64,000 nucleotides of DNA from assembly GCA_003990705.1 (NCBI GenBank), contig AP018318.1, positions 1,553,501-1,617,500 on the forward strand. The letters run 5' to 3'. Of this stretch, positions 1 to 64,000 are shown piece by piece; the first letter of the stretch is position 1, and every line of letters begins with the position of its first letter. The translations under genes were made by a program, and so were the position numbers. Below the pieces are notes generated by a model that worked only from the letters and a program-made list of their open reading frames with translations, did no database searches and was not told the DNA's origin. The stretch is from Nostoc sp. HK-01. GTDB taxonomy: Bacteria > Cyanobacteriota > Cyanobacteriia > Cyanobacteriales > Nostocaceae.

Positions 1-80
1 TATTGAGTGGCTAGATTGACAAAATCACACTATAAATGGTCATATCTCAGCGATATGCAGTAATTACAAGGAATAAGGTC

Positions 81-554
81 ATGATTAAATCATGGATGAT
101 AATTGGGGGCGTGGCAATATTGGTTGCTTTGGGTGCTAATTTAATTCAGCCGCGCGATCGCCAGTGGTTCAAGCGCTTACAAAGACCGAGATGGCTAACT
201 TTTGAAGCAGCAATTCCTATTATCTGGAGTGTGATTTTTATTTGTGGTGCTTGGTCGGCTTATATTGTCTGGGAAACTAACCCAGGAAGCAGGGCCACTT
301 GGTTGTTGATGAGTTTATATTTAATTTTAGAAATTGCTATTATTGCCTATACACCTGTGATGTTTTGGCTGCGGAGTCTTCAAGCCGGCACAATTATCGG
401 TGGTGCAGGTTTTATTATTGGAATTATATTAACTCTTGCTGTCTTACCTGTTTCTGGTTGGGCAGCATTGTTATTAGTACCCTTTCTACTTTGGAGTCCC
501 ATTGGTACTTATACTACTTGGGAGATGATCAATCTTAATCCTCAAGATGCCTAA
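81..554 (+). CDS. TspO/MBR-like tryptophan-rich membrane protein (copy 1)
   Basis: Predicted 157-residue integral membrane protein with about five hydrophobic segments. It has a TspO-like core: an RPRW motif followed by a Pro-Ile-Ile-Trp segment and a Trp-rich helix. TspO/MBR proteins bind tetrapyrroles or similar ligands in membranes; that role is inferred here, not shown. I chose the ATG at 81, which has AAGGA about 10 bases upstream, rather than the ATG at 36. This gives exactly the length of the paralogue at 37642-38115, which shares the RDxxWF, RPxWLxFE, IPxIW and WSPIGT motifs and a PxDA C-terminus. The gene stands alone; the next gene starts about 200 bases downstream. The family call is fairly sure, the ligand unknown. 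Confidence 0.7.
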   Translation: MIKSWMIIGGVAILVALGANLIQPRDRQWFKRLQRPRWLTFEAAIPIIWSVIFICGAWSAYIVWETNPGSRATWLLMSLYLILEIAIIAYTPVMFWLRSLQAGTIIGGAGFIIGIILTLAVLPVSGWAALLLVPFLLWSPIGTYTTWEMINLNPQDA

Positions 555-752
555 GTATAAATGCTCTCAAAAAAATTAGGCAGGAATCTGTGCGTAAAAT
601 CGTAGCTTTTGCTCGTGAGGATGGGATTAAACTACAGTTAAAGTGAGTCATTTACTCCGATATTCTAGTTTAACTGAGTACTTGACTAAAAATGCCCACC
701 CTCCTTAATTAATAGTATAAATATTCAAGAAAAACTAAAATAAATCTTAATA

Positions 753-1673
753 ATGCCCTACCTGACTACCGCCAATAAAATTTATCAAATCATTGCTGAA
801 TATACCAAGGCTAAAACCATCTGCATAGATACAGAAGTAGCTGACTATAACAGCCGTAAGCCCAGATTATCGCTGATTCAAGTATTAGATGATCCTGAAG
901 ATATGAGTGGCGATCGCGTTTTCCTTTTGGATGTCCTAGATCAGCCTGATTTGGTAGCTAATTTTATTGAGCAAATTATGGTCAATCCAGATATAGAAAA
1001 AGTATTTCATAATGCAAGTTATGATGTAAAATTCCTCGGCAATAAAAAAGCTGAAAATATTACTTGTACGTTAGAACTAGCGAAAAAAATACCTTACTAT
1101 CTTTTGCCAGTACCTAACTATCAACTAAAAACTCTAGCGACTGTTTTGTGTAACTTTCACTATATTGATAAACAAGCACAAACTAGCGATTGGGGACAAA
1201 GACCTTTAACAGAAGAACAAATAGATTACGCTTATCTCGACTGCATTTATCTTGCTCAAGTGCATAAACGTTTGTTAGAATTACAATTAGCAGGTAATCC
1301 GCATCCAGAAGCAGAAGATTTAATAGCTCTCAATGTAAGATATACACAAATAGAAGAGCAGTGGAAGCTATTAAATTCTGAATTTGAGCATTTGCAAGAG
1401 CGAATTAAAAAAGCTATGCAGGCTCAAAATGTATCAGAAACATCTTTCTTTAAGTTGACTGCTTATGAACGTAAAACCGTAAAAGCACAGTTTTTAGAAC
1501 TGGCAAGACTGGTACAAAGTCAAGGATTAAATTTTGATTTTCCGATTACCTTAACTCAGAAGCTACAGAAAGATTTAGGTGAAAATTTAGAACAATTATC
1601 TGTAGAAATAGATACATCTAATTCTTTGAGACTAACTCCTAAAAATCAGGAAAGTAATAGTGAGGATGAGTAA
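753..1673 (+). CDS. RNase D-like 3'-5' exonuclease
   Basis: 306-residue protein with a DEDDy exonuclease domain in the first 180 residues. Visible motifs are Exo I (D26-T-E28), Exo II (N-A-S-Y-D91) and Exo III (Y159-x3-D163). These place it with RNase D/WRN-type enzymes that trim RNA 3' ends using two metal ions. The C-terminal third is charged and predicted helical; I cannot assign a full HRDC domain there, so it is shorter than classical E. coli RNase D. Cyanobacteria often carry such short homologues annotated as ribonuclease D. No operon partner is evident. The fold and chemistry are secure, the exact RNA substrate is not. Confidence 0.85.
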   Translation: MPYLTTANKIYQIIAEYTKAKTICIDTEVADYNSRKPRLSLIQVLDDPEDMSGDRVFLLDVLDQPDLVANFIEQIMVNPDIEKVFHNASYDVKFLGNKKAENITCTLELAKKIPYYLLPVPNYQLKTLATVLCNFHYIDKQAQTSDWGQRPLTEEQIDYAYLDCIYLAQVHKRLLELQLAGNPHPEAEDLIALNVRYTQIEEQWKLLNSEFEHLQERIKKAMQAQNVSETSFFKLTAYERKTVKAQFLELARLVQSQGLNFDFPITLTQKLQKDLGENLEQLSVEIDTSNSLRLTPKNQESNSEDE

Positions 1674-1918
1674 AGTAGAGCGCTAACTTTCACATAATTA
1701 TTATTAATAATAACATTTTTAAGTATAATTAATTACTCTTAAATCACCCCATAGAAGACAAAAAGTTAATAAATTTCCCGGTTAAGTCCAGAGATAACCG
1801 TTATTAAACCTAGGGAATATCAGTAAAGTGTGTTAATTGACATTACACATCTAAATTCCAAAATTAATTAAATCGGGTGCTAATTAAATCTAGGTGGAAT
1901 GCTGGTGGAAAGCAACTT

Positions 1919-2761
1919 ATGAAGCTGCGGTTATGGGAGCAAAAGCGGGTGAAGGTGAAAAAAACATTGACTATAGTTGTGCTGACTGTCTTGAGTGCAA
2001 TGACTCTTGTCTCTTGTAATCGAGACAAGAATGTGCTGGTGACAGAAATAGGCTTCACTCCACCTAGCCGCCGTACCATTAAAACCTCACAAGCTGGAAC
2101 ACTGTATCTTCAAGGACAAAATCAACACCTCAAAGGGGACTTACAAGCTGCGATCGCATCTTATACTAAAGCACTAAACCTCAACCCTGACTATAGCGCT
2201 GCCTACAAAGGGCGAGGACTCGCCTATTTTGATACGGGAGACAAGCAAAAAGCGATCGCCGATTATAACGATGCGCTGCGCTTATCTCCCAACGATGCGG
2301 AAGCCTTTAACAGTCGAGGAAACGCCCGCGCCTCCCTCGGAGATAATAGAGGTGCGATCGCCGATTATACCCAAGCGATTAAGCTCTCACCCAACTATGC
2401 AGAAGCTTATAATAACCGCGCCAACGCCCGTGCAGCCATCGGCGAAAAAGACGGTTCCCTTGATGACTACGACCAAGCTATTATCTTAAATCCCAGATAT
2501 GCGATCGCCTATAATAACCGAGGCAACGCTCGCGCCACCAAGGGAGATAAACAGGGAGCCATATCAGATTATAATGAAGCTATACGCCTAAGTCCTAATT
2601 TTGCACCTGCTTACAATAATCGAGGTAATGCTCGTGCAGCCCAAGGAGATAAACAAGGTGCAATCAAAGATTTAGAACAAGCCGCAGCCATATTACAACG
2701 TCAAGGGAATAACGACTTGTATCAACAAGTAATGAATAACATTCAGGAACTTGGGCAATAG
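1919..2761 (+). CDS. TPR-repeat lipoprotein
   Basis: The protein begins with a basic stretch and a hydrophobic signal ending in a lipobox (T-L-V-S-C33), so it is probably a lipid-anchored periplasmic or thylakoid-lumen protein. About five to six tetratricopeptide repeats of 34 residues follow, each with the pattern G-x2-x-A-I-x-D-Y-x-x-A-I-x-L-x-P. TPRs are protein-protein scaffolds; no enzyme domain is present. A GTG at 1877 extends the frame, but the ATG at 1919 has GGTGGAAAG upstream and begins a proper signal peptide. Several repeats contain GCGATCGC, so HIP1 sites are part of the coding repeats. The partner is unknown. Confidence 0.8.
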   Translation: MKLRLWEQKRVKVKKTLTIVVLTVLSAMTLVSCNRDKNVLVTEIGFTPPSRRTIKTSQAGTLYLQGQNQHLKGDLQAAIASYTKALNLNPDYSAAYKGRGLAYFDTGDKQKAIADYNDALRLSPNDAEAFNSRGNARASLGDNRGAIADYTQAIKLSPNYAEAYNNRANARAAIGEKDGSLDDYDQAIILNPRYAIAYNNRGNARATKGDKQGAISDYNEAIRLSPNFAPAYNNRGNARAAQGDKQGAIKDLEQAAAILQRQGNNDLYQQVMNNIQELGQ

Positions 2762-3014
2762 GATACATAAACCCAAAATAACCAGGACAACCGCCAACTT
2801 GACCTGTTGCGTATATTCCAATTCCGCAAGAGTATGGGGTATACACTTCATCATCTAGGGTAAACTTTAGGGTTATATAAATAACAAGGTAATGAGAGAT
2901 TTGTCTAGCTTACCCTAGAACAACGTCTAGTCATACCCTCTGACTTTCAGTTTGAATATCAAGTTACCCCAGTTTGGTTATTTAGTTTCCCTTTTGAAGG
3001 CTGAAAGCCTTAAA

Positions 3015-3085
<71 letters not shown>

Positions 3086-3381
3086 GTATCCACGATTATT
3101 TATCATAGCAATATTTTATTAAAATTGAAAGGGTTCTCAGCCGCAATCATCGAAGAAGCGGAAGATTGGACATTTTGCTGATTTGTAGCTGACAATTATC
3201 AATCAGTTATTTTTATTGAAATGAAAAATAAAAACAATTGCTTTTATTGATAAAGCTGATTACAGTAAAATCAAGCCTTTAAATATCAAAGTTGTGTGAT
3301 CAGTTTTGCTCAGGATGAACTGAGTCAAGTAAAGTCAACAACTTGAAAAGCTTTAGGTGTGAATTTCAAAATCTTACGCCT

Positions 3382-3819
3382 GTGGAAATCTCTAACAAAT
3401 CGGAATATGCTCTTTTAGCCCTGTTGGAATTGGCATCTTGCTACTCTAGAGGTGAATCTTTGCAAATCAGACAGATGGCAGAGCTACAAAATATACCTAT
3501 TCGTTATTTAGAACAATTGCTGGCAACTTTAAGACGTGGAGGAATCATTAAAAGTATTCGCGGCGCGAAAGGTGGCTATGTTTTGGCACGAGAGCCGCGG
3601 ACAATAACGCTCTTAGATTGTTTGACCTGTATTGAAGGATTAGATGCGATCGCTCCAGTATCCCATCAAAATTCTCAAAATGCTGAAAATCAAGTAATTC
3701 AGGAGGTTTGGCAAGAAGCTTGTCAAGCTGCCAATGCTGTTTTACAACAACACACGCTACAAGATTTGTGCGAACGGCGAAATAACCATAGGCAGAAAGA
3801 CCTGATGTACTATATCTAG
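3382..3819 (+). CDS. Rrf2-family transcriptional regulator
   Basis: Winged-helix regulator of the Rrf2/IscR type. The start of the family is seen as K-S-E-Y-A-L-L-A-L-L-E-L-A, followed by the recognition region R-Y-L-E-Q-L-L and the wing motif S-I-R-G-A-K-G-G-Y-V-L-A. The longest frame begins at a TTG at 3343, but alignment with family N-termini favours the GTG at 3382 (145 residues). Rrf2 proteins often bind a [2Fe-2S] cluster through three cysteines. Here Cys residues occur in L-L-D-C-L-T-C and later in E-A-C and D-L-C, so the classical spacing is not obvious and cluster binding is uncertain. The target promoters are not known. Confidence 0.85.
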   Translation: MEISNKSEYALLALLELASCYSRGESLQIRQMAELQNIPIRYLEQLLATLRRGGIIKSIRGAKGGYVLAREPRTITLLDCLTCIEGLDAIAPVSHQNSQNAENQVIQEVWQEACQAANAVLQQHTLQDLCERRNNHRQKDLMYYI

Positions 3820-3948
3820 ATTCACGAAAGTAGTCTATGAAAACTGGGTGTAGATAGGGGCTTTGCCGTGAGCGTCAGTCGAACGGTGTACATATCCTAA
3901 AACCCTTACACCCAATCTCAAACAACATTCTTTGTGCGTAAGTCCTAT

Positions 3949-4386
3949 TTATTTAGGCTTTTTTTGTTGCGAAATCGAAAGAGTATAGTTATACTGCTCT
4001 TGAGATAATTGGCCTATATATAGTGAGTACTTGCCAGCTTGCCAGTAACCGGATAATTCTGGCTTGCTTTGAGAGTAGCTATCTGCTAACACGCAAAAGC
4101 GTCCGCTAGGCCCGTCAATGAGTAATGTTGGCTGTCCTGGACTGTCAACAGTTAACCGCATATAAGGCATTGACTCTGTAACTTGAATAATTTGACTAGG
4201 TACAGCAGAAATATTGCCGCAGTTACTTTGGACAGTTCCGCCAGACTTGCCATTTAACACTAGAGGGTCTGATTTGAGTTTTGCGGGAATTGGAATTGAT
4301 GGTGCTTCGGCCAAGTTAGGCTGGATAATTCCCATACTCAGTACAACAGCGACGGGAACAATTTGCCATAGCCTCAGAATTTTCAT
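3949..4386 (-). CDS. Secreted hypothetical protein
   Basis: 145-residue protein with an N-terminal signal peptide (basic start, hydrophobic core, likely cleavage after residue 27 near N-L-A-E-A). Two cysteines in the mature part (S-N-C-G-N and F-C-V-L) could form a disulfide. The C-terminal half (G-K-Y-S-L-Y-I-G-Q) looks beta-rich and ends in a lysine-rich tail. It resembles small exported cyanobacterial proteins of unknown function. It is transcribed toward the Rrf2 gene and is not in an operon. No function can be assigned. Confidence 0.7.
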   Translation of the reverse strand: MKILRLWQIVPVAVVLSMGIIQPNLAEAPSIPIPAKLKSDPLVLNGKSGGTVQSNCGNISAVPSQIIQVTESMPYMRLTVDSPGQPTLLIDGPSGRFCVLADSYSQSKPELSGYWQAGKYSLYIGQLSQEQYNYTLSISQQKKPK

Positions 4387-4763
4387 ATTTTTTATGCTCC
4401 CGACTATTTGTAGAGCGATGTTTGATATAAATAGTCTGAATCAATAGACGATAGCAATCCCTCAGTGTTCCTAAAGCGAAGTATAAAATTTTATTAATGA
4501 TGTTGTATGGCTATATGGCTAAATATAAAAAAGGGATGAAGTCGCTGGTTAGGAATAGACAGAGAATTAGTCTTAATGGTAAAAAATTTAGACTGATATT
4601 CTCATTATGCTTATATATACTTTTTGACAAAGTTTTCTATTTTCTGCCATTATCAGCCTTGTCAAAACCAAACATTAGTTAAAATCACAAACACAACCGC
4701 AAAAAGTTCGGATGTGATTGCTCACCTGTTGAACAAGTGTTTTAGCAGAGGTAGATAAGATTT
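4387..4763. other. Intergenic region, no confident gene
   Basis: A 61-codon plus-strand frame (4497-4682) lies here. It is rich in Lys, Phe and Leu and lacks a convincing ribosome binding site or recognisable motif, so I do not call it. The region is AT-rich and probably holds the divergent promoters of the flanking genes. Confidence 0.4.
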
Positions 4764-5108
4764 ATGAATCCTCAACCTGAAGAAGATTGGCAACAACGCC
4801 TGCAAAAGCTAGAGGCAGAGATTAATGCTGGGAGTGTAGAAGCCGAAAAACCCAAAGCAGCCAGACAGCAATCTCAGTTTAATTTTCTCAACTTTAAACC
4901 TTACTTCACTCGTTCGCAACTTTGGTTTCAAAGTTTATCCGGGACTAGGAAATTGGTAGTTGTGGGTGTAACTGTGCTGTTGGGTTTGGCAGTATTGCAA
5001 GCAGTTCTAAAACTTGTTACCTCTGCAATTAGTCTGGCAGTGTTGGCTGGGTTAGTGTATCTTGGATACAAATTTTTTGTTTCTGATAGCTTTTCCAATA
5101 AGCAATAG
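4764..5108 (+). CDS. Small membrane-anchored hypothetical protein
   Basis: 114-residue protein. The first 45 residues are acidic and hydrophilic (P-E-E-D-W-Q-Q-R-L-Q-K-L-E). A basic, aromatic linker follows, then one or two hydrophobic helices in the last 50 residues. It is probably a tail-anchored membrane protein. It lies 59 bases upstream of the RDD/pentapeptide gene on the same strand, so the two may be co-transcribed. I do not recognise a family with known function. Confidence 0.65.
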   Translation: MNPQPEEDWQQRLQKLEAEINAGSVEAEKPKAARQQSQFNFLNFKPYFTRSQLWFQSLSGTRKLVVVGVTVLLGLAVLQAVLKLVTSAISLAVLAGLVYLGYKFFVSDSFSNKQ

Positions 5109-5167
5109 CACTCTATATTAATCACGCCATTTATGGCAAAACTATTAAATTTAAAGGGAATTATTCA

Positions 5168-7303
5168 ATGGCGACCCCAATTGTGAGGAGAAATGATAGT
5201 CAACCTAGTCAGTCAAAAACACCAACAAAAGTTAATTCACTGCCGTTAGTAACTAGACGCTTGGCGGCTTGGACAGTCGAAATGACGCTGGTGGTCGCCA
5301 GTGGTTGCATTCCCTTTGGATTGGGAGCTTATGTCAATTCAAGAAGCGATATCAACCGTGTACCACTCAATCCGGTATTAGTCGTGACAGAAAGAGCGAT
5401 CGCTCGGCCTTTGGCTTTACCTGTAAGCTACGGTATCCGCAATGTTGCCTGGCCGACTAATTATTTATGGATGTTGGCTTTAATTGCACCTGTAACTTTG
5501 TCTTGGTGGCAATTATATTTACTGGCAAAAACTGGTAGTACCTTGCCGAAACGATGGTTTGGTGTGCGGGTTGTGAATGAGCAAGGTAAAGCTCCAGGTT
5601 TAGGTGGAGCGATCGCTAGAGAAGGCATTGGTCGATGGTCTGTACCAGTTTCTATTGCTTACATCCTCTGGCGGTATAGTTTTGCTTTTCCTAATTTGGG
5701 ATTGTTTACATTTTTAGCAGTATTGATGGTGTTAGGCGAAAGTATAGCTTTACCATCTCGCCAAGGTCGTCGTGCTTTGCATGATTGGTTAGCAGGTACG
5801 GAAGCTATTGACGCAAAACGCCCCAATGGTCGGGGTGCATTAGCCAAAACCAATGAACCAGAAGCCCCAGCCGCCGCAACCGAAGCGACCTTAGCACCAA
5901 TAACAGCTGGAGAAACCAAATTCCCGACATTGTGGCGGCAAGTACGACAAAATTCCAACTTAACTTTATTTGTAGTCACACTGGCCAGCATGACTGCGGT
6001 GTTGGCGGCTTTAATTGGTACTCAAATCTATATCCAAAAACAGCAAAATCAGCGGGAAACCACACAAGTTAACAGTCAAAAGTTTTTGGAACTCGTCAAA
6101 CAATTAAGTCCTAACTCTGGGGCAAGTTTGGAAGAGCGCCAAAGTACAATTCTGGCAATGGGCGGTTTGAATGATGCCCAATCTATTCAATTTTTGGCTG
6201 ATTTGTTAGTTAATGAAACCAACCCAGTGCTATTGAATTCGATTCAACAAGCTTTAACAACTGTGGGCATTCCAGCTATCCCAGAATTAAAAAATAAGAA
6301 TCAGTTTCTAGGTAACGAACTGCAATCAGCAGCACCTCAAGAGCGTGAATTGTGGCAAAAGCGGCTACAACTCAACCAGCAGACAATTAACAAAATTTTG
6401 AATGTTTATAGTGGCAAAATCAATGGTCTTGACTTGACTCGCACAACTTTGAGTCAAACCAGTACAACGGGAAATTCTTCATTCAATTTGGTGTTAGAGA
6501 ACATCGATTTATCAGGACTTAAATTAAAATCAGCTGATCTCAACCAAGCTAGTTTCAAGGGTAGCCGTTTCCGTAGTGTTGGTGAAGATGGCCGTTGGGA
6601 TACTTTTGATGATGCGATCGCTGATTTAACTCAAGTGCAAATGAAACAAGCCAATCTCACCGATGCTAACCTGAGTAGGGTGTTATTGACTGGGAGCGAT
6701 TTAAGTCGTGCAACTCTCAACCGAGCTAATTTAGAAAGTGCGCGTTTAATTGGTGCAAATCTCAGCAGCGCCCAACTTGTAGGAGCCGATTTGCAAGGTG
6801 CAGTTTTAGAAAATGCCAGCTTAACTGGGGCAGATTTAGGCGATGCTAAATTAAACGAAGCCAATCTCTATGCTGCACGTTTAGGTAGAGTAATTGCGAT
6901 CGGTACACAATTATCATTTGCTAACTTAACTAAAACTGATTGGCAAGGCGCAGATTTATCTGGAGCCTATTTAGATCGTGCCAATCTCAGCAATGCTAAT
7001 TTGAGTACTAGCCGTCTAACTGGTGCAGTTTTACGTTCTGCTCAATTAGAAAATGCCGACTTACGCAACGCTGATTTAAGTTTTGCAGATTTACGCGGTG
7101 CAAACGTCGCTGGCGCAGATTTTAAAGACACAATTCTAGCTCCTAGCAAACAAGATCCCGCAGATCAATTTGTGCAAACTCCAGACACTGGTACAGTATC
7201 TGCTGTAGTCAAAGGTGTGGATTTTTCTCAAGCGAAAAATTTAGATACGAAGCAACTAGCATACATTTGTACCCAAGGTGGCATTCATCCCCGTTGCCCG
7301 TAA
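5168..7303 (+). CDS. RDD-domain and pentapeptide-repeat membrane protein
   Basis: 711-residue protein made of distinct parts. Residues about 25-215 form an RDD-type membrane domain with the R-R-L-A-A-W-T start and several hydrophobic helices. A further single transmembrane helix lies near 263-290. A helical linker follows, and from about residue 440 to 660 there is a long run of A-(D/N)-L-x-x pentapeptide repeats, which fold as a right-handed quadrilateral beta helix. RDD proteins are membrane proteins of mostly unknown role, some linked to ion transport; pentapeptide helices are binding surfaces. The fusion is seen in cyanobacteria. The last two cysteines near the C-terminus (Y-I-C-T and P-R-C-P) are a shared feature of such pentapeptide proteins. 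The substrate is unknown. Confidence 0.85.
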   Translation: MATPIVRRNDSQPSQSKTPTKVNSLPLVTRRLAAWTVEMTLVVASGCIPFGLGAYVNSRSDINRVPLNPVLVVTERAIARPLALPVSYGIRNVAWPTNYLWMLALIAPVTLSWWQLYLLAKTGSTLPKRWFGVRVVNEQGKAPGLGGAIAREGIGRWSVPVSIAYILWRYSFAFPNLGLFTFLAVLMVLGESIALPSRQGRRALHDWLAGTEAIDAKRPNGRGALAKTNEPEAPAAATEATLAPITAGETKFPTLWRQVRQNSNLTLFVVTLASMTAVLAALIGTQIYIQKQQNQRETTQVNSQKFLELVKQLSPNSGASLEERQSTILAMGGLNDAQSIQFLADLLVNETNPVLLNSIQQALTTVGIPAIPELKNKNQFLGNELQSAAPQERELWQKRLQLNQQTINKILNVYSGKINGLDLTRTTLSQTSTTGNSSFNLVLENIDLSGLKLKSADLNQASFKGSRFRSVGEDGRWDTFDDAIADLTQVQMKQANLTDANLSRVLLTGSDLSRATLNRANLESARLIGANLSSAQLVGADLQGAVLENASLTGADLGDAKLNEANLYAARLGRVIAIGTQLSFANLTKTDWQGADLSGAYLDRANLSNANLSTSRLTGAVLRSAQLENADLRNADLSFADLRGANVAGADFKDTILAPSKQDPADQFVQTPDTGTVSAVVKGVDFSQAKNLDTKQLAYICTQGGIHPRCP

Positions 7304-7400
7304 AATTTAGATGGGGAGTCAGGAGAATACTTAATCCTACCTCCTCACTAACAATAAATGGCATCAAAAACATCCAAAGTATGGTGTGAGGAGTCGGGTA

Positions 7401-7895
7401 ATGAAGTATCTGCCTAATTTAGGTTCATTTATAGCAGCCAGTGCAGTTTTTAGTTTGCTAATAAGTTATCAACCTGCACAAGCTCAAGTTGCTTATGGTA
7501 GCTATGTTGGTGTCGGCCCAACTGTCGGCTTGACTGACGGTATCCAAGTCGGGGGCGTTTTAGCTTTTCGCTACAAGCTTTTAGAAGCACCAGTTTCTTT
7601 TCGCGCTCAAGCATTGATTGGTCAGAATACAGCTGTTGTCCCGACTGTATCTTATGACTTGCCACTCAATTGGCAAACAGATGCTTATTTAGGTGCAGGA
7701 TTAGTGTTAACTGGTGGTGATAGTCCTTCTCCTGTTGGTAACAAGATTAGTTTTGCTTTACAGCCAGGAGTTGATTACGTTGTTCCCAATAGCAATACTG
7801 TAATTTTTGGCAACGCGATTATTGCTTTTGATGCTTATCGTGATGGAGGTGGTGCAGCGGTAGCTGTACAAGGTGGTGTAGGTTTGAGATTTTAA
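7401..7895 (+). CDS. Exported, probable outer-membrane beta-barrel protein
   Basis: From the ATG at 7401 (GAGGAG upstream) the protein has 164 residues. It has a clear signal peptide ending in Q-P-A-Q-A-Q. The mature part is Gly- and Val-rich with alternating hydrophobic residues and ends in phenylalanine (G-V-G-L-R-F), the usual signature of Gram-negative outer-membrane barrels. At this size it would be a small barrel of about eight strands. No catalytic motif is seen and no function is assigned. Confidence 0.65.
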   Translation: MKYLPNLGSFIAASAVFSLLISYQPAQAQVAYGSYVGVGPTVGLTDGIQVGGVLAFRYKLLEAPVSFRAQALIGQNTAVVPTVSYDLPLNWQTDAYLGAGLVLTGGDSPSPVGNKISFALQPGVDYVVPNSNTVIFGNAIIAFDAYRDGGGAAVAVQGGVGLRF

Positions 7896-7940
7896 TGAGC
7901 AAATTGAATACAGTAATCTAATTTTATTTTTGAACAATAT

Positions 7941-8006
7941 GTAGGGTGGACATTTTCAGCAAAACGCTGAATTAATCTAGAATAAAGTAACGAATGCTCA
8001 CCCTAC
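7941..8006. terminator. Hairpin between convergent genes, GTAGGGTG family
   Basis: GTAGGGTG at 7941-7948 pairs with CACCCTAC at 7999-8006. An inner perfect hairpin, TTCAGC-aaaac-GCTGAA, spans 7955-7971. It lies between convergent genes and could stop transcription from both sides. The outer arms match those of the hairpins at 27162-27191 and 33171-33198. Confidence 0.45.
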
Positions 8007-8110
8007 AAATACTTGCAATAATTCAATAGCAATAGGCAATATTGAGGAGAAAATTTTCTGAATTTTGTGACTGAATATTGCCTTTTTAATTAGGAATCAC
8101 TAAAGCTCAA

Positions 8111-9049
8111 TTAGTGTTTATTTCTGTTATCCAAAAACTTTAACTGATTGTATAAGCAGCTAATTTGTGGTAAAAACACACCTGCACCTTGGGCTTTGCG
8201 TAATGGATTCCCAATAATTGCTTCTACTTCCAAAGAGCGATGTTCGTCATAGTCAATTTTCATGCTGGTGCGGTAAGGCTTCATCTTGACTGTATAATCT
8301 AGCATTGTTTGAATGAAGCTATCAGCGATAATACGTCCAGTACTTTTTGCACCGGCGGCTACTTCATACATCAATTGTTCAACTAATTGGCGGGTGTATG
8401 AATCTGCCATTAATTCATCAGTTCTGGCGTTAAGAATTACAGACAAACCATTATAAGGGATATTCCAGACTAATTTTTTCCACCGAGCTAACAGTAAGTC
8501 TTCTGTTAATTCAATCGCTATACCAGCATTTTGAAAGTCGTTGGCAATTTGCTGTATTCTATTGGTGATTCCCGCAGCTTCGTAGTTAAGGATATATTCA
8601 CCCAAAACTATTTGTCCATAATCTAAGTGACGAATATGCCCTTGTCCGACTTTATTGGAACACAAAAAACATAAGCCGCCAATAATGTTGACATTACTAA
8701 CAATCTGAGCAATTTCTGGCTCAATATCTAATCCATTTTGTAATACTAATACCACACCATTATTTTTAATAACTGGAGGTAATAACTTGGATAATAAATA
8801 ATTTTGGGTTGTTTTCAGGGCAATGATTACCACATCACATTGTGGCATTTTTGTCACGTCGTTATAGGCGTTAACTTGTGGTAAGGTGAAGTCGCCATCT
8901 TTAGATTCGACGATTAAACCATGTTGGCTGACGTGTTCGTAATCACTATTAAGCAAAAAATGGACATCTAAACCAGCTTTTTGCAGTTTAGCTCCATAAA
9001 ACCCACCTAATGCACCTGTTCCGATGATGGCGTATTTGCGATCGCACAT
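8111..9049 (-). CDS. 2-dehydropantoate 2-reductase-like oxidoreductase
   Basis: 312-residue NAD(P)-dependent oxidoreductase of the ketopantoate reductase (ApbA/PanE) family. The N-terminal Rossmann motif is G-T-G-A-L-G-G-F-Y-G. Family motifs A-L-K-T-T, L-Q-N-G-L and a central R-W-K-K-L-V-W-N-I-P-Y-N are present; the lysine and asparagine correspond to substrate-binding and catalytic positions. PanE reduces ketopantoate to pantoate in coenzyme A synthesis. Cyanobacteria often carry several paralogues of unproven substrate, so I give no gene symbol. It is monocistronic. Confidence 0.8.
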   Translation of the reverse strand: MCDRKYAIIGTGALGGFYGAKLQKAGLDVHFLLNSDYEHVSQHGLIVESKDGDFTLPQVNAYNDVTKMPQCDVVIIALKTTQNYLLSKLLPPVIKNNGVVLVLQNGLDIEPEIAQIVSNVNIIGGLCFLCSNKVGQGHIRHLDYGQIVLGEYILNYEAAGITNRIQQIANDFQNAGIAIELTEDLLLARWKKLVWNIPYNGLSVILNARTDELMADSYTRQLVEQLMYEVAAGAKSTGRIIADSFIQTMLDYTVKMKPYRTSMKIDYDEHRSLEVEAIIGNPLRKAQGAGVFLPQISCLYNQLKFLDNRNKH

Positions 9050-9209
9050 TTTTTATCCTACAAAATTTTCTAATAACTATTGAGTCATATCTATTAACTA
9101 TATTGATTTTTACCTATGGCATTCTACTTTCCTCACTTAAGTTTTTGCAAAAAAAATTAAACAGCTTTAATATAAATTAAAATTTTTAACAGTGAATAGG
9201 TAAAATAAT

Positions 9210-9611
9210 ATGGCTGATATTGTTGATATTGCAGTAGGTAACGATGCTTTCAAAACTTTGGTAACTGCTGTACAAGTGGCTGGTTTAGTCGAGACATTAA
9301 AAAGTCCAGGGCCGTTTACAGTCTTCGCCCCAAATGATGAGGCTTTTGCCAAGTTACCACCAGGAACAATCCAAACTCTAGTGCAGAATATTCCACAACT
9401 GACAAGAATTTTAAAGTATCACGTCGTCTCAGGGAAGTTGACCAAAGATGATTTAGCAAAACTCGGTACAGTTACCTCTGTAGAAGGTTCAACCATTAAA
9501 ATAGATTGTTCTGAAGGATTTGAAATCAAAAATGCTACTGTCTTAGCCGCAGATATCGATGCTGATAATGGAATAATTCATGTTATTGATACAGTGATTT
9601 TGCCAGGTTAA
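9210..9611 (+). CDS. Fasciclin (FAS1) domain protein
   Basis: 133-residue protein that is essentially one FAS1 domain. It has the early [11 protein letters not shown] motif, the central Y-H-V-V-S-G-K segment and the closing [14 protein letters not shown] motif. There is no signal peptide, unlike many fasciclin proteins, so it may be cytoplasmic or exported by another route. FAS1 domains mediate adhesion or protein binding. A good hairpin follows the stop codon. Confidence 0.9.
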
Positions 9612-9617
9612 TTTACT

Positions 9618-9640
9618 TTAGGTGGGGTGTACCCACCTAA
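9618..9640 (+). terminator. Rho-independent-like terminator after the FAS1 gene
   Basis: A perfect 9-bp stem (TTAGGTGGG with CCCACCTAA) closes a 5-base loop. It begins 7 bases after the stop codon and is followed by an AT-rich tract with a run of six T about 10 bases on. Confidence 0.65.
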
Positions 9641-9907
9641 ATTATTTAATTTTTTTAATATTAATTATTAATAATTTTTAATTTGTTTAAATATAACAAT
9701 CCTAAATAAATTTTTAATAAATCTATGCCATCTTCTCTATTCTATGGCTTTAGGAATAGTTGATGAATCAATTAGGATGGATATTGTTTAAATTATGTTA
9801 CGTTGGCGGAGTATTCACTTTTAATTAGTGCTAGTGTTAGTTGAGATACATAAAAATATATTTAATTTGTTTTATTTAAAATGTTAATCCTAAATCTAAC
9901 TAAATAA

Positions 9908-10243
9908 ATGCTCGATTTTCATACATTAGCAGAATTTTCTCGCACCAATTGTATTGGTATTTGTGCTTTTCTTGTACCAGCCAATTTAATTGCTACACTA
10001 TTAACCATCATCTTAACTGCATTACGTAGACCAATATCTCAATTGCAACTAGTTGTAGGAATTGCCATTATTTTTGCTGTTGTGATGGCACTGCACGTAT
10101 TTAGTTGGTTTGTGATTGGTGTTGTGCTGGCTCCTACTTATATATTGTTATCTCTAGCAATTACTTGTTTGGTGGTTAATTTTGCGGCGCTGATTTTCCA
10201 CAAACGCTTTGTCCATCATCCTGGTTTTTCCAAAACCTACTAA
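9908..10243 (+). CDS. Small membrane protein of unknown function
   Basis: 111-residue protein with three hydrophobic segments (about residues 20-40, 50-75 and 77-100) and short charged ends. The amphipathic start (F-S-R-T-N-C-I-G-I-C-A-F) and size match small integral membrane proteins common in cyanobacteria. It lies 53 bases before the aminotransferase on the same strand, so co-transcription is possible. No function assigned. Confidence 0.55.
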   Translation: MLDFHTLAEFSRTNCIGICAFLVPANLIATLLTIILTALRRPISQLQLVVGIAIIFAVVMALHVFSWFVIGVVLAPTYILLSLAITCLVVNFAALIFHKRFVHHPGFSKTY

Positions 10244-10296
10244 CGTTAATAACCTACACCTGTCAAGATGAGAGATGGGGTGATAGGAAGTCACAA

Positions 10297-11466
10297 ATGA
10301 CTGATGATAAGTTGATTTCTCGGATGCAGGCGGTTCAGTCGCCCATAATTCCTGTGGTTGGGGAACTGATTCAAAATTCTCCGGGAACCATTTCTCTCGG
10401 ACAGGGTGTAGTCTCCTACAGTCCACCACCACAAGCGATTGAACTTTTACCCAAGTTCTTAGCGGAACCGACGAATAATCTGTACAAAGCTGTTGAGGGA
10501 ATTCCGCCTTTATTAACTGCATTGACAGCAAAATTGTCAGCTTTTAACGGTATTGAAATTAATGATGACAACTGCATTGTTGTGACAGCCGGAAGCAATA
10601 TGGCGTTTATGAACGCGATTTTGGCAATTACTTGTCCTGGTGATGAAATTATTCTGAATACGCCATATTATTTCAACCATGAAATGGCTATTACAATGGC
10701 GGGTTGTCGTGTGGTGTTGGTAGAGACGGATGAAAATTACCAATTGCGTCCAGAAGCATTAGCCGCAGCCATTACGCCTAAAACACGGGCAATTGTCACA
10801 ATTTCTCCTAATAATCCTACAGGTGTTGTTTATTCCGAAGCTGCTTTGCGCCAAGTAAATCAAATTTGTAGCGATCGCCATATCTACCATATCAGCGATG
10901 AAGCTTATGAATATTTTACTTATAACGGAGTCAAACACGTTTCACCAGGGGCATTTGCTGGCAGTAGCAATCATACAATTTCTCTCTACAGCCTTTCTAA
11001 AGCTTATGGTTTTGCGAGTTGGCGCATTGGCTACATGGTAATTCCCAAACATTTACTTGTGGCTGTCAAAAAAGTTCAAGATACAATTTTGATTTGTCCG
11101 CCTGTGGTTTCGCAGTATGCAGCTTTAGGCGCATTGCAGGCCAAAGATGAGTATTTAAAAGAAAATATCGGGGCGATCGCTAAAGTACGCCAGTTAGTAA
11201 TAGACTCGCTGAACCATCTCCAAGGTTTATGTACTATTGCTCAAGCTGATGGTGCGTTTTATTTCTTTCTCAAAGTGCATACTCAAATGGATGCGTTTGA
11301 GTTGGTGAAACGATTAATTCAAGAATACAAAGTTGCTGTGATTCCTGGTACAACTTTTGGGATGGAAAATGCTTGCTATTTACGAGTTGCTTATGGGGCG
11401 CTACAAGAAAATACAGCCAAAGCAGGGATAGAAAGATTAGTTTATGGTTTGCAGAATATTATTTAA
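10297..11466 (+). CDS. PLP-dependent class I/II aminotransferase
   Basis: 389-residue fold-type I aminotransferase. The PLP-binding lysine is K235 in the motif S-L-S-K-A-Y-G-F-A-S-W-R-I-G-Y. Other hallmarks are the N-N-P-T-G motif in the middle and S-D-E-A-Y-E for the aspartate that contacts the PLP pyridine nitrogen. The sequence resembles the aspartate/aromatic aminotransferase group, but the amino acid used cannot be read from motifs. It may follow the small membrane gene at 9908 in one transcript. A repeat element with inverted ends lies just after the stop. Confidence 0.85.
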   Translation: MTDDKLISRMQAVQSPIIPVVGELIQNSPGTISLGQGVVSYSPPPQAIELLPKFLAEPTNNLYKAVEGIPPLLTALTAKLSAFNGIEINDDNCIVVTAGSNMAFMNAILAITCPGDEIILNTPYYFNHEMAITMAGCRVVLVETDENYQLRPEALAAAITPKTRAIVTISPNNPTGVVYSEAALRQVNQICSDRHIYHISDEAYEYFTYNGVKHVSPGAFAGSSNHTISLYSLSKAYGFASWRIGYMVIPKHLLVAVKKVQDTILICPPVVSQYAALGALQAKDEYLKENIGAIAKVRQLVIDSLNHLQGLCTIAQADGAFYFFLKVHTQMDAFELVKRLIQEYKVAVIPGTTFGMENACYLRVAYGALQENTAKAGIERLVYGLQNII

Positions 11467-11470
11467 TTCT

Positions 11471-11559
11471 CACGCAAAGGCGCATTCGCCGCAAGGCGTT
11501 CCCGAAGGGTAGGCGCAAAGAGTTAGAGAAAATTGACAAACTCTCCGCGTCTCTGCGTG
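11471..11559. repeat. Short interspersed element with imperfect inverted ends
   Basis: CACGCAAAGGCGC at 11471 is matched, with two mismatches, by the inverse of GCGTCTCTGCGTG at 11547-11559. The interior holds a GCCGCAAGGCG/CCCGAAGGG block and the AGAGTTAGAG string. Similar ACGCA-GAG ends and the GAGTTAGAG string occur in the GxxExxY unit at 54909-55367, so this may be a small non-coding relative of it. Confidence 0.5.
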
Positions 11560-11568
11560 AAGCAAACC

Positions 11569-14379
11569 CTAGTTATGGTTAATTTTGACCATAAGTCGCT
11601 TTCGCAGTTCGTCGGCTATTAATATCAATGGTGGGCAAAACAGTAAGATTAGCCAGTAAGAAGGTTGTAATGGTGCAGTCGAGAAGATTGTTTGCAGGGT
11701 AGGAGAATAAATAATTGAGAGAATTAAGAACCATTCCACTGCAATTCCTATCCAGATTAAGCGGTTGGTAAAAAAGCCTAAGCGCAAAATCGAAAAGCGT
11801 TCGGAACGACAGGCAAAAACGTTTCCATCTTGGCAAGCAACAATTACAGCTAAGGTCATGGTTGTGGCTTGGTAATAAATCGCCATCGTGGCAGCACTGG
11901 CTGAGTGAGATAAAATGCTGGGGCTGATGGCTTGTAATTGGGGAATGTTATAGCCATTTGTCCACCACACAAAGAAAAATCCTGCCATTCCTGCTAAACC
12001 CTCCAGCAGTCCTAAAAAGCAGTAAGCACGTAGCAGTAAGGGTTTATCTAATAGTACTTGGGATTTTTTGCGTGGTGGTAACTCCATTGAACCGACTTCT
12101 GGTTTTTCTGCACCTAAAGCTAGTGCGGGAATCATATCTGTGCCTAAGTCAATGGCTAAGATTTGCAAAATTAGTAGGGCTGGTGGTATTTTCAGAAACA
12201 CCATTGCGAGGAAAGGGAGAAACTCTGCCATGTTAGAGGCGAGAATATAAGTCATGAACTTGCGGATGTTTTGATATACTGCCCTACCCTGTTCAATGGC
12301 GGAGACGATAGTCGCAAAATTATCATCGATGAGAACAATATCCGCAGCTTCACGGGCAACATCTGTACCACTAATTCCCATTGCAATGCCGATATTCGCA
12401 GCGCGTAAGGCGGGGGCATCGTTGACACCATCACCAGTCACAGCAACAATATGACCAAGGGTTTTGTATGCTTCAACTAATCTGAGTTTCTGTTCTGGCA
12501 TGACTCTGGCAAATACTAAGCCAGTTTTTTGTTGGTGGAGGATTTGCCTTAATTGTGTATCTGAGAGATGTCCTAATTGTTCGCCTGTGATGGTTCTAAC
12601 TTTACCATTAACTAAACCAATGCGTTGAGCGATCGCAGCTGCGGTTAACCCATAATCGCCTGTAATCATTGTGACTTGAATCCCAGCACGATGACAAAGA
12701 GCGATCGCATCGGCAACTTCTGGACGTGGTGGGTCTATCATGGCCACCAATCCTAAAAAAGTTAAATCTTGTTCTAATAAATGATTATCTGGCTGGTTTA
12801 ATTCTGCACTACCTTGTCCTGTGGCAATTCCCAGAACGCGATAACCTTGACTTGCTAGTTGATCATTTGCTGCGACAATTTCCTCGCGCTGAGTTTCTGT
12901 TAGTTCTGGTTTTTCTTCCTTGTGCCATAAATACCGCGAATGTTGCAATACATCTAATGGTGCGCCCTTGGTAAAAATGAGATACTGGGAATCTTCAGCA
13001 TTTGCCAACGGCAAATCACCTTCTAATAAAACCGTCATCATCCGGCGATGAGAATCAAACGGGATTTCTCGAATTCTGGGTGCTTGGTGTTGCAAATCTT
13101 CCAAATTCAAACCAGCTTTAATTGCGGCTACTAATAACGCTGCTTCTGTAGGATCGCCCACTGCTTGCCATTGATGAGAATCGGGGGGATGATTTAACCG
13201 TGCATTGCAACAAAGCGCCGCACCCGCCAACATTAACCGCATTTGAGATTCATATTCAGGAGATGAAATTTCGACTTCTCCTTTGGGTTCATAACCTACC
13301 CCAGTCACATTAATTTGCGTATTAGGAACCCACAATTGGCGGACAGTCATTTCATTTTTTGTCAAAGTCCCAGTTTTGTCGGTGCAAATTACTGTTGTTG
13401 CACTGAGAGTTTCCACCGCAGATAAACGCCGCACTAAAGCATTCTTTTTTGCCATGCGCCTGACACCAATTGCTAAGGCTAAACTCACGGTAGGGAGTAA
13501 ACCTTCTGGGACAAATGCCACAATAATTCCAATGGCAAAAATGAAACTTTCGCGCAGTTGCATTCCCACCAGCAACTTAGTCAGCAGAAATATCACCACA
13601 CCCATACTCAAAGCAATGATGGTAATGATGTGAACTACTCTGGAAATCTGCACTTCTAAAGTGCTGGCTTCCCGCTGCACATTGGCGGTAAGATGGGCGA
13701 CTTGACCAAATTCTGTATGAGTACCTGTGGCATAGACGACTGCTAGTCCGCGACCAGAAGCAACGCTAGAACCTGCAAATACTAAGTTACTGGCTTCGGA
13801 AGCATGAATATTGAGTGCGGTGACGGGTTCGCTAATGCGAGGAACTGGTAAAGATTCTCCGGTGAGGACGGAGACATCGACATATAAAGATTGACTTTCG
13901 ACAAGTCTGGCATCTGCGGAGATTTTATCACCTTCTTCTAACTGCATTACATCGCCACTAACTAACTCACGGGCAGGAATGACAGTTAATTTGCCATCAC
14001 GGTACACTTTGGCTTGGGAAGGTAAGATTTTTTTCAGGGCTGATAAAGCTTTTTCGGCTTGAAACTCCTGCCAAAAGCTAAAAATAGCATTAATCCAAAT
14101 AACTGCCCAAATTGCCCAACCTAATTCTGGTGTTTGAGAAATAAAAGCTAAAATCCCCGCCACCCACAACAGCAACGCCATGAAATGGGTTAATTGGTCA
14201 ATGAAACGCAGAATTAACGGGCGGGTTTGTGGTTCGGGAAGTTCGTTATAACCAGATTGTTTTAATCTTAAATTAGCTTCTGCCTCGCTGATACCTTGGG
14301 GAGTTGTGGTGAGAGTTTTGTAGACATCGCTAGGTGTCAGCGTCCAAATATGAGAGTTTCCATGAGAATTTGCATTCAT
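11569..14379 (-). CDS. Cation-translocating P-type ATPase (type II)
   Basis: 936-residue P-type ATPase with all core motifs. They are T-G-E-S in the actuator domain, the phosphorylation site D334-K-T-G-T-L-T, T-K-G-A-P in the nucleotide domain, and T-G-D and G-D-G-V-N-D-A-P in the hinge. The transmembrane P-E-G-L motif and about ten predicted helices mark type II pumps (Ca2+, or Na+/K+-like), not heavy-metal pumps, since no CPC motif is present. It acts in the plasma membrane. The ion cannot be fixed by eye; the P-E-G-L-L-P-T-V-S segment is compatible with either Ca2+ or monovalent cations. Full length and monocistronic. Confidence 0.9.
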   Translation of the reverse strand: MNANSHGNSHIWTLTPSDVYKTLTTTPQGISEAEANLRLKQSGYNELPEPQTRPLILRFIDQLTHFMALLLWVAGILAFISQTPELGWAIWAVIWINAIFSFWQEFQAEKALSALKKILPSQAKVYRDGKLTVIPARELVSGDVMQLEEGDKISADARLVESQSLYVDVSVLTGESLPVPRISEPVTALNIHASEASNLVFAGSSVASGRGLAVVYATGTHTEFGQVAHLTANVQREASTLEVQISRVVHIITIIALSMGVVIFLLTKLLVGMQLRESFIFAIGIIVAFVPEGLLPTVSLALAIGVRRMAKKNALVRRLSAVETLSATTVICTDKTGTLTKNEMTVRQLWVPNTQINVTGVGYEPKGEVEISSPEYESQMRLMLAGAALCCNARLNHPPDSHQWQAVGDPTEAALLVAAIKAGLNLEDLQHQAPRIREIPFDSHRRMMTVLLEGDLPLANAEDSQYLIFTKGAPLDVLQHSRYLWHKEEKPELTETQREEIVAANDQLASQGYRVLGIATGQGSAELNQPDNHLLEQDLTFLGLVAMIDPPRPEVADAIALCHRAGIQVTMITGDYGLTAAAIAQRIGLVNGKVRTITGEQLGHLSDTQLRQILHQQKTGLVFARVMPEQKLRLVEAYKTLGHIVAVTGDGVNDAPALRAANIGIAMGISGTDVAREAADIVLIDDNFATIVSAIEQGRAVYQNIRKFMTYILASNMAEFLPFLAMVFLKIPPALLILQILAIDLGTDMIPALALGAEKPEVGSMELPPRKKSQVLLDKPLLLRAYCFLGLLEGLAGMAGFFFVWWTNGYNIPQLQAISPSILSHSASAATMAIYYQATTMTLAVIVACQDGNVFACRSERFSILRLGFFTNRLIWIGIAVEWFLILSIIYSPTLQTIFSTAPLQPSYWLILLFCPPLILIADELRKRLMVKINHN

Positions 14380-14697
14380 CCTAAACCCGTTCCTACTCTC
14401 AATAGCATTCGGTTTTCGTATCTTAGATGCTGAGTCTACACCGCTTCATCTACCTGAGAGTAATTTTGAAAAAAAATTATACGCAAATGCGATCGCATTT
14501 TTGTTGAAAGATTTTTTTATAAGTTATTGGTCTGAACTGTTTCATTGTGACAAGGTTGAAGGTTTACCTCGAAGTAATTTAGACCATTGAACAGGCTTTT
14601 GCTGTTTTACGACATTATCAACTTTGTTGTACTGGTCGCAAAGTTGCCCCTTGATCAGTTGTAATTCGAGGCAAAGTCCAGTTAGCTTCAGCTATTG
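14380..14697. other. Upstream region of the P-type ATPase gene
   Basis: About 318 bases between two minus-strand genes. I see no credible reading frame. The AT-rich part near 14460-14530 probably holds the ATPase promoter; no operator is recognisable. Confidence 0.35.
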
Positions 14698-15576
14698 CTA
14701 CTGGGATTCTGTAGCAGTTGGCTGTGGCGCAAACTGAATTCGGGGATCTGGCATGAAGGTGTATCTGAGGTACAGTCCACCCCAAATGAATAAGACAATT
14801 AACAAAGCACCAATACCAAGAGGACTCGGTAGCCAAAATACTACTTCTATATGGTTGAGTTCACCGGGTTGGAGTCGCCATAGCAGTTGATTTCCTTGTT
14901 TTTCTGGTTCTACAGCATTTTCGGTGAGTTGAATATTTTTCGCACCCCACGGAGTGTTTAAGCTAAATTCCAAATCAAGGATTGCACCTGTATCTGCGAG
15001 AACGTTACCTTTGCTGGCAATTAAGGACAGCGATCGCAAGTCTAAATCATAAATTAATCGATTCCGAACTACCAGTAAAAAATTATTCTGAAATAACAGC
15101 AAATTTGATTCAATCTTTGGTAATTCAGAATCAGTTTCGCTGGTTGTAGCTGCTACTTTTTGATTATTATGGGAATTAAAAAACTCATTAAATTTAGTTT
15201 GTAATTCTTGACCATTACTAAAGGGAATTGTCACTATAACTTCTTCTTGAGAAATTCTGCGGACTTTCCCTTCCAGTTTACGGGTACGGGTTTCTATACT
15301 ATCTAACCAGGCATATATATAATCACCACTAAAACTAGTGAGTCGTTCACCTAACTTAATATGCTGCACTAGTTCGCCGCTATTGGAGTGGTTAAAGTTC
15401 ACGCCGACATCATACTTGACGCAACCAGATAGCAGTAGAGATGTTAACACGACTAACCACAGCAAAGGCTTGCGAGTGGCAAAAAGCTTGTTTCCACTGT
15501 GTCCTATGTTTCGGTTTAACAAGCCTAATGGTCGAATTAACCACATCAACATCTTTCCCAACTTAGAAAAATTCAT
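14698..15576 (-). CDS. DUF3153 lipoprotein
   Basis: Protein of about 292 residues with an N-terminal hydrophobic segment ending in the lipobox L-L-S-G-C, so it is probably lipid-anchored. A domain beginning K-Y-D-V-G-V-N-F matches the cyanobacterial DUF3153 pattern. A second hydrophobic helix lies near residues 264-282, followed by a short tail. AGGAG lies 10 bases before this ATG; a GTG one codon earlier is equally well placed. The family is largely confined to oxygenic phototrophs and has no established function. It is followed 160 bases upstream on the map by the same-strand TPR gene. Confidence 0.75.
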   Translation of the reverse strand: MNFSKLGKMLMWLIRPLGLLNRNIGHSGNKLFATRKPLLWLVVLTSLLLSGCVKYDVGVNFNHSNSGELVQHIKLGERLTSFSGDYIYAWLDSIETRTRKLEGKVRRISQEEVIVTIPFSNGQELQTKFNEFFNSHNNQKVAATTSETDSELPKIESNLLLFQNNFLLVVRNRLIYDLDLRSLSLIASKGNVLADTGAILDLEFSLNTPWGAKNIQLTENAVEPEKQGNQLLWRLQPGELNHIEVVFWLPSPLGIGALLIVLFIWGGLYLRYTFMPDPRIQFAPQPTATESQ

Positions 15577-15737
15577 CACTGTATTTCTCCTAAAAAAGTC
15601 GATTAAGGATAAAGTTCAAAGGAGGAAATTACAATTTCCTATTTTATTTTTTCCCTTTTTTCATCCTTTATCCTTATTCATGGGATTTAGTCAAATAACT
15701 TAACTAATCTTGACTTTTTATTTTTACTAGAAGTACT

Positions 15738-16268
15738 TTAAAAAGCCAACCAAGTTAAGTAAGAGATAATTAATCCAATAGCAGTTATTGCTACCCAAAT
15801 AAAGCGATTATCTTTAGTATTCACTTGACTAAGATCAACAAATTCGGTTTCAGCAGGTTTTTTCTTGGCTGAAGATTTGGGGGGATTAGCAGCAATACGC
15901 ACTTTGGATTCATTATCTGACAATGCACCTAAATCTGGAATTTCGGTCATCCATTCGCTTGGTCGTTTCAGCTTTGGTGCTTGAAGAATGTAAAGCAATC
16001 GCCGAGCTTGTTTGTTAGTTTCTGAGTGGGGATGTCGTTGGAGTTGTTTGCAAAGCGCGATCGCTTCTTCATTTCTGCCAGCAGCTTCATAAGCTGTTAC
16101 TAGCCATATTTGCACTTCACCCCCTAGGCGGGAATTGCGAACTAACAAGGCACTGGCCTTTTCCAAATTTTCTACAGCTTCTCGATATTGCCCATTTTCA
16201 AAGGCAAGTCTCCCGGCTTGGTAACGCTTGCTGGCAATTTCTAAACTTTGTTCACTCACGTTTTGCAT
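15738..16268 (-). CDS. TPR protein with C-terminal membrane anchor
   Basis: 176-residue protein. Residues about 10-75 hold two to three TPR-like helix pairs (A-S-K-R-Y-Q-A-G-R-L-A-F-E-N-G-Q-Y and E-A-A-G-R-N-E-E-A-I). A linker rich in Lys and Pro follows, and the last 20 residues form one transmembrane helix (I-W-V-A-I-T-A-I-G-L-I). It is probably tail-anchored with the TPR domain in the cytoplasm. It may be transcribed ahead of the DUF3153 gene. The partner is unknown. Confidence 0.7.
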   Translation of the reverse strand: MQNVSEQSLEIASKRYQAGRLAFENGQYREAVENLEKASALLVRNSRLGGEVQIWLVTAYEAAGRNEEAIALCKQLQRHPHSETNKQARRLLYILQAPKLKRPSEWMTEIPDLGALSDNESKVRIAANPPKSSAKKKPAETEFVDLSQVNTKDNRFIWVAITAIGLIISYLTWLAF

Positions 16269-16419
16269 ACTAAATCAGCACTGCTTTAATTTTGCCAATG
16301 CCAGTAATCTTTTTGTAATCTTTTTAAAAGCTGGCTCTCTTCCAGTAAATAAACTTTTAAAATTTTAACTAGTAGTCATCTGTAAAAACCCCTAATTATT
16401 CAATGCAGGTGAGCAAAAT

Positions 16420-16875
16420 ATGGTAAGTATCAAGCTTTCTCAACTCAATTGGCTAGGAGCAGGAATTACTCTGGTATTGATGAGTACCGCAATTGCTCCA
16501 GCTTCAGCCCAATATATTGTGATTGATCGCAGCAATCCATTTGGTGTGAGTCAGCAACCTGCTGTTGGTTCTTTTATTTATGGTAGTCCGATTCCCACAC
16601 CCATGCCCGTAGATCCCTCAACAGGATTAATACCGAGTGGGCCTATATACCCCCAGCCTATGTATCCCAAGGCTATCTATCCCAGCACTATCTATCCTGA
16701 TTATTATCCTCAAGTTAGGCATAACAGGTTCAATAATTCCACACTGGTAAACCCGACTTTAATCAATCCCATTATTAAGGATTCAACCATAGTCAATCCA
16801 GTAATCATCAATAATTCCTGGCAGCGGACACCATTTAGAGGGCGATCGCGGGTAATTATCAGAAGTCCTTGGTAA
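16420..16875 (+). CDS. Exported Pro/Tyr/Asn-rich hypothetical protein
   Basis: 151-residue protein with a signal peptide ending near A-P-A-S-A-Q. The mature part is low in complexity: a Pro/Tyr stretch with repeated Y-P-x-(A/T)-I-Y-P units, then Asn/Pro-rich repeats of the N-P-x-x-I-N-P type, and a basic end. No enzyme motif is seen. It is probably a structural or envelope protein. The composition makes homology calls unreliable. Confidence 0.55.
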   Translation: MVSIKLSQLNWLGAGITLVLMSTAIAPASAQYIVIDRSNPFGVSQQPAVGSFIYGSPIPTPMPVDPSTGLIPSGPIYPQPMYPKAIYPSTIYPDYYPQVRHNRFNNSTLVNPTLINPIIKDSTIVNPVIINNSWQRTPFRGRSRVIIRSPW

Positions 16876-16883
16876 TGACGTTA

Positions 16884-16956
16884 GTCCTTTGTCATTAGTC
16901 ATTAGTCATTAGTCATTTGTTAAGCCAAAGAACATAGGACAAATGACAAAGGACAA
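16884..16956. repeat. Heptamer repeat hairpin between convergent genes
   Basis: Copies of GTCATTA are followed by a partly inverse stretch (ACAAATGACAAAGGAC). The two halves can pair (TTTGTCATT with AATGACAAA). It sits between the convergent gene at 16420 and argB and may act as a two-way terminator. Confidence 0.6.
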
Positions 16957-16961
16957 AAAAG

Positions 16962-17852
16962 TTAAATAAACTGCGAACCCAAAATCATTGTCCCAATCCC
17001 AACATCGGTAAAGATTTCGAGTAAAAGGGCGTGGGGAATCCGACCATCGATAATGTGTGAAGCCCGGACTCCTTGCGCGAGCGATCGCACGCAACAATTA
17101 ACTTTGGGAATCATCCCTCCACTGACTACACCACTCACAATCAGTTCTCGTGCTTCCCGAATATCTACTTTCGGAATCAACGTAGACGGATCTTTATAAT
17201 CTTTTAAAATCCCTCTCGTGTCGGTGAGCAAAATTAACTTTTCTGCCCCCAACGCCGCAGCGATTTCTCCAGCAACAGTATCTGCGTTAATGTTATAAGC
17301 CTGTCCCGTTTCATCAGCAGCAACACTCGACACTACCGGAATATAGCCATTGCTCGAAAGGGTTTCTAAAATTTTGATATTAACACCGCTGACTTCCCCC
17401 ACAAAGCCGATGCCTTCTTGACCTTGGGGACGGGCAGTAATTAAATTACCATCTTTACCACATAGTCCCACAGCCATACCACCAGCTTGGTTAATCAAAG
17501 ACACAATCTCTTTATTCACTCGACCGACTAAAACCATTTCCACCACATCCATTGTGGGTGCGTCGGTAACTCGCAAACCATTTTTAAATTGGGCTTCTAT
17601 CCCTAATTTATCTAACCAACTATTGATTTCGGGGCCACCTCCATGCACCAGAATTGGCCGCAAGCCAACACAAGATAAAAAAACAATATCGCGGATAACT
17701 TTGTCTTTGAGGGTGCTGTCTTTCATCGCTGCACCACCATATTTAACAACTACAGTGCGTCCTGCAAATTGTTGAATGTAAGGTAGTGCTTCGCTGAGTA
17801 CCCGCACACGAGTAGCTTCAGCTTGCCTGATATACTCAATATCGTTGACCAT
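16962..17852 (-). CDS. argB: Acetylglutamate kinase
   Basis: 296-residue amino-acid kinase. N-terminal V-V-K-Y-G-G-A-A-M binds ATP phosphates and [10 protein letters not shown] binds substrate. Later motifs [10 protein letters not shown] and G-M-I-P-K are typical of ArgB. It phosphorylates N-acetylglutamate, the controlled step of arginine synthesis in the cytoplasm. In cyanobacteria this enzyme is the known target of PII (GlnB), which relieves arginine inhibition; the N-terminal helix typical of the arginine-inhibited form is present before the kinase core. It lies on the same strand as aroK with about 150 bases between. Confidence 0.96.
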
Positions 17853-18002
17853 CGTGGTTGAGATTTAAAACTTATGCAGTCAGTGTAAAAGACTTTCACA
17901 CTACTCACAATCTCTGCTTTGAAAGTACTGAGTGCTGAGTACTGTTAGCGGTAGCAGGGCGTTGAGCAGCGTGCTGAGTATCAACAGCGCGATCGCTCAA
18001 TT

Positions 18003-18557
18003 TTATTTGTGCTGGTGAGATGTATTATTTTTCAGCACACTAGGAATTGCTTCCATGACTCTGTTAGCGATTTGCTCTGGTGTTTCCCCTTCATATACCA
18101 TAATGTGCAAATCAGCTTGAGAGTAAAGTGGTTGGCGTTGTTCGAGGAGCGATCGCAATTTACCTCGCGGATCAGGATCTTGCAGCAGTGGTCGTGTAGT
18201 ATCCTCAGCTAAACGATTATAGAGTAGCTCCACTGGCACATCTAGCCACACTATTAAACCGTGACGCAAGTAACTCCAATTTTCTCGCCGCAGCACAATT
18301 CCGCCGCCTGTAGCTACTGTCAAATTAATATGGGCGCTAACTTGTGCTAAAACATCACTTTCTAACTGGCGGAATGCTGCTTCCCCTTCTTCAGCAAACA
18401 ACTGAGTGATGGATCTACCTGTGGCTTTAGCAATCACATCATCAGTATCAACAAATCCATAACCCAATTGCTGTGCTAATAACCGCCCTACTGTTGTTTT
18501 CCCAGCGCCCATCATCCCAATTAAGTACAGGCTGACTCCTTGCAATAAGCTGCTCAC
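18003..18557 (-). CDS. aroK: Shikimate kinase
   Basis: 184-residue P-loop kinase. The Walker A motif is G-M-M-G-A-G-K-T-T at residues 14-22, the shikimate-binding D-T-D-D follows near residue 38, and A-T-G-G-G-I-V is present near residue 82. It converts shikimate to shikimate 3-phosphate in aromatic amino acid synthesis. Length is normal. It lies 42 bases downstream of the NB-ARC gene on the same strand and about 150 bases upstream of argB. Confidence 0.95.
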   Translation of the reverse strand: MSSLLQGVSLYLIGMMGAGKTTVGRLLAQQLGYGFVDTDDVIAKATGRSITQLFAEEGEAAFRQLESDVLAQVSAHINLTVATGGGIVLRRENWSYLRHGLIVWLDVPVELLYNRLAEDTTRPLLQDPDPRGKLRSLLEQRQPLYSQADLHIMVYEGETPEQIANRVMEAIPSVLKNNTSHQHK

Positions 18558-18599
18558 CAGTCCCTTTACTCCAGTAAATTCTCAACTCCTCACTTTACT

Positions 18600-20219
18600 T
18601 TAAATCTCGGCATTCAGACGACTCTGTTTAATATGGTTTTTTAAATGGGCGGCAAAAATTGTCTGACTCATCAAAAAGTAGCTTTCTTGTTCTTCGCTTA
18701 ATGTCAAGTTTTCTTCGACTAAGCGCTCAATCATATACTCCCGCAACACTGGAGTTTGCGAAAAGCTAGAAGCCTGTTGTTCTATGAGGGAGCGCTTGTG
18801 TAATAAATCCACCGCTTCTAAGATTAACCTTTGCGACAATCTAGGTGATAAACCCGGTATGGTGTTTTTCTGCAATTGCTTCACAGAAACAGCATTTTGA
18901 TTCATTGCCAACCAGTACATAAGATGCTTTTCTAATTGCGACAAACGATGGAACTGGTGATCTAATATGGCGCGAATCTCGCCAAAAACTACAGTTCCCT
19001 GGGCAGTAAACTCATCAATATTGCCATTAAATAACTCTTGAATCGTCGTGGCTATCAATTTGAGAAATAGCGGGTTCCCGGCATATTGTTCTGACAAAAC
19101 ACGGAATTTATCTTCTGAGATGTTAAATAACCCTTTACATTTCAGAATTGACAGACTTTCTGATTGATTTAAGCCAGTTAATCGCAAACAACGCACAGGT
19201 AGTGTAAGGCCTTCTAAGGCTGCTATTTCTGGAGTTTTTTCTCGGCTGGTTAATATTAAGCAGCTTTGATGTTGAGATTCTCCAACCCGTTGAATTAATT
19301 CTCCATATAGTTCATATCCTGGACGATATTGAATTTTTGGGAGGAGAAAGGGAGGAAAAGAATTTTTGATCGTTTGATGGCTGGTTGTGAATGTAGGGGA
19401 ATTATCGCTACTAGCTAAAATTGCATCAAAATTATCTAAAACAATTAAACATCGGTTATTCCGAAAAAAATCTATCAATTGGGAGATGCGCCCTTCTATG
19501 GTTTCGGAAATTACTGTGTCTGATGTTGGCAATAAAGTCTGAATTAGTTGTTCTATTATCTGCTCTGGGGAAGGGGAAAGACGCAGCGATCGCCAGATAA
19601 CATAATCAAACTGCTCTTGGATTTCTTGTGCTAACTTCACCGAAAAAGCAGTCTTGCCAATACCACCCATACCTAATAGTAAGAGTAAGCGACAGCCTTC
19701 TTGCAAAATCCACTGTTGAGTTTTGGCGATTTCTGTTGTTCGTCCGTGAAAAACACTTACATCAATTGCTTCACCCCAATCTTGAATTGAGGTTGATTGC
19801 ATTTTTACTAACTCTGTATCTTGATTTTTTTGTACTTGTTTGGGAATGATTGTTGCTGGTAATGGAAATCTATATTTTTTATACCCAGCTTTTTCAAGTA
19901 AATAAGTTACACGGCTCCAATTTTTCACTTTCACTGAGTAGCCAGCTGCATTACTCAGCATTTCTTCTATATACTTGTATAATCCATTAGACAAATAGAC
20001 TCTAACGGTACTACTACTCCGACTTTGATAAACTATACTGGCAATTTCCGCCGGACTACAACCACAGAGTAAACCTCGAAGAAATTTCTTTTCTACAGGT
20101 GTTAAAGCTTTACCTTTTGTTGAGGCTAAATCTACGTATAACTTTTCTAACTCCCAATTATTTTTAGCCTCAACAAATTCCTCTTCTATTTGGCTTGAAT
20201 CTGGTGTTGCTATTACCAT
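18600..20219 (-). CDS. NB-ARC ATPase with N-terminal HTH-like domain
   Basis: 539-residue STAND-type ATPase. Residues about 20-115 form a helical domain with a helix-turn-helix look (L-C-G-C-S-P-A-E-I-A then V-Y-Q-S-R-S-S-S-T-V-R-V-Y-L). Known cyanobacterial relatives are called vWA-MoxR-associated N-terminal domains. The NB-ARC core has Walker A G-M-G-G-I-G-K-T (183-190), Walker B C-L-I-V-L-D-N-F-D near 257-265, a T-S-R sensor near 323 and a winged-helix region after it. It ends soon after, with no TPR, WD40 or LRR sensor repeats, so the signal input may come from a partner. It may be transcribed with aroK. Role: signalling or defence, inferred. Confidence 0.8.
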   Translation of the reverse strand: MVIATPDSSQIEEEFVEAKNNWELEKLYVDLASTKGKALTPVEKKFLRGLLCGCSPAEIASIVYQSRSSSTVRVYLSNGLYKYIEEMLSNAAGYSVKVKNWSRVTYLLEKAGYKKYRFPLPATIIPKQVQKNQDTELVKMQSTSIQDWGEAIDVSVFHGRTTEIAKTQQWILQEGCRLLLLLGMGGIGKTAFSVKLAQEIQEQFDYVIWRSLRLSPSPEQIIEQLIQTLLPTSDTVISETIEGRISQLIDFFRNNRCLIVLDNFDAILASSDNSPTFTTSHQTIKNSFPPFLLPKIQYRPGYELYGELIQRVGESQHQSCLILTSREKTPEIAALEGLTLPVRCLRLTGLNQSESLSILKCKGLFNISEDKFRVLSEQYAGNPLFLKLIATTIQELFNGNIDEFTAQGTVVFGEIRAILDHQFHRLSQLEKHLMYWLAMNQNAVSVKQLQKNTIPGLSPRLSQRLILEAVDLLHKRSLIEQQASSFSQTPVLREYMIERLVEENLTLSEEQESYFLMSQTIFAAHLKNHIKQSRLNAEI

Positions 20220-20678
20220 AATTTATGTATTTAATATAACCCCGGCAATATCCTAACTATTATTCGATGAAGTCAGAATAAATAAAAAGTAAATTTATAA
20301 CGAATTTGCTAACTGTTGTTAGGTGACTTGGACGTTATTGCTTAGATATCTTTAGACTTAACGGAAATTTTATAAAGCTTGTTTGAAACTTTAAGCAAAC
20401 AAATTCAGTCAATACAAATCTACGTAGCTTTTGGTCTGTGCTGTGAGAATTTTAGATTGGCATCACACTGTGTTTTTAACATCACATTATCGGAATCCTA
20501 AAATTCTTTGAAACTAGTCTCTCATCAACAATTTTTACCAAGCCAGGTGTAAAAAATGACTGAATTTTGGAGTTTGTCAGAAGCAAGCTTTGCAAAATTA
20601 AAGGTTTAAACACAAAAGCCGATGCGTATTCTACCAGACTCAGCCCAAATTAATGTGGTGTGTTAAGAGGCATCAACC
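20220..20678. other. Intergenic region between divergent genes
   Basis: About 460 AT-rich bases without a credible gene. It separates the NB-ARC gene and the small gene at 20679, and must hold both promoters. I recognise no operator or RNA. Confidence 0.4.
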
Positions 20679-20888
20679 ATGACTCGAATTCGTGACGTTG
20701 TACAACAAGCTTTAGCAACTGGTTATCTCACAGTTGAAGCAGAAAACCAATTACGGCATTTATTAAGTACCCACTATGACTTGGAAGACTTCAATGCTTT
20801 CATGATTTTGCAGGAAGCTGCGATGAATGGCAAAGTCAAGCAAGAATCCCGTGAGAGAAGTATGAAGTGTGTAGACGCGCAGCGGTGA
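20679..20888 (+). CDS. Small conserved cyanobacterial protein
   Basis: 69-residue protein beginning M-T-R-I-R-D-V-V-Q-Q-A-L. It contains the T-V-E-A-E-N-Q-L-R-H-L and Y-D-L-E-D-F-N-A-F segments, predicted to form two or three helices. From memory this resembles a small family widespread in heterocystous cyanobacteria; I know of no function. The last eight to ten residues (M-K-C-V-D-A-Q-R) are read from an interspersed repeat that starts inside the frame and provides the stop codon, so the natural C-terminus has probably been altered. Confidence 0.65.
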   Translation: MTRIRDVVQQALATGYLTVEAENQLRHLLSTHYDLEDFNAFMILQEAAMNGKVKQESRERSMKCVDAQR

Positions 20889-20962
20889 GGCAGCACGGTC
20901 TTCGGGGTTTCCCCCATGAGCGACTGCTGAACCCGAAGGGCTTGCCGCAGGCTAGTCTGAAA
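20869..20962. repeat. Interspersed GC-rich repeat at a gene end
   Basis: A GC-rich block starting GTGTAGACGCGCAGC with GTGAGGCAG, a TTCGGGG/CCCCC hairpin and CCCGAAGGGCTTGCCGCAGG. GTAGACGCGC and GTGAGGCAG recur in inverse form at 21885-21930. It overlaps the 3' end of the small gene at 20679. Confidence 0.6.
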
Positions 20963-21008
20963 TTGTATCCTTTTGACAAAGGGTAAATTGTTATTGACTA
21001 TTGACTCA

Positions 21009-21713
21009 TCACTTCCGGGGCTTATTGTCGTCATCCCCAGATTCATCGTCTTCAAAAAATGACCAGTCATCGTCATCATTAGCATTTGCGGGTTCTTCGT
21101 CAGGCTGTTTGTAGGGAGGAATAATCACGCGGTAGTCAGCATCGTAAACAGATTCTGTCTTGCCTACAGCAGTATTTTTCGGTTCGCGGTAACTGTAAGA
21201 GTAAGTTGAACCAGACTGAGAGGAACTTTTAGGTTCTGGTTGGCGTTCTTCTGGTTCAAAGTTGCGTACAGGTTCAGTTTTTGGTCTGGGAGGAGGTGTT
21301 TGTTCTGGCTGTTCCTCAAAGTCCCAGTCATCATTTGTATTGCTGGTTTCCCAATCATCAAATTCTTCAGTTGCAGCAGCTTTATTGGCACTAGCAGATG
21401 ATGGAGGTGTAAAAGGTGCAGATGTCGGTTCTTCTCGGCGGGGTGTTCTGACACGCCTGGAAGTTGGGGCTGATTTCAATGGAGTTTGTCGTGGTTGCCC
21501 TGCAAAATAATTCGACAATTTAAATAAAGTAGTGATCAATACAGATGTCAATGCACCCGCAGTAGTAATAAATAAAATCCACATCCCTAGGGGTAATGGT
21601 TGAGTACGCATACCCAAAAATACTAACGATATAGCAGGCGACCAGTTCTGCACTAACAACAGTGTTAGTCCTCCTAGTATTGCCACCAATAAGATTAAGC
21701 GAATTACAGCCAT
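21009..21713 (-). CDS. LapA-like membrane protein with acidic disordered tail
   Basis: Protein of about 234 residues starting at the ATG at 21713; the frame extends two codons to a TTG. The first 75 residues carry two hydrophobic helices with the pattern of the LapA/DUF1049 domain (L-L-L-V-Q-N-W-S-P, then L-P-L-G-M-W-I-L-F). The rest is low in complexity: Pro, Ser, Thr, then Asp/Glu with repeated D-D-W (D-D-W-E, D-D-W-D-F, D-D-D-W-S-F), probably disordered on the cytoplasmic side. It lies downstream of ubiX on the same strand, with an interspersed repeat between. Function unknown. Confidence 0.7.
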   Translation of the reverse strand: MAVIRLILLVAILGGLTLLLVQNWSPAISLVFLGMRTQPLPLGMWILFITTAGALTSVLITTLFKLSNYFAGQPRQTPLKSAPTSRRVRTPRREEPTSAPFTPPSSASANKAAATEEFDDWETSNTNDDWDFEEQPEQTPPPRPKTEPVRNFEPEERQPEPKSSSQSGSTYSYSYREPKNTAVGKTESVYDADYRVIIPPYKQPDEEPANANDDDDWSFFEDDESGDDDNKPRK

Positions 21714-21811
21714 AAGCAAGGCAAAAGTTAAAAGTTATTTAGGTCAATGAAAACAAAAGGTAAGAGTAAAAAAGTAAAAGACAGTCTATCTTACTTTTAC
21801 ATTTTTACTTT

Positions 21812-21930
21812 TACCCTTCGGGTGACGCTCCTGCGTCGCTAACGCTGCGCTAACGGCAGTTGCTACTCTGCGAGAAGCCGCGCAAAGCGCGTCTACAAGT
21901 CGGGAGACCCGCCCAACGCACTGCCTCACC
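21812..21930. repeat. Interspersed repeat, inverse copy of 41188-41230
   Basis: The first 43 bases (21812-21854, TACCCTTCGGGTGACGC onward) are the exact reverse complement of 41188-41230. The rest contains GCGCGTCTAC and CTGCCTCAC, inverse to parts of 20869-20962. It lies between ubiX and the LapA-like gene. Confidence 0.8.
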
Positions 21931-21933
21931 TTT

Positions 21934-22554
21934 TTACTTCCTCCCTTGCCAGCGTTGAATGGGGATACAGTCAATCTCTAATTGATCTAAAGTCCGGGCG
22001 ACGACAAAATCTACTAAGTCCTCGATGGTTTGCGGGTGATGATACCAAGCTGGAATGGCTGGGACAATTCTCACCCCCGTTTCTGCCAAGGTGGTTAAGT
22101 TACGCAGATGAATCAGGCTAAAAGGAGTTTCGCGGGGAACGATAATTAGTTTGCGTCCTTCTTTGAGTTGAACATCGGCGGCGCGTTCGAGTAAGTCGGA
22201 ACTCAAACCACCAGCGAGCTTGGCAACTGTACTCATACTACATGGGATGATGATCATCCCTAAAGTGCGAAAGGAGCCACTGGCAATGTTGGCTCCCACA
22301 TCACTCCAAGGGTGACAGCGTAGTTTACCTGCAACGGCTACTCCTGCTTGTTCGCGCCAGAATTGCTCTTGTTGAGTTGGTTCAGCTGGCATTTTAATTT
22401 CCTGTTCTGCTTGCCAAACCATGTAAGTTGATTTAGAGGCAACTAATTCAATTTCATAGTCAGCGTCAAGCAAATATTTGAGAGCGCGAACGGCATAAAT
22501 TAGTCCAGAGGCTCCAGTTACGCCGATGATTAAAGGCTTGGTGTGATGTGACAC
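21934..22554 (-). CDS. ubiX: UbiX-family flavin prenyltransferase
   Basis: 206-residue flavoprotein with the starting G-V-T-G-A-S-G-L-I-Y motif, I-I-P-C-S-M-S-T-V-A-K-L-A in the middle and the L-I-I-V-P-R-E-T-P motif, all typical of UbiX/Pad1. It joins dimethylallyl phosphate to FMN to make prenylated FMN, the cofactor of UbiD decarboxylases. In cyanobacteria this serves plastoquinone synthesis. Length is normal. It starts 19 bases after the RNB-family gene ends, on the same strand, so the two are probably one transcript. Confidence 0.93.
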   Translation of the reverse strand: MSHHTKPLIIGVTGASGLIYAVRALKYLLDADYEIELVASKSTYMVWQAEQEIKMPAEPTQQEQFWREQAGVAVAGKLRCHPWSDVGANIASGSFRTLGMIIIPCSMSTVAKLAGGLSSDLLERAADVQLKEGRKLIIVPRETPFSLIHLRNLTTLAETGVRIVPAIPAWYHHPQTIEDLVDFVVARTLDQLEIDCIPIQRWQGRK

Positions 22555-22573
22555 GCGGTTTTCTTAACAAAAC

Positions 22574-24925
22574 TTATTCATCATCAGTGTATGGTTCTAA
22601 ATCGTTAGGTTCAAGTTCACGAGACAAATAAATATCGTCTCTGTCATCGTTAATACCAGAGTTACCTAACCCTTTAGGTAGTCCATCGCTACCAACGGTG
22701 ACTAAATCGATTTGTTGACGGTAGTAATCAACACTTTTGACTTGGACGGCGACGCGATCGCCTAATCTATAAGAAGCGCGATTTTTCCGACCAAACAAAG
22801 CTTGTTGTCTGGCGCGATATTCATACCAGTCATCTTTGAGGGAACTGACATGAACTAAACCTTCCACTCGTAGGGGGGCGCTGGGATGTTTTTGTTTGGG
22901 TGTATCTGTGGTTGGGACTTCAATTTCCACAAAGAAACCATAGGATTGCACACCAGTAATTACACCTTGGAAGACTTGGCCGATGCGCTGTTTCATCAGT
23001 TGGGCTTTTTGCAACCCTGCTAAGTCAGCTTCTGCTTCTTGGACTTCTTTTTCGCGGTCGTTGAGTTGAATAATTACCCTGGTTAAATCGCTTTGCAGTT
23101 CTTGTTGCAATTCTGGGGGTAAGACGTTCCAGTTAACTTCGAGGTGGGAAGAGGAGTGACGCAAGTTAATCCGGTCTTTAACACGGGTATTGCGGCGATC
23201 GCGTCCGTGTTCTAGCAGTCTGTAGTAAACTCGTTGCAATAGCAAATCGGGATAACGGCGCAAGGGGGAAGTACAGTGAGTATATTGTGCTAGTGCCAAA
23301 CCAAAGTGATTGCTTTTGGTGGTGGTATATCCCGCTGGTTTGAGGGTATCTTGCAACAGATAAGTTAACACTTGTTCTGAGGGAGATTCTGCAAACGCTC
23401 TTGTTAATAACTGGTAATCTAAGGGTTGAATATCTGTTTCGGGATCTAATGTGAGTTCTACGCCTAAATTGATGGCCAGTTTCAGCATTTCTTGGACATC
23501 TTCGGGATCAGGTGCGCCTTGAACTCGCCAAATCGCTGGAATGCCTAAAGCACTTAAATGTTCTGCCATTAGTTGGTTGACTAATAGCACAAACTCTGTG
23601 AGTAACGATCGCACGGTTAAATCGTTGACGATAACTGCGCCTAACATTCCTTCATCAAAGTAAGGATTTTGATTTGGGGGCAGATTTAACTGCAAACTAC
23701 CACGACCTAAGCGCACTTGTTTGACAATTTGGTGTAGGCTTTCTAGGTCTTGGAGTAGCTGTACTACTTCCTCAGATTCTTTAGATGGTTGGCCACTGAG
23801 AACTGCTTCTGCTTTGTCTTTATTAATGGCTGTGTCTACATTAATTACACTCGGCTGAATTTCCCATTCTTGCAGTTCACCCGATGTGGGATCGATAGTG
23901 ATTAAAAATGAGAGAGTCAGGCGATCGCTGCCTGAAACTAAAGAACAGCGATCGGCAACTGTTTCTGGTAACATAGGCAATACTAAATCGCCCAAATACA
24001 CAGAACGTCCTCGCTTCAAGGCTTCTCTGTCTAAGATTTCGTCTGGGTGGATAAAGTGGGAAACATCGGTAATGTGAAAGCCCAAGCGCCAGCCTTTGTT
24101 GGTTTTTTCCAAACTCAAGGCATTTTCTACCAGCTTGGCATCAGCATTGACACCAGTAATTGCTAAGGTAAATAAACCGCGTAAATCTAATCTATTTTTC
24201 AGGTCAGCTTTGAGTATTCTTTTAGGTAACTTAGCCGCTGCTTCTTGAACTGGTTCTGAAAAATTGCGGGATAAATCGTGTTTACAAGTAACTAAATCAA
24301 TATCGGCTGCGGCTTCGGCATCGCTACCTAAAATTTGTACTACCCTACCGATGGGTGGATATTGGGCTAACGGATAACGCAGAACTTCCACATGGGCGAG
24401 ATGGTCGATAGCTTCAGCAAAAGTCATGCCATTGGTTTGCAACTTGAGTTCAAACAACAGCCGATCATCTAAAGGTACTGCCCGAAAACCGCTTTCTACT
24501 TGTTTAATCCGCGCTAGTAAAGTGTGATTAGAACGTTCTAAAATTAACTTGACTTCTCCTTCGGGAGAACGGCGACGACTACCTTCTTTGAGAACTCTGA
24601 CTAAAACGCGATCGCCATTCCAAGCATTACTTAAATGACTTTCGCGGATGTAAATATCTTCTGCACCTTCTACATCTTGTATTGCAAAGCAAAAGCCTTT
24701 ACTAGAACAACGGAGTTTGGCTTCAATCATCCCTTCTTCAAACACGCGGCGATATTTGCCCCGTTCTTTGACCAAAATCCCGATTTTTTCGAGTATTTCT
24801 AAGGCAATATGCAGCTTTTGTAAACTATCTTCATCTTCGCAGCCAAGTTTCTTTTCTAAAACTTTCCGAGCTACCAATTTATCATCGGTGAAATTGGCAA
24901 GGAGTGTAGCGATTGAAAATTCCAT
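22574..24925 (-). CDS. RNB-domain (RNase II/R family) protein with degenerate active site
   Basis: 783-residue protein laid out like RNase R: an N-terminal helical and cold-shock part (about 1-200), the RNB domain (about 240-600) and a C-terminal S1 domain (about 645-755, G-V-I-T-G-V-Q-S-Y-G-F-F-V-E). The RNB signature normally reads T-I-D-x(6)-D-x-D-D. Here residues 255-269 read A-I-T-G-V-N followed by A-D-A-K-L-V-E-N-A, so the metal-binding aspartates seem replaced. The later T-S-P-L-R-R-Y RNA-binding motif is kept. It may correspond to the cyanobacterial protein called Zam (acetazolamide resistance), an RNB-family member; that link is from memory. RNA binding without exonuclease activity is my inference. 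It leads an apparent operon with ubiX. Confidence 0.8.
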   Translation of the reverse strand: MEFSIATLLANFTDDKLVARKVLEKKLGCEDEDSLQKLHIALEILEKIGILVKERGKYRRVFEEGMIEAKLRCSSKGFCFAIQDVEGAEDIYIRESHLSNAWNGDRVLVRVLKEGSRRRSPEGEVKLILERSNHTLLARIKQVESGFRAVPLDDRLLFELKLQTNGMTFAEAIDHLAHVEVLRYPLAQYPPIGRVVQILGSDAEAAADIDLVTCKHDLSRNFSEPVQEAAAKLPKRILKADLKNRLDLRGLFTLAITGVNADAKLVENALSLEKTNKGWRLGFHITDVSHFIHPDEILDREALKRGRSVYLGDLVLPMLPETVADRCSLVSGSDRLTLSFLITIDPTSGELQEWEIQPSVINVDTAINKDKAEAVLSGQPSKESEEVVQLLQDLESLHQIVKQVRLGRGSLQLNLPPNQNPYFDEGMLGAVIVNDLTVRSLLTEFVLLVNQLMAEHLSALGIPAIWRVQGAPDPEDVQEMLKLAINLGVELTLDPETDIQPLDYQLLTRAFAESPSEQVLTYLLQDTLKPAGYTTTKSNHFGLALAQYTHCTSPLRRYPDLLLQRVYYRLLEHGRDRRNTRVKDRINLRHSSSHLEVNWNVLPPELQQELQSDLTRVIIQLNDREKEVQEAEADLAGLQKAQLMKQRIGQVFQGVITGVQSYGFFVEIEVPTTDTPKQKHPSAPLRVEGLVHVSSLKDDWYEYRARQQALFGRKNRASYRLGDRVAVQVKSVDYYRQQIDLVTVGSDGLPKGLGNSGINDDRDDIYLSRELEPNDLEPYTDDE

Positions 24926-24978
24926 GCAGTGAACCGACCTTTGGTCAAAACATCATGTTGGTTTAATCTGGTTCTGTT

Positions 24979-25445
24979 CTGTAGACCCTCACGGTCTACA
25001 GACACTATCTAACTCGAAACGAATTGCCCTGAGACATGGTTCTGTGAAGTTCCACGCCCTGGAAGTCAACCTACCTTGAGATAAAGCCACTCCCGAAATC
25101 TTGGAACTTCTCACTGCACGACCATTTCAGAGTTAGCTGGCGCTTTTTGCCCCTTCACTTAACCAAACTGATAAAGTACGCCTGATAAGGGGGTTTTACC
25201 TACTCAGTGATTACGCTAAGGGTTTTTGAGAGGCTGGCTTTAGGATTACTCTCCACACTGCCCAAAAGCGCTAGGTAGGAAAAACCACAGGTGTTTGATT
25301 GTCTAGCTTGAAGGTGCTTTTACGCCATCAGACTCTGATTTTTAACTAGGAGAAACTGCCGATAAACCTAACTTTCCCATCTGTAGAATCGGTAACAATT
25401 AGGCCAGCAGTCATACAAGCAGTGAGGGCGAACCTTATCTCCATT
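24979..25445 (-). ncRNA. Candidate structured RNA or long leader of the RNB gene
   Basis: About 470 bases without a reading frame of 60 codons. Pairings found by eye are a perfect 9-bp hairpin with a 5-base loop (24979-25001), and a set of nested stems: 25009-25015 with 25130-25136 (7 bp), 25029-25032 with 25127-25130 (4 bp, sharing one base with the first), 25036-25040 with 25121-25125 (5 bp), and 25046-25054 with 25102-25110 (9 bp). A further 7-bp match joins 25070-25076 to 25273-25279, and another joins 25221-25227 to 25280-25286. I checked from memory for tmRNA, RNase P RNA, SRP RNA and group I/II intron cores and found none. Strand is inferred from its place directly upstream of the RNB gene. 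Confidence 0.4.
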
Positions 25446-25502
25446 ATTGTAGATTTAGAGCGTACTTCTAAGAAATAATTCTAAATAGAGAATTAGGTAA
25501 AT

Positions 25503-25511
25503 AGTATAGCA
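25503..25511 (-). promoter_or_regulatory. Candidate extended -10 element
   Basis: On the minus strand the sequence reads TGCTATACT, a TGn extended -10 box. It would start a transcript near 25496 with a leader of about 570 bases before the RNB gene. No good -35 is seen, which is tolerated with extended -10 boxes. Confidence 0.25.
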
Positions 25512-25906
25512 TTGAAGGTGAGATCACGTACCTAATAGGGGCAGTAGTCAATAATTTCGCCACAAAAATAGCTACTGCCGCTATTACAACACACAAACAC
25601 CGCAAAAACATCACCTTGCAGTTTAAGGTATCAGAAAAATTGGCATCAAGCACTGTGGCAGTTTTAGTAGGCGAGATCGCATTTATTGGGGTGATGAATA
25701 AATCTGCCAAAAACTTAAATTTAATTAAATTTTTCTCTGCCGACAAAGGAATTTGGGACTTAAAATTAAAATATTTCCATAGATTCACTGTGGACAAACT
25801 CGGTTATCTCCCACTACAGTTGCAAATTTCTCGAACTTGGGCGATGGACACAAAGTTAAGACTTACCTATGAAAACGAAAAATCAAGGGTTGGGACAAGG
25901 GTGTAA
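25505..25906 (+). pseudogene. Open frame without a good start, possible gene remnant
   Basis: A plus-strand frame stays open for 133 codons to the stop at 25904. It has no ATG near its beginning; a TTG at 25616 and a GTG at 25652 are the first conventional options. The product would have a hydrophobic stretch (T-V-A-V-L-V-G-E-I-A-F-I-G-V) and a basic remainder. The minus strand is also open over much of the same region. I recognise no family, and no ribosome binding site is visible. It may be a remnant or chance. Confidence 0.2.
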
Positions 25907-26028
25907 AAGTATAGAGGTGTAGATTTCCCAAACTCTTACACTCCTAAACCCAGTTTCGACAGATAATTTTTATGCGTAAGTCTTGATTATAGATATTTAG
26001 CAGACATTAGATTATTGGTGGCAGTATT

Positions 26029-26871
26029 ATGTTGGCTCAATTTCAGAGCTTGTATCCCAACGGCAGTTTAATTTCCGAATTAGTAGAAATTTTTCAAGGC
26101 AAATATATTGTGAGAGCTAGTGTCCAAATTGATGGTGTAATCCGCGCTACTGGTTTGGCAGCAGCAGATACAGTAGAAGCCGCAGAAGACCAAGCACGGA
26201 ATAGGGCGCTAATGCTTTTAGGTGTAACAAGTTCGGCACAAACTCAGGCTGAATCATCTCCCAAACCAACAATTCCTGTACAACCAACTCCTGTTATTAA
26301 CACAACAGTAGATGTACGTGAATCCACTCTTTTATCTCCCAAAGATCGAGATTTGGAATTAACTACTAGCACAACAGCAATATCTCCAGCATCTTCTAGT
26401 AGTGAAAATCTCGAACCAGATTTATTTGCCGCAAACAGACTAAGTACTGATACTTATACTCCAGATTTGAGTCCTAGCTTACCTTTGACGACTAGTCGAG
26501 AACCTGCATTTATTCCCCCGCCAGATAATTTAGAAATCGAAGTTCCCCATCAGCCAGAAACGCCAACTTTTTCGGGGATAAATGCAAGTAATGTCACACC
26601 ATTTACACCCCGCAATTATAATTCTTCGGAAACTACCACTACTCCAACAGGAACTAGTAAGAGAAAAAAGAAAGCGGAAGCAGTTGATTTATCTGATGTG
26701 ATTGCTAAAACTGATGTTGAACTGCAACGTTTAGGCTGGACACCAGAACAAGGAAGAGAACATCTGATTAAAACCTACAATAAGCGAGGGCGTACTTTAT
26801 TAACAGAAGACGAATTGTACAGTTTTTTACAATATCTACAATCTCAACCTGATCCGATAGCTGGGTTTTAA
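26029..26871 (+). CDS. Cyanobacterial two-module hypothetical protein
   Basis: 280-residue protein in three parts. Residues 1-65 form a compact alpha/beta module (F-Q-G-K-Y-I-V-R-A-S-V-Q-I-D-G, then A-A-E-D-Q-A-R-N-R-A-L). Its pattern of strands followed by a helix rich in Ala recalls small nucleic-acid-binding folds. Residues 70-220 are Ser/Thr/Pro-rich and probably disordered. Residues 225-280 form a helical module with I-A-K-T-D-V-E-L-Q-R-L-G-W and L-L-T-E-D-E-L. The last module is repeated in the next gene. No function is known to me; DNA or RNA binding is only a guess. Confidence 0.7.
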   Translation: MLAQFQSLYPNGSLISELVEIFQGKYIVRASVQIDGVIRATGLAAADTVEAAEDQARNRALMLLGVTSSAQTQAESSPKPTIPVQPTPVINTTVDVRESTLLSPKDRDLELTTSTTAISPASSSSENLEPDLFAANRLSTDTYTPDLSPSLPLTTSREPAFIPPPDNLEIEVPHQPETPTFSGINASNVTPFTPRNYNSSETTTTPTGTSKRKKKAEAVDLSDVIAKTDVELQRLGWTPEQGREHLIKTYNKRGRTLLTEDELYSFLQYLQSQPDPIAGF

Positions 26872-26956
26872 TTAGTTATTTGTCATTAGTCATTAGTCCT
26901 TTGTCATTTGTAAGGACTAATGACTAATGATGTGGACTATTAATATTAAGACATTT

Positions 26957-27157
26957 ATGGAACCGGAAAGTTTCTCTGAGTTAATTGCTAAAACTGACAT
27001 CGAAATTTACCGTTTAGGTTGGAATGTAGAGTGGGGAAGAAATTATCTAATTAAAACTTACGGTAAGCGATCGCGAGTTTTATTGACCGAAGAAGAATTA
27101 TTAGAATTTCTCAATTATCTTGAATCGCAACCCACACCGATAGATGAATCTAAATAA
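26957..27157 (+). CDS. Stand-alone copy of the C-terminal module of the preceding gene
   Basis: 66-residue protein from the ATG at 26957; an ATG at 26927 gives 76. Almost the whole protein matches residues 225-275 of the upstream protein: I-A-K-T-D-(I/V)-E, R-L-G-W, W/Q-G-R, L-I-K-T-Y-x-K-R, L-L-T-E-E-E-L and a Q-P-x-P-I end. It is probably a partial duplicate that kept the module, and both may share partners. A heptamer repeat lies between the two genes, and a strong hairpin follows this one. Confidence 0.7.
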   Translation: MEPESFSELIAKTDIEIYRLGWNVEWGRNYLIKTYGKRSRVLLTEEELLEFLNYLESQPTPIDESK

Positions 27158-27161
27158 ATTA

Positions 27162-27191
27162 GTAGGGTGAGAATTATAATTCCCACCCTAC
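27162..27191. terminator. Near-perfect hairpin between convergent genes
   Basis: Thirty bases form two 14-base arms with one mismatch around a 2-base centre (GTAGGGTGAGAATT paired with AATTCCCACCCTAC). It lies between the convergent module gene and clpP and could end both transcripts. Same GTAGGGTG family as at 7941 and 33171. Confidence 0.65.
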
Positions 27192-27214
27192 AACTAATGA
27201 CTAATGACCAATGA

Positions 27215-27820
27215 CTAAACAACAGCCATCGGACGGCTACCAGCAGAGTGACGGTCAATTACTTGGTCAATCAAGCCGTATTCTCTGGCTTCATCGGGTG
27301 ACATGAAAAAGTCGCGTTCGGTGTCGTCAGCAATACGCTCAATTGGCTGACCAGTGTGGTCAGCGAGAAAGTCGTTGAGTCGCTTCTTGTGATACAAAAT
27401 TTCCCGCGCTTGAATTTCAATGTCAGTAGCTTGACCTTGTGCGCCGCCTAAAGGTTGGTGAATCATAATGCGGGAATGGGGTAGACTCATCCGCTTACCT
27501 TTAGCACCTGCGCTGAGGAGAAAAGCTCCCATACTTGCTGCTAATCCGGTACAAATGGTACAGACATCTGGGCGGATATGCTTCATAGTGTCAAAAATAC
27601 CCATACCAGCAGTTACCGAACCGCCTGGGGAATTGATGTACATATAAATGTCTTTTTCTGGGTCTTCTGCATCCAAGAACAGCATTTGGGCAACTATTAA
27701 GTTAGCTAAGTTGCTGTCAATCTGTTGTCCCAAGAAGATGATCCGCTCACGCAATAGTCGTGAGTAGATATCAAAGGCGCGTTCACCTCGACCCGATTGT
27801 TCAATAACGATAGGAATCAT
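27215..27820 (-). CDS. clpP: ATP-dependent Clp protease proteolytic subunit (active)
   Basis: 201-residue serine protease with the full catalytic triad: S96 in G-L-A-A-S-M-G, H121 in I-M-I-H-Q-P and D170 in T-E-R-D-F-F. The Y-I-N-S-P-G-G-S oxyanion and handle region is intact. It forms heptameric rings in the cytoplasm and degrades proteins fed by ClpC or ClpX. Cyanobacteria have several clpP genes; this single-gene copy is distinct from the clpR-clpP3 pair at 47456-48814. I cannot say by eye whether it is ClpP1 or ClpP2. Confidence 0.95.
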
Positions 27821-28197
27821 GCAGCGTTCTTATAGCTAATTTACATCTATTTTATCGATGACAACCCGCTAATGGCTGTCATCACCTACAAGAGAGCTAA
27901 TTTTCTCTGATATTTGGCAGATGTAAATTATAACCCAGGCACTTTCTATAAGAAAAAGCGTCTTGAGAATATGACTTCCGTTGTACCAGAGAGGATCAAC
28001 TACAAAATATCTAGCGATCGCTCTGACAATGAAAATGCCATACGATTATCTATAAACTGGCATTTTGTCAAGGTTTATTTACTAATTTTTCAGGCAATTT
28101 TCCAGAAAATCCCGGCAAATTAGGAAATGTATGAGTACGGGGTGTATTTAGAAAAACGGATTTTACTTGCAGTGCTATCACTTGAGGGAGACCTGCC
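27821..28197. other. Intergenic region, no confident gene
   Basis: A 69-codon plus frame starting at a TTG (27914) shows no motif or ribosome binding site and is not called. The region should hold the clpP promoter on the minus strand. Confidence 0.35.
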
Positions 28198-28353
28198 ATG
28201 CTCGAAAAACTTGTGCAAGCCGCCATCATTACTTTCTTGCTCCATCTGATAGCAGGAATTAATTACAATACCAAAATTCAAGCCAGCGTTAAACCACCCA
28301 CATCAGAAATCTCTACAACAATTATCAGTTTTCTGTGGCGCTCTTTGCCCTAA
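28198..28353 (+). CDS. Possible 51-residue membrane peptide
   Basis: An ATG with a strong GAGGGAG ribosome binding site 7 bases upstream opens a frame of 51 codons. Residues 5-22 are hydrophobic (A-A-I-I-T-F-L-L-H-L-I-A-G), followed by a polar part and a short hydrophobic end. It could be a small membrane protein. I recognise no family with certainty; the good ribosome binding site and composition are the only support. Confidence 0.45.
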   Translation: MLEKLVQAAIITFLLHLIAGINYNTKIQASVKPPTSEISTTIISFLWRSLP

Positions 28354-28537
28354 TACAACAAGGCAAAAGAAAAAAATGGTTTTTGATTAGCTGTTCGACT
28401 CTTCTCACACGCTTTACTAACCTGACTGTTGAAAACCTGTGGTGTAAGTTTTATTTTTTTATGTAAGGAGTAGTTCTACTCTCGCTTTCAGAATGTAGAC
28501 TGGGCAAAGAAGGCAACTATCCTCACACAACAAGATC

Positions 28538-30595
28538 ATGACTAATCGCCTTGCCCAAGCTAAGAGTCTCTACCTGCGTAAACATGCCGAAAACCCGATT
28601 GATTGGTGGCCTTGGTGTGATGAAGCGCTGGCGACTGCAAAGGCAGAAAATAAGCCAATCTTTCTGTCGATTGGTTACTCCAGTTGCCACTGGTGTACTG
28701 TGATGGAAGGTGAGGCTTTTTCTAATGCTGCGATCGCAGATTACATGAATACCAATTTTCTGCCTATCAAGGTAGACAGAGAAGAAAGGCCAGACATCGA
28801 CAGCATTTATATGCAGGCGTTGCAAATGATAAGTGGTCAAGGTGGTTGGCCTTTAAATACCTTTCTCTCTCCTGAAGATTTAGTTCCTTTTTACGCTGGG
28901 ACTTATTTTCCGGTCGATCCCCGCTATGGTCGTCCTGGCTTTTTACAAGTTTTGCAAGCTCTGCGACGTTACTATGACACCGAAAAAGAGGACTTGCGCC
29001 AACGCAAAGCTGTAATTTTAGACTCGCTGCTCACCTCTGCGGTATTGCAAAATAGCGATCCCCAGGAAGTTCAAGAACATGAATTACTGGGCAAAGGTTG
29101 GGAAACTAGCACGGGGATCATTACTTCCAATCAATACGGTAATAGTTTTCCGATGATGCCTTACGCAGAATTAGCACTGCGGGGAACTCGGTTTAATTTG
29201 CCATCTCGGTATGATGGTAAGCAAACTTGCACTCAGCGAGGACTAGATTTAGCGTTGGGTGGGATTTATGACCATGTGGGTGGAGGCTTTCATCGCTATA
29301 CAGTTGATCCCACTTGGACAGTGCCTCACTTTGAAAAGATGCTGTATGACAATGGGCAAATTGTCGAGTATCTGGCAAATTTATGGAGTGCGGGTATTCA
29401 AGAGCCAGCTTTTGCTAGGGCGATCGCGGGAACTGTACAATGGCTACAACGAGAAATGATTGCCCCGGAAGGATATTTTTACGCGGCTCAAGATGCAGAT
29501 AGTTTCATTAATGCGGAAGCAGCCGAGCCAGAAGAAGGCGCTTTTTATGTGTGGAGTTACAGCGAACTAGAACAGCTGTTAACACCAGAAGAATTGACGC
29601 AATTACAACAAGAGTTTACAGTTAGTTCTCAAGGCAACTTTGAAGGGCTGAATGTTCTGCAAAGACGCAATGTAGGACAATTGAGTGCAGAATTAGAAAC
29701 GGCATTAGCTAAATTATTTACAGCTCGTTATGGTGATGCACCAGAATCATTAAAGACCTTTCCGCCAGCACGCAACAACCAAGAAGCCAAAACCCATAAT
29801 TGGCCGGGGCGCATTCCCTCGGTGACGGATACAAAAATGATTGTGGCTTGGAATAGCTTGATGATTTCTGGTTTAGCTAGAGCAGCTGGAGTATTCCAAG
29901 AACCTTTGTATTTGGAATTAGCAGCACAAGCAGCTAACTTTATTCTGGAGCATCAGTTTGTTGACGGGCGTTTCCACCGACTCAATTATCAAGGTGAAGC
30001 AACAGTGTTAGCGCAGTCTGAAGACTACGCCTCTTTTATTAAAGCGTTGCTGGATTTACAAGCTTGTAGCCCAGAGAATAAACAATGGATAGAAAAAGCG
30101 ATCGCAATCCAAGAAGAATTCGACGAATTTCTCTGGAGTGTAGAACTAAGAGGATATTTCAACACATCTAGCGATGCGAGTCAAGATTTAATTATCCGCG
30201 AACGCAGTTATGCAGATAATGCTACACCTTCAGCTAACGGAGTGGCGATCGCAAATCTTGTCCGATTGTCTCTGCTCACCGATAATCTGCATTATCTTGA
30301 TTTAGCCGAGGAAGGTTTAAAAGCTTTTAGAAGTATCATGAGTAGCTCTCCCCAAGCTTGTCCTAGTTTATTTACAGCTTTAGATTGGTATCGTAACTCT
30401 ACCTTAATTCGCAGCAAAATTGAGCAAATTAAATCTCTGATTCCGCAATATTTACCTGTGGCGGCATTCAGTATAGTCTCAAATTTACCAGAGGGAAGTA
30501 TTGCTTTAGTTTGCCAAGGTTTAAAATGCCTTGCACCCGCGACAAGTATTGAGCAGATGTTTCAGCAAGTGCAACAAAGTCAAAATAGAGGATGA
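28538..30595 (+). CDS. Thioredoxin-domain protein of the DUF255/YyaL (SPATA20) family
   Basis: 685-residue protein. The N-terminal part is a thioredoxin-like domain with C50-H-W-C53 in the motif S-S-C-H-W-C-T-V-M. The following region has the G-G-W-P-L-N-T-F-L segment and then a long helical part resembling an (alpha/alpha)6 barrel of the glycosidase type ([36 protein letters not shown]). These mark the YyaL/spermatogenesis-associated protein 20 family. The reaction is unknown; redox or sugar-epimerase-like functions have been suggested. No signal peptide, so cytoplasmic. Length is normal. Confidence 0.9.
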
Positions 30596-30661
30596 GAGAA
30601 AGTATGAAGTATGAAGTATGAAGTCTAAAATTTTATTCTTTAGTATTCTACTTTTTGATAA

Positions 30662-31267
30662 ATGACAAATGACTCAGCACTCAGCACTCAGCACTCAGCA
30701 CTTCTATCTGCCATTGTGTTGGCTGGCGGTAAAAGTTCGCGTATGGGACAGGATAAAGCTTTGCTGACTGTTGAAGGTGTGCCTTTATTACAGCGAGTTT
30801 GTTATGTTGCCGCGGCTTGTGCTGATAGTGTTTATATTGTCACTCCCTGGCCAAAACGCTATCAACACTTATATTTACCTCGTTGCCAATTTATTCAAGA
30901 AGCGCCATTAAATCAAGGGGCGTTGGTTGGGTTTGCTCAAGGACTCGCACAGGTGCAAACTGATTGGGTGTTGTTACTTGCTTGCGATTTACCGAAGTTG
31001 CAGGTTGAAGTTTTGCAAGGATGGGCGGTGGAATTAGATAATGTGAGCGAAGATGCGATCGCCGCCTTGGCGCATCATACTAAAGGCTGGGAACCTCTGT
31101 GTGGTTTCTATCACCGTCGATGTTTGCCGCAACTACTAGATTTTATCAACCAAGGCGGGCGATCGTTTCAACAATGGCTTCAGCAACATTCTGTACAAGT
31201 TTTAGCTGTGCCTGATACTAATATGCTACTTAACTGTAACACTCCCGAAGATTGGGCTTCACTCTAG
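30662..31267 (+). CDS. mobA: Molybdenum cofactor guanylyltransferase
   Basis: 201-residue nucleotidyltransferase with the N-terminal motif L-A-G-G-K-S-S-R-M-G-Q-D-K and the metal-site segment L-A-C-D-L-P. MobA joins GMP to molybdopterin to make the cofactor used by enzymes such as nitrate reductase in some bacteria; a related role in other nucleotide-sugar chemistry cannot be excluded. The first 15 codons are made of ACTCAGC heptamer repeats (S-A-L-S-T-Q-H-S-A-L), so the N-terminus is unusual. A true start inside or after the repeat is possible, but no ATG occurs before the conserved motif. Confidence 0.8.
   Translation: MTNDSALSTQHSALLSAIVLAGGKSSRMGQDKALLTVEGVPLLQRVCYVAAACADSVYIVTPWPKRYQHLYLPRCQFIQEAPLNQGALVGFAQGLAQVQTDWVLLLACDLPKLQVEVLQGWAVELDNVSEDAIAALAHHTKGWEPLCGFYHRRCLPQLLDFINQGGRSFQQWLQQHSVQVLAVPDTNMLLNCNTPEDWASL
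30672..30699 (+). repeat. Four tandem ACTCAGC heptamers inside the mobA start
   Basis: Four perfect copies of a 7-base unit begin 10 bases after the mobA ATG. The same unit type is found inside ureD at 54087. Confidence 0.85.
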
Positions 31268-31545
31268 TAAAAACAACATTTCAGCCAGCTATTAATTCTG
31301 TATTTATCAATTTTTATAACAAGTAAAAATTTTTACTATAAATTTTTTACAAAAACAAACAAATGTTATTTAATTAACAATAGTTTTGCAACAGACTAAT
31401 GTATATTATGTAAAGCTTTTCTCAATAAACCTTGTATACTTAATGGCGGGTAGCGTAGCTATGAATTCTTGGGGGAATTTTTACTATTGTCTACACTCGC
31501 CTTTTTTCTAAGCAATTCTTATAGTTACTATAGGTTTATTGTTAT

Positions 31546-32457
31546 ATGTATTATCGTTGGATATTATCAGTATTAGCAATTCTCATAAGCATATTTTTAA
31601 TGGCTTGTAGTACTGCTACAACTCAACAGCCACAATCACAAACACCTGCTATTACAGCAACATCTAATAATCAACAAATAGCTAAAAGAGTAGTTAGTCT
31701 TTCATCACTAGCGACAGATATTATTTATCAACTTGATAAGACCAAGCTAGTTGGTATCGCTGGAAATTCATTATTGAAAAATGACCCTGGTTTTCAGGAT
31801 ATTCCTCGCGTTAGTGAAGGTCAAACTCCTCCTAATTTAGAAAAAATTGTGGCTCTAAAACCAGATTTAGTCATTGGTATCGAGGGTTTTTCTACCCAAG
31901 TAATTCAAAGATTGCAAGAATTGAAAATTCCTACTTTACTGACTCAACTTAAAACATGGGATTCCTTAGAAAATCTGACTCAAAAAATTGGTGATTTAAT
32001 TAGTGTAAACCCCGAAGCTTTATTAACTCGCTACAAAAGTTTTTTACCAGAGAAACAAGACCAAAATATTTCTACTTTAGTGTTAGTCAGTAATCAACCA
32101 ATTCTCACACCAAATAAAAGCAGTTGGGCGGGAAACTTGTTAGAAAAATTTCAACTCAAGAATGTCGCCGCAGACTTACAGGGTAAAAGTCCTTTTGGTG
32201 GTTATGTCACTTTATCAGCAGAGAAAGTTTTAGAAGTTAATCCAGACACAATAATTGTCATCAACCCTCCCCAAGCAACCTCAAATAAAGAGATTCTGGA
32301 ATCTTTTAGTAAAGAACCTTTTTGGCAAAAACTCAAAGCAACACAAAATAACAGAGTTTATATTTTTGACTATTATGGATTAATCAATCCCGGCAGTATC
32401 AATGCTATTGAAAAGACTTGCCAGCAGCTTAAAAAAGATTTATTTACAGCAAATTAA
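31546..32457 (+). CDS. Metal-chelate ABC transporter substrate-binding lipoprotein
   Basis: 303-residue lipoprotein with lipobox L-M-A-C21. It resembles class III periplasmic binding proteins of the BtuF/FhuD type, with the conserved core K-R-V-V-S-L-S-S-L-A-T-D-I-I-Y-Q-L and a later K-P-D-L-V-I-G. Such proteins bind iron-siderophore, haem or cobalamin and deliver them to a membrane permease. No permease or ATPase gene is beside it, so its transporter must lie elsewhere or it works alone. It sits 760 bases from the iron cluster, which makes an iron-chelate ligand plausible; this is inference. It ends 6 bases before the SMI1 gene, so the two may be co-transcribed. Confidence 0.8.
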   Translation: MYYRWILSVLAILISIFLMACSTATTQQPQSQTPAITATSNNQQIAKRVVSLSSLATDIIYQLDKTKLVGIAGNSLLKNDPGFQDIPRVSEGQTPPNLEKIVALKPDLVIGIEGFSTQVIQRLQELKIPTLLTQLKTWDSLENLTQKIGDLISVNPEALLTRYKSFLPEKQDQNISTLVLVSNQPILTPNKSSWAGNLLEKFQLKNVAADLQGKSPFGGYVTLSAEKVLEVNPDTIIVINPPQATSNKEILESFSKEPFWQKLKATQNNRVYIFDYYGLINPGSINAIEKTCQQLKKDLFTAN

Positions 32458-32463
32458 TCTAAA

Positions 32464-33102
32464 ATGAATAATCTTGTTAGTACATACTGGTTAAGCTATC
32501 GAGAAAAGATTAACAATAGGTTTCCTGAATATTATAAGTATCTCAACCCACCAGCAAGTGAAGATGAAATTTTACATTTGCAAACGATACTTGGTTATGA
32601 AATTCCAGCAGAGATGCAAACTTTATATCGACTCAATAATGGAGAATCTAGAGAAGGGCGGGGCATTTTTTATGGGTTACAATTTCTCTCGCTGTCTGAA
32701 GTGGAGCGAAATTGGTTAAGTTGGAAGGAAATTATTGAAGATGGCTTAGAAGATTTAAATGATTTCTGCACATCTTATCCAGAAGGAGTTATCCAAAGCA
32801 TATATGCACATGAAAAATGGATACCTCTCATGCACGATGGGGGAGGAAATCACATTGGTATTGATTTAGCACCTGATGTTAATGGATGTATTGGGCAAAT
32901 TATCAACTTTGGCAGAGATGAAGATGAAAAATGTGTGTTGGCTCCTAATTTGGGAGAATTGTTGAAATTGCTAGATATAAAATTGGAGGAAAATATTCAA
33001 GTAACCTATGGATTGAACGATGATGGGGTAGAAATGTTTGCACTTGATAACACACATTTATCAGATGCTTTAAAAGCGATTGTTAAAAGTAAATATGTGT
33101 AG
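32464..33102 (+). CDS. SMI1/KNR4-family protein
   Basis: 212-residue protein with the SMI1/KNR4 fold signature: P-A-S-E-D-E-I-L-H-L-Q near residue 30, I-P-A-E-M-Q-T-L-Y-R-L-N-N-G-E, F-L-S-L-S-E-V and W-I-P-L-M-H-D-G-G-G-N-H-I-G-I-D-L. Bacterial members are often immunity proteins against toxins, or regulators. No toxin gene is next to it. It begins 6 bases after the binding lipoprotein, an unexpected pairing, and it is followed by a hairpin that would end the transcript. Confidence 0.85.
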   Translation: MNNLVSTYWLSYREKINNRFPEYYKYLNPPASEDEILHLQTILGYEIPAEMQTLYRLNNGESREGRGIFYGLQFLSLSEVERNWLSWKEIIEDGLEDLNDFCTSYPEGVIQSIYAHEKWIPLMHDGGGNHIGIDLAPDVNGCIGQIINFGRDEDEKCVLAPNLGELLKLLDIKLEENIQVTYGLNDDGVEMFALDNTHLSDALKAIVKSKYV

Positions 33103-33170
33103 AGAATATTTTTATAGCAGTTACCAGATTAGTTGGGTAAACTAAGGAAGAATTAACCACGGATAAATAG

Positions 33171-33198
33171 TAGGGTGGATATGACTATACCCACCCTA
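33171..33198. terminator. Hairpin between convergent genes
   Basis: TAGGGTGG pairs with CCACCCTA across a 12-base loop, then AAATAGATTTA follows. It lies between the convergent SMI1 and FTR1 genes, consistent with a two-way terminator. Confidence 0.5.
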
Positions 33199-33218
33199 AA
33201 ATAGATTTACTTATCAGT

Positions 33219-34166
33219 TTATTTCTGAAAAAGAGAAACAGTTTTATTAGATTTTGGAACTTCGCCGCCTAAACTGCGGAAATATAAACCGCCAACAGTT
33301 AGCAAAAATATAACGTATCCTACAGCTTGTACAATATAGAGATTTTCTCTATAGCCAAATAAAGATTTTAGAATAATGCCAGGGAATTGGTCATCAGGCA
33401 AAATATTAGAAGTATTCCACACTATCGGCCCTAATATGCAAGAGTGAACTTTAGTAAAGTGTTCATAGTAAAAACACAGGCTTTCTGTCGCGCGACTGCT
33501 GAGGGCTAAGTTAGCGACAGCATCATCAAAATGTTTTAATGCAGAAACAACTAACCCAGCAACAATCAACACTAATAAAACGCCCATAACTTGAAAGAAT
33601 TGGCGGATGTTGATTTTCACACCTAATTTAAATAACAATACGCCAATTGTGGCTGCTACTAATAAACCGCCAAGAGCGCCAATTGTGGGAATTAAACCTT
33701 GCTGAAAGTTAGCCGCAATGAACAACACGGTTTCAAAACCTTCGCGGACTACTGCTATTAAAATTAAACTAAAAACGCCCCAACCAGCATTGCCATTTTG
33801 TGTGAGTGCTTCTGTGACAGCGCCTTCTACTTGGGCTTTCATAAATCTGGCTTGTTTCGTCATCCAGATTAGCATCCAACTGAGCATGGCGATCGCCAGC
33901 ACACTAAAAACACCTTCTAGTCCTGGTTCGACTACAGATGTATATTGCGGATTTATTTTTCCTAGTGCTTGAATGACAATACTAAACAGCACACCTATCA
34001 ATGTGCTGACAGCAATACCAACGCCGACACCAGCATATACCCAAGAATTAAGTCGAGATTGTTTGGCTTTTTTTAATAAAGCCAACACTATACCCACAAC
34101 TAAGGCGGCTTCTACTCCTTCTCGGAGTGTAATTACAAAAGTAGGTAAGGCAGTACTAAAATTCAT
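33219..34166 (-). CDS. FTR1-family high-affinity iron permease
   Basis: 315-residue membrane protein with seven predicted helices. Two R-E-G-x-E motifs, L-R-E-G-V-E-A near residue 14 and V-R-E-G-F-E-T in the middle, are the Fe-binding signature of FTR1/EfeU permeases. Ferric iron made by a partner oxidase is carried across the cytoplasmic membrane. It is the last gene of a same-strand group that includes the multicopper oxidase at 36189-37199, as in Fet3-Ftr1 systems. A 14-base tandem repeat directly precedes the start codon, so the ribosome binding site is poor. Confidence 0.93.
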   Translation of the reverse strand: MNFSTALPTFVITLREGVEAALVVGIVLALLKKAKQSRLNSWVYAGVGVGIAVSTLIGVLFSIVIQALGKINPQYTSVVEPGLEGVFSVLAIAMLSWMLIWMTKQARFMKAQVEGAVTEALTQNGNAGWGVFSLILIAVVREGFETVLFIAANFQQGLIPTIGALGGLLVAATIGVLLFKLGVKINIRQFFQVMGVLLVLIVAGLVVSALKHFDDAVANLALSSRATESLCFYYEHFTKVHSCILGPIVWNTSNILPDDQFPGIILKSLFGYRENLYIVQAVGYVIFLLTVGGLYFRSLGGEVPKSNKTVSLFQK

Positions 34167-34180
34167 TTTTCTTAGTCCAG

Positions 34181-34236
34181 AGTCAATAGTCTAAAGTCAA
34201 TAGTCTAAAGTCAATAGTCTAAAGTCAATAGTTGAA
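34181..34236. repeat. Tandem 14-base repeat upstream of the FTR1 gene
   Basis: Four units of AGTCAATAGTCTAA (the last changed to AGTCAATAGTTGAA) occupy the region 15 bases upstream of the FTR1 start codon. A related TTGACCATTGAC repeat follows to about 34274. Confidence 0.85.
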
Positions 34237-34283
34237 AGTCTATATTTTTGACCATTGACAATTGACCATTGACTTAATGACTA

Positions 34284-34718
34284 TTAGCTAAAATCTCGCA
34301 GCATTTTTTTCAATTCAAGATTATGCAGTTCTTCTTGTCCAATCATGCCACGGGCAAATTCTTCTAAATAGACACTAGCATTACTGACAGTATCTAGGAG
34401 AGTTTTGTACAATTCCAATGCTTTCTTTTCATGAGATAAGCTTTCTGCCAAAATGTCTTTGACGGAATGCTTATAAGTTTCTTCCATTGGGGCAATTCTC
34501 AGGGTAGGATGGCCATCTAAGCCTGTAAGAATTTCCCCCACTTGTTGGGCATGAAGTAAAGATTCACTGGCTTGTGCTTTAAAAAAACCCACAATAGGAA
34601 TACGATTAGGGCCTGTCACCATCAAGGAATAATGTGTATAACGTACTACTCCTGCTAACTCAAATTCCATGATGGTATTGAGGAGTTCAATAGTCTTTGT
34701 TTGGTCAAGTTCTTGCAT
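34284..34718 (-). CDS. Bacterioferritin/Dps-like ferritin-domain protein
   Basis: 144-residue all-helical protein. Metal-ligand-type residues are seen in the ferritin-like pattern: E19 in the M-E-F-E-L-A-G-V-V-R-Y helix, E-S-L-L-H-A-Q in the second helix, and E-E-L-H-N-L-E-L in the last helix. This matches E...ExxH pairs of di-iron ferritins. It probably stores or oxidises iron. It lies between the HHH lipoprotein and FTR1 on the same strand, which fits an iron uptake and storage cluster. Shorter than E. coli bacterioferritin, and no haem-binding methionine can be assigned. Confidence 0.85.
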   Translation of the reverse strand: MQELDQTKTIELLNTIMEFELAGVVRYTHYSLMVTGPNRIPIVGFFKAQASESLLHAQQVGEILTGLDGHPTLRIAPMEETYKHSVKDILAESLSHEKKALELYKTLLDTVSNASVYLEEFARGMIGQEELHNLELKKMLRDFS

Positions 34719-34941
34719 CAGTTGTTAAGTTCAGCAATATACAAATTGAGCCTGATGAGTAATAAATTAGGTATGAATCACTTGAAGAGGACTTCAGAAG
34801 CGAGAATTCAGAATCAATAAATAGCACATAATTCATACTGAATTCTCTTCTGATAACTTTTTCGTGTTTCACATGTAATTATTTGCTCATAGCTCACTCA
34901 TTTTAAGCTTTTGACTCTCTACTTTTCTGTTATTTCAGAGT

Positions 34942-35982
34942 CTATCGTTGTGCTTGTGTACTTGATTTATCAATAACTTTTTGAGAATTTTGCTCAATGG
35001 TTTTGATTAACTGGGTTACTTCAACAGGTGTTTTAACTGGTTTCGCAGGTGGAATGGCGCTAGGCCATACTTTGGTGAGTTCACTAAGACTAGTTTCAAT
35101 GGCTTTGTGTGCGTCTGGACTATCTTGTGCTACTTGGCTAGAAATACCTTTGTATAAGTCGTTGGCATAAAGGACGAAGCCACGAGAGTCTTGATATTCA
35201 ATGGCTGCGGCTATTTTACCATCAGCGATCGCTGCCCCATATTCGGAATTCGCTGAATCTAACAATTCATTAATTACTTGCAGTACAAATCCCGGTTTTG
35301 TACGTTGCGCTTCTGGTAAAACTGCGATCGCGCCATCTACAGACTGCACAGAAGCAGTAAAATCTGTTTTAACTTTGGCGTTCTTAGGATTAGATTTCAC
35401 TAAATCTTGCAAACCTACCAAAGTTGTCTTAAATTCTTTCACTTTGCGTTCATTTAATTGTTCTTCTACATCAACGTAGATTTCCTCAACTGGGTGTCCA
35501 ATATGCGGTTCTGCTTGTTTTGGTAAATTCTTATCTAACAGTTCTTGTGCTACTAAAAGATGTCCTTTCATCAAGCCTAACTTTGTCATGTAATCAACAT
35601 CTTTGGCTTCACCTGTAAGAATAACTTCTTGAACAGTTACTTGGTCTTTAATTTGGTCAAACTGTTCTTGCGTAATTACTTTTTTGTTAACTAAATCTTC
35701 GGGATTTGCATAGGGACGGCTGGCCTGAATTTTGTTCGATAAAGCTGGTACACCTAATTTCGCTTCAAATTTATCTAATTCTGACAATATCGCCGTATTT
35801 ATATTAATTTTTTCCTTGCTACCATGACCGCTGTGAGTTGTGGTTTCTGTGACTTGGGCTGTGGATGTTGAGTTAGTATCTGGTGCAGATGGCTTTTCTG
35901 CGGTTGGGGTGTTGTTACAAGCACTCAAGCTGACAATTGCAGCAGTTGCAATGGTTAAACAAAAGTATTTAAATTTTTTCAT
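34942..35982 (-). CDS. Lipoprotein with helix-hairpin-helix domain, iron locus
   Basis: 346-residue lipoprotein with lipobox L-S-A-C22. A His-containing polar linker (T-H-S-G-H-G-S) is followed by a ComEA-type helix-hairpin-helix region at about 60-118 (I-N-I-N-T-A, Y-A-N-P-E-D-L-V-N-K-K-V-I). The rest is helical, with P-H-I-G-H-P-V-E-E-I-Y-V-D-V-E-E, whose His and Glu could bind metal. The helical part recalls EfeO/imelysin-like iron-locus proteins only in general shape. It lies between the oxidase and the ferritin gene on the same strand, so a periplasmic role in handling iron is inferred. The gene is full length with a good ATG. Confidence 0.65.
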   Translation of the reverse strand: MKKFKYFCLTIATAAIVSLSACNNTPTAEKPSAPDTNSTSTAQVTETTTHSGHGSKEKININTAILSELDKFEAKLGVPALSNKIQASRPYANPEDLVNKKVITQEQFDQIKDQVTVQEVILTGEAKDVDYMTKLGLMKGHLLVAQELLDKNLPKQAEPHIGHPVEEIYVDVEEQLNERKVKEFKTTLVGLQDLVKSNPKNAKVKTDFTASVQSVDGAIAVLPEAQRTKPGFVLQVINELLDSANSEYGAAIADGKIAAAIEYQDSRGFVLYANDLYKGISSQVAQDSPDAHKAIETSLSELTKVWPSAIPPAKPVKTPVEVTQLIKTIEQNSQKVIDKSSTQAQR

Positions 35983-36188
35983 GTTTTTAACAGTTGGTAT
36001 GACTCAGTGTCGTAGATTTGGCTATGCTCATTTTGCAGGTAATGCGATACTTTTGCAACTACTCATGAAATTTTTGAATTTATTTTAATATTTTTTTCAA
36101 TATATTTGAGATATAAAGCTATTAACATTACTCTTTATGCCTGATTTAAGGTAGATTTACTGGCTTAATGAAGCTAAGAATTTTTAGG

Positions 36189-37199
36189 CTAGGTTTGAGA
36201 AGGCTTATCAGTAATTACTTCAAATTGACCCATACAACCGTTTTCTGCGATCGCATCTTGATGCGGATGAAACATATACTTACCTGGATAGCGAAAAGCA
36301 AATTCTAAAATATGCCGTTCTGCTATACCCATTGTGATCACATCAGTTTTCTCCGTGGGAGTCATGGTCATTCCGCTGCGATAAACATCAAAGAAGTTGG
36401 CGTGTAAGTGAAAAGTCACAGCCGTATCGTATTCAATGATGTTGAGAACATACAAGCGAACCAATTGATTTTGATATATCGGGATGGGATTATCCATGAA
36501 GTAATGCGGTAATCCGTTAAAAGCGTAATATTCGTTGTGGCTGTCGTCATTTACGTCATATCCAGCCATCACTAACACAATCTCATCCGCTGGGGGACGG
36601 GGTGTGGGAGGGTCAATAATAAACATCCCATACAACCCTTTAGCAATATGGCGGGTGACAGGTTCAATATGACAGTGATACAGATGAACACCATAAGGTT
36701 CTGCATCAAATTCATAGATTGTGGCGCTACCATTGCTGACGGGACGAATCCCATCCATCTCTGCGGGATGAACACCATGAAAATGTAGAGAATGGGAATG
36801 TCCTGCGTTATTGAGAAATAGTATCCGTACGCGTTCGCCTTGCTTTGCTCGTAGCGTTGGCCCTGGTATACGACCGTTTAAATCCCAAACGTTATAAGAA
36901 ACAGCACTGTTGAGTTGAATGACAGAAGTCCCCGCCGTTAGTTGGAATTCTCGGACAGTCCGGCCATTTTCCTGTTTAACTACACCGTAATCAAAATTTC
37001 GTAGCATCTGCATAGGTTTAACAGCTTGGTTTGTTGCTGCTATTTCCAATGGCGGAACTTTGACTATCGATTTACTGTGTGCATTCAGAGTGTGCCAAAG
37101 TGCAGCTGTACCTGCAAATCCAGCACCCCATATTCCTAGTTTCAGTAGTTGACGACGACTGAAGAGTTGCTCTTTACCCAGAACGAAGTTGTTGGGCAT
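36189..37199 (-). CDS. Tat-exported two-domain multicopper oxidase
   Basis: 336-residue protein from the ATG at 37199. It begins with a twin-arginine signal (S-R-R-Q-L-L-K). Two cupredoxin domains follow. Copper motifs are H139-F-H141-G, H175-C176-H177 with H184 and M192 (a type 1 site in domain 1), H264-L-H266 and H311-P-H313. The last motif has proline where three-domain enzymes have the type 1 cysteine, so type 1 copper appears only in domain 1. This fits the small laccase/nitrite-reductase-like group. Beside FTR1, ferroxidase activity in the periplasm is likely but inferred. It is the first gene of the four-gene minus-strand cluster. Confidence 0.85.
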   Translation of the reverse strand: MPNNFVLGKEQLFSRRQLLKLGIWGAGFAGTAALWHTLNAHSKSIVKVPPLEIAATNQAVKPMQMLRNFDYGVVKQENGRTVREFQLTAGTSVIQLNSAVSYNVWDLNGRIPGPTLRAKQGERVRILFLNNAGHSHSLHFHGVHPAEMDGIRPVSNGSATIYEFDAEPYGVHLYHCHIEPVTRHIAKGLYGMFIIDPPTPRPPADEIVLVMAGYDVNDDSHNEYYAFNGLPHYFMDNPIPIYQNQLVRLYVLNIIEYDTAVTFHLHANFFDVYRSGMTMTPTEKTDVITMGIAERHILEFAFRYPGKYMFHPHQDAIAENGCMGQFEVITDKPSQT

Positions 37200-37278
37200 C
37201 ACCTTAAAAATCAAAAATTAGCACAAAAAAAGTTGCAAATATTTTGCAACTATCATTTTAGATAATATAATAAGTAAG

Positions 37279-37295
37279 AATTATTGTCAATAATT
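37279..37295. promoter_or_regulatory. 17-bp AT-rich palindrome upstream of the oxidase gene
   Basis: AATTATTG and CAATAATT are perfect inverse arms around one base, 80 bases upstream of the oxidase start codon. An AT-rich palindrome here is compatible with a Fur-type operator for the iron cluster, but I cannot score it against a Fur matrix. The rest of 37200-37641 shows only a second 14-base palindrome, CAAGCGATCGCTTG, around 37338. Confidence 0.35.
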
Positions 37296-37641
37296 TCTAA
37301 AAAATCTATCGCATCTATCTTTGGTAGGAAATATATCAAGCGATCGCTTGTTTATCGAACCACAGAGAACAAGAGTGATATTTCATGCGATCGTTTGTTT
37401 TTCACAATAACAGAAATTACTTAGCTTGATTATTTTAAGTATCATATCGTACCTAATAAAGAACTTCATCCCTTTATTCAGCAACACCAATCAATTTACT
37501 TTACTGGGTTACAAATCAAATATTAAGTAGTGAATACAAAATGTCAGGTAAGTATCAAACCTGCGGTTGATTTCACCCATTGTTTATATTGTCAAACTGG
37601 CAGTGTACAACTTGACCAAAGATCAATAAAAGGGTGAAGGT

Positions 37642-38115
37642 ATGAGTTCATCTGGTGTAATTATTGGGGCAATAACTTTTCTAATTGCCTTTGGTAGTTT
37701 TTTCATTACCCCCCGTGACGTAAAGTGGTTTACCCATTTAAGCCGCCCACAATGGCTAGTTTTTGAACCGCTGATTCCCTTTATTTGGACTGCAATTTTT
37801 ATTTGCGGTGCAATTTCTGCTAACATTGTTTGGCAACAAAACCCTGGAAGCTTTGTTACTTGGTTGCTGATGGGTTTATACCTGTTTGTAGAAATCATCA
37901 CCATTGCTTACATCCCCCTGATGTTGAGATTACGCAGCCTGAAGGTTGGCGAAACTCTTGGGTTGGTTGGGATGATTTCAGCACTAATTTTGGCTTTAGC
38001 GGTTTTGCCAATTTCGCTACTAGCAACTGTATTATTAATTCCTTATCTGGTTTGGAGTCCGATTGGCACACTTACCACAGATGAATTAAAACAACTTAAT
38101 CCTGAAGATGCGTAA
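37642..38115 (+). CDS. TspO/MBR-like membrane protein (copy 2)
   Basis: 157-residue membrane protein with five hydrophobic segments, clearly a paralogue of the product of 81-554. Shared motifs are R-D-x-x-W-F, R-P-x-W-L-x-F-E, I-P-x-I-W, P-G-S, W-L-L-M, L-R-S-L, W-S-P-I-G-T and L-N-P-x-D-A. TspO proteins bind porphyrins or related molecules and act in stress and tetrapyrrole control; the exact role here is not known. The start has GGGTGAAGGT upstream. It diverges from the iron cluster and converges on the dipeptidase gene, 8 bases away, with no obvious terminator between. Confidence 0.7.
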   Translation: MSSSGVIIGAITFLIAFGSFFITPRDVKWFTHLSRPQWLVFEPLIPFIWTAIFICGAISANIVWQQNPGSFVTWLLMGLYLFVEIITIAYIPLMLRLRSLKVGETLGLVGMISALILALAVLPISLLATVLLIPYLVWSPIGTLTTDELKQLNPEDA

Positions 38116-38123
38116 TTAAACAT

Positions 38124-38828
38124 CTAGAAAATTCGACCATAACGAGCTGTAAAATTATTAGCTGGATTCGCTTGATTATTTAGCCAAGCCCACATTTGAT
38201 CACCGAAACAAAAATGCCACCACTCTCTAGGATTACGTTGAAAGCCAGCTTTTAACATGACATCATTTAATAGCTGACGGTTGGCATGATATTGTTTGGC
38301 ATCTGGATGGTGATTGGCATAATAATCGGGATGCGATCGCTCTGACAATTCATCTATAGGCGAACCCATATTTACTACTTGGCCTGCATCATCAACTAAA
38401 GTCACATCCACCGCAGCCCCTGTACTATGAGGCGGTGGCGTTTTTTCATCCATACTAGGTACAGCCCAAATTTGGTAAACTGCTTCCCAAATTTCTTGAC
38501 GTTGATTTGGTGATAATTCTGCTTCTATCAGCCCCCTCTCTGTTAATGCTGTCGCAAAGCTGTAATCTACCATAAACTGCTGTACAGTCACCGGGCGATA
38601 GCCGTCAAAAATTTGAATCCGCCAATGAGGGCGTAGTAACTCTAAGTAATTTTGGGCTTGAATTAAATTTTCCACAACACTTTGGCGGAGATAATAAGGG
38701 GAATATTCCCCATAAATAGCGCCCAGTTTTGCATAAGGATGGGGCAACTCTACCGCAAACAGTTGCAAAGGAATCTCTACCAGAGGTTCACCGCATTCAA
38801 CAATAGAGATATGGTGATAAGGTCTCAT
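38124..38828 (-). CDS. D-alanyl-D-alanine dipeptidase (VanX/DdpX-type, M15)
   Basis: 234-residue zinc peptidase. The zinc motif reads H-S-T-G-A-A-V-D-V (S-x-H-x-x-G-x-A-x-D type) and the second site is E-W-W-H-F, supplying the catalytic Glu and third ligand. F-D-G-Y-R-P is the arginine motif of the family. VanX-type enzymes cleave D-Ala-D-Ala dipeptide; outside resistance clusters they recycle cell-wall peptides. No vanA or vanH is present, so this is probably housekeeping recycling. No signal peptide, so cytoplasmic. Its stop is 8 bases from that of the convergent TspO-like gene. Confidence 0.88.
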   Translation of the reverse strand: MRPYHHISIVECGEPLVEIPLQLFAVELPHPYAKLGAIYGEYSPYYLRQSVVENLIQAQNYLELLRPHWRIQIFDGYRPVTVQQFMVDYSFATALTERGLIEAELSPNQRQEIWEAVYQIWAVPSMDEKTPPPHSTGAAVDVTLVDDAGQVVNMGSPIDELSERSHPDYYANHHPDAKQYHANRQLLNDVMLKAGFQRNPREWWHFCFGDQMWAWLNNQANPANNFTARYGRIF

Positions 38829-38912
38829 ACCAATTTTGGATTTTAGATTTAAGATTTTGGTTGACTTTCCAGAATCTTAAATCATACTATCTATTCCAAA
38901 TTAGTCAGGACA

Positions 38913-40061
38913 TTAATAACCATAAGGATTTCCCTGTACTCCACCTGTAGTCTGTCCTGGAACTGAAGTATTTGATGGTAGTTGAATACCTCTAAAATAG
39001 CGATTGTTTTGATAACTTGCTGGCGCAGCAGGTGTCACAACGTATGCAGAGGGATTGGGCGCAGAGTAGGGTGTAGTGTTAGTTGGCACAGATGAACTAA
39101 CAGGTTGTGTCGTATTTATTGCTGGTGATTGATTGGTCAACGGCTGGACAGTATTTACACCGTTATAATAATTTGTTGGTTGGCTGGGTACACTGGGCTG
39201 GGTGTAACCGCTACTACTATTGAAACTGGTATTATTAGGCAGATAATTCTGACTACTAGTAGGTAAACCTTGAGGAACCGAGTTAGAGGTAGTTTTACCA
39301 AAATTATTGTTGTAATTTGTAGTCGTGCTATTGATGTTAGATAAATTTTGGGGAACTCCGGTATATGAAGTTTGCCCAAAAGTATTGTTAGGGGTGGAAG
39401 TCGCACTATTGATGTTAGATGGTGATACTTGGGTGGCCGAGGGTGCAAGTATCGTGGGTGAAGAGTTAATTGAGTTGTATGGATTATTTGGAGTCTGATT
39501 TATGCCAACTTGTGTAGCATAAGGGTTTGCGGCTGAACCTGGTGGTTGAGATGACGAATTTAGTAACTGGCTGCTATTTTGTGCGCCAAACTGCAACAGA
39601 TTTTCGGTTTGGGCGACAAAAGGATTTTTACCGTCAGATACAGATGTACCATCACTGAATCCTAAACTAGGATTTAATTTAGTCTCTTTAGCAGATTTTT
39701 GTTTATTAATTACATCTTGTAAGAAATCCTTACCCTTTTTCGATTTAGAGTTATCTGTAGGGGAACTCACGATTGCAGGGTTAGTTGCTTTTTCAGCATC
39801 ATTATACAGAACTGGTAAGTTATCAATATCTGCTGCGATCGCTTTATCTTCTGCTGACAGTGAAGAGTTATCAGCTTTCTGGGTTGTGGCTTCGCTGTTG
39901 TGTTTGCCGGTAAAAGCATTTGGGTTAGACCAATATTCTCTAATTACTAGCCCTAACACGGATAAAAAAATTGCTGTTCCCCAAAAAGCCGGCTTGCTAA
40001 AATTCCATAACCTGGCTTTGAGATAACGTAGATAGGCGGGTGGATAATGACGATTTGACAT
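38913..40061 (-). CDS. Membrane-anchored Asn/Ser/Thr/Pro-rich protein
   Basis: 382-residue protein. A basic N-terminus is followed by one transmembrane helix at about residues 22-42 (F-W-G-T-A-I-F-L-S-V-L-G-L-V-I). After a charged segment to about 165, the remaining 215 residues are low in complexity, rich in Asn, Ser, Thr, Gln and Pro with repeats such as Y-x-N-x-F-G-(K/Q)-T-(S/T). It is probably an extracytoplasmic disordered or spacer domain. The C-terminus is G-N-P-Y-G-Y. I recognise no function. Confidence 0.65.
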   Translation of the reverse strand: MSNRHYPPAYLRYLKARLWNFSKPAFWGTAIFLSVLGLVIREYWSNPNAFTGKHNSEATTQKADNSSLSAEDKAIAADIDNLPVLYNDAEKATNPAIVSSPTDNSKSKKGKDFLQDVINKQKSAKETKLNPSLGFSDGTSVSDGKNPFVAQTENLLQFGAQNSSQLLNSSSQPPGSAANPYATQVGINQTPNNPYNSINSSPTILAPSATQVSPSNINSATSTPNNTFGQTSYTGVPQNLSNINSTTTNYNNNFGKTTSNSVPQGLPTSSQNYLPNNTSFNSSSGYTQPSVPSQPTNYYNGVNTVQPLTNQSPAINTTQPVSSSVPTNTTPYSAPNPSAYVVTPAAPASYQNNRYFRGIQLPSNTSVPGQTTGGVQGNPYGY

Positions 40062-40512
40062 AGCTGAGTCTCAGATTTTACTGGCAAATGTTATACCTGG
40101 GTGCAAACTTACAGCAAATACAAATTGGGTGGTGCTGTGATCATCCTAGCCTGATCACGGATAAATAATGAATAATGAAGTATAAAATTTCATACTTTAT
40201 CCTACGCACTTCATACTTCTACAAAATGATTCTGCCTATATTTTAAGCTTCGGTCACTTTCGATAACATCATGAACTGAAATCTGCACTAATTTATTGTT
40301 ATGGCTGGGTAATTTTCCAAAAGAAGGGGTTAGGGAGTAGGGAGTAGAAAGTCGAAAGTAGGGAGTAGTGAATAGATGACAAGGGAATGAGTAATAACTA
40401 TAAAACCACCGCAAGAATCGTCATTTCTTCTACTCCTACACCCTTACACCCTAATACCCCTACACCTGTCAGCCTCCCTTGACCCCCCGCTATTTACCAG
40501 GAGACTACAGCA
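40062..40512. other. Intergenic region with short repeats
   Basis: About 450 bases. It contains short GGAGTAG-like heptamer repeats (40335-40380) and a CCTACACC-type repeat near 40435-40470. No gene is supported. The end holds an AGGAG ribosome binding site for the CBS-CP12 gene. Confidence 0.4.
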
Positions 40513-41133
40513 ATGATGAAAGCTGAAGATATCATGACCAAGGATGTGATTACCATTCGCGGGTCAGCAACTGTAGCTGAAGCAGTTCGCCTGATGAAAG
40601 ACAAAAACTTGCGTGCTTTGGTTGTGGATCGTCGCTATGACAATGATGCCTATGGTATGGTCAGCGAAACAGATATTGTTTATAAGGTAATAGCTTACGG
40701 TAAAGACCCCAAGCTCGTGCGGGTTTATGAAATTATGAGTAAACCCTGCATTGTTGTCAATCCTGAATTAAGTGTGGAATATGTAGCGCGGTTATTTGCC
40801 AACACTGGTATTCGCAGAGCGCCAGTCATTCAAAGTAAATTGTTAGGCATTATCTCGATTACCGATATTTTAACTAAGAGTAATTTTGTAGAAGCCCCAA
40901 CAACACTGAGGCTAGAGGAAAAAATTCAAAAAGCGGTTGAAGCAGCCCGCGCTATTTGTACTGAGTATGGCGCTTATTCTAAAGCCTGTGCGGCTGCTTG
41001 GGATGAAGTAGAAGAACTACAAGCAGAAGCCGCCCATCAAAAAGCGGAAGGTATGGTTTCGGCTAAAGGTTCTTTTGAAGAATACTGTCGGGAAAATCCC
41101 AATGCGCCAGAATGCCGAAATTATAAACCTTAG
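40513..41133 (+). CDS. CBS domain pair fused to CP12
   Basis: 206-residue fusion. Residues 1-125 hold two CBS motifs (A-E-D-I-M-T-K-D-V, then Y-E-I-M-S-K-P-C), which bind adenosine nucleotides. Residues 135-206 are a CP12 domain: the core A-W-D-E-V-E-E-L-Q-A-E-A-A-H-Q and two cysteine pairs, A-I-C-T-x(7)-A-C and Y-C-R-E-N-P-N-A-P-E-C. CP12 joins GAPDH and phosphoribulokinase and switches the Calvin cycle off in the dark under redox control. The CBS part may add energy sensing. Such fusions are known from cyanobacteria. All four cysteines are kept, so redox switching is likely. It is monocistronic. Confidence 0.93.
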   Translation: MMKAEDIMTKDVITIRGSATVAEAVRLMKDKNLRALVVDRRYDNDAYGMVSETDIVYKVIAYGKDPKLVRVYEIMSKPCIVVNPELSVEYVARLFANTGIRRAPVIQSKLLGIISITDILTKSNFVEAPTTLRLEEKIQKAVEAARAICTEYGAYSKACAAAWDEVEELQAEAAHQKAEGMVSAKGSFEEYCRENPNAPECRNYKP

Positions 41134-41187
41134 AAGTAAAAAGTGAGCCACTGCGATGGACGGGTTTCCCGGCATAAAGCAAGTGGT

Positions 41188-41230
41188 GTTAGCGCAGCGT
41201 TAGCGACGCAGGAGCGTCACCCGAAGGGTA
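41188..41230. repeat. Interspersed repeat, inverse copy of 21812-21854
   Basis: 43 bases starting GTTAGCGCAGCGTTAGCGA are the exact reverse complement of 21812-21854. AT-rich AAAAAGTAAAAA flanks are also shared. It lies between the CBS-CP12 and gatC genes. Confidence 0.85.
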
Positions 41231-41303
41231 AAAAGTAAAAAGGCAAAATTATATTTTCTTTTTACTTTTACCTTTTACCTTTTACCTTTTAACTTTAAAT
41301 TTC

Positions 41304-41597
41304 CTACTCTTCACTGTTGAGGATTTTCGGAACTTTGAAATATTCGCGTTCTTCATCAGGCGCACTGTTGAGGATAGCGTCTCGGTCAGGATAAGGTTTT
41401 AACTCATCCTCTCGCGTCACGTTGCTGACATCAATTGCTCGTGTAGTTGGTAGCACATCACTAACATCTAGCTCACCCAGCTGTTCCACATAATTCAAAA
41501 TACTTCCTAGCTGAGTGGTGAACTGCTCTTCTTCTGCTGGTGTTAAGTCTAACCGAGCGAGAAGAGCTACTTTATGAACTTGTTCACGGTCAATCAT
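41304..41597 (-). CDS. gatC: Asp/Glu-tRNA(Asn/Gln) amidotransferase subunit C
   Basis: 97-residue protein typical of GatC: I-D-R-E-Q-V-H-K-V-A-L-L-A-R-L-D-L at the start, then F-T-T-Q-L-G-S-I-L-N-Y-V-E-Q-L and a C-terminal F-K-V-P-K-I-L segment. It stabilises GatA-GatB, which converts misacylated Glu-tRNA(Gln) to Gln-tRNA(Gln). gatA and gatB are not adjacent here. The start codon is preceded by AAACC and directly by a run of nine heptamers, so no Shine-Dalgarno sequence is seen. Confidence 0.95.
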   Translation of the reverse strand: MIDREQVHKVALLARLDLTPAEEEQFTTQLGSILNYVEQLGELDVSDVLPTTRAIDVSNVTREDELKPYPDRDAILNSAPDEEREYFKVPKILNSEE

Positions 41598-41603
41598 GGT
41601 TTA

Positions 41604-41666
41604 GTCAAAAGTCAAAAGTCAAAAGTCAAAAGTCAAAAGTCAAAAGTCAAAAGTCAAAAGTCAAAA
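41604..41666. repeat. Nine perfect GTCAAAA heptamers upstream of gatC
   Basis: A perfect array of nine 7-base units starts 7 bases from the gatC start codon. Copy number is likely to vary between strains. Confidence 0.95.
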
Positions 41667-41717
41667 GTTTTTGCTGATCACATGATTAACAATTGACCAT
41701 TGACCATTGACCATTGA

Positions 41718-42239
41718 CTAAAAGAATACGTCAATTTGCATCCGCCCAGTGGTTTTCAGCCAGTTTTGAGCTTCAATATAGTTATTGGGAGCCATACGAA
41801 TGGCTCTAATCCAATAATCTGCGGCTTGGTCAAATAGGGCTTCACCACCGTCATGATCCCCAGCTTCTTTAGCTTTTTCGCCTTGATAATGATAAATTAC
41901 GGCGATGTTATTCAAAGCTTGGGGTATGCGTGGGTTGATTTCAATTGCTTTGTGATAAAGCTCTAAAGCTTTATCATGATCGCCGTTACTGGCGTAAATT
42001 AGCCCCATGTTATAGAAAATATAACTGCGATCGTTGGAGTCTTCTTCTAGTGTTAGGGCTTCTTCATAATATTCTAAAGCTTCGGCATATTCCCCTTCAG
42101 CTTGTGCCGACATACCATCTCGGTAATAAACAAATGCTTCTTTAGCTTTTCTGTTAGTTGGCAGAATCTTGAGAATGATATCCGCCATTACGGTAAAAGA
42201 TTTGTCAATAAAGTTATCGTTTTTCTGTGTTCTTGGCAT
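41718..42239 (-). CDS. ycf3: Photosystem I assembly protein Ycf3
   Basis: 173-residue TPR protein with the starting [16 protein letters not shown] and the conserved [17 protein letters not shown] segment. Three TPR units follow ([37 protein letters not shown]). It acts as a chaperone in photosystem I assembly at the thylakoid membrane. Length matches the family. It marks the host as an oxygenic phototroph. It lies downstream of nothing obvious; gatC is about 120 bases away on the same strand. Confidence 0.95.
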
Positions 42240-42354
42240 AACTGCCTCTATGGTTGTACAGCTACTAACTCAAAAGATGCTTTTGGGAATTGATTAACCC
42301 CAGACAAATACTTCTGATATTAATTCTGGCTTGGGTGCCATCAGCACTCAATAG

Positions 42355-43056
42355 TTAATTTAACTGATTTGGGGGGGTATTCTCTTCACCAAGGGGGATA
42401 ATACATTCTGGACTGTTGTGCTGGGGCTTATTGACCAAATTGCTTACTGGGTAAGCTGTCATTGCTTCAGCAGGATAGGGATCTAGTAGTGGCTGAAGTT
42501 TTTCTGGTGTTTGTACTTGCGTATCTAGCCACAAATCGTAATCTTCTGGAGCCAAAATGACTGGCATCCTGTCATGGATGGGTGTTAGCAATTCGTTAGC
42601 TGTTGTTGTCACAATGGTGCAAGAGGCAATTTCTTCTCCTTCAGGTGAGTGCCACATCTCCCATAATCCCGCAAAAGCAAAGGGTTGGCTATCTTGCAGG
42701 CGAAAATAATAGGGCTGTTTTTTCCCTTGTTGCTTTTGCCACTCATAAAAGCCATCAGCTATTACCAAACAACGTCGGCGCTTAAAAGCTGCGCGAAAAG
42801 CTGGTTTTTCTGCCACTGTTTCGGCTCTGGCGTTAATTAGCTTTACTCCCATTTTTGCATCTTTTGCCCAGCCCGGAATCAAACCCCAACGTAACTGTTG
42901 AAATTCATCTTGTTTACTGGTGGGGTTATGTAGCACTGTTGGCACCATTTGTGTAGGTGCAATGTTATATTGAGCCGCTAAATCTGGAATTTGTTGGAGA
43001 TGGAAAGCCTTGCTGAGAGCATCGGCTGACTGATTTAAAGTAAATCTTCCACACAT
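42355..43056 (-). CDS. SOS response-associated peptidase (YedK/HMCES family)
   Basis: 233-residue protein with the catalytic cysteine at position 2 (M-C-G-R-F), exposed after Met removal. Other active-site parts are I-N-A-R-A-E-T (Asn, Glu region), G-F-Y-E-W (Glu) and H-D-R-M-P (His). YedK/HMCES proteins form a covalent thiazolidine link to abasic sites in single-stranded DNA and protect them from error-prone repair. All hallmark residues are present and length is normal. Confidence 0.93.
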   Translation of the reverse strand: MCGRFTLNQSADALSKAFHLQQIPDLAAQYNIAPTQMVPTVLHNPTSKQDEFQQLRWGLIPGWAKDAKMGVKLINARAETVAEKPAFRAAFKRRRCLVIADGFYEWQKQQGKKQPYYFRLQDSQPFAFAGLWEMWHSPEGEEIASCTIVTTTANELLTPIHDRMPVILAPEDYDLWLDTQVQTPEKLQPLLDPYPAEAMTAYPVSNLVNKPQHNSPECIIPLGEENTPPNQLN

Positions 43057-43269
43057 ATTTTTAATTTACCCCTGGGAATTAAATTAAACATTGAAAGCTT
43101 GATAAATACCAGAAATAATCAATAATTTGTTTTTTATTTTTTCAGATAAATCTAGTTTTCATGAAGATGTTTAAAAGGGGAATAATTATCCTGTTCAAGT
43201 CGAAACATTTTGTAAGATATTGTATTTTAGAGCCTCATTTCTCCTAATACTCTTCATCATTTTTTTGGC

Positions 43270-43908
43270 ATGGAAACGCTACGTTTGTACGATTTTTTAC
43301 CCTCTGGTAATGGTTATAAGATACGTCTTTTATTATCACAAATGGGTATTCCCTATGAAAGAATCGAGGTGAATATCTTAAAGGGAGAAAGTCGGACACC
43401 TGAATTCTTAAGTAAAAATCCTAATGGCAAGATACCCGTTTTGGAAGTTGAACCAGGGAAATACTTAACAGAATCAAATGCCATATTGGCTTATCTCAGT
43501 GAATACACAGAATTTTTACCTTACGATCGCTTTTTAAAAGCACAGGTTTTTCAATGGTTATTTTTTGAACAATATAGTCATGAACCGTATATTGCCACAT
43601 CCAGATTTTGGATTTCCATTTTAGGCAAAGCTGAAGAATATCAGGCTGCTTTAGCACAAAAGCAAGAACCGGGTTATGCAGCATTAAGTGTGATGGAAAA
43701 CCATCTGCAATCTCATCTGTATTTTGTTGGCGATCGCTATACCATTGCTGATATTGCTTTATTCGCTTATACCCATGTAGCCGATGAAGGTGGTTTTGAT
43801 TTATCCAGATTTCCAGCTATTCAAAGATGGATCGGACGCGTTAAAGCTCAACCTGGATATATCAGCATTACACATGAGCCAATGCCTCTAGAAGCTGAGT
43901 TTTGCTAA
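43270..43908 (+). CDS. Glutathione S-transferase family protein
   Basis: 212-residue GST. The N-terminal thioredoxin-fold segment has Y-D-F-L-P-S-G-N-G-Y-K-I-R-L-L-L-S-Q-M-G and the G-K-I-P-V-L and E-S-N-A-I-L motifs that bind glutathione. The C-terminal helical domain has D-R-Y-T-I-A-D-I-A-L-F-A-Y. The serine in the S-G-N-G loop is a candidate catalytic residue. Substrate unknown; probably detoxification or redox. Monocistronic. Confidence 0.9.
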   Translation: METLRLYDFLPSGNGYKIRLLLSQMGIPYERIEVNILKGESRTPEFLSKNPNGKIPVLEVEPGKYLTESNAILAYLSEYTEFLPYDRFLKAQVFQWLFFEQYSHEPYIATSRFWISILGKAEEYQAALAQKQEPGYAALSVMENHLQSHLYFVGDRYTIADIALFAYTHVADEGGFDLSRFPAIQRWIGRVKAQPGYISITHEPMPLEAEFC

Positions 43909-43974
43909 ATAAATGTTTATTTTAGAGATTATTTATTAAGTAAATCTTGAAAATGGACAATCCTAAATTCAGAA

Positions 43975-44400
43975 TTATTCAGTTGCACTCAAGTTTTGAG
44001 TTGGCAGAAACTTGTCGGAAAGCCTGTTAGGTATTGGTCGCGGACGCATAGTTTTGGCATCTACCCACACCCATAATGCTTCAGCCGTGACTAATAAATC
44101 ATCTTCGTTATGTTTACGAATTTCGTAGCGTCGAAAAGCACGGGTACCACGCATTTCTTTTAACCAGGTGGTAACTTCCAGAGTATCACCAGCTACGGCT
44201 GGCCGGAGATAGTCAATTTCTACCCGTCGCATCACAAATACACCACCCAATTCTCGGTAAACCTCTAAAGTTGCACCAAGATGTTCTGAGTGTTCAATAG
44301 CCGCCTGTTCTAAATAGTTTTGGTAGACAGCATTATTCACATGTCCCAAAGCATCCATTTCATAGTGCCGGACGCGAAGTAAAGTCTTGAATGATTGCAT
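43975..44400 (-). CDS. Acyl-CoA thioesterase (hotdog fold, 4HBT type)
   Basis: 141-residue single hotdog domain. The motif D-A-L-G-H-V-N-N-A-V-Y-x-N-Y-L-E carries the catalytic Asp and the N-N-A-V-Y-Q-N loop of 4-hydroxybenzoyl-CoA-thioesterase-like proteins. It probably hydrolyses an acyl-CoA or acyl-ACP. In cyanobacteria a related enzyme acts on DHNA-CoA in phylloquinone synthesis; I cannot say whether this is that enzyme. Diverges from the gene at 44529. Confidence 0.85.
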   Translation of the reverse strand: MQSFKTLLRVRHYEMDALGHVNNAVYQNYLEQAAIEHSEHLGATLEVYRELGGVFVMRRVEIDYLRPAVAGDTLEVTTWLKEMRGTRAFRRYEIRKHNEDDLLVTAEALWVWVDAKTMRPRPIPNRLSDKFLPTQNLSATE

Positions 44401-44528
44401 GAAAATAATTGGATGTAAGTGGGGTTAAAAGAAAATGCCAATTTGGATTATAGGGAAAATTACTGATACATTATTGATGCAACTCTCTTAATTTACGATT
44501 TTATTGAAGGTATAGAACCAGAATCGTT

Positions 44529-45128
44529 ATGAAATCTCTACACCGTCCCGATTTATATGGCTGGTCTACTTTCAATCCTGCAAGAAATATTGATTTCAAT
44601 GGGATTGCCTGGATTCGTCCAGATGGCAATATATTGATTGACCCAGTAGCTCTATCAAACCACGACTGGAATCACCTGGAATCGCTCGGTGGTGTGGACT
44701 GGATTATACTGACAAACTCTGAACATATCCGGGCTGCAAAAGAAATTGCGGTGCAAACTTATGCTAAAGTGGCAGGCCCAGCAGCAGAAAAAGAGTATTT
44801 CCCCATAATGTGCGATCGCTGGTTGTCTGATGGTGATGAGTTTGTCCCTGGGTTAAAGACGATGGAACTCCAAGGTTCCAAAACTCCCGGCGAACTAGCA
44901 CTGTTGCTCGAAGATACTACCTTAATTACAGGGGATTTGATCCGAGCGCATAAAGCGGGGACTTTAACTATTTTGGCAAAAGAAAAATTACTTGATCCAC
45001 AAGCGGCGATCGCTTCTGTACACAGGCTGGCACAATTGAGTAATGTGGAAACAGTCTTAGTGGGAGATGGCTGGTCGGTGTTTCGAGATGGACACCTGCG
45101 TTTAAAAGAATTAGCGGCAACATTATGA
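44529..45128 (+). CDS. MBL-fold-like protein with degenerate metal site
   Basis: 199-residue protein with the shape of a metallo-beta-lactamase fold: strands I-L-I-D-P-V-A, W-I-I-L-T-N-S-E-H-I-R-A-A-K, then E-L-A-L-L-L-E-D-T-T-L-I-T-G-D-L-I. In active members the second motif reads H-x-H-x-D-H. Here it reads N-S-E-H-I-R, so most zinc ligands are gone; the later G-D and G-D-G-W aspartates remain. It may be a non-catalytic or differently metallated relative. It lies 63 bases upstream of truB on the same strand, possibly in one transcript. Confidence 0.7.
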   Translation: MKSLHRPDLYGWSTFNPARNIDFNGIAWIRPDGNILIDPVALSNHDWNHLESLGGVDWIILTNSEHIRAAKEIAVQTYAKVAGPAAEKEYFPIMCDRWLSDGDEFVPGLKTMELQGSKTPGELALLLEDTTLITGDLIRAHKAGTLTILAKEKLLDPQAAIASVHRLAQLSNVETVLVGDGWSVFRDGHLRLKELAATL

Positions 45129-45191
45129 TATGTCTGTTGGGACAAAATTCTGTCAAAAGTAACCCGATAGGAAGCATCAAAAAATATTACT

Positions 45192-46070
45192 GTGCAAGGT
45201 TTTCTTAACTTAAACAAACCATTTGACTGGACTTCTCACGACTGTGTAGCGCGGGTACGCAAACTCCTGCGCCTCAAACGGGTAGGACACGCGGGAACTT
45301 TAGATCCCGCTGCGACTGGGGTATTACCAATTGCGCTGGGTAAAGCCACAAGATTATTGCAGTATCTCCCCGGAGACAAAGCTTACAAAGCGACTATTCG
45401 TTTTGGTGTGCGTACCACAACTGATGATTTGCAAGGTGAAATTATCACTTCACAACCTTGTACTAATTTGAGTTTGGCTGAAATAGAAACTGCACTCACA
45501 CAATTTGTTGGGAAGATTGAACAAATACCGCCAATTTATAGTGCAATTCAAGTTGAAGGAAAACGTTTGTATGATTTGGCGCGTCAAGGTGAAACTGTCG
45601 AAGTTCCAGCACGTACCGTTGAAGTTTTTCAGATAAATATTTTAGATTGGCGAGAAGGAGATTTTCCTGAATTAGATGTAGCGATCGCCTGTGGTAGTGG
45701 TACATATATTAGAGCGATCGCTCGTGATTTAGGCGCAGCCTTTAACACTGGCGGAACTCTCGCCGCTTTAACTCGTACCCAAAGCAGTGGTTTTGATTTA
45801 ACTAATAGTCTCTCTCTAACTGATTTAGAAGCACAGTTGCAAGCTGGGACATTTCAACCAATTCTTCCTGATGTAGCCTTACAACATTTACCCACTGTGA
45901 CTTTACCTCCAGAATTCACCCGCAAATGGTGTCAAGGGCAGAAAGTGGCGATTAATTCTCATATTTCTGGACTTGTACGCGTATATGAAGATGAAACGCG
46001 ATTTTTAGGAATTGGACAATCACAAGATGAAATATTAATTCCTCAAATGGTATTTGAACCAATTTCTTAA
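45192..46070 (+). CDS. truB: tRNA pseudouridine(55) synthase
   Basis: 292-residue TruB. The catalytic aspartate is D38 in [14 protein letters not shown]. The N-terminal [10 protein letters not shown] segment and the later Y-D-L-A-R-Q-G-E motif are typical. It makes pseudouridine 55 in the T-loop of tRNAs. The start is a GTG at 45192, chosen because the protein then begins [10 protein letters not shown] as in homologues. There is no clear ribosome binding site; it may be translated with the MBL-like gene upstream. Confidence 0.95.
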
Positions 46071-46148
46071 TTTCTCAATTAAGCTTGGTGTTCTAAAATA
46101 ATCAGCTAGTGTTTCAGTGTATTTCATCTCACGAGACTGGAGAGCAAT

Positions 46149-46568
46149 ATGTCAGACAAACATCAAGGGAAAGGAAATTGCTTGTGTGGAGCAGTGAAAA
46201 TTTTTGTCTCCACAGTGAATAAAAACATTGGCGGATGTCATTGCCAAATATGTAGAAGATGGGGAGGTGGCCCCTTATTGGTAGTAGAGTGCGGAAGTGA
46301 TGTTTCTTTTGAAGGTCAAGAAAATATCGCGGTATTTGGTTCTTCCCAATGGCTGGAACGTGGCTTTTGCAATCAATGTGGCACTCACCTATTTTGTAGA
46401 TTGAAAGAAACAAGTGAGTACTTTATCCCTGTTGGCATATTTGAGCAGCCAAAAGATTTTATTTTCGATCATCAAATATTTATTGATGAAAAGCCTGCTT
46501 ATTATGACTTTACCAATGAAACAAATAATATGACTGGAGAAGAGTTTTTTGCTCAGTTTCGTCCATAA
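46149..46568 (+). CDS. GFA-family zinc protein
   Basis: 139-residue protein with the cysteine pattern of glutathione-dependent formaldehyde-activating (GFA) proteins: C-L-C-G-A-V-K, G-C-H-C-Q-I-C-R-R-W and C-N-Q-C-G-T-H-L-F-C. These bind two zinc ions. True Gfa condenses formaldehyde with glutathione, but many family members have unknown roles, so no symbol is given. It converges on the DnaJ-like gene with only 6 bases between stops. Confidence 0.9.
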   Translation: MSDKHQGKGNCLCGAVKIFVSTVNKNIGGCHCQICRRWGGGPLLVVECGSDVSFEGQENIAVFGSSQWLERGFCNQCGTHLFCRLKETSEYFIPVGIFEQPKDFIFDHQIFIDEKPAYYDFTNETNNMTGEEFFAQFRP

Positions 46569-46574
46569 CAAATT

Positions 46575-47258
46575 TCAAAAAGCCTCTTCTATTTTCTGAA
46601 AATCTCGTTGCACTTCATTCCACAAAGCTTTGTTATGGGGGTCAGTTTTTAGGGCTTTTTTGAGATAAATTCTGGCTTTGAGGACTTGATTATCATTAAT
46701 GAGCGCTCGTCCCCAAATTTGATAAGCGATCGCTAACCATTGGCGTACTTCCGCATCTTTGGGTAAACGGTCAGCTAAAGCTTCCGCAAGGGCGATCGCT
46801 TGGGGAAATCTTTTGGCTTTTAAAAATCTTTGTAATTGCTCATAAGTCTTCCACTTCAGCCGTTGTTCAATTTCTCCAATATTCGCTGGCGGTGACTGTG
46901 GTTTTTCTGTGGTGACTGTAGTTTTGGGTGCAGTTTCTTGACGAGTCGCCTTTGGTTCTTCGCGCCTAGAAACGAATGTTTCAGTGACGACTGTAGTTTT
47001 AGGCGTTGCTTTTGGTTCCTCGCGCCTAGGCGTGAACGACTGACTTGACGGCTGTTCGACTGTTTCCTCTGGCGGTACTACCGTTAAGAGCAGCCTATAA
47101 GCTTCTGTCAAGGCAATAAACTTATCTTTAGCTTTTTTGTCATCAGGGTTGATATCGGGATGATATTGCTGCGCCAGCCGTCTGTAAGACGTTTTGATTT
47201 CGGCAAAAGAGGCTCCCGACCTTAAACCCAATAAACGGTAGCAATCTCCTAGATCCAT
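46575..47258 (-). CDS. J-domain protein with C-terminal TPR-like part
   Basis: 227-residue protein. Residues 1-65 are a J domain with H33-P-D35 in Q-Y-H-P-D-I-N, which stimulates Hsp70 (DnaK) ATPase. A Thr/Glu/Pro linker with two near-identical R-R-E-E-P-K-A-T segments and a third related start follows, coming from small repeats in the DNA. Residues 150-225 are helical and TPR-like (A-I-A-L-A-E-A-L-A-D-R-L-P-K, L-I-N-D-N-Q-V-L-K-A-R-I-Y-L-K-K-A). No zinc fingers, so it is a class C DnaJ. The client is unknown. Confidence 0.88.
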   Translation of the reverse strand: MDLGDCYRLLGLRSGASFAEIKTSYRRLAQQYHPDINPDDKKAKDKFIALTEAYRLLLTVVPPEETVEQPSSQSFTPRREEPKATPKTTVVTETFVSRREEPKATRQETAPKTTVTTEKPQSPPANIGEIEQRLKWKTYEQLQRFLKAKRFPQAIALAEALADRLPKDAEVRQWLAIAYQIWGRALINDNQVLKARIYLKKALKTDPHNKALWNEVQRDFQKIEEAF

Positions 47259-47455
47259 TTCGAGATATCAGCTATCTAATATACAGCTATCAGCCTTCTG
47301 CTTTGAGCATAAGGTTTTAATGATAAACAATAATTTTCTAATTTATAGTTCAAACTAGACAGTTTTGGGAAAGTAAAAAGGTAAAAGTAAAAAAGCAAAA
47401 GATTTAAGAACACTTAATTTCTTTTGACTTTTGCCCTTTACCTTTTTACTTTGTT

Positions 47456-48049
47456 CTAGATTCGCTCTTCAATCACACGGTCAATCAATCCGTATTCTTT
47501 AGCTTCTTGGGCGGACATAAAGAAGTCACGATCCATGTCTTTCTCAATCTTGGCCAAGGTTTGACCAGTATTTTGAGCGTAAATGTTATTGAGTTGATGG
47601 CGAATCCGCAGAATTTCTCTGGCTTCGATTTCGATGTCGGTGGCTTGTCCACGGGTTCCACCAGAAGGTTGGTGAATCATAATCCGGGAATGGGGTAATG
47701 CCAACCGCTTGCCTTTAGTACCAGCAGTTAACAAGAAAGAACCCATTGACGCAGCTAGACCAACGCAAATGGTGACAACATCAGATTTGATGTGTTGCAT
47801 CGTATCATAAATTGCCAAACCCGATGTGACCATCCCACCCGGAGAATTGATATACAGATAGATATCTTTACCTGGGTCTTCCGAATCCAGATACAGCATC
47901 ACGGCGATGATTTGGTTAGCAATTTCATCATCAACATCACGCCCCAAGAAAATAATCCGTTCCCGGTAAAGGCGATCGTAGATGCTAATCCAATCTGTAT
48001 ACTGACCTCCGGGCATCCGGTAAGGAACTTTAGGAACGCCTATAGGCAT
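47456..48049 (-). CDS. clpP: Clp protease catalytic subunit ClpP3-like
   Basis: 197-residue ClpP with an intact triad: S101 in G-L-A-A-S-M-G-S, H126 in I-M-I-H-Q-P and D175 in D-M-D-R-D-F-F. It lies 102 bases downstream of clpR on the same strand. In Synechococcus and other cyanobacteria ClpP3 and ClpR form a mixed essential core that works with ClpC; the paired gene order here fits. It is distinct from the clpP at 27215. Confidence 0.93.
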
Positions 48050-48151
48050 TTTTTTGACTCCGTTTGTGATTTAGTAATTATTTAAAGGAAGAGGAAACAG
48101 GAAATTTGATTTTTTCTACCTCCTGCCTCCTGCCTCCTGCCTTCTGCCTTT

Positions 48152-48814
48152 TTAAAGGACACTAGCGGGCAGTGGTGGATTAGCGAGTTCTTCTTTTTCA
48201 AACACCCGGTCAATTAAACCGTATTCCTTAGCTTGGTAGGCATTCATGTAGAAGAGACGATCCATATCTTTGGTGATTTTTTCTCCGGTCTGTCCGGTGG
48301 TACGAGTCAAAATTTCCACCAATGATGCCTTGTTTGCCAGAACTTCCTTCGCCCGAATTTGAATATCCGTAGCTTGACCTTGGGCGTAGCTCTTGGGCTG
48401 GTGCAAGATAATACTAGCGTTGGGTAAGCTGGCGCGGCAACCTTTGGTACCAGCACTTAGTAGCATTGCTGCCATACCCATTGCCGAACCAATACAAATG
48501 GTGTGGATGGGTGGCTTAATGTATTTCATGGTGTCAAAAATGGCGAAGGCTTCAGTTTCAAAGCCAACGGGGTCGCCACTATAACCGGAAGTGCCGGTGG
48601 AGTTGATATAGATTTTAATAGGCTTATCGGGATCGTCTGACTGCAAATACAATAGTTGAGCGACGATCAATTCTGTGACAGCAGGTACCAGTGGCATTCC
48701 CAGATAGACAATTCGCTCTTTTAAAAGAAGGGAGGGTAAATCTGGCGGCGGTGTCCGGTAGAAGTTATCGCCGTAGTATGGGGCTTGAACAGCCTTGATG
48801 GGGGAAATGTCCAT
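48152..48814 (-). CDS. clpR: ClpR, inactive ClpP-like subunit
   Basis: 220-residue ClpP homologue that lacks two catalytic residues. The serine position is Gly113 in I-G-S-A-M-G-M-A, and the aspartate position is Leu187 in D-M-D-R-L-F. The histidine H138 is kept. It also has the ClpR-type insertion after Y-I-N-S-T-G-T-S-G-Y. In cyanobacteria and plastids ClpR forms mixed rings with a catalytic ClpP; clpP3 follows directly. The N-terminus M-D-I-S-P-I-K-A-V-Q is conserved in family members as I recall. Confidence 0.93.
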   Translation of the reverse strand: MDISPIKAVQAPYYGDNFYRTPPPDLPSLLLKERIVYLGMPLVPAVTELIVAQLLYLQSDDPDKPIKIYINSTGTSGYSGDPVGFETEAFAIFDTMKYIKPPIHTICIGSAMGMAAMLLSAGTKGCRASLPNASIILHQPKSYAQGQATDIQIRAKEVLANKASLVEILTRTTGQTGEKITKDMDRLFYMNAYQAKEYGLIDRVFEKEELANPPLPASVL

Positions 48815-49185
48815 AGCAACTGATCGCCTGAAATTATGCCGTTAACTGTAATACATCCTAGCGCGATGCCAGCTAGAGTCAGGTGCGGTTTCCTCGCTAA
48901 TGGGCGAAATAGCTGGCATCTGCTCAAGCTAGGCTTCTAAGATATTGTGAATATATTAATCTATCTGCGCGGGATCAGTTTTCCGTAGCGCTGCTCTGAC
49001 GATTTGAAGTTATTTATTAATATGGTGAGAATTCGAGATTCAGGAGTCAGGAGTCACAATAGTGAGAACAGTCAATGCTCAACTGACCAATGATCTGGAA
49101 TTTTTTCTAAATTCTGTCTTCTGGCTTTTGAGTGCTGGATTCTAACTAAATTATTGTATATATCCTGAATTAGGAATTTTGGGTT
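48815..49185. other. Intergenic region between divergent genes
   Basis: About 370 bases without a gene, between clpR (minus) and the first vWA gene (plus). It contains an AGGAGTCAGGAGTCA short repeat near 49041 and should hold both promoters. Nothing else is recognised. Confidence 0.4.
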
Positions 49186-50442
49186 ATGAAGGTCAATTTG
49201 CAGCCTACCCTGAATGATGTGAATGTTGACGCGAATCAAACCAGTAGTCAACGTCAGTTGTCTGTTTCTGTATCTGCGATCGCAGATACTCAAGACCGCA
49301 ATCTACCGATTAATTTATGTTTAATTCTCGACCATAGCGGTTCGATGAATGGTAGACCGCTAGAAACTGTGAAAAAAGCCGCTAATTTGTTGGTTGACAG
49401 ACTTAAACCCAGCGATCGCCTGAGTGTGGTAGTCTTCGATCATCGAGCAACTGTCTTGATCCCAAATCAATCTGTAGAAGACCCAGAACAAATCAAAAAG
49501 CAAATTAACCGCTTATCTGCTGATGGTGGAACGGCAATTGATGAGGGTTTGCGTTTGGCGATTGAAGAATTAGCCAAGGGTAAAAAAGACAGAATTTCTC
49601 AAGCTTTTTTGTTAACTGATGGGGAAAATGAACACGGTGACAATAATCGCTGCTTTAAATTTGCTCAGTTAGCTGCTGGTTATAACCTGACTTTGAATAC
49701 TTTGGGCTTTGGTGACAATTGGAACCAAGATGTTTTAGAAAGAATTGCTGATGCCGGTTTAGGGACTTTATCTTATATTCAAAAACCCGATCAAGCCATT
49801 AATGAGTTTGGGCGTTTATTCAGCCGTCTACAAACTGTCGGCTTGACCAATGCTTATCTGTTATTTTCTTTAATGCCTAATGTTCGATTAGCAGAACTTA
49901 AGCCTGTTGCCCAAGTTTACCCAGATACCATTGAACTTCCCCTGCAACAAGAAGCTGATGGACGCTTTGCTATCCGCTTGGGCGATTTAATGAAAGACGT
50001 AGAGCGAGTAATTTTAGCTAATATTTATCTGGGACAGTTACCTGAAGGTAAACAAGCGATCGCAAATGTCCAAATTCGCTACGATGACCCTGCTCAAAAT
50101 CAAACTGGGTTATTTACTACCAATCTCCCCGTGTACGGAAATGTTACCAGGGCTTACCAACCAAATATTAATCCCCAGGTGCAGCAATCTATTTTGGCTT
50201 TAGCTAAGTATCGTCAAACCCAACTTGCAGAAGCAAAATTGCAACAAGGCGATCGCGCCGGGGCTGCAACTATGCTGCAAACTGCTGCCAAAACTGCTTT
50301 GCAAATGGGAGATACAGGTGCAGCTACAGTATTGCAAACTTCTGCCACCCAATTACAATCGGGAGGAGATTTAAGCGAAAGCGATCGCAAGAAAACTCGC
50401 ATTGTCTCCAAAACTGTGTTGCAAGATATCCCACCGCAATGA
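49186..50442 (+). CDS. vWA-domain protein (tandem copy 1)
   Basis: 418-residue protein with a von Willebrand factor A domain at about residues 40-220. The metal-ion-dependent adhesion site D49-H-S51-G-S53 is intact, as are the threonine in G-G-T-A-I-D-E-G and the aspartate in L-L-T-D-G-E-N. The C-terminal 180 residues form a beta-rich part followed by a helical tail (L-A-K-Y-R-Q-T-Q-L-A-E-A-K-L-Q-Q). No signal peptide, so probably cytoplasmic. Its stop overlaps the ATG of the next vWA gene by ATGA, so the two are translated together. Cyanobacterial vWA proteins of this type have no settled function. Confidence 0.9.
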   Translation: MKVNLQPTLNDVNVDANQTSSQRQLSVSVSAIADTQDRNLPINLCLILDHSGSMNGRPLETVKKAANLLVDRLKPSDRLSVVVFDHRATVLIPNQSVEDPEQIKKQINRLSADGGTAIDEGLRLAIEELAKGKKDRISQAFLLTDGENEHGDNNRCFKFAQLAAGYNLTLNTLGFGDNWNQDVLERIADAGLGTLSYIQKPDQAINEFGRLFSRLQTVGLTNAYLLFSLMPNVRLAELKPVAQVYPDTIELPLQQEADGRFAIRLGDLMKDVERVILANIYLGQLPEGKQAIANVQIRYDDPAQNQTGLFTTNLPVYGNVTRAYQPNINPQVQQSILALAKYRQTQLAEAKLQQGDRAGAATMLQTAAKTALQMGDTGAATVLQTSATQLQSGGDLSESDRKKTRIVSKTVLQDIPPQ

Positions 50443-51722
50443 AAGTTCAATTGCTCTATTCGCTCAATGATCGTAACGTTGACATGAATCAAGTTAGCAG
50501 TCAACGTCAATTAGCAATTTCGATTTCTGCAATCCCAGATCAGTTTGAGGAGCGTTTACCGCTAAATTTATGCCTAATTTTGGATAAAAGCGGTTCAATG
50601 CACGGCAAACCGATGCAAACTGTCATTACAGCAGTAGAGCAATTATTAGATAGATTACAGCCTGGCGATCGCATCTCGATTGTGGCTTTTTCTGGTTCTG
50701 CGGAAGTGATTGTACCCAATCAAGTAATTCAAGACCCCAGCACGATTAAATTGCTGTTAAAAAGCAAACTCAGCGCCAGTGGTGGGACAGCCATTGCAGA
50801 AGGTTTGCAGTTGGGAATCACAGAACTGATGCAAGGTGCTAAAGGCGCTGTTTCCCAGGCTTTTCTCCTCACCGATGGACATGGTGAAAGCAGTTTGCGA
50901 CTGTGGAAATGGGAAATCGGTACAGATGACAATAAGCGATGTTTAGAACTGGCGCAAAAGGCAGCTAAAATCAATCTCACCATCAACACTCTGGGATTTG
51001 GCAATAACTGGAACCAAGATTTACTTGAAAAAATTGCCGATGCTGGCGGTGGGAATTTGGCTTACATTGAGCATCCCGAACAAGTTGTCGAGCAATTTAG
51101 CCGTTTGTTTAGTCGGATTAGATCAATAGGGCTAACAAATGCTTATTTGCAGTTTTCACTTGTACCCCATGTCCGACTTGCAGAACTCAAACCCATCGCC
51201 CAAGTTTCTCCAGACACAATTGAGTTACCAGCGCAGCTAGAAACTGATGGCGGCTTTGCTGTGCGTTTAGGCGATTTAATGCAGGATGTAGAACGCGTAG
51301 TTTTGGTGAATCTTTATTTAGGGCGATTACCAGAAGCAGAACAAGTAATTGGACAGATGCAAATTCGTTACGATGACCCAGCATTAAACCAAGAAGGCTT
51401 AATCTCCCCTAATGTAACGATATTTGCCAACGTCGTCAGAACATATCAACCTGACCTCAATCCCCAGGTACAGCAGTCAATTTTGACATTAGCCAAATAT
51501 CGCCAAACTCAGTTAGCAGAGATGAAATTACAACAGGGCGATCGCCTTGGTGCTGCAACAATGTTACAAACCGCGGCTAAAACTGCTTTACAAATTGGCG
51601 ATACAAACGCAGCCAATGTTCTGCAAACATCCGCAACTCGTCTGCAATCTGGTGAACAACTCTCTTCGTCTGAACTTAAAAAGACGCGAATTGTATCCAA
51701 GACAACTTTACAAAATTTATGA
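50439..51722 (+). CDS. vWA-domain protein (tandem copy 2)
   Basis: 427-residue paralogue of the preceding protein, alike along its full length, including the N-terminus (M-K-V-x-L) and the end (K-K-T-R-I-V-S-K-T). The MIDAS is D49-K-S51-G-S53. It carries an insertion after L-L-T-D-G-H-G-E (S-S-L-R-L-W-K-W-E) that copy 1 lacks. The start overlaps copy 1 by 4 bases, which argues for a 1:1 product ratio and perhaps a heteromer. Function unknown. Confidence 0.9.
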   Translation: MKVQLLYSLNDRNVDMNQVSSQRQLAISISAIPDQFEERLPLNLCLILDKSGSMHGKPMQTVITAVEQLLDRLQPGDRISIVAFSGSAEVIVPNQVIQDPSTIKLLLKSKLSASGGTAIAEGLQLGITELMQGAKGAVSQAFLLTDGHGESSLRLWKWEIGTDDNKRCLELAQKAAKINLTINTLGFGNNWNQDLLEKIADAGGGNLAYIEHPEQVVEQFSRLFSRIRSIGLTNAYLQFSLVPHVRLAELKPIAQVSPDTIELPAQLETDGGFAVRLGDLMQDVERVVLVNLYLGRLPEAEQVIGQMQIRYDDPALNQEGLISPNVTIFANVVRTYQPDLNPQVQQSILTLAKYRQTQLAEMKLQQGDRLGAATMLQTAAKTALQIGDTNAANVLQTSATRLQSGEQLSSSELKKTRIVSKTTLQNL

Positions 51723-52074
51723 TTTGTGTACAAGCTACCTAATTCTGCCATACATAATTTACTTTTGAAATTTATCTGACATTTTTAAGCTATTTTTAAT
51801 AATTCTGTTACTAAATGTTGTTATGTTTAGTGACAAGAGGGATAAAAAGCTTAGGAGATAAGCTTTTTAGATTGTTACGTCATATTACCTCAGCAAAGTT
51901 TACCTCCTATAAAATAATCTTTGCTCAGAGATTATTTTACAAAAATTTACTCAGAGAATACCTATATTGTATAAAAAGCAAAAATAACCAGTCTTTACTC
52001 TTATCTTAACCAGAAAGTTAAATAATAATAAAGAAAGTCTAACAAAGCATATTTATAAGGTATAGGAAAATTCA
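51723..52074. other. Intergenic region, no gene seen
   Basis: About 350 AT-rich bases between two plus-strand genes. One 64-codon frame (51815-52009) is basic and has no motif or good start; not called. No clear terminator. Confidence 0.35.
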
Positions 52075-52947
52075 ATGCTAATTAACAAACGTCAACGCTA
52101 TTTACTAGGACTTGTACTTGCAACTACCTTGAGTGCAAACATCCAATCTGCAAGCGCTCTCAATACAGAGCCAGTAGGTGACTTACAAGGTAGTGCTTTT
52201 TTGTACACATCAATAGGCTCTATTTTTACACCTTTAGCACCTACTAAGTTACATCTTTTCAATAGCAACCAATATGAAGCAAATACTCCCTTGATGAGCA
52301 TAAGTCAAAATACTCATCCAACCGCTGCTTTTCCTAACTATGATGGTGGATTATTCCAGGTAGCAGATTCTATGACCGAAGCAATGGAAGAAGCGATCGT
52401 TGGTTTTACTATTAGTAAATATGACAAAAATTCAATGGCTGCTGATAAAGTTTTTGTGAGTAGCCAGCATGAAAGTGCAATGATGGTTGTCAGTATTACA
52501 TCTCAAGCAAGTACTCCTATATCTGAAGAACACCAACCAAAAAAAATACCACATTCACCAGAGCAAAATCGGCGTTATCAACCTAATTCTCAATATGTCA
52601 GACGCGGTACTCTTGTCAGCACTAATTACAACGCTATTAGTATGTTGCGGACGATGGAAGATTTACAGAACATCGCTTACTTAGGGATGAACGAGGTTCA
52701 TACTGAACCAATATCAGATGCTTTAACCAGAGAACTAAAGCTAACAACTCATATAGCTTTTGTACCAGATGACTCCTGTGTTAACTTGGCAGATGTCAAA
52801 CTCCCAACAACTTGCCAAAACAAAAATGTAGATAAGATGGTAGTTACTATGCCGATGATTCAGGATAAAACCTGGTCAGCACAGATGAATAAAGACTTTC
52901 ATTTTTGGCAGAATATGAATGTTTCTAGCGAAGTAGCAAGTAAATAA
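52075..52947 (+). CDS. Exported hypothetical protein
   Basis: 290-residue protein with a signal peptide (basic start, hydrophobic core to about residue 22, likely cleavage after S-A-S-A). The mature part is polar and Ser/Thr/Asn-rich without a known motif. It has only two cysteines (S-C-V-N and T-C-Q-N near residues 240-265), perhaps a disulfide. RBS AAGGTATAGG-like. It is alone. I do not recognise it. Confidence 0.55.
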   Translation: MLINKRQRYLLGLVLATTLSANIQSASALNTEPVGDLQGSAFLYTSIGSIFTPLAPTKLHLFNSNQYEANTPLMSISQNTHPTAAFPNYDGGLFQVADSMTEAMEEAIVGFTISKYDKNSMAADKVFVSSQHESAMMVVSITSQASTPISEEHQPKKIPHSPEQNRRYQPNSQYVRRGTLVSTNYNAISMLRTMEDLQNIAYLGMNEVHTEPISDALTRELKLTTHIAFVPDDSCVNLADVKLPTTCQNKNVDKMVVTMPMIQDKTWSAQMNKDFHFWQNMNVSSEVASK

Positions 52948-53399
52948 ACTGTTGGAAATATTATTTACAAAGCTGATGAAGTGTGTGAGTGAGACTATGC
53001 AAAACATTGCAACTTCAAATCAAACTTAATTTCTGCACAAATAAAACATTTGCTGATAGTTATTTTCTTCTTGGTGGGGTAAAAGGAGAAAGCTATTCAG
53101 CTTATTAATCAACTAAAAATTGAAGAATATTGGCAAATTATTGCAGCAGGTAGGTAGAATGCTTTTATGCCGTATTCTGAAGTAATCACAAATAACAATG
53201 TAGGCAAAGATTACGTTCAATTATGCGAGATTGAGCAGATATCACCAATAGCCAAGCTAAATAAATTCAGCAAATCAAATTTTTGATGACAGGAAGAAGA
53301 TAAAACATAAATTTTATCTGGCGGGGTTTTTCTGTCACAAATTATTTAAAATTTCTGAAGAGTATGTTTTAGTGTTACCAATCACTTATTTGATTAATA
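52948..53399. other. Intergenic region upstream of the urease genes
   Basis: About 450 bases. A short ATG-started frame at 53167 (about 38 codons) is not convincing. I looked for an NtcA site (GTA-N8-TAC) near the ureD start and found none with exact spacing. The ureD promoter should lie here. Confidence 0.4.
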
Positions 53400-54272
53400 A
53401 TGATTGATAACCTACAAACAGCAGTGGCTTGGCATGGCAAACTCAACTTAGTCTACGCCGATCACCTAAATTCCACTCAACTAATTTACAATCATCATCA
53501 AGCACCGCTAAAAGTGCAACGACCGTTTTACCCAGAAGGCGAAAAAGTCTGTCATAGCGTTATTTTACATACAGCCGGGGGAGTTGTGGGCGGCGATCGC
53601 TTATCATCTCATTTTCACCTCCAACCGAACGCCCAAGCTTTAATTACTACAGCCGCAGCCAGTAAAATATACCGTAGTAATGGCTTGCAAGCTAGACAAA
53701 CCATCGATATTCAAATTGATGCGGGTGCTTGTTTAGAATTATTACCGCAAGAAACAATTTTATTTAACGGTGCAGATTATCGCCAAGACTTACGAGTAGA
53801 ATTAGCCACTGGAGCCAGTTTTTTAGGGTGGGAAATTACTCGCTGTGGTCGTAGTGCTAGAGGAGAGAAATTTTTACAAGGAAAATGGCGATCGCATACG
53901 GAAATTTGGCAACAAGGTGTTCCATTATGGATAGACCGTCAATTTTTACCGGGTAGCGCAGAAATCTTTCACAGTCCACATGGTTTATTTGGACAACCCA
54001 TCGTCGGTAGCTTAATTTGGATTAGTCAACCAGTTTCGGCCGAAATTGTCGCCAAAGTCCGTTCTTCCTTCACTCTCCACTCCCTTACTCAGGACTCAGG
54101 ACTCAGGACTCAGCACTCCATCGGCGTGACACAACTAGAACATGGACTTTTGTGTAGATATCGCGGCGCTTCCACATCAGAAGTGAGAAACTGGTTTACG
54201 GCTGTTTGGCAGATATTAAGAACATCTTTTTTGAGTCGTAATATCTGTATACCAAGAGTTTGGCAGATTTAA
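53400..54272 (+). CDS. ureD: Urease accessory protein UreD
   Basis: 290-residue UreD (UreH). Motifs are [16 protein letters not shown] and [10 protein letters not shown], and the later E-T-I-L-F-N-G-A. UreD scaffolds UreF-UreG on apo-urease during nickel insertion. Residues 226-239 or so ([16 protein letters not shown]) come from an in-frame run of heptamer repeats, an insertion likely to form a surface loop. It is the first gene of the urease cluster; ureA starts 22 bases after its stop. Confidence 0.93.
54087..54114 (+). repeat. Four tandem ACTCAG(G/C) heptamers inside ureD
   Basis: Three copies of ACTCAGG and one of ACTCAGC, with related CACTCCA sequence on both sides. The frame of ureD is kept through the array. 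The unit matches the array in mobA at 30672. Confidence 0.9.
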
Positions 54273-54294
54273 ACGAAGTACAAAGGATGCAAAG

Positions 54295-54597
54295 ATGCAA
54301 CTTACGCCGCAGGAAAAAGATAAATTATTAATTTTTACTGCTGCTTTATTAGCGGAGAGACGAAAAGAAAGAGGTTTGAAACTAAATTATCCCGAAGCAG
54401 TGGCTTACATTTCTGCTGCGATTTTAGAAGGTGCAAGAGATGGACATACTGTTGCAGAATTGATGAGTTACGGCACAACTTTATTAACAAGAGATGAGGT
54501 GATGGAAGGTGTACCAGAAATGGTGCATGAAGTTCAAGTAGAAGCAACATTTCCTGATGGTACTAAGTTAGTTACAGTGCATAATCCAATTCGTTAA
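54295..54597 (+). CDS. ureA: Urease gamma subunit
   Basis: 100-residue UreA with the conserved start [11 protein letters not shown] and L-N-Y-P-E-A-V-A. The segment E-G-A-R-D-G and the end [13 protein letters not shown] are typical. It is one of three urease structural subunits. Its stop is 10 bases before the ureB ATG, so translation is likely coupled. Confidence 0.97.
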
Positions 54598-54607
54598 TTT
54601 AAATATT

Positions 54608-54913
54608 ATGAAACCAGGGGAAATTATTCCAGCCGCAGGGGAAATAGAATTAAATGTGGGTCGTCCTATTATTAAATTGCTAGTTGCAAATACAGGCGAT
54701 CGCCCTATTCAAGTTGGTTCCCATTTTCACTTTTATGAAGTTAATAATGCTTTAAATTTTGATAGAGAACAAGCGCGGGGGATGCGTCTAGATATTCCCG
54801 CCGGGACAGCAGTTCGCTTTGAACCAGGGGATGAAAAGGAGGTTATATTAATTCCTTTGGTTGGGAGTCGTCAAGTTTATGGGTTTAATGGCAAAATCAA
54901 CGGGAATCTTTAA
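54608..54913 (+). CDS. ureB: Urease beta subunit
   Basis: 101-residue UreB with the typical P-G-E-I-I-P at the start, [11 protein letters not shown] and F-E-P-G-D-E-K-E-V. The stop codon TAA lies within the left inverted end of the following insertion unit (54909-54939), so the last two codons and the stop are shared with it. The protein looks complete in length. Confidence 0.96.
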
Positions 54914-55367
54914 ACGCAGAGTGGCGCTGAGGTAAACGCAAAGGTGCGCGGAGTTAGAGTTTATTGGCGACGCGTTTGATACCTTCTTTGAGATGGAGGA
55001 CGTTAAAGTTGAGGAGGAGTCCGAGTTTGCAGTGAGTGAGTTTTAGGTAAGTTAACAGTTGTACTGAGTGAATTGGTTTGATGGCTTCCACAGATTTGAT
55101 TTCAATAACTACCTTATTTTCTACTATTAAATCTAATCGATAAACACAATCTAATTCCACCTCCTTATACACAAGAGGTAATGGAACTTGTCTACCAACC
55201 CTAAATCCCTGCTGCTTCAATTCATAATGCAAACACTCCTCATAAGCAGACTCCAACAACCCAGGCCCCAACGCCGTATGTACCCTCATTCCACACCCAA
55301 TAATCATCCCACTCAAATCATTCTCATCCATACTCCGCGTTTACCTTAGCGATACTCTGCGTTTAAA
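54909..55367. mobile_element. 459-bp unit with 31-bp inverted ends carrying a GxxExxY gene
   Basis: The left end (54909-54939) and right end (55337-55367) are inverse copies with 28 of 31 matches, beginning TTTAAACGCAGAGT and ending GGTAAACGC. The ends begin with TTTAAA, which is palindromic and may represent the target. Between them is one minus-strand gene, GxxExxY. There is no transposase, so movement would need one from elsewhere. The unit separates ureB from ureC. Confidence 0.7.
54954..55331 (-). CDS. GxxExxY protein (PD-(D/E)XK nuclease-like)
   Basis: 125-residue protein with the name-giving motif G-L-L-E-S-A-Y near residues 23-29. The core [13 protein letters not shown] with a later Q-L-L-T-Y-L matches the PD-(D/E)XK pattern (D, then E-x-K). 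The family is common in cyanobacteria and often found beside repeats; its substrate is unknown. It is transcribed against the urease genes and fills almost the whole inverted-repeat unit; its start codon lies 5 bases inside the right end. Confidence 0.9.
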
Positions 55368-55389
55368 TTTTAACTTTAAGGAAAGTATA

Positions 55390-57096
55390 ATGTCATACAA
55401 AATGTCTCGCCGCGCCTACGCAGAAACCTACGGCCCGACAGTAGGCGATCGCATCCGTCTTGCTGATACAGAATTATTTATCGAAGTAGAACAAGACTTT
55501 ACTACCTACGGTGATGAAGTGAAATTTGGCGGTGGTAAAGTTATTCGTGATGGGATGGGACAATCCCCCATTTCTAACGCCGATGGTGCAGTCGATTTAG
55601 TTATTACTAATGCCTTGATTCTCGATTGGTGGGGAGTAGTTAAAGCAGACATCGGTATTAAAGATGGCAAAATATTTAAAATTGGTAAGGCGGGTAATCC
55701 TTATATTCAAGACAACGTAGATATTATTATTGGCCCTGGAACCGAAGCCTTAGCTGGGGAAGGAATGATTCTTACTGCTGGCGGGATTGATAGCCATATT
55801 CATTTTATATGTCCCCAACAAATTGAAGTGGCGATCGCCTCTGGAATCACAACCATGATTGGTGGCGGAACTGGGCCAGCTACGGGAACCAACGCCACCA
55901 CTTGCACCCCCGGCCCTTGGAACATTTACCGGATGTTACAAGCTGCTGATGCTTTTCCTGTCAACTTAGGTTTTCTAGGTAAAGGTAATGCTAGTCAACC
56001 CCAAGCACTAGCAGAACAAGTCCAAGCAGGTGCAATGGGTTTAAAACTACATGAAGACTGGGGGACGACACCCGCTGCGATTGATACTTGTTTGAGTGTG
56101 GCTGATGAATACGATGTGCAAGTAGCCATCCACACCGATACTCTCAACGAAGCTGGGTTTGTGGAAGATACTATCGCCGCTTTCAAAAACCGCGCTATAC
56201 ACACATACCACACGGAAGGCGCAGGGGGTGGACATGCACCAGATATTATTAAAGTCTGCGGTCAAGCTAATGTTTTACCATCTTCTACCAATCCCACCCG
56301 TCCCTACACCCTCAACACCTTAGACGAACATCTTGATATGCTGATGGTATGTCATCACCTCGACCCATCCATTCCCGAAGATGTGGCTTTTGCAGAGTCT
56401 CGGATACGTCGAGAAACCATCGCCGCTGAAGATATTTTGCATGACTTAGGCGCGTTTAGTATGATTTCTTCTGACTCCCAAGCAATGGGGAGAGTGGGTG
56501 AGGTGATAATTCGCACATGGCAAACAGCCCACAAAATGAAGGTACAACGAGGAAGTCTTGAGGGAGACAGTCAAGCCGACAATTTACGTGCAAAAAGATA
56601 TGTTGCTAAGTATACTATTAACCCAGCAATTACACATGGTATTGCCGATTTTGTCGGTTCTGTAGAAGCAGGGAAACTTGCAGACTTATGCTTGTGGCGA
56701 CCTGCGTTTTTTGGTGTCAAACCAGAGATAGTAATTAAAGGTGGGATGATTGCTTGGGCGCAAATGGGTGATGCTAACGCCAGTATTCCCACACCGCAAC
56801 CAGTACATACACAGCCGATGTTTGGTAGTTTTGCTGGTGCTAGACATGCTACATCCTTAACTTTTGTTTCCCAAGCAGCTTTAGAAAGAGAAATTCCTAG
56901 TCAGTTGCAATTACAAAAACCAGCTGTTGCTGTTACCGGAACACGTCAGTTGAGTAAAGGCGACTTGAAGCTAAATGATGCGTTACCGCAAATAGAAGTA
57001 GATCCTGAAACTTACGAAGTGAGAGCCGATGGAGAATTGCTAACTTGTGAACCTGCAACAGTTTTACCAATGGCGCAGCGTTATTTTTTATTTTGA
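55390..57096 (+). CDS. ureC: Urease alpha subunit
   Basis: 568-residue UreC, the catalytic subunit. The carbamylated nickel-bridging lysine is K219 in [10 protein letters not shown]. Nickel His residues are in H-I-H-F at about 137-139. The flap region C-H-H-L-D and the following [12 protein letters not shown] are intact. It hydrolyses urea to ammonia and carbamate in the cytoplasm. AAGGAAAG lies 8 bases upstream of the ATG, so it has its own ribosome binding site although it is separated from ureB by the insertion unit. ureE, ureF and ureG do not follow. Confidence 0.98.
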
Positions 57097-57267
57097 TTTT
57101 AAATGAGAAGAGAGAAAGCGATCGCCTTCTCTCTTCTCATTAATCAATCTCACTAGCTTTTAACTACCTGTCATATCATATTCGTCTAATTACAATATCA
57201 GCGTTCACGATGACTATTAAACTAGACGCTATATCACAGAAGTTTTTTCCAATCAAATTTGATACTT

Positions 57268-57990
57268 TTACTTGGAAGGAGATGCCGAGCCTGGTTTAAT
57301 GCTGTTGTCAGGTACACCGCTAGAATCTGGTGCGGGAGTTACACTACCAGGAGTTGTGGAATTTGGCGCTGGTGTAATTTGATTTGGAGTTGTGCTACCA
57401 GGAGTTGTGGAATCTGGTGCAGGAGTTACACTACCAGGAGTTGTGGAATCTGGCGCAGGAGTTACACTACCAGGAGTTGTGGAATCTGGTGCAGGAGTTA
57501 CACTACCAGGAGTTGTAGAATCTGGTGCTGGTGTAATTTGATTTGGAGTTGTGCTACCAGGAGTTGTGGAATCTGGTACTGTTGTGCCGCCTGGGGCTGG
57601 AGTTGTATTGGTAGGATTGGTGGTATCTGGTGCTGTTGTGGTACCAGGAGTAGTAGGTTCAGCAGGTACTGTGGTACTGTCGGGAGTTGACCCAGGTGTA
57701 CTTGTGCTGTCTGGGGTTGTTGTACTTCCAGAAGGCTGTGTTTCAGGTACGGTAGTAGTACCAGAGGAAGTTGGAGTGAGTGGTTGACCGTTGGGACAAC
57801 GGGAATTTAAAGGGAAACGTTCACATAGAATTTTCAACCCTTCTGGTGACAGTTGAATTTCCGTTGTTGAACTAGTGGGGGTGCTACTGGATTGAGCAAT
57901 TGGGGATTTACTGGATTGAGCAACTGCAACGTTAGCACTCAAAGCCAAAGTCAAAGCTGTACCAATCAACGACAGAGATTTTCCCTTCAT
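57268..57990 (-). CDS. Exported Thr/Pro/Ser-rich repeat protein
   Basis: 240-residue protein with a signal peptide ending near A-V-A-Q-S-S. A short conserved-looking part (L-S-P-E-G-L-K-I-L-C-E-R-F-P-L-N-S-R-C-P-N-G) holds two cysteines. The rest is tandem repeats of the type T-T-P-G-S-V-T-P-A-P-D-S, 12 residues long. Probably an extended extracytoplasmic stalk, perhaps glycosylated. The short Cys motif occurs in other cyanobacterial exported proteins as far as I recall. Function unknown. Confidence 0.7.
   Translation of the reverse strand: MKGKSLSLIGTALTLALSANVAVAQSSKSPIAQSSSTPTSSTTEIQLSPEGLKILCERFPLNSRCPNGQPLTPTSSGTTTVPETQPSGSTTTPDSTSTPGSTPDSTTVPAEPTTPGTTTAPDTTNPTNTTPAPGGTTVPDSTTPGSTTPNQITPAPDSTTPGSVTPAPDSTTPGSVTPAPDSTTPGSVTPAPDSTTPGSTTPNQITPAPNSTTPGSVTPAPDSSGVPDNSIKPGSASPSK
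57353..57562. repeat. 36/51-base tandem repeats in the Thr/Pro-rich gene
   Basis: Five units: one of 51 bases, three of 36 bases, then one of 51. The 51-base units carry 15 extra bases encoding N-Q-I-T-P-type sequence. Units begin GTTGTGGAATCTGG on the plus strand. The three 36-base units differ at one position, suggesting recent expansion. Confidence 0.85.
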
Positions 57991-58545
57991 TATTAAATTA
58001 ACCTCAACGGAAACAGAACACTCGCCCCATTAAACCAAACAATTAAATTTAGAAAATCATCCTAAAAGCTGATGTTTATTTATGCTTTGGAATTTAGCTG
58101 TAGATGCTAGAGAATATTAGGCTTAATGGTTTACCTCAACCATCTTAGTTGTTATAAATACAAAAATATCCGCGAGTAAATCTAGTCATGAGAAGAAAAA
58201 TGCCTTATAAAACCAGAGGATGCACAATACAAAACAGAAATTTATCAATGTAATGCAGATAACTCAACCAATTAAATTTAATTGCTGTTTAGATATTGTC
58301 TAGAAAATTATTAAAATGTTTTAGGCGACGCGACTCAGACTCAATATTCTACAAACTATTGCCACAATTTCTACCTTTGTTATTTGAGCTACTGAAACAT
58401 TCTCCACATAATGCTGAAAGTTATATTTTTCCACCCAACCGACACTAGGTCTAATTTTTAACCATTTGCGATCGCTTCAAAATCCGAAAAATTGTACAGT
58501 AAGCTTGTATATCACTTCGTTACTACTCAATTTAAGTACAAGCTT
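57991..58545. other. Intergenic region upstream of the STAND gene pair
   Basis: About 550 AT-rich bases without a supported gene. It separates a minus-strand gene from the plus-strand pair and must contain both promoters. I see no repeat array or RNA. Confidence 0.4.
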
Positions 58546-59010
58546 ATGGTAGAACCTTTAACAGCAGCAGTGATTGTCTCTCTATTTTTCTCGGAAGCAA
58601 TCAAAGAAAGTGGTCAAGCTTTAGGTAAAGGTGCGGCTGATACATTTGCGAAACTAGTGGACACCATTCGGGAAAAGTTTCAAGCGAATAGCATAGATGG
58701 AATATTAACACAAGCACAAAATCAACCAACAGACACAAATAAAACAATTCTTCAAAGTGTCCTGCAAACTCAGATGGATGCAGATGCAGAATTTGCCAAT
58801 AAATTGAGAGAACTAGTTGAGCAGCTAAAGTCACAAGATGCAACTATCCGTCAAGTAGTTTTGAGTGATATTGAAATAACAGAGGGTTTAACAGTAAAAG
58901 ATTTGACTCAAACAGTTGCGGGGGATGGTTCTGTTGAGCAAGTAAACGTTAAAGGAGCGAAAGCTGCAAACATTGATGTGAGTAATTTAAACCAAGACGT
59001 TAAAAGATAA
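58546..59010 (+). CDS. Small helical protein paired with a STAND ATPase
   Basis: 154-residue protein from the ATG at 58546; the frame extends upstream to a TTG at 58492. The N-terminus has a short hydrophobic helix (L-T-A-A-V-I-V-S-L-F-F-S) and a Gly/Ala-rich segment (K-E-S-G-Q-A-L-G-K-G-A-A-D-T-F). A long helical part follows. The C-terminal third contains E-G-L-T-V-K-D-L-T-Q-T, which resembles G-N-I-T-I-K-D-I-T-Q in the next protein. Such small proteins beside NB-ARC genes may be effectors or membrane-acting partners; that is inference. No catalytic motif is seen. Confidence 0.65.
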   Translation: MVEPLTAAVIVSLFFSEAIKESGQALGKGAADTFAKLVDTIREKFQANSIDGILTQAQNQPTDTNKTILQSVLQTQMDADAEFANKLRELVEQLKSQDATIRQVVLSDIEITEGLTVKDLTQTVAGDGSVEQVNVKGAKAANIDVSNLNQDVKR

Positions 59011-59109
59011 TTCATAATTTGCAATTTATTGCAGTTTGTAGGTTGGGTGGAGCAATAGCGAAACCCAACAAAAGCCTCATAATGTAACGCTATATCCTAA
59101 TTTAAAATT

Positions 59110-61464
59110 ATGACTAACGAGCCAGACTCTGAAGTTGTACAAGTAAAACTTGAAAATTTACAAGTCGGTGGCAATATTACAATCAAAGATATTACCCAGA
59201 TTTACCAAACAGTTAATAATTTAGATAATATTCCTAAACCCACTGGATTTCCGCAAAACATTCCTAAAAGTAACACAGATAAATTTGTCGGAAGAGAGGG
59301 AAAATTAAAACGTCTCTATCAACAGTTGCAACGTAATGATGAAGTAGTCATTGCATCTGTTGAAGGTATGGGAGGTGTGGGAAAAACTGAATTAGCAATT
59401 CAGTATTCGCTGCTGCATTTACAATTACAGAGTTACCCTGGTGGGATTTGTTGGCTACAAGGAAGAACAGAAGATATTGGTTTGCAAATAACACAATTTG
59501 CCAGAACAGATTTAGGTTTGCCAATTCCTGATGATTTAGAGTTACCGGAACGAGTGCGTTGGTGTTGGCAACATTGGCGAGAGGGAAATACCCTCATAGT
59601 TTTAGATGATGTGACAAATTATGGTGAGATAAAACCCTACCTACCACCTCAACCATCTCAGTTTAAGGTAATTATTACCACACGACTCAAGTTAGATTTA
59701 GCTGGTTCTTTATTTCTGGAAGTTTTACAAGAAAGCGATGCGCTGTTATTACTCAATCAATTAATTGGGGAAGATAAAGTAAAGCAAGAATCCGCAAAGG
59801 TTCAAGAACTGTGTCAGCGGTTAGGTTATTTGCCCCTAGCATTGCAATTAGTGGGAAGGTATGTAAAAAAACGCAAGATAAATTTAGCGGAGATGTTGCG
59901 ACGGCTAGAAGAAAAAGGATTAGCTCATCCTTCTTTAGTAGTAGATGAAAATGACCCGACTTGGACACTTGATGTAAAACGAGGAGTAGCCGCAGCTTTT
60001 GAATTGAGTTGGTCAGAATTAAGTGAACCTGCTCAAGAGTTAGGTTGTTTACTCAGTTTGTTTGCTTTGGCTCCAATTCCTTGGAATTTGGTGGAAAGTG
60101 CGGCAAAAGAGAAAGATGTTGAAGCATTGGAAGATACAAGAGTTGAACTAGAAAATTTGCACTTAATCCAAGGTGAAGATAGTTATCAATTACATCAACT
60201 GATTCGAGAGTTTTTTAGAGGTAAGCAGAATAACTTAGCTGTTGCTGATGAGCAAAAATATAATTACTGTGCGTCGATGGTAGAAGTAGCGCAAGCAATT
60301 CCTCAAACAACTACTTTGCAAGATATTACTAAATTTACTCCCGTTATTCCCCACCTTGCGGAAGTTGCCACTTTTTACCAGAATTGGTTAAGCGATGAAG
60401 ATTTAATTGTGCCGTTTCTTGGCTTAGTTCAATTTTATGAAGGTCAAGGAGCTTATGCCCAAGCGTTACCTTGGGGAGAGCAATGTGTATCAGTGGCAAA
60501 AGAGCGTTTGGGAGAACAACATCCTGATGTCGCCGGCAGTTACAATAATTTGGCATATCTCTACAAATCCCAAGGCAGGTACAGCGAAGCCGAACCACTG
60601 TACCAAAAGGCTTTGCAACTAAAGCAACAACTGCTGGGAGAAGCACATCCATCTGTCGCCACCAGTTACAATAATTTGGCAACACTCTACGATTCTCAAG
60701 GCAGGTACAGCGAAGCCGAACCACTTTACCAGAAAGCTTTGCAACTGCGGCAACAACTGCTGGGAGAACAACATCCAGATGTCACCCAAAGTTACAATAA
60801 TTTGGCATATCTCTACCAATCCCAAGGCAGGTACAGCGAAGCCGAACCACTTTACCAGAAAGCTTTGCAACTGCGGCAACAACTGCTGGGAGAACAACAT
60901 CCATCTGTCGCCAGTAGTTACAATAATTTGGCTGGACTCTACGATTTTCAAGGCAGGTACAGCGAAGCCGAATCACTTTACCAGAAAGCTTTGCAACTGC
61001 GGCAACAACTGCTGGGAGAACAACATCCATCTGTCGCCCAAAGTTACAATAATTTAGCTCTACTCTATGATGCCCAAGGCAGGTACAGCGAAGCCGAACC
61101 ACTGTTACAGAAGGCTTTGCAACTAAGCAAACAACTGCTGGGAGAACAACATCCTAATGTCGCCCTCGTTTACAATAATTTGGCATATCTCTACCAATCC
61201 CAAGGCAGGTACAGCGAAGCCGAGCCACTGCACCAAAAGGCTTTGCAACTGCGGCAACAACTGCTGGGAGAAGCACATCCTGATGTCGCCAGCAGTTACA
61301 ATAATTTGGCATTACTCTACTATTCCCAAGGCAGGTACAGCGAAGCCGAACCACTGTACCAGAAAGCTTTGCAAATTGCGGAACGCAGTTTAGGGATAAG
61401 TCATCCTAACACAATTACTTTTCGTGAAAATCTGGCTATTTGTCAGCAAGAATGGCACAAGTAA
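59110..61464 (+). CDS. NB-ARC STAND ATPase with C-terminal TPR sensor
   Basis: 784-residue protein. Residues 1-55 hold a short region with G-G-N-I-T-I-K-D-I-T-Q, shared with the upstream protein. The NB-ARC core has Walker A G-M-G-G-V-G-K-T (86-93), Walker B T-L-I-V-L-D-D-V near 161-168, an I-I-T-T-R sensor near 190 and the L-P-L-A motif near 240. A winged-helix region follows. Residues about 466-760 are seven near-identical 42-residue TPR units of the kinesin-light-chain type plus a partial eighth. Such proteins sense a ligand and oligomerise; in bacteria several act in phage defence. No effector domain is fused, so the upstream small protein may supply it. Confidence 0.88.
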   Translation: MTNEPDSEVVQVKLENLQVGGNITIKDITQIYQTVNNLDNIPKPTGFPQNIPKSNTDKFVGREGKLKRLYQQLQRNDEVVIASVEGMGGVGKTELAIQYSLLHLQLQSYPGGICWLQGRTEDIGLQITQFARTDLGLPIPDDLELPERVRWCWQHWREGNTLIVLDDVTNYGEIKPYLPPQPSQFKVIITTRLKLDLAGSLFLEVLQESDALLLLNQLIGEDKVKQESAKVQELCQRLGYLPLALQLVGRYVKKRKINLAEMLRRLEEKGLAHPSLVVDENDPTWTLDVKRGVAAAFELSWSELSEPAQELGCLLSLFALAPIPWNLVESAAKEKDVEALEDTRVELENLHLIQGEDSYQLHQLIREFFRGKQNNLAVADEQKYNYCASMVEVAQAIPQTTTLQDITKFTPVIPHLAEVATFYQNWLSDEDLIVPFLGLVQFYEGQGAYAQALPWGEQCVSVAKERLGEQHPDVAGSYNNLAYLYKSQGRYSEAEPLYQKALQLKQQLLGEAHPSVATSYNNLATLYDSQGRYSEAEPLYQKALQLRQQLLGEQHPDVTQSYNNLAYLYQSQGRYSEAEPLYQKALQLRQQLLGEQHPSVASSYNNLAGLYDFQGRYSEAESLYQKALQLRQQLLGEQHPSVAQSYNNLALLYDAQGRYSEAEPLLQKALQLSKQLLGEQHPNVALVYNNLAYLYQSQGRYSEAEPLHQKALQLRQQLLGEAHPDVASSYNNLALLYYSQGRYSEAEPLYQKALQIAERSLGISHPNTITFRENLAICQQEWHK
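60505..61386 (+). repeat. Seven 126-bp tandem TPR-coding repeats
   Basis: Seven units of exactly 126 bases (42 residues). Core sequence S-Q-G-R-Y-S-E-A-E-P-L-Y-Q-K-A-L-Q-L is nearly invariant at the DNA level too, while the residues just after L-L-G-E-x-H-P and around N-N-L-A-x-L-Y vary. The uniformity suggests recent duplication or gene conversion. Confidence 0.95.
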
Positions 61465-61604
61465 TGCGTAATTCGTAATTTGTAATTTGTAATTAAATTT
61501 GTCATTGCGAGGCAAATGAAATGTAGCGAAGCGATCGCACCATTCCCCTGCATTCCATTCCTGGTGATGCAAGCAAAGCAAGTTTGATTTTTTAAGCGAT
61601 CGCT

Positions 61605-61751
61605 CTGCAATTGAATTGCATTGACTGGCGATCATATTGCATTAGTCTGCAATTGAATTGCATTGACTGGCGATCGCATTGCGTTGATTTGCGATCGTAT
61701 TGCATCGGTCTGCAATGTTATTGCATTGACTTGCAATTGAATTGCATTCAA
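61605..61751. repeat. Seven tandem 21-base units with HIP1-like centres
   Basis: Units alternate between two forms, CTGCAATTGAATTGCATTGAC and TGGCGATCGCATTGCGTTGA-like, seven in all. Each contains an ATTGCA-type motif; three carry GCGATC. A chance 60-codon frame runs through it because 21 is divisible by 3. It is not a gene in my view. Confidence 0.8.
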
Positions 61752-61782
61752 TACGGTTTGATTAACGTTTTAATCTTTGGAA

Positions 61783-61865
61783 GATCCCCCTAAATCCCCC
61801 TTAAAAAGGGGGACTTTGAGAAGTTTTACCCCTTTTTTAAGGGGGTCGCCGCAGGCGGGGGGATC
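61783..61865. repeat. MITE-like palindromic GATCCCCC element
   Basis: GATCCCCC at 61783-61790 is inverse to GGGGGATC at 61858-61865. Inner CCCCCTTAAAAAGGGGG and CCCCTTTTTTAAGGGGG blocks also pair. One arm has GTCGCCGCAGGCG in place of the expected ATTTAG-type sequence. This family is common between cyanobacterial genes. Confidence 0.75.
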
Positions 61866-61937
61866 TAAATCTACTATACTGTTAGCTTTTTTGTTGCAAT
61901 GGGTACATTAAATATATAATTTATTACGTAGGCAACT

Positions 61938-62312
61938 ATGACAAATCCAGATACAACCCGCCGTTTGCGCCCTCAAGTTATTAGTCAAGATGTTGACTCA
62001 TTACACGGTTTGCAGACTATAGGCACTTACGAAACAAGCCGTGCTGATGCTAAAGTTGCCAACTTACAACAAGCTTATCAAGCTATGTTGACTACACAAC
62101 AAGTTGAAACCGAGAAATTAACTATGTACCGTGCGGCAGCTGATGCGGCGCGATTGGCAGAATGGGAATTTCACAACGCTGTGATAGCAATGAAAGAAGT
62201 TGTGCGCGGACAGTATGGTTCAGATAGTGACCAAGCGCAAGCTGTTGGATTAAAGAAAAAATCAGATCGCAAGCGTCCTGGTCGCAAAAAGTTGGCGGCG
62301 TTAACTAATTAA
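61938..62312 (+). CDS. Conserved hypothetical protein, helical with basic tail
   Basis: 124-residue protein. Residues 20-95 are predicted helical, with a coiled-coil-like Q-Q-A-Y-Q-A-M-L-T-T-Q-Q-V-E-T-E-K-L. The C-terminal 20 residues are very basic (L-K-K-K-S-D-R-K-R-P-G-R-K-K-L), which suggests nucleic acid binding, not shown. No known family recognised. A 9-bp inverted repeat (62337-62345 with 62392-62400) follows and may end transcription. Confidence 0.65.
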   Translation: MTNPDTTRRLRPQVISQDVDSLHGLQTIGTYETSRADAKVANLQQAYQAMLTTQQVETEKLTMYRAAADAARLAEWEFHNAVIAMKEVVRGQYGSDSDQAQAVGLKKKSDRKRPGRKKLAALTN

Positions 62313-62340
62313 GTTAAAATAATTTTCATAATTTTGTGGG

Positions 62341-62499
62341 ATGACAGTCTTGGGTATTTATAAGGCAGGCTTTTTGTCCTACTTTACAAGAGTCATCCCA
62401 GATAAGTCACTAGTTTTATCTACTTTGGCTGATTTACAAATGTGGCTAAAAGCGCAAAGATGCGGAATTGCCCCAACTTCTGCTGTGGCTTATGAGTAA
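62341..62499 (+). other. Doubtful 52-codon frame within an inverted repeat
   Basis: An ATG at 62341 opens 52 codons, but it lies inside the left arm of the inverted repeat TGGGATGAC/GTCATCCCA and has no ribosome binding site. I favour a terminator-like structure over a gene. Confidence 0.2.
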
Positions 62500-62573
62500 A
62501 ATGGTGAAAGACCTGTCAGGAAATCGCCATTAGCCGATTCTTCACTGCCAAATAATCGTGATGTAAATAGCCG

Positions 62574-64000
62574 ATGAGTTCCCCCCAACCTCCCCAAAAG
62601 CCACAAACTATACTTGGTCAACTGACTCAAGCAGTACATACAATTCAAGCTAGGGTCGATTTTTCCAAGCTGGCGCTCAAGCCCAACGCCAAAGTACCGG
62701 AACTTTGGGTACAGGATGCAGGGGCGGATAAGGCGGAGGTCTATCCATTGTTAGGCGATCGCTATATCCTAGGACGCAGTTCTAAATCTTGCGATATAGT
62801 CGTTCGCAACCCAGTTGTCAGCCAAATTCATCTGTCTTTGTCGCGGGACTCTACCCAACGCAAACCCATTTTCGTGATTCGAGATGAAAACTCGACCAAT
62901 GGTATTTATCTGGGGAAACGGCGGTTGCCTTCTTTAGAACTGCGACATGGCGATATTATCACTCTAGGCCCACCAGAACTGGCTGCATCAGTCCGATTAC
63001 AATATGTTGACCCGCCAGCATGGTATCTTAAAGCTGCAACCTGGGCAGGTTATGGCGTTGGTGGTGCAACTGCGTTGTTAGCATTAGTGATTGGTGTGGA
63101 ATGGCTGAAGTTTTCTGTTCGACCCTTACCCACAGCAACTCGCGCCCCAGTCATCGTTTACGCTCGTGATGGCTCAACTCCCTTACGTGAACCACGCACC
63201 ACAGCCCACGTAGACAAGAAACGCTTACAAGATTTTGGCCCTTATTTAGCTAACGCCGTAGTTGCTTCAGAAGATAGTCGTTACTACTGGCACGTTGGTG
63301 TAGACCCCTTGGGAATTTTGCGTGCGGTGTTAATTAATAGCCGCAGTGGAGATTTACAGCAAGGAGCCAGTACAGTTACCCAACAAGTCGCCCGCAGTTT
63401 GTTCCGCGATTATGTTGGTTCCCAAGACTCTCTCGGCCGCAAATTGCGTGAGGCAATTGTAGCTCTCAAGCTAGAAACGTTTTATAGCAAAGATGACATT
63501 TTGCTGACTTATTTAAATCGGGTGTTTTTGGGGGGAGACACTTCTGGTTTTGAAGATGCAGCACAGTTTTATTTTGAAAAGTCAGCGCAAGAACTAACTC
63601 TCGCAGAAGCCGCTACATTAGTGGGAATTCTGCCTGCTCCCAATGCTTTTGATTTTTGTGGCGATGGCCCCAATAAACTAGAAGCGGCTGATTATCGCAA
63701 TCGCGTAATTAAGCGAATGGTGGAAATAGGCAAAATCTCCCAAGAAGATGCAAACCGGGCGAGACGTTCCACAGTTCAAGTCAGCCCCAAAGTTTGCGAA
63801 CAGCAAGCCAAAACAATAGCACCCTATTTTTATAGTTATGTCTTTCAAGAACTGGAATCAATCTTGGGAGCAGGTGCAGCCAGAGAAGGCAACTACATCA
63901 TTGAAACTCAGTTAGATCAATCAATTCAATCTCAAGCGGAAGCCTCATTAAAAAATTCTGTGAGTAATGATGGCTCAAACTTTCGTTTTTCCCAAGGAGC
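62574..64000 (+). CDS. FHA-fused class A penicillin-binding protein (partial, runs off the window)
   Basis: At least 475 residues are encoded to the window edge. The N-terminal part has an FHA domain (about 55-130) with G-R-S-S-K-S-C-D-I-V-V and N-S-T-N-G-I-Y, which binds phosphothreonine. One transmembrane helix lies near 155-178. A glycosyltransferase-51 domain follows with E-D-S-R-Y-Y-W-H and Q-G-A-S-T-V-T-Q-Q, the catalytic Glu motif and its partner. The transpeptidase domain should start after the last visible residues. It polymerises and probably cross-links peptidoglycan in the periplasm; the cytoplasmic FHA end implies control by Ser/Thr kinases. No stop is present in the window. Confidence 0.93.
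   Translation, partial: MSSPQPPQKPQTILGQLTQAVHTIQARVDFSKLALKPNAKVPELWVQDAGADKAEVYPLLGDRYILGRSSKSCDIVVRNPVVSQIHLSLSRDSTQRKPIFVIRDENSTNGIYLGKRRLPSLELRHGDIITLGPPELAASVRLQYVDPPAWYLKAATWAGYGVGGATALLALVIGVEWLKFSVRPLPTATRAPVIVYARDGSTPLREPRTTAHVDKKRLQDFGPYLANAVVASEDSRYYWHVGVDPLGILRAVLINSRSGDLQQGASTVTQQVARSLFRDYVGSQDSLGRKLREAIVALKLETFYSKDDILLTYLNRVFLGGDTSGFEDAAQFYFEKSAQELTLAEAATLVGILPAPNAFDFCGDGPNKLEAADYRNRVIKRMVEIGKISQEDANRARRSTVQVSPKVCEQQAKTIAPYFYSYVFQELESILGAGAAREGNYIIETQLDQSIQSQAEASLKNSVSNDGSNFRFSQG

Follow-up and report, generated by a model that had tools for sequence, protein, structure and literature searches.

The window analysed here, a 64,000-nt stretch of the Nostoc sp. HK-01 genome, raises the question of what is specified by a segment (24979-25445) that lies directly upstream of a gene for an RNA-binding protein and overlaps no open reading frame of 60 codons or more. 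The nearest such frames are at 24717-24932 (plus strand) and 25468-25797 (minus strand), and the absence of a 60-codon frame claimed in a preliminary description of this DNA is borne out by the ORF list. That description had recognised no tmRNA or other known RNA, in agreement with the present searches: Infernal runs against all Rfam 15 models at gathering thresholds give zero matches in the segment and its surrounding leader, the total for the window being one tRNA and one other family elsewhere. Relaxing the limit to E values up to 5 over 24500-26000 yields two matches (E 1.8 and 4.2), both far under their cut-offs, and ARAGORN finds no tmRNA in the window, its sole prediction being one tRNA (tRNA-Cys). 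An Rfam match to 5_ureB_sRNA at 55545-55831 (minus strand, 106.8 bits) possibly reflects mere similarity of the underlying urease gene. The segment is probably part of a 5′ leader of about 500 bases of the zam mRNA, transcribed from the minus strand from a promoter at about 25500 and acting in cis, most likely on translation.

The downstream gene and the strand of the element

The gene at 22574-24925 (minus strand) encodes an RNB-family protein of 783 aa with the Pfam domains RNB, OB_RNB, CSD2 and S1. It scores 455 bits against the RNase R equivalog model, under the cut-off of 598, and its RNB active site is degenerate, reading DAKLVENAL where the aligned RNase R chain 8cdu_C has DAKDLDDAV. 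Its cysteines at 73 and 79 occupy the same positions as C73 and C79, the two CSD1 cysteines given for Zam of PCC 7002 in the accessible part of its description (PMC9145284), and thus show the CSD1 signature of the Zam clade. In the same text Zam is said to resemble RNase R, to lack the canonical active site and to be required for optimal photosynthesis in a cyanobacterium (PMC9145284). The gene is called zam here on the strength of its domains, active-site alignment and cysteines, because an RNase R-like alignment with a degenerate site is joined by cysteines at 73 and 79 as in PCC 7002. The preliminary description had placed the region directly upstream of a degenerate RNB-family gene; the adjacency holds, and the degeneracy concerns the catalytic residues, whereas the reading frame is intact. 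On the other side of the region, an slr1353-family gene (NF058667; 26029-27157, plus strand) points away from zam, as does a following 76-codon ORF whose product resembles, by eye, the C-terminal part of the slr1353-family product.

The element as drawn in the preliminary description is real and conserved, but its RNA strand is assigned here to the minus strand, most of the drawn stems are not conserved, and it extends to about 25500. Compared with shuffled sequences, 24960-25480 folds with a z of -3.05 on the minus strand (0/100 shuffles as low) and -1.26 on the plus strand (12/100), and 25005-25140 with a z of -2.64 (2/200) and -1.25 (24/200), respectively. Nested stems closing about 25009-25136 can be drawn, as originally proposed, but the assertion that they are unlikely by chance is not borne out on the plus strand. 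In 27 relatives z averages -1.75 for the zam strand (under -2 in 11) and -0.96 for the opposite strand (under -2 in 6), with the lower value on the zam strand in 18, so that fold energy by itself is weak evidence. The plus strand was rejected as the RNA strand because its folding is weaker and because the promoter and zam both lie on the minus strand.

Anatomy and conservation of the probable zam leader

Read along the minus strand, the locus opens with an operator-like inverted repeat, GGCAGTAG ... CTACTGCC (25540-25579; arms 25540-25547 and 25572-25579), located 5′ of the -10 box GCTATACTAT (25501-25510). A similar repeat, with at most 4/14 mismatches and within 90 nt upstream of the -10 box, occurs in 98/130 leaders versus 83/650 shuffled stretches, and is a possible operator for zam. 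Both the -10 box and the core were found in 131/134 leaders by a search requiring 45-75 nt between them, and comparison establishes a conserved spacing of 56-59 nt in all 131. Transcription would start at about 25493-25496, and we infer that the element and zam are transcribed as one unit and that the element regulates it. Next comes the leader unit proper, compact at about 390 nt (25099-25491), treated in alignment A2 and comprising P0, the 5′ core, P2, P3, P4, P6 and segment B. The P0 hairpin (25465-25484) lies just 3′ of the putative start; its helix 1 has 85.7% of alignment cells paired, with two-sided change in 3/6 pairs. Within the hyperconserved 5′ core (25286-25462) are segment A, GGUUCGCCCUCACUGC (25419-25434), which has pairing options with segment B, segment C in the loop region of a 3′ hairpin, or segment E; the P2 hairpin (25355-25411; helices 3 and 4 with 97.2% and 95.8% of cells paired, two-sided change in 4/14 pairs); and the 5′ strands of P3 (25332-25338, partner about 25127-25135; helix 5, 88.5% paired, 3/7 pairs with two-sided change) and of part of P4 (25309-25320, partner about 25149-25157; helix 6, 78.7% paired, 7/14 pairs). 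Segment B, GUGCAGUGAGAA (25108-25119), is complementary to segment A as well as to the zam start.

The distance from the core start to a B-like site is 326-350 nt in 78 of the 104 leaders with such a site, more than 350 nt in 20 and less than 320 nt in five, the last probably being wrong assignments of B. The linker that separates B from the zam start ranges in length from 95 to 592 nt, with a median of 214.5 nt. Near its end lie the 3′ hairpin with segment C, CGUGAGGGU (24979-25001), and beside that hairpin the conserved segment E, AGAACCAGAUU (24965-24975), which is changed in several loci (e.g. L042, L064, L111, L148); a nearly invariant stretch then continues up to the start codon. The start-site block as a whole (24893-24956) consists of the last 31 leader nt and zam codons 1-11. 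The 3′ hairpin is the perfect 9-bp hairpin of the preliminary description and is present as described (24979-24987/24993-25001, loop CTCAC); its form is kept, with at least 7/9 pairs, in 43 of 67 distinct versions, drawn from the 98/134 leaders in which it was located.

Similar DNA is present in 192/192 searched genomes of the family of the window (Nostocaceae in the GTDB sense), and the region is far more conserved than its flanks. In 33 loci chosen by hand, mean pairwise identity is 0.33 immediately upstream of the promoter, 0.88 from the -10 box to the core start, 0.80 over 200 nt from the core start, 0.63 over the following 145 nt and 0.97 over the last 40 positions before the start codon. 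The zam start adjoins the element in 75/75 loci inspected by tblastn, and a zam start anchor is present beside it in 134/135, the exception (L122) being excluded from the leader set. With six further loci from other families, the element thus holds a constant position 5′ of the same gene across relatives, as expected of a cis-acting leader. The closest zam relatives span Nostoc, Calothrix, Anabaena, Scytonema, Tolypothrix, Chlorogloeopsis, Dolichospermum and others.

Searches at the DNA level found no similarity outside the family: in a class-wide sample, 17/291 genomes match and all 17 belong to it. A covariance model (R1) built on the 177-nt 5′ core reaches further, matching 34/243 genomes of the order at E values up to 1. 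Of these, 18 belong to the family, all with E values of about 1e-15 or lower, five to a related family, f3 (E 1.9e-14 to 7.8e-4), and one to another, f61 (E 0.001); all six non-family matches with E of at most 0.001 sit upstream of zam, so that comparison ties the element to zam in three families. The remaining ten matches outside the family are weak (E about 0.16 to 0.8). Those in G570, G607 and G505 are taken as chance because their loci have no zam match, that in G580 (E 0.3), upstream of zam, may be a real element, and those in G490, G492, G502, G512, G589 and G627 were left out of the locus inspection. R1 is found in 5/19 genomes of f3, 18 of which have zam, and in 3/10 of f61 at E values up to 1; five further f3 genomes have a P2-like motif solely by a loose pattern (up to 9/28 mismatches). 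In its own genome the model matches its own locus at 212.7 bits (E 4.4e-37), its other matches having E values of 3.46 and 8.42.

Comparison also establishes constraint within the first 11 codons of zam. In 134 sequences, fourfold sites are identical to the window in 124/133 cases over codons 1-5 and 606/657 over codons 6-10, falling to 75/133 over codons 11-15 and 14/130 over codons 31-40. Synonymous constraint thus drops past about codon 11, and some blocks further into the gene rise once more, reaching 0.76 for codons 101-110. The opening 21 bases of zam (24905-24925) are identical in 21/24 other-family loci of the order (L274-L297), and a P2-like motif is found by loose patterns in only 5 of the same 24, on which grounds this part may be older than the leader. 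In nine loci of f3 and f61 (L298, L299, L304 and L311-L316), UCGCUACA occurs twice around the zam start, once ending at the A of the AUG and once in codons 5-8.

Predicted fold and a possible switch at the zam start

Mean pair probabilities over 79 relatives suggest the helices P0, P1 (A:B), P2, P3, P4, P6 and P7, a nested minus-strand structure that suits relatives better than the stems drawn earlier, with limited covariation. Alignment A2 contains 50 of 54 non-redundant leaders (L021, L096, L118 and L121 were dropped by hand). In it, 88.3% of cells are paired versus 86.6% in shuffles, a value reached by 0/500 shuffles and partly circular because the tested rows are among the 79 relatives whose thermodynamic folding gave the structure. 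The A2 covariation score is 0.166 versus 0.146 in shuffles (again reached by 0/500) and falls to 0.050-0.076 once partners are slid; relatedness and the derivation of the structure inflate these favourable numbers. Pairs with two-sided changes number 22 on A2, no better than slid structures (22-24 at slides of -1 to -3), and the 54 cells with two-sided changes are fewer than in a slid structure (63 at slide -3). A free covariation search with a tree-based null, on the 79/134 leaders with core-to-B distances of 320-350 nt, gave no significant pair (best E 12). In the tree-based test of 62 proposed pairs, one, located in P4, has E below 0.05 (E 0.04), and P1 (A:B) shows no covariation; RNAalifold keeps just six pairs on 53 core sequences. 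The minus-strand fold is partly supported, being plausible in P2 and P4 and unproven overall. Apart from the 9-bp hairpin, the stems listed in the preliminary description are mostly not kept in relatives: the linker partner GAGTTAG of the 25009/25136 stem occurs in just 5/132 leaders, both sides of the 25070/25273 match in 3/132, and both sides of the 25221/25280 match, taken loosely as GGTTT and AAACC, in 38/132.

The segments of the leader suggest a two-state model, which is advanced tentatively and is somewhat doubtful. In it, segment B would have two alternative partners: segment A of the 5′ core, and the zam start sequence UUCACUGCA, which extends to the A of the AUG. In the family of the window, the zam start would be freer when A holds B; were A instead engaged by another partner, such as the 3′ hairpin loop (through CCCUCAC/GUGAGGG), B could cover the start. 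Candidate triggers would be the Zam protein, redox state, temperature or a ligand, and feedback by Zam, which has RNA-binding kinds of domains, is a guess.

Complementarity in the leaders is consistent with such alternatives. At least eight Watson-Crick pairs can form between B and the zam start in 90/113 leaders with an assigned B, a level that random 14-mers of the same leaders reach in 0.6%, and between B and A in 56/113. Lowering the cut to six pairs leaves B matching A as well as the start in 75/113 leaders and the start alone in 22; in no leader does it match A alone, and in 16 it matches neither. These counts depend on the assignment of B, which is missing from 19/132 leaders and was in some accepted with up to four mismatches. 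The stretch taken as C has at least six Watson-Crick pairs with A in 94/128 leaders, and E has exactly five with A in 99/128 and with the start in 100/128; since E is changed in several loci, its pairing with A or the start is not part of the main claim. In predicted ensembles for 74 leaders of at most 700 nt, A:B and B:start appear as alternatives, and in that of the window A:B is dominant, along with pairing of E to the start region. The mean predicted unpaired probability of the start codon in the 74 leaders is 0.29, so that the proposed 'free' state is not clearly open.

In six family leaders tested, the best match to the start is reached by 1-3/40 shuffles, and in a seventh (L087) by 36/40. 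For f3 and f61, B:start pairing was rejected as chance level, at least 12/40 shuffles reaching it in all 15 leaders tested of 28. Because the start block is almost invariant, B:start pairing has no room to covary. That the pairing is retained could be a by-product of constraint on B itself, and leaders that are related do not count as independent observations.

Competing readings and the place of the probable leader

Of the two possibilities raised in the preliminary description, a self-regulating leader and an independent RNA, the association with zam, the spacing of the -10 box and the conservation of codons 1-11 favour a leader, which may be self-regulating. An independent small RNA is unlikely; on this reading the roughly 390-nt unit, transcribed from the conserved promoter, would terminate or be cleaved ahead of zam and act in trans, and zam would use its own start. 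It would account for the compact core-to-B distance beside a B-to-zam stretch that varies so widely, and for the terminator-like sites found between the transcription start and zam in 31/131 leaders; however, the other 100 have no such site, none lies between the unit and zam in the window, zam adjoins the unit in the inspected loci, the genome holds one significant copy, and conservation resumes at the zam start. Instead of covering the start, the leader could work via RNase cleavage and the stability of the transcript, as the accessible part of a report on the Synechocystis rne leader describes for a cyanobacterial RNase gene (PMC10989929). Despite this published precedent, such a mechanism is distinctly improbable for zam, since the strongest conservation is at the translation start and codons 1-11, which control of translation fits better. 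About equally improbable is an extension of the leader reading, in which the leader yields a stable cut-off RNA that forms an RNP with Zam, the same RNA also controlling zam translation.

A role at the DNA level only, as conserved sequence or as signals for transcription (promoter, operator, protein-binding DNA) with no function as RNA, is very unlikely: the inverted repeat conserved 5′ of the -10 box and the weakness of the covariation agree with it, but the constraint extends about 400 nt beyond the promoter and enters the coding sequence, and paired positions co-change more than in shuffles. A protein-gene remnant or hidden small ORF is highly improbable. Stop-free stretches reach up to 76 codons in single loci, and at least 60 codons in 13, 5 and 12 of 132 loci for the three frames; yet the median length of the longest such stretch within the 340-nt core, over 132 leaders, is 36, 32 and 41.5 codons, and the alignment has single-base indels and no constant ATG. 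The identity of the region as the zam leader is likely, and a regulatory role is likely too, because coding, known RNAs and promoter signals do not explain some 400 nt of constraint.

Riboswitches and RNA thermometers are structured translational-control leaders with mutually exclusive pairings, one of which covers the start. The zam leader may resemble them in possible mutually exclusive pairings, one covering the zam start, but differs in having no known ligand domain and in its architecture of about 390 nt plus a variable linker. Bacterial Y RNAs are encoded beside rsr, whose RNA-binding product is linked to RNA decay. The zam leader has a neighbour of the same kind, although no Rfam family matches it and the RNA appears to lead into zam. 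A further likeness is to the rne 5′ UTR of Escherichia coli and Synechocystis PCC 6803, which precedes a gene of RNA decay and regulates it in cis, and which in Synechocystis is cleaved by RNase E in a stretch of uridines, according to the accessible part of the report (PMC10989929). The zam leader likewise precedes an RNA-decay gene and would regulate it in cis, but belongs to another gene family and has no Rfam match. No description of it was found in the searched literature, which excludes supplements and most subscription papers, and the words UTR and upstream are absent from the available part of the Zam report (PMC9145284). It belongs to a known kind, the structured leaders of RNA-decay genes, among which its gene, its size and its architecture are new.

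Should the RNP reading be true, an RNase R-like protein that has lost catalytic residues would be partnered with an RNA encoded directly 5′ of its gene. The zam leader may also be a handle on which RNA Zam binds. As a leader found throughout the family of the window and in members of two related families, it would offer a direct handle on the control of Zam.
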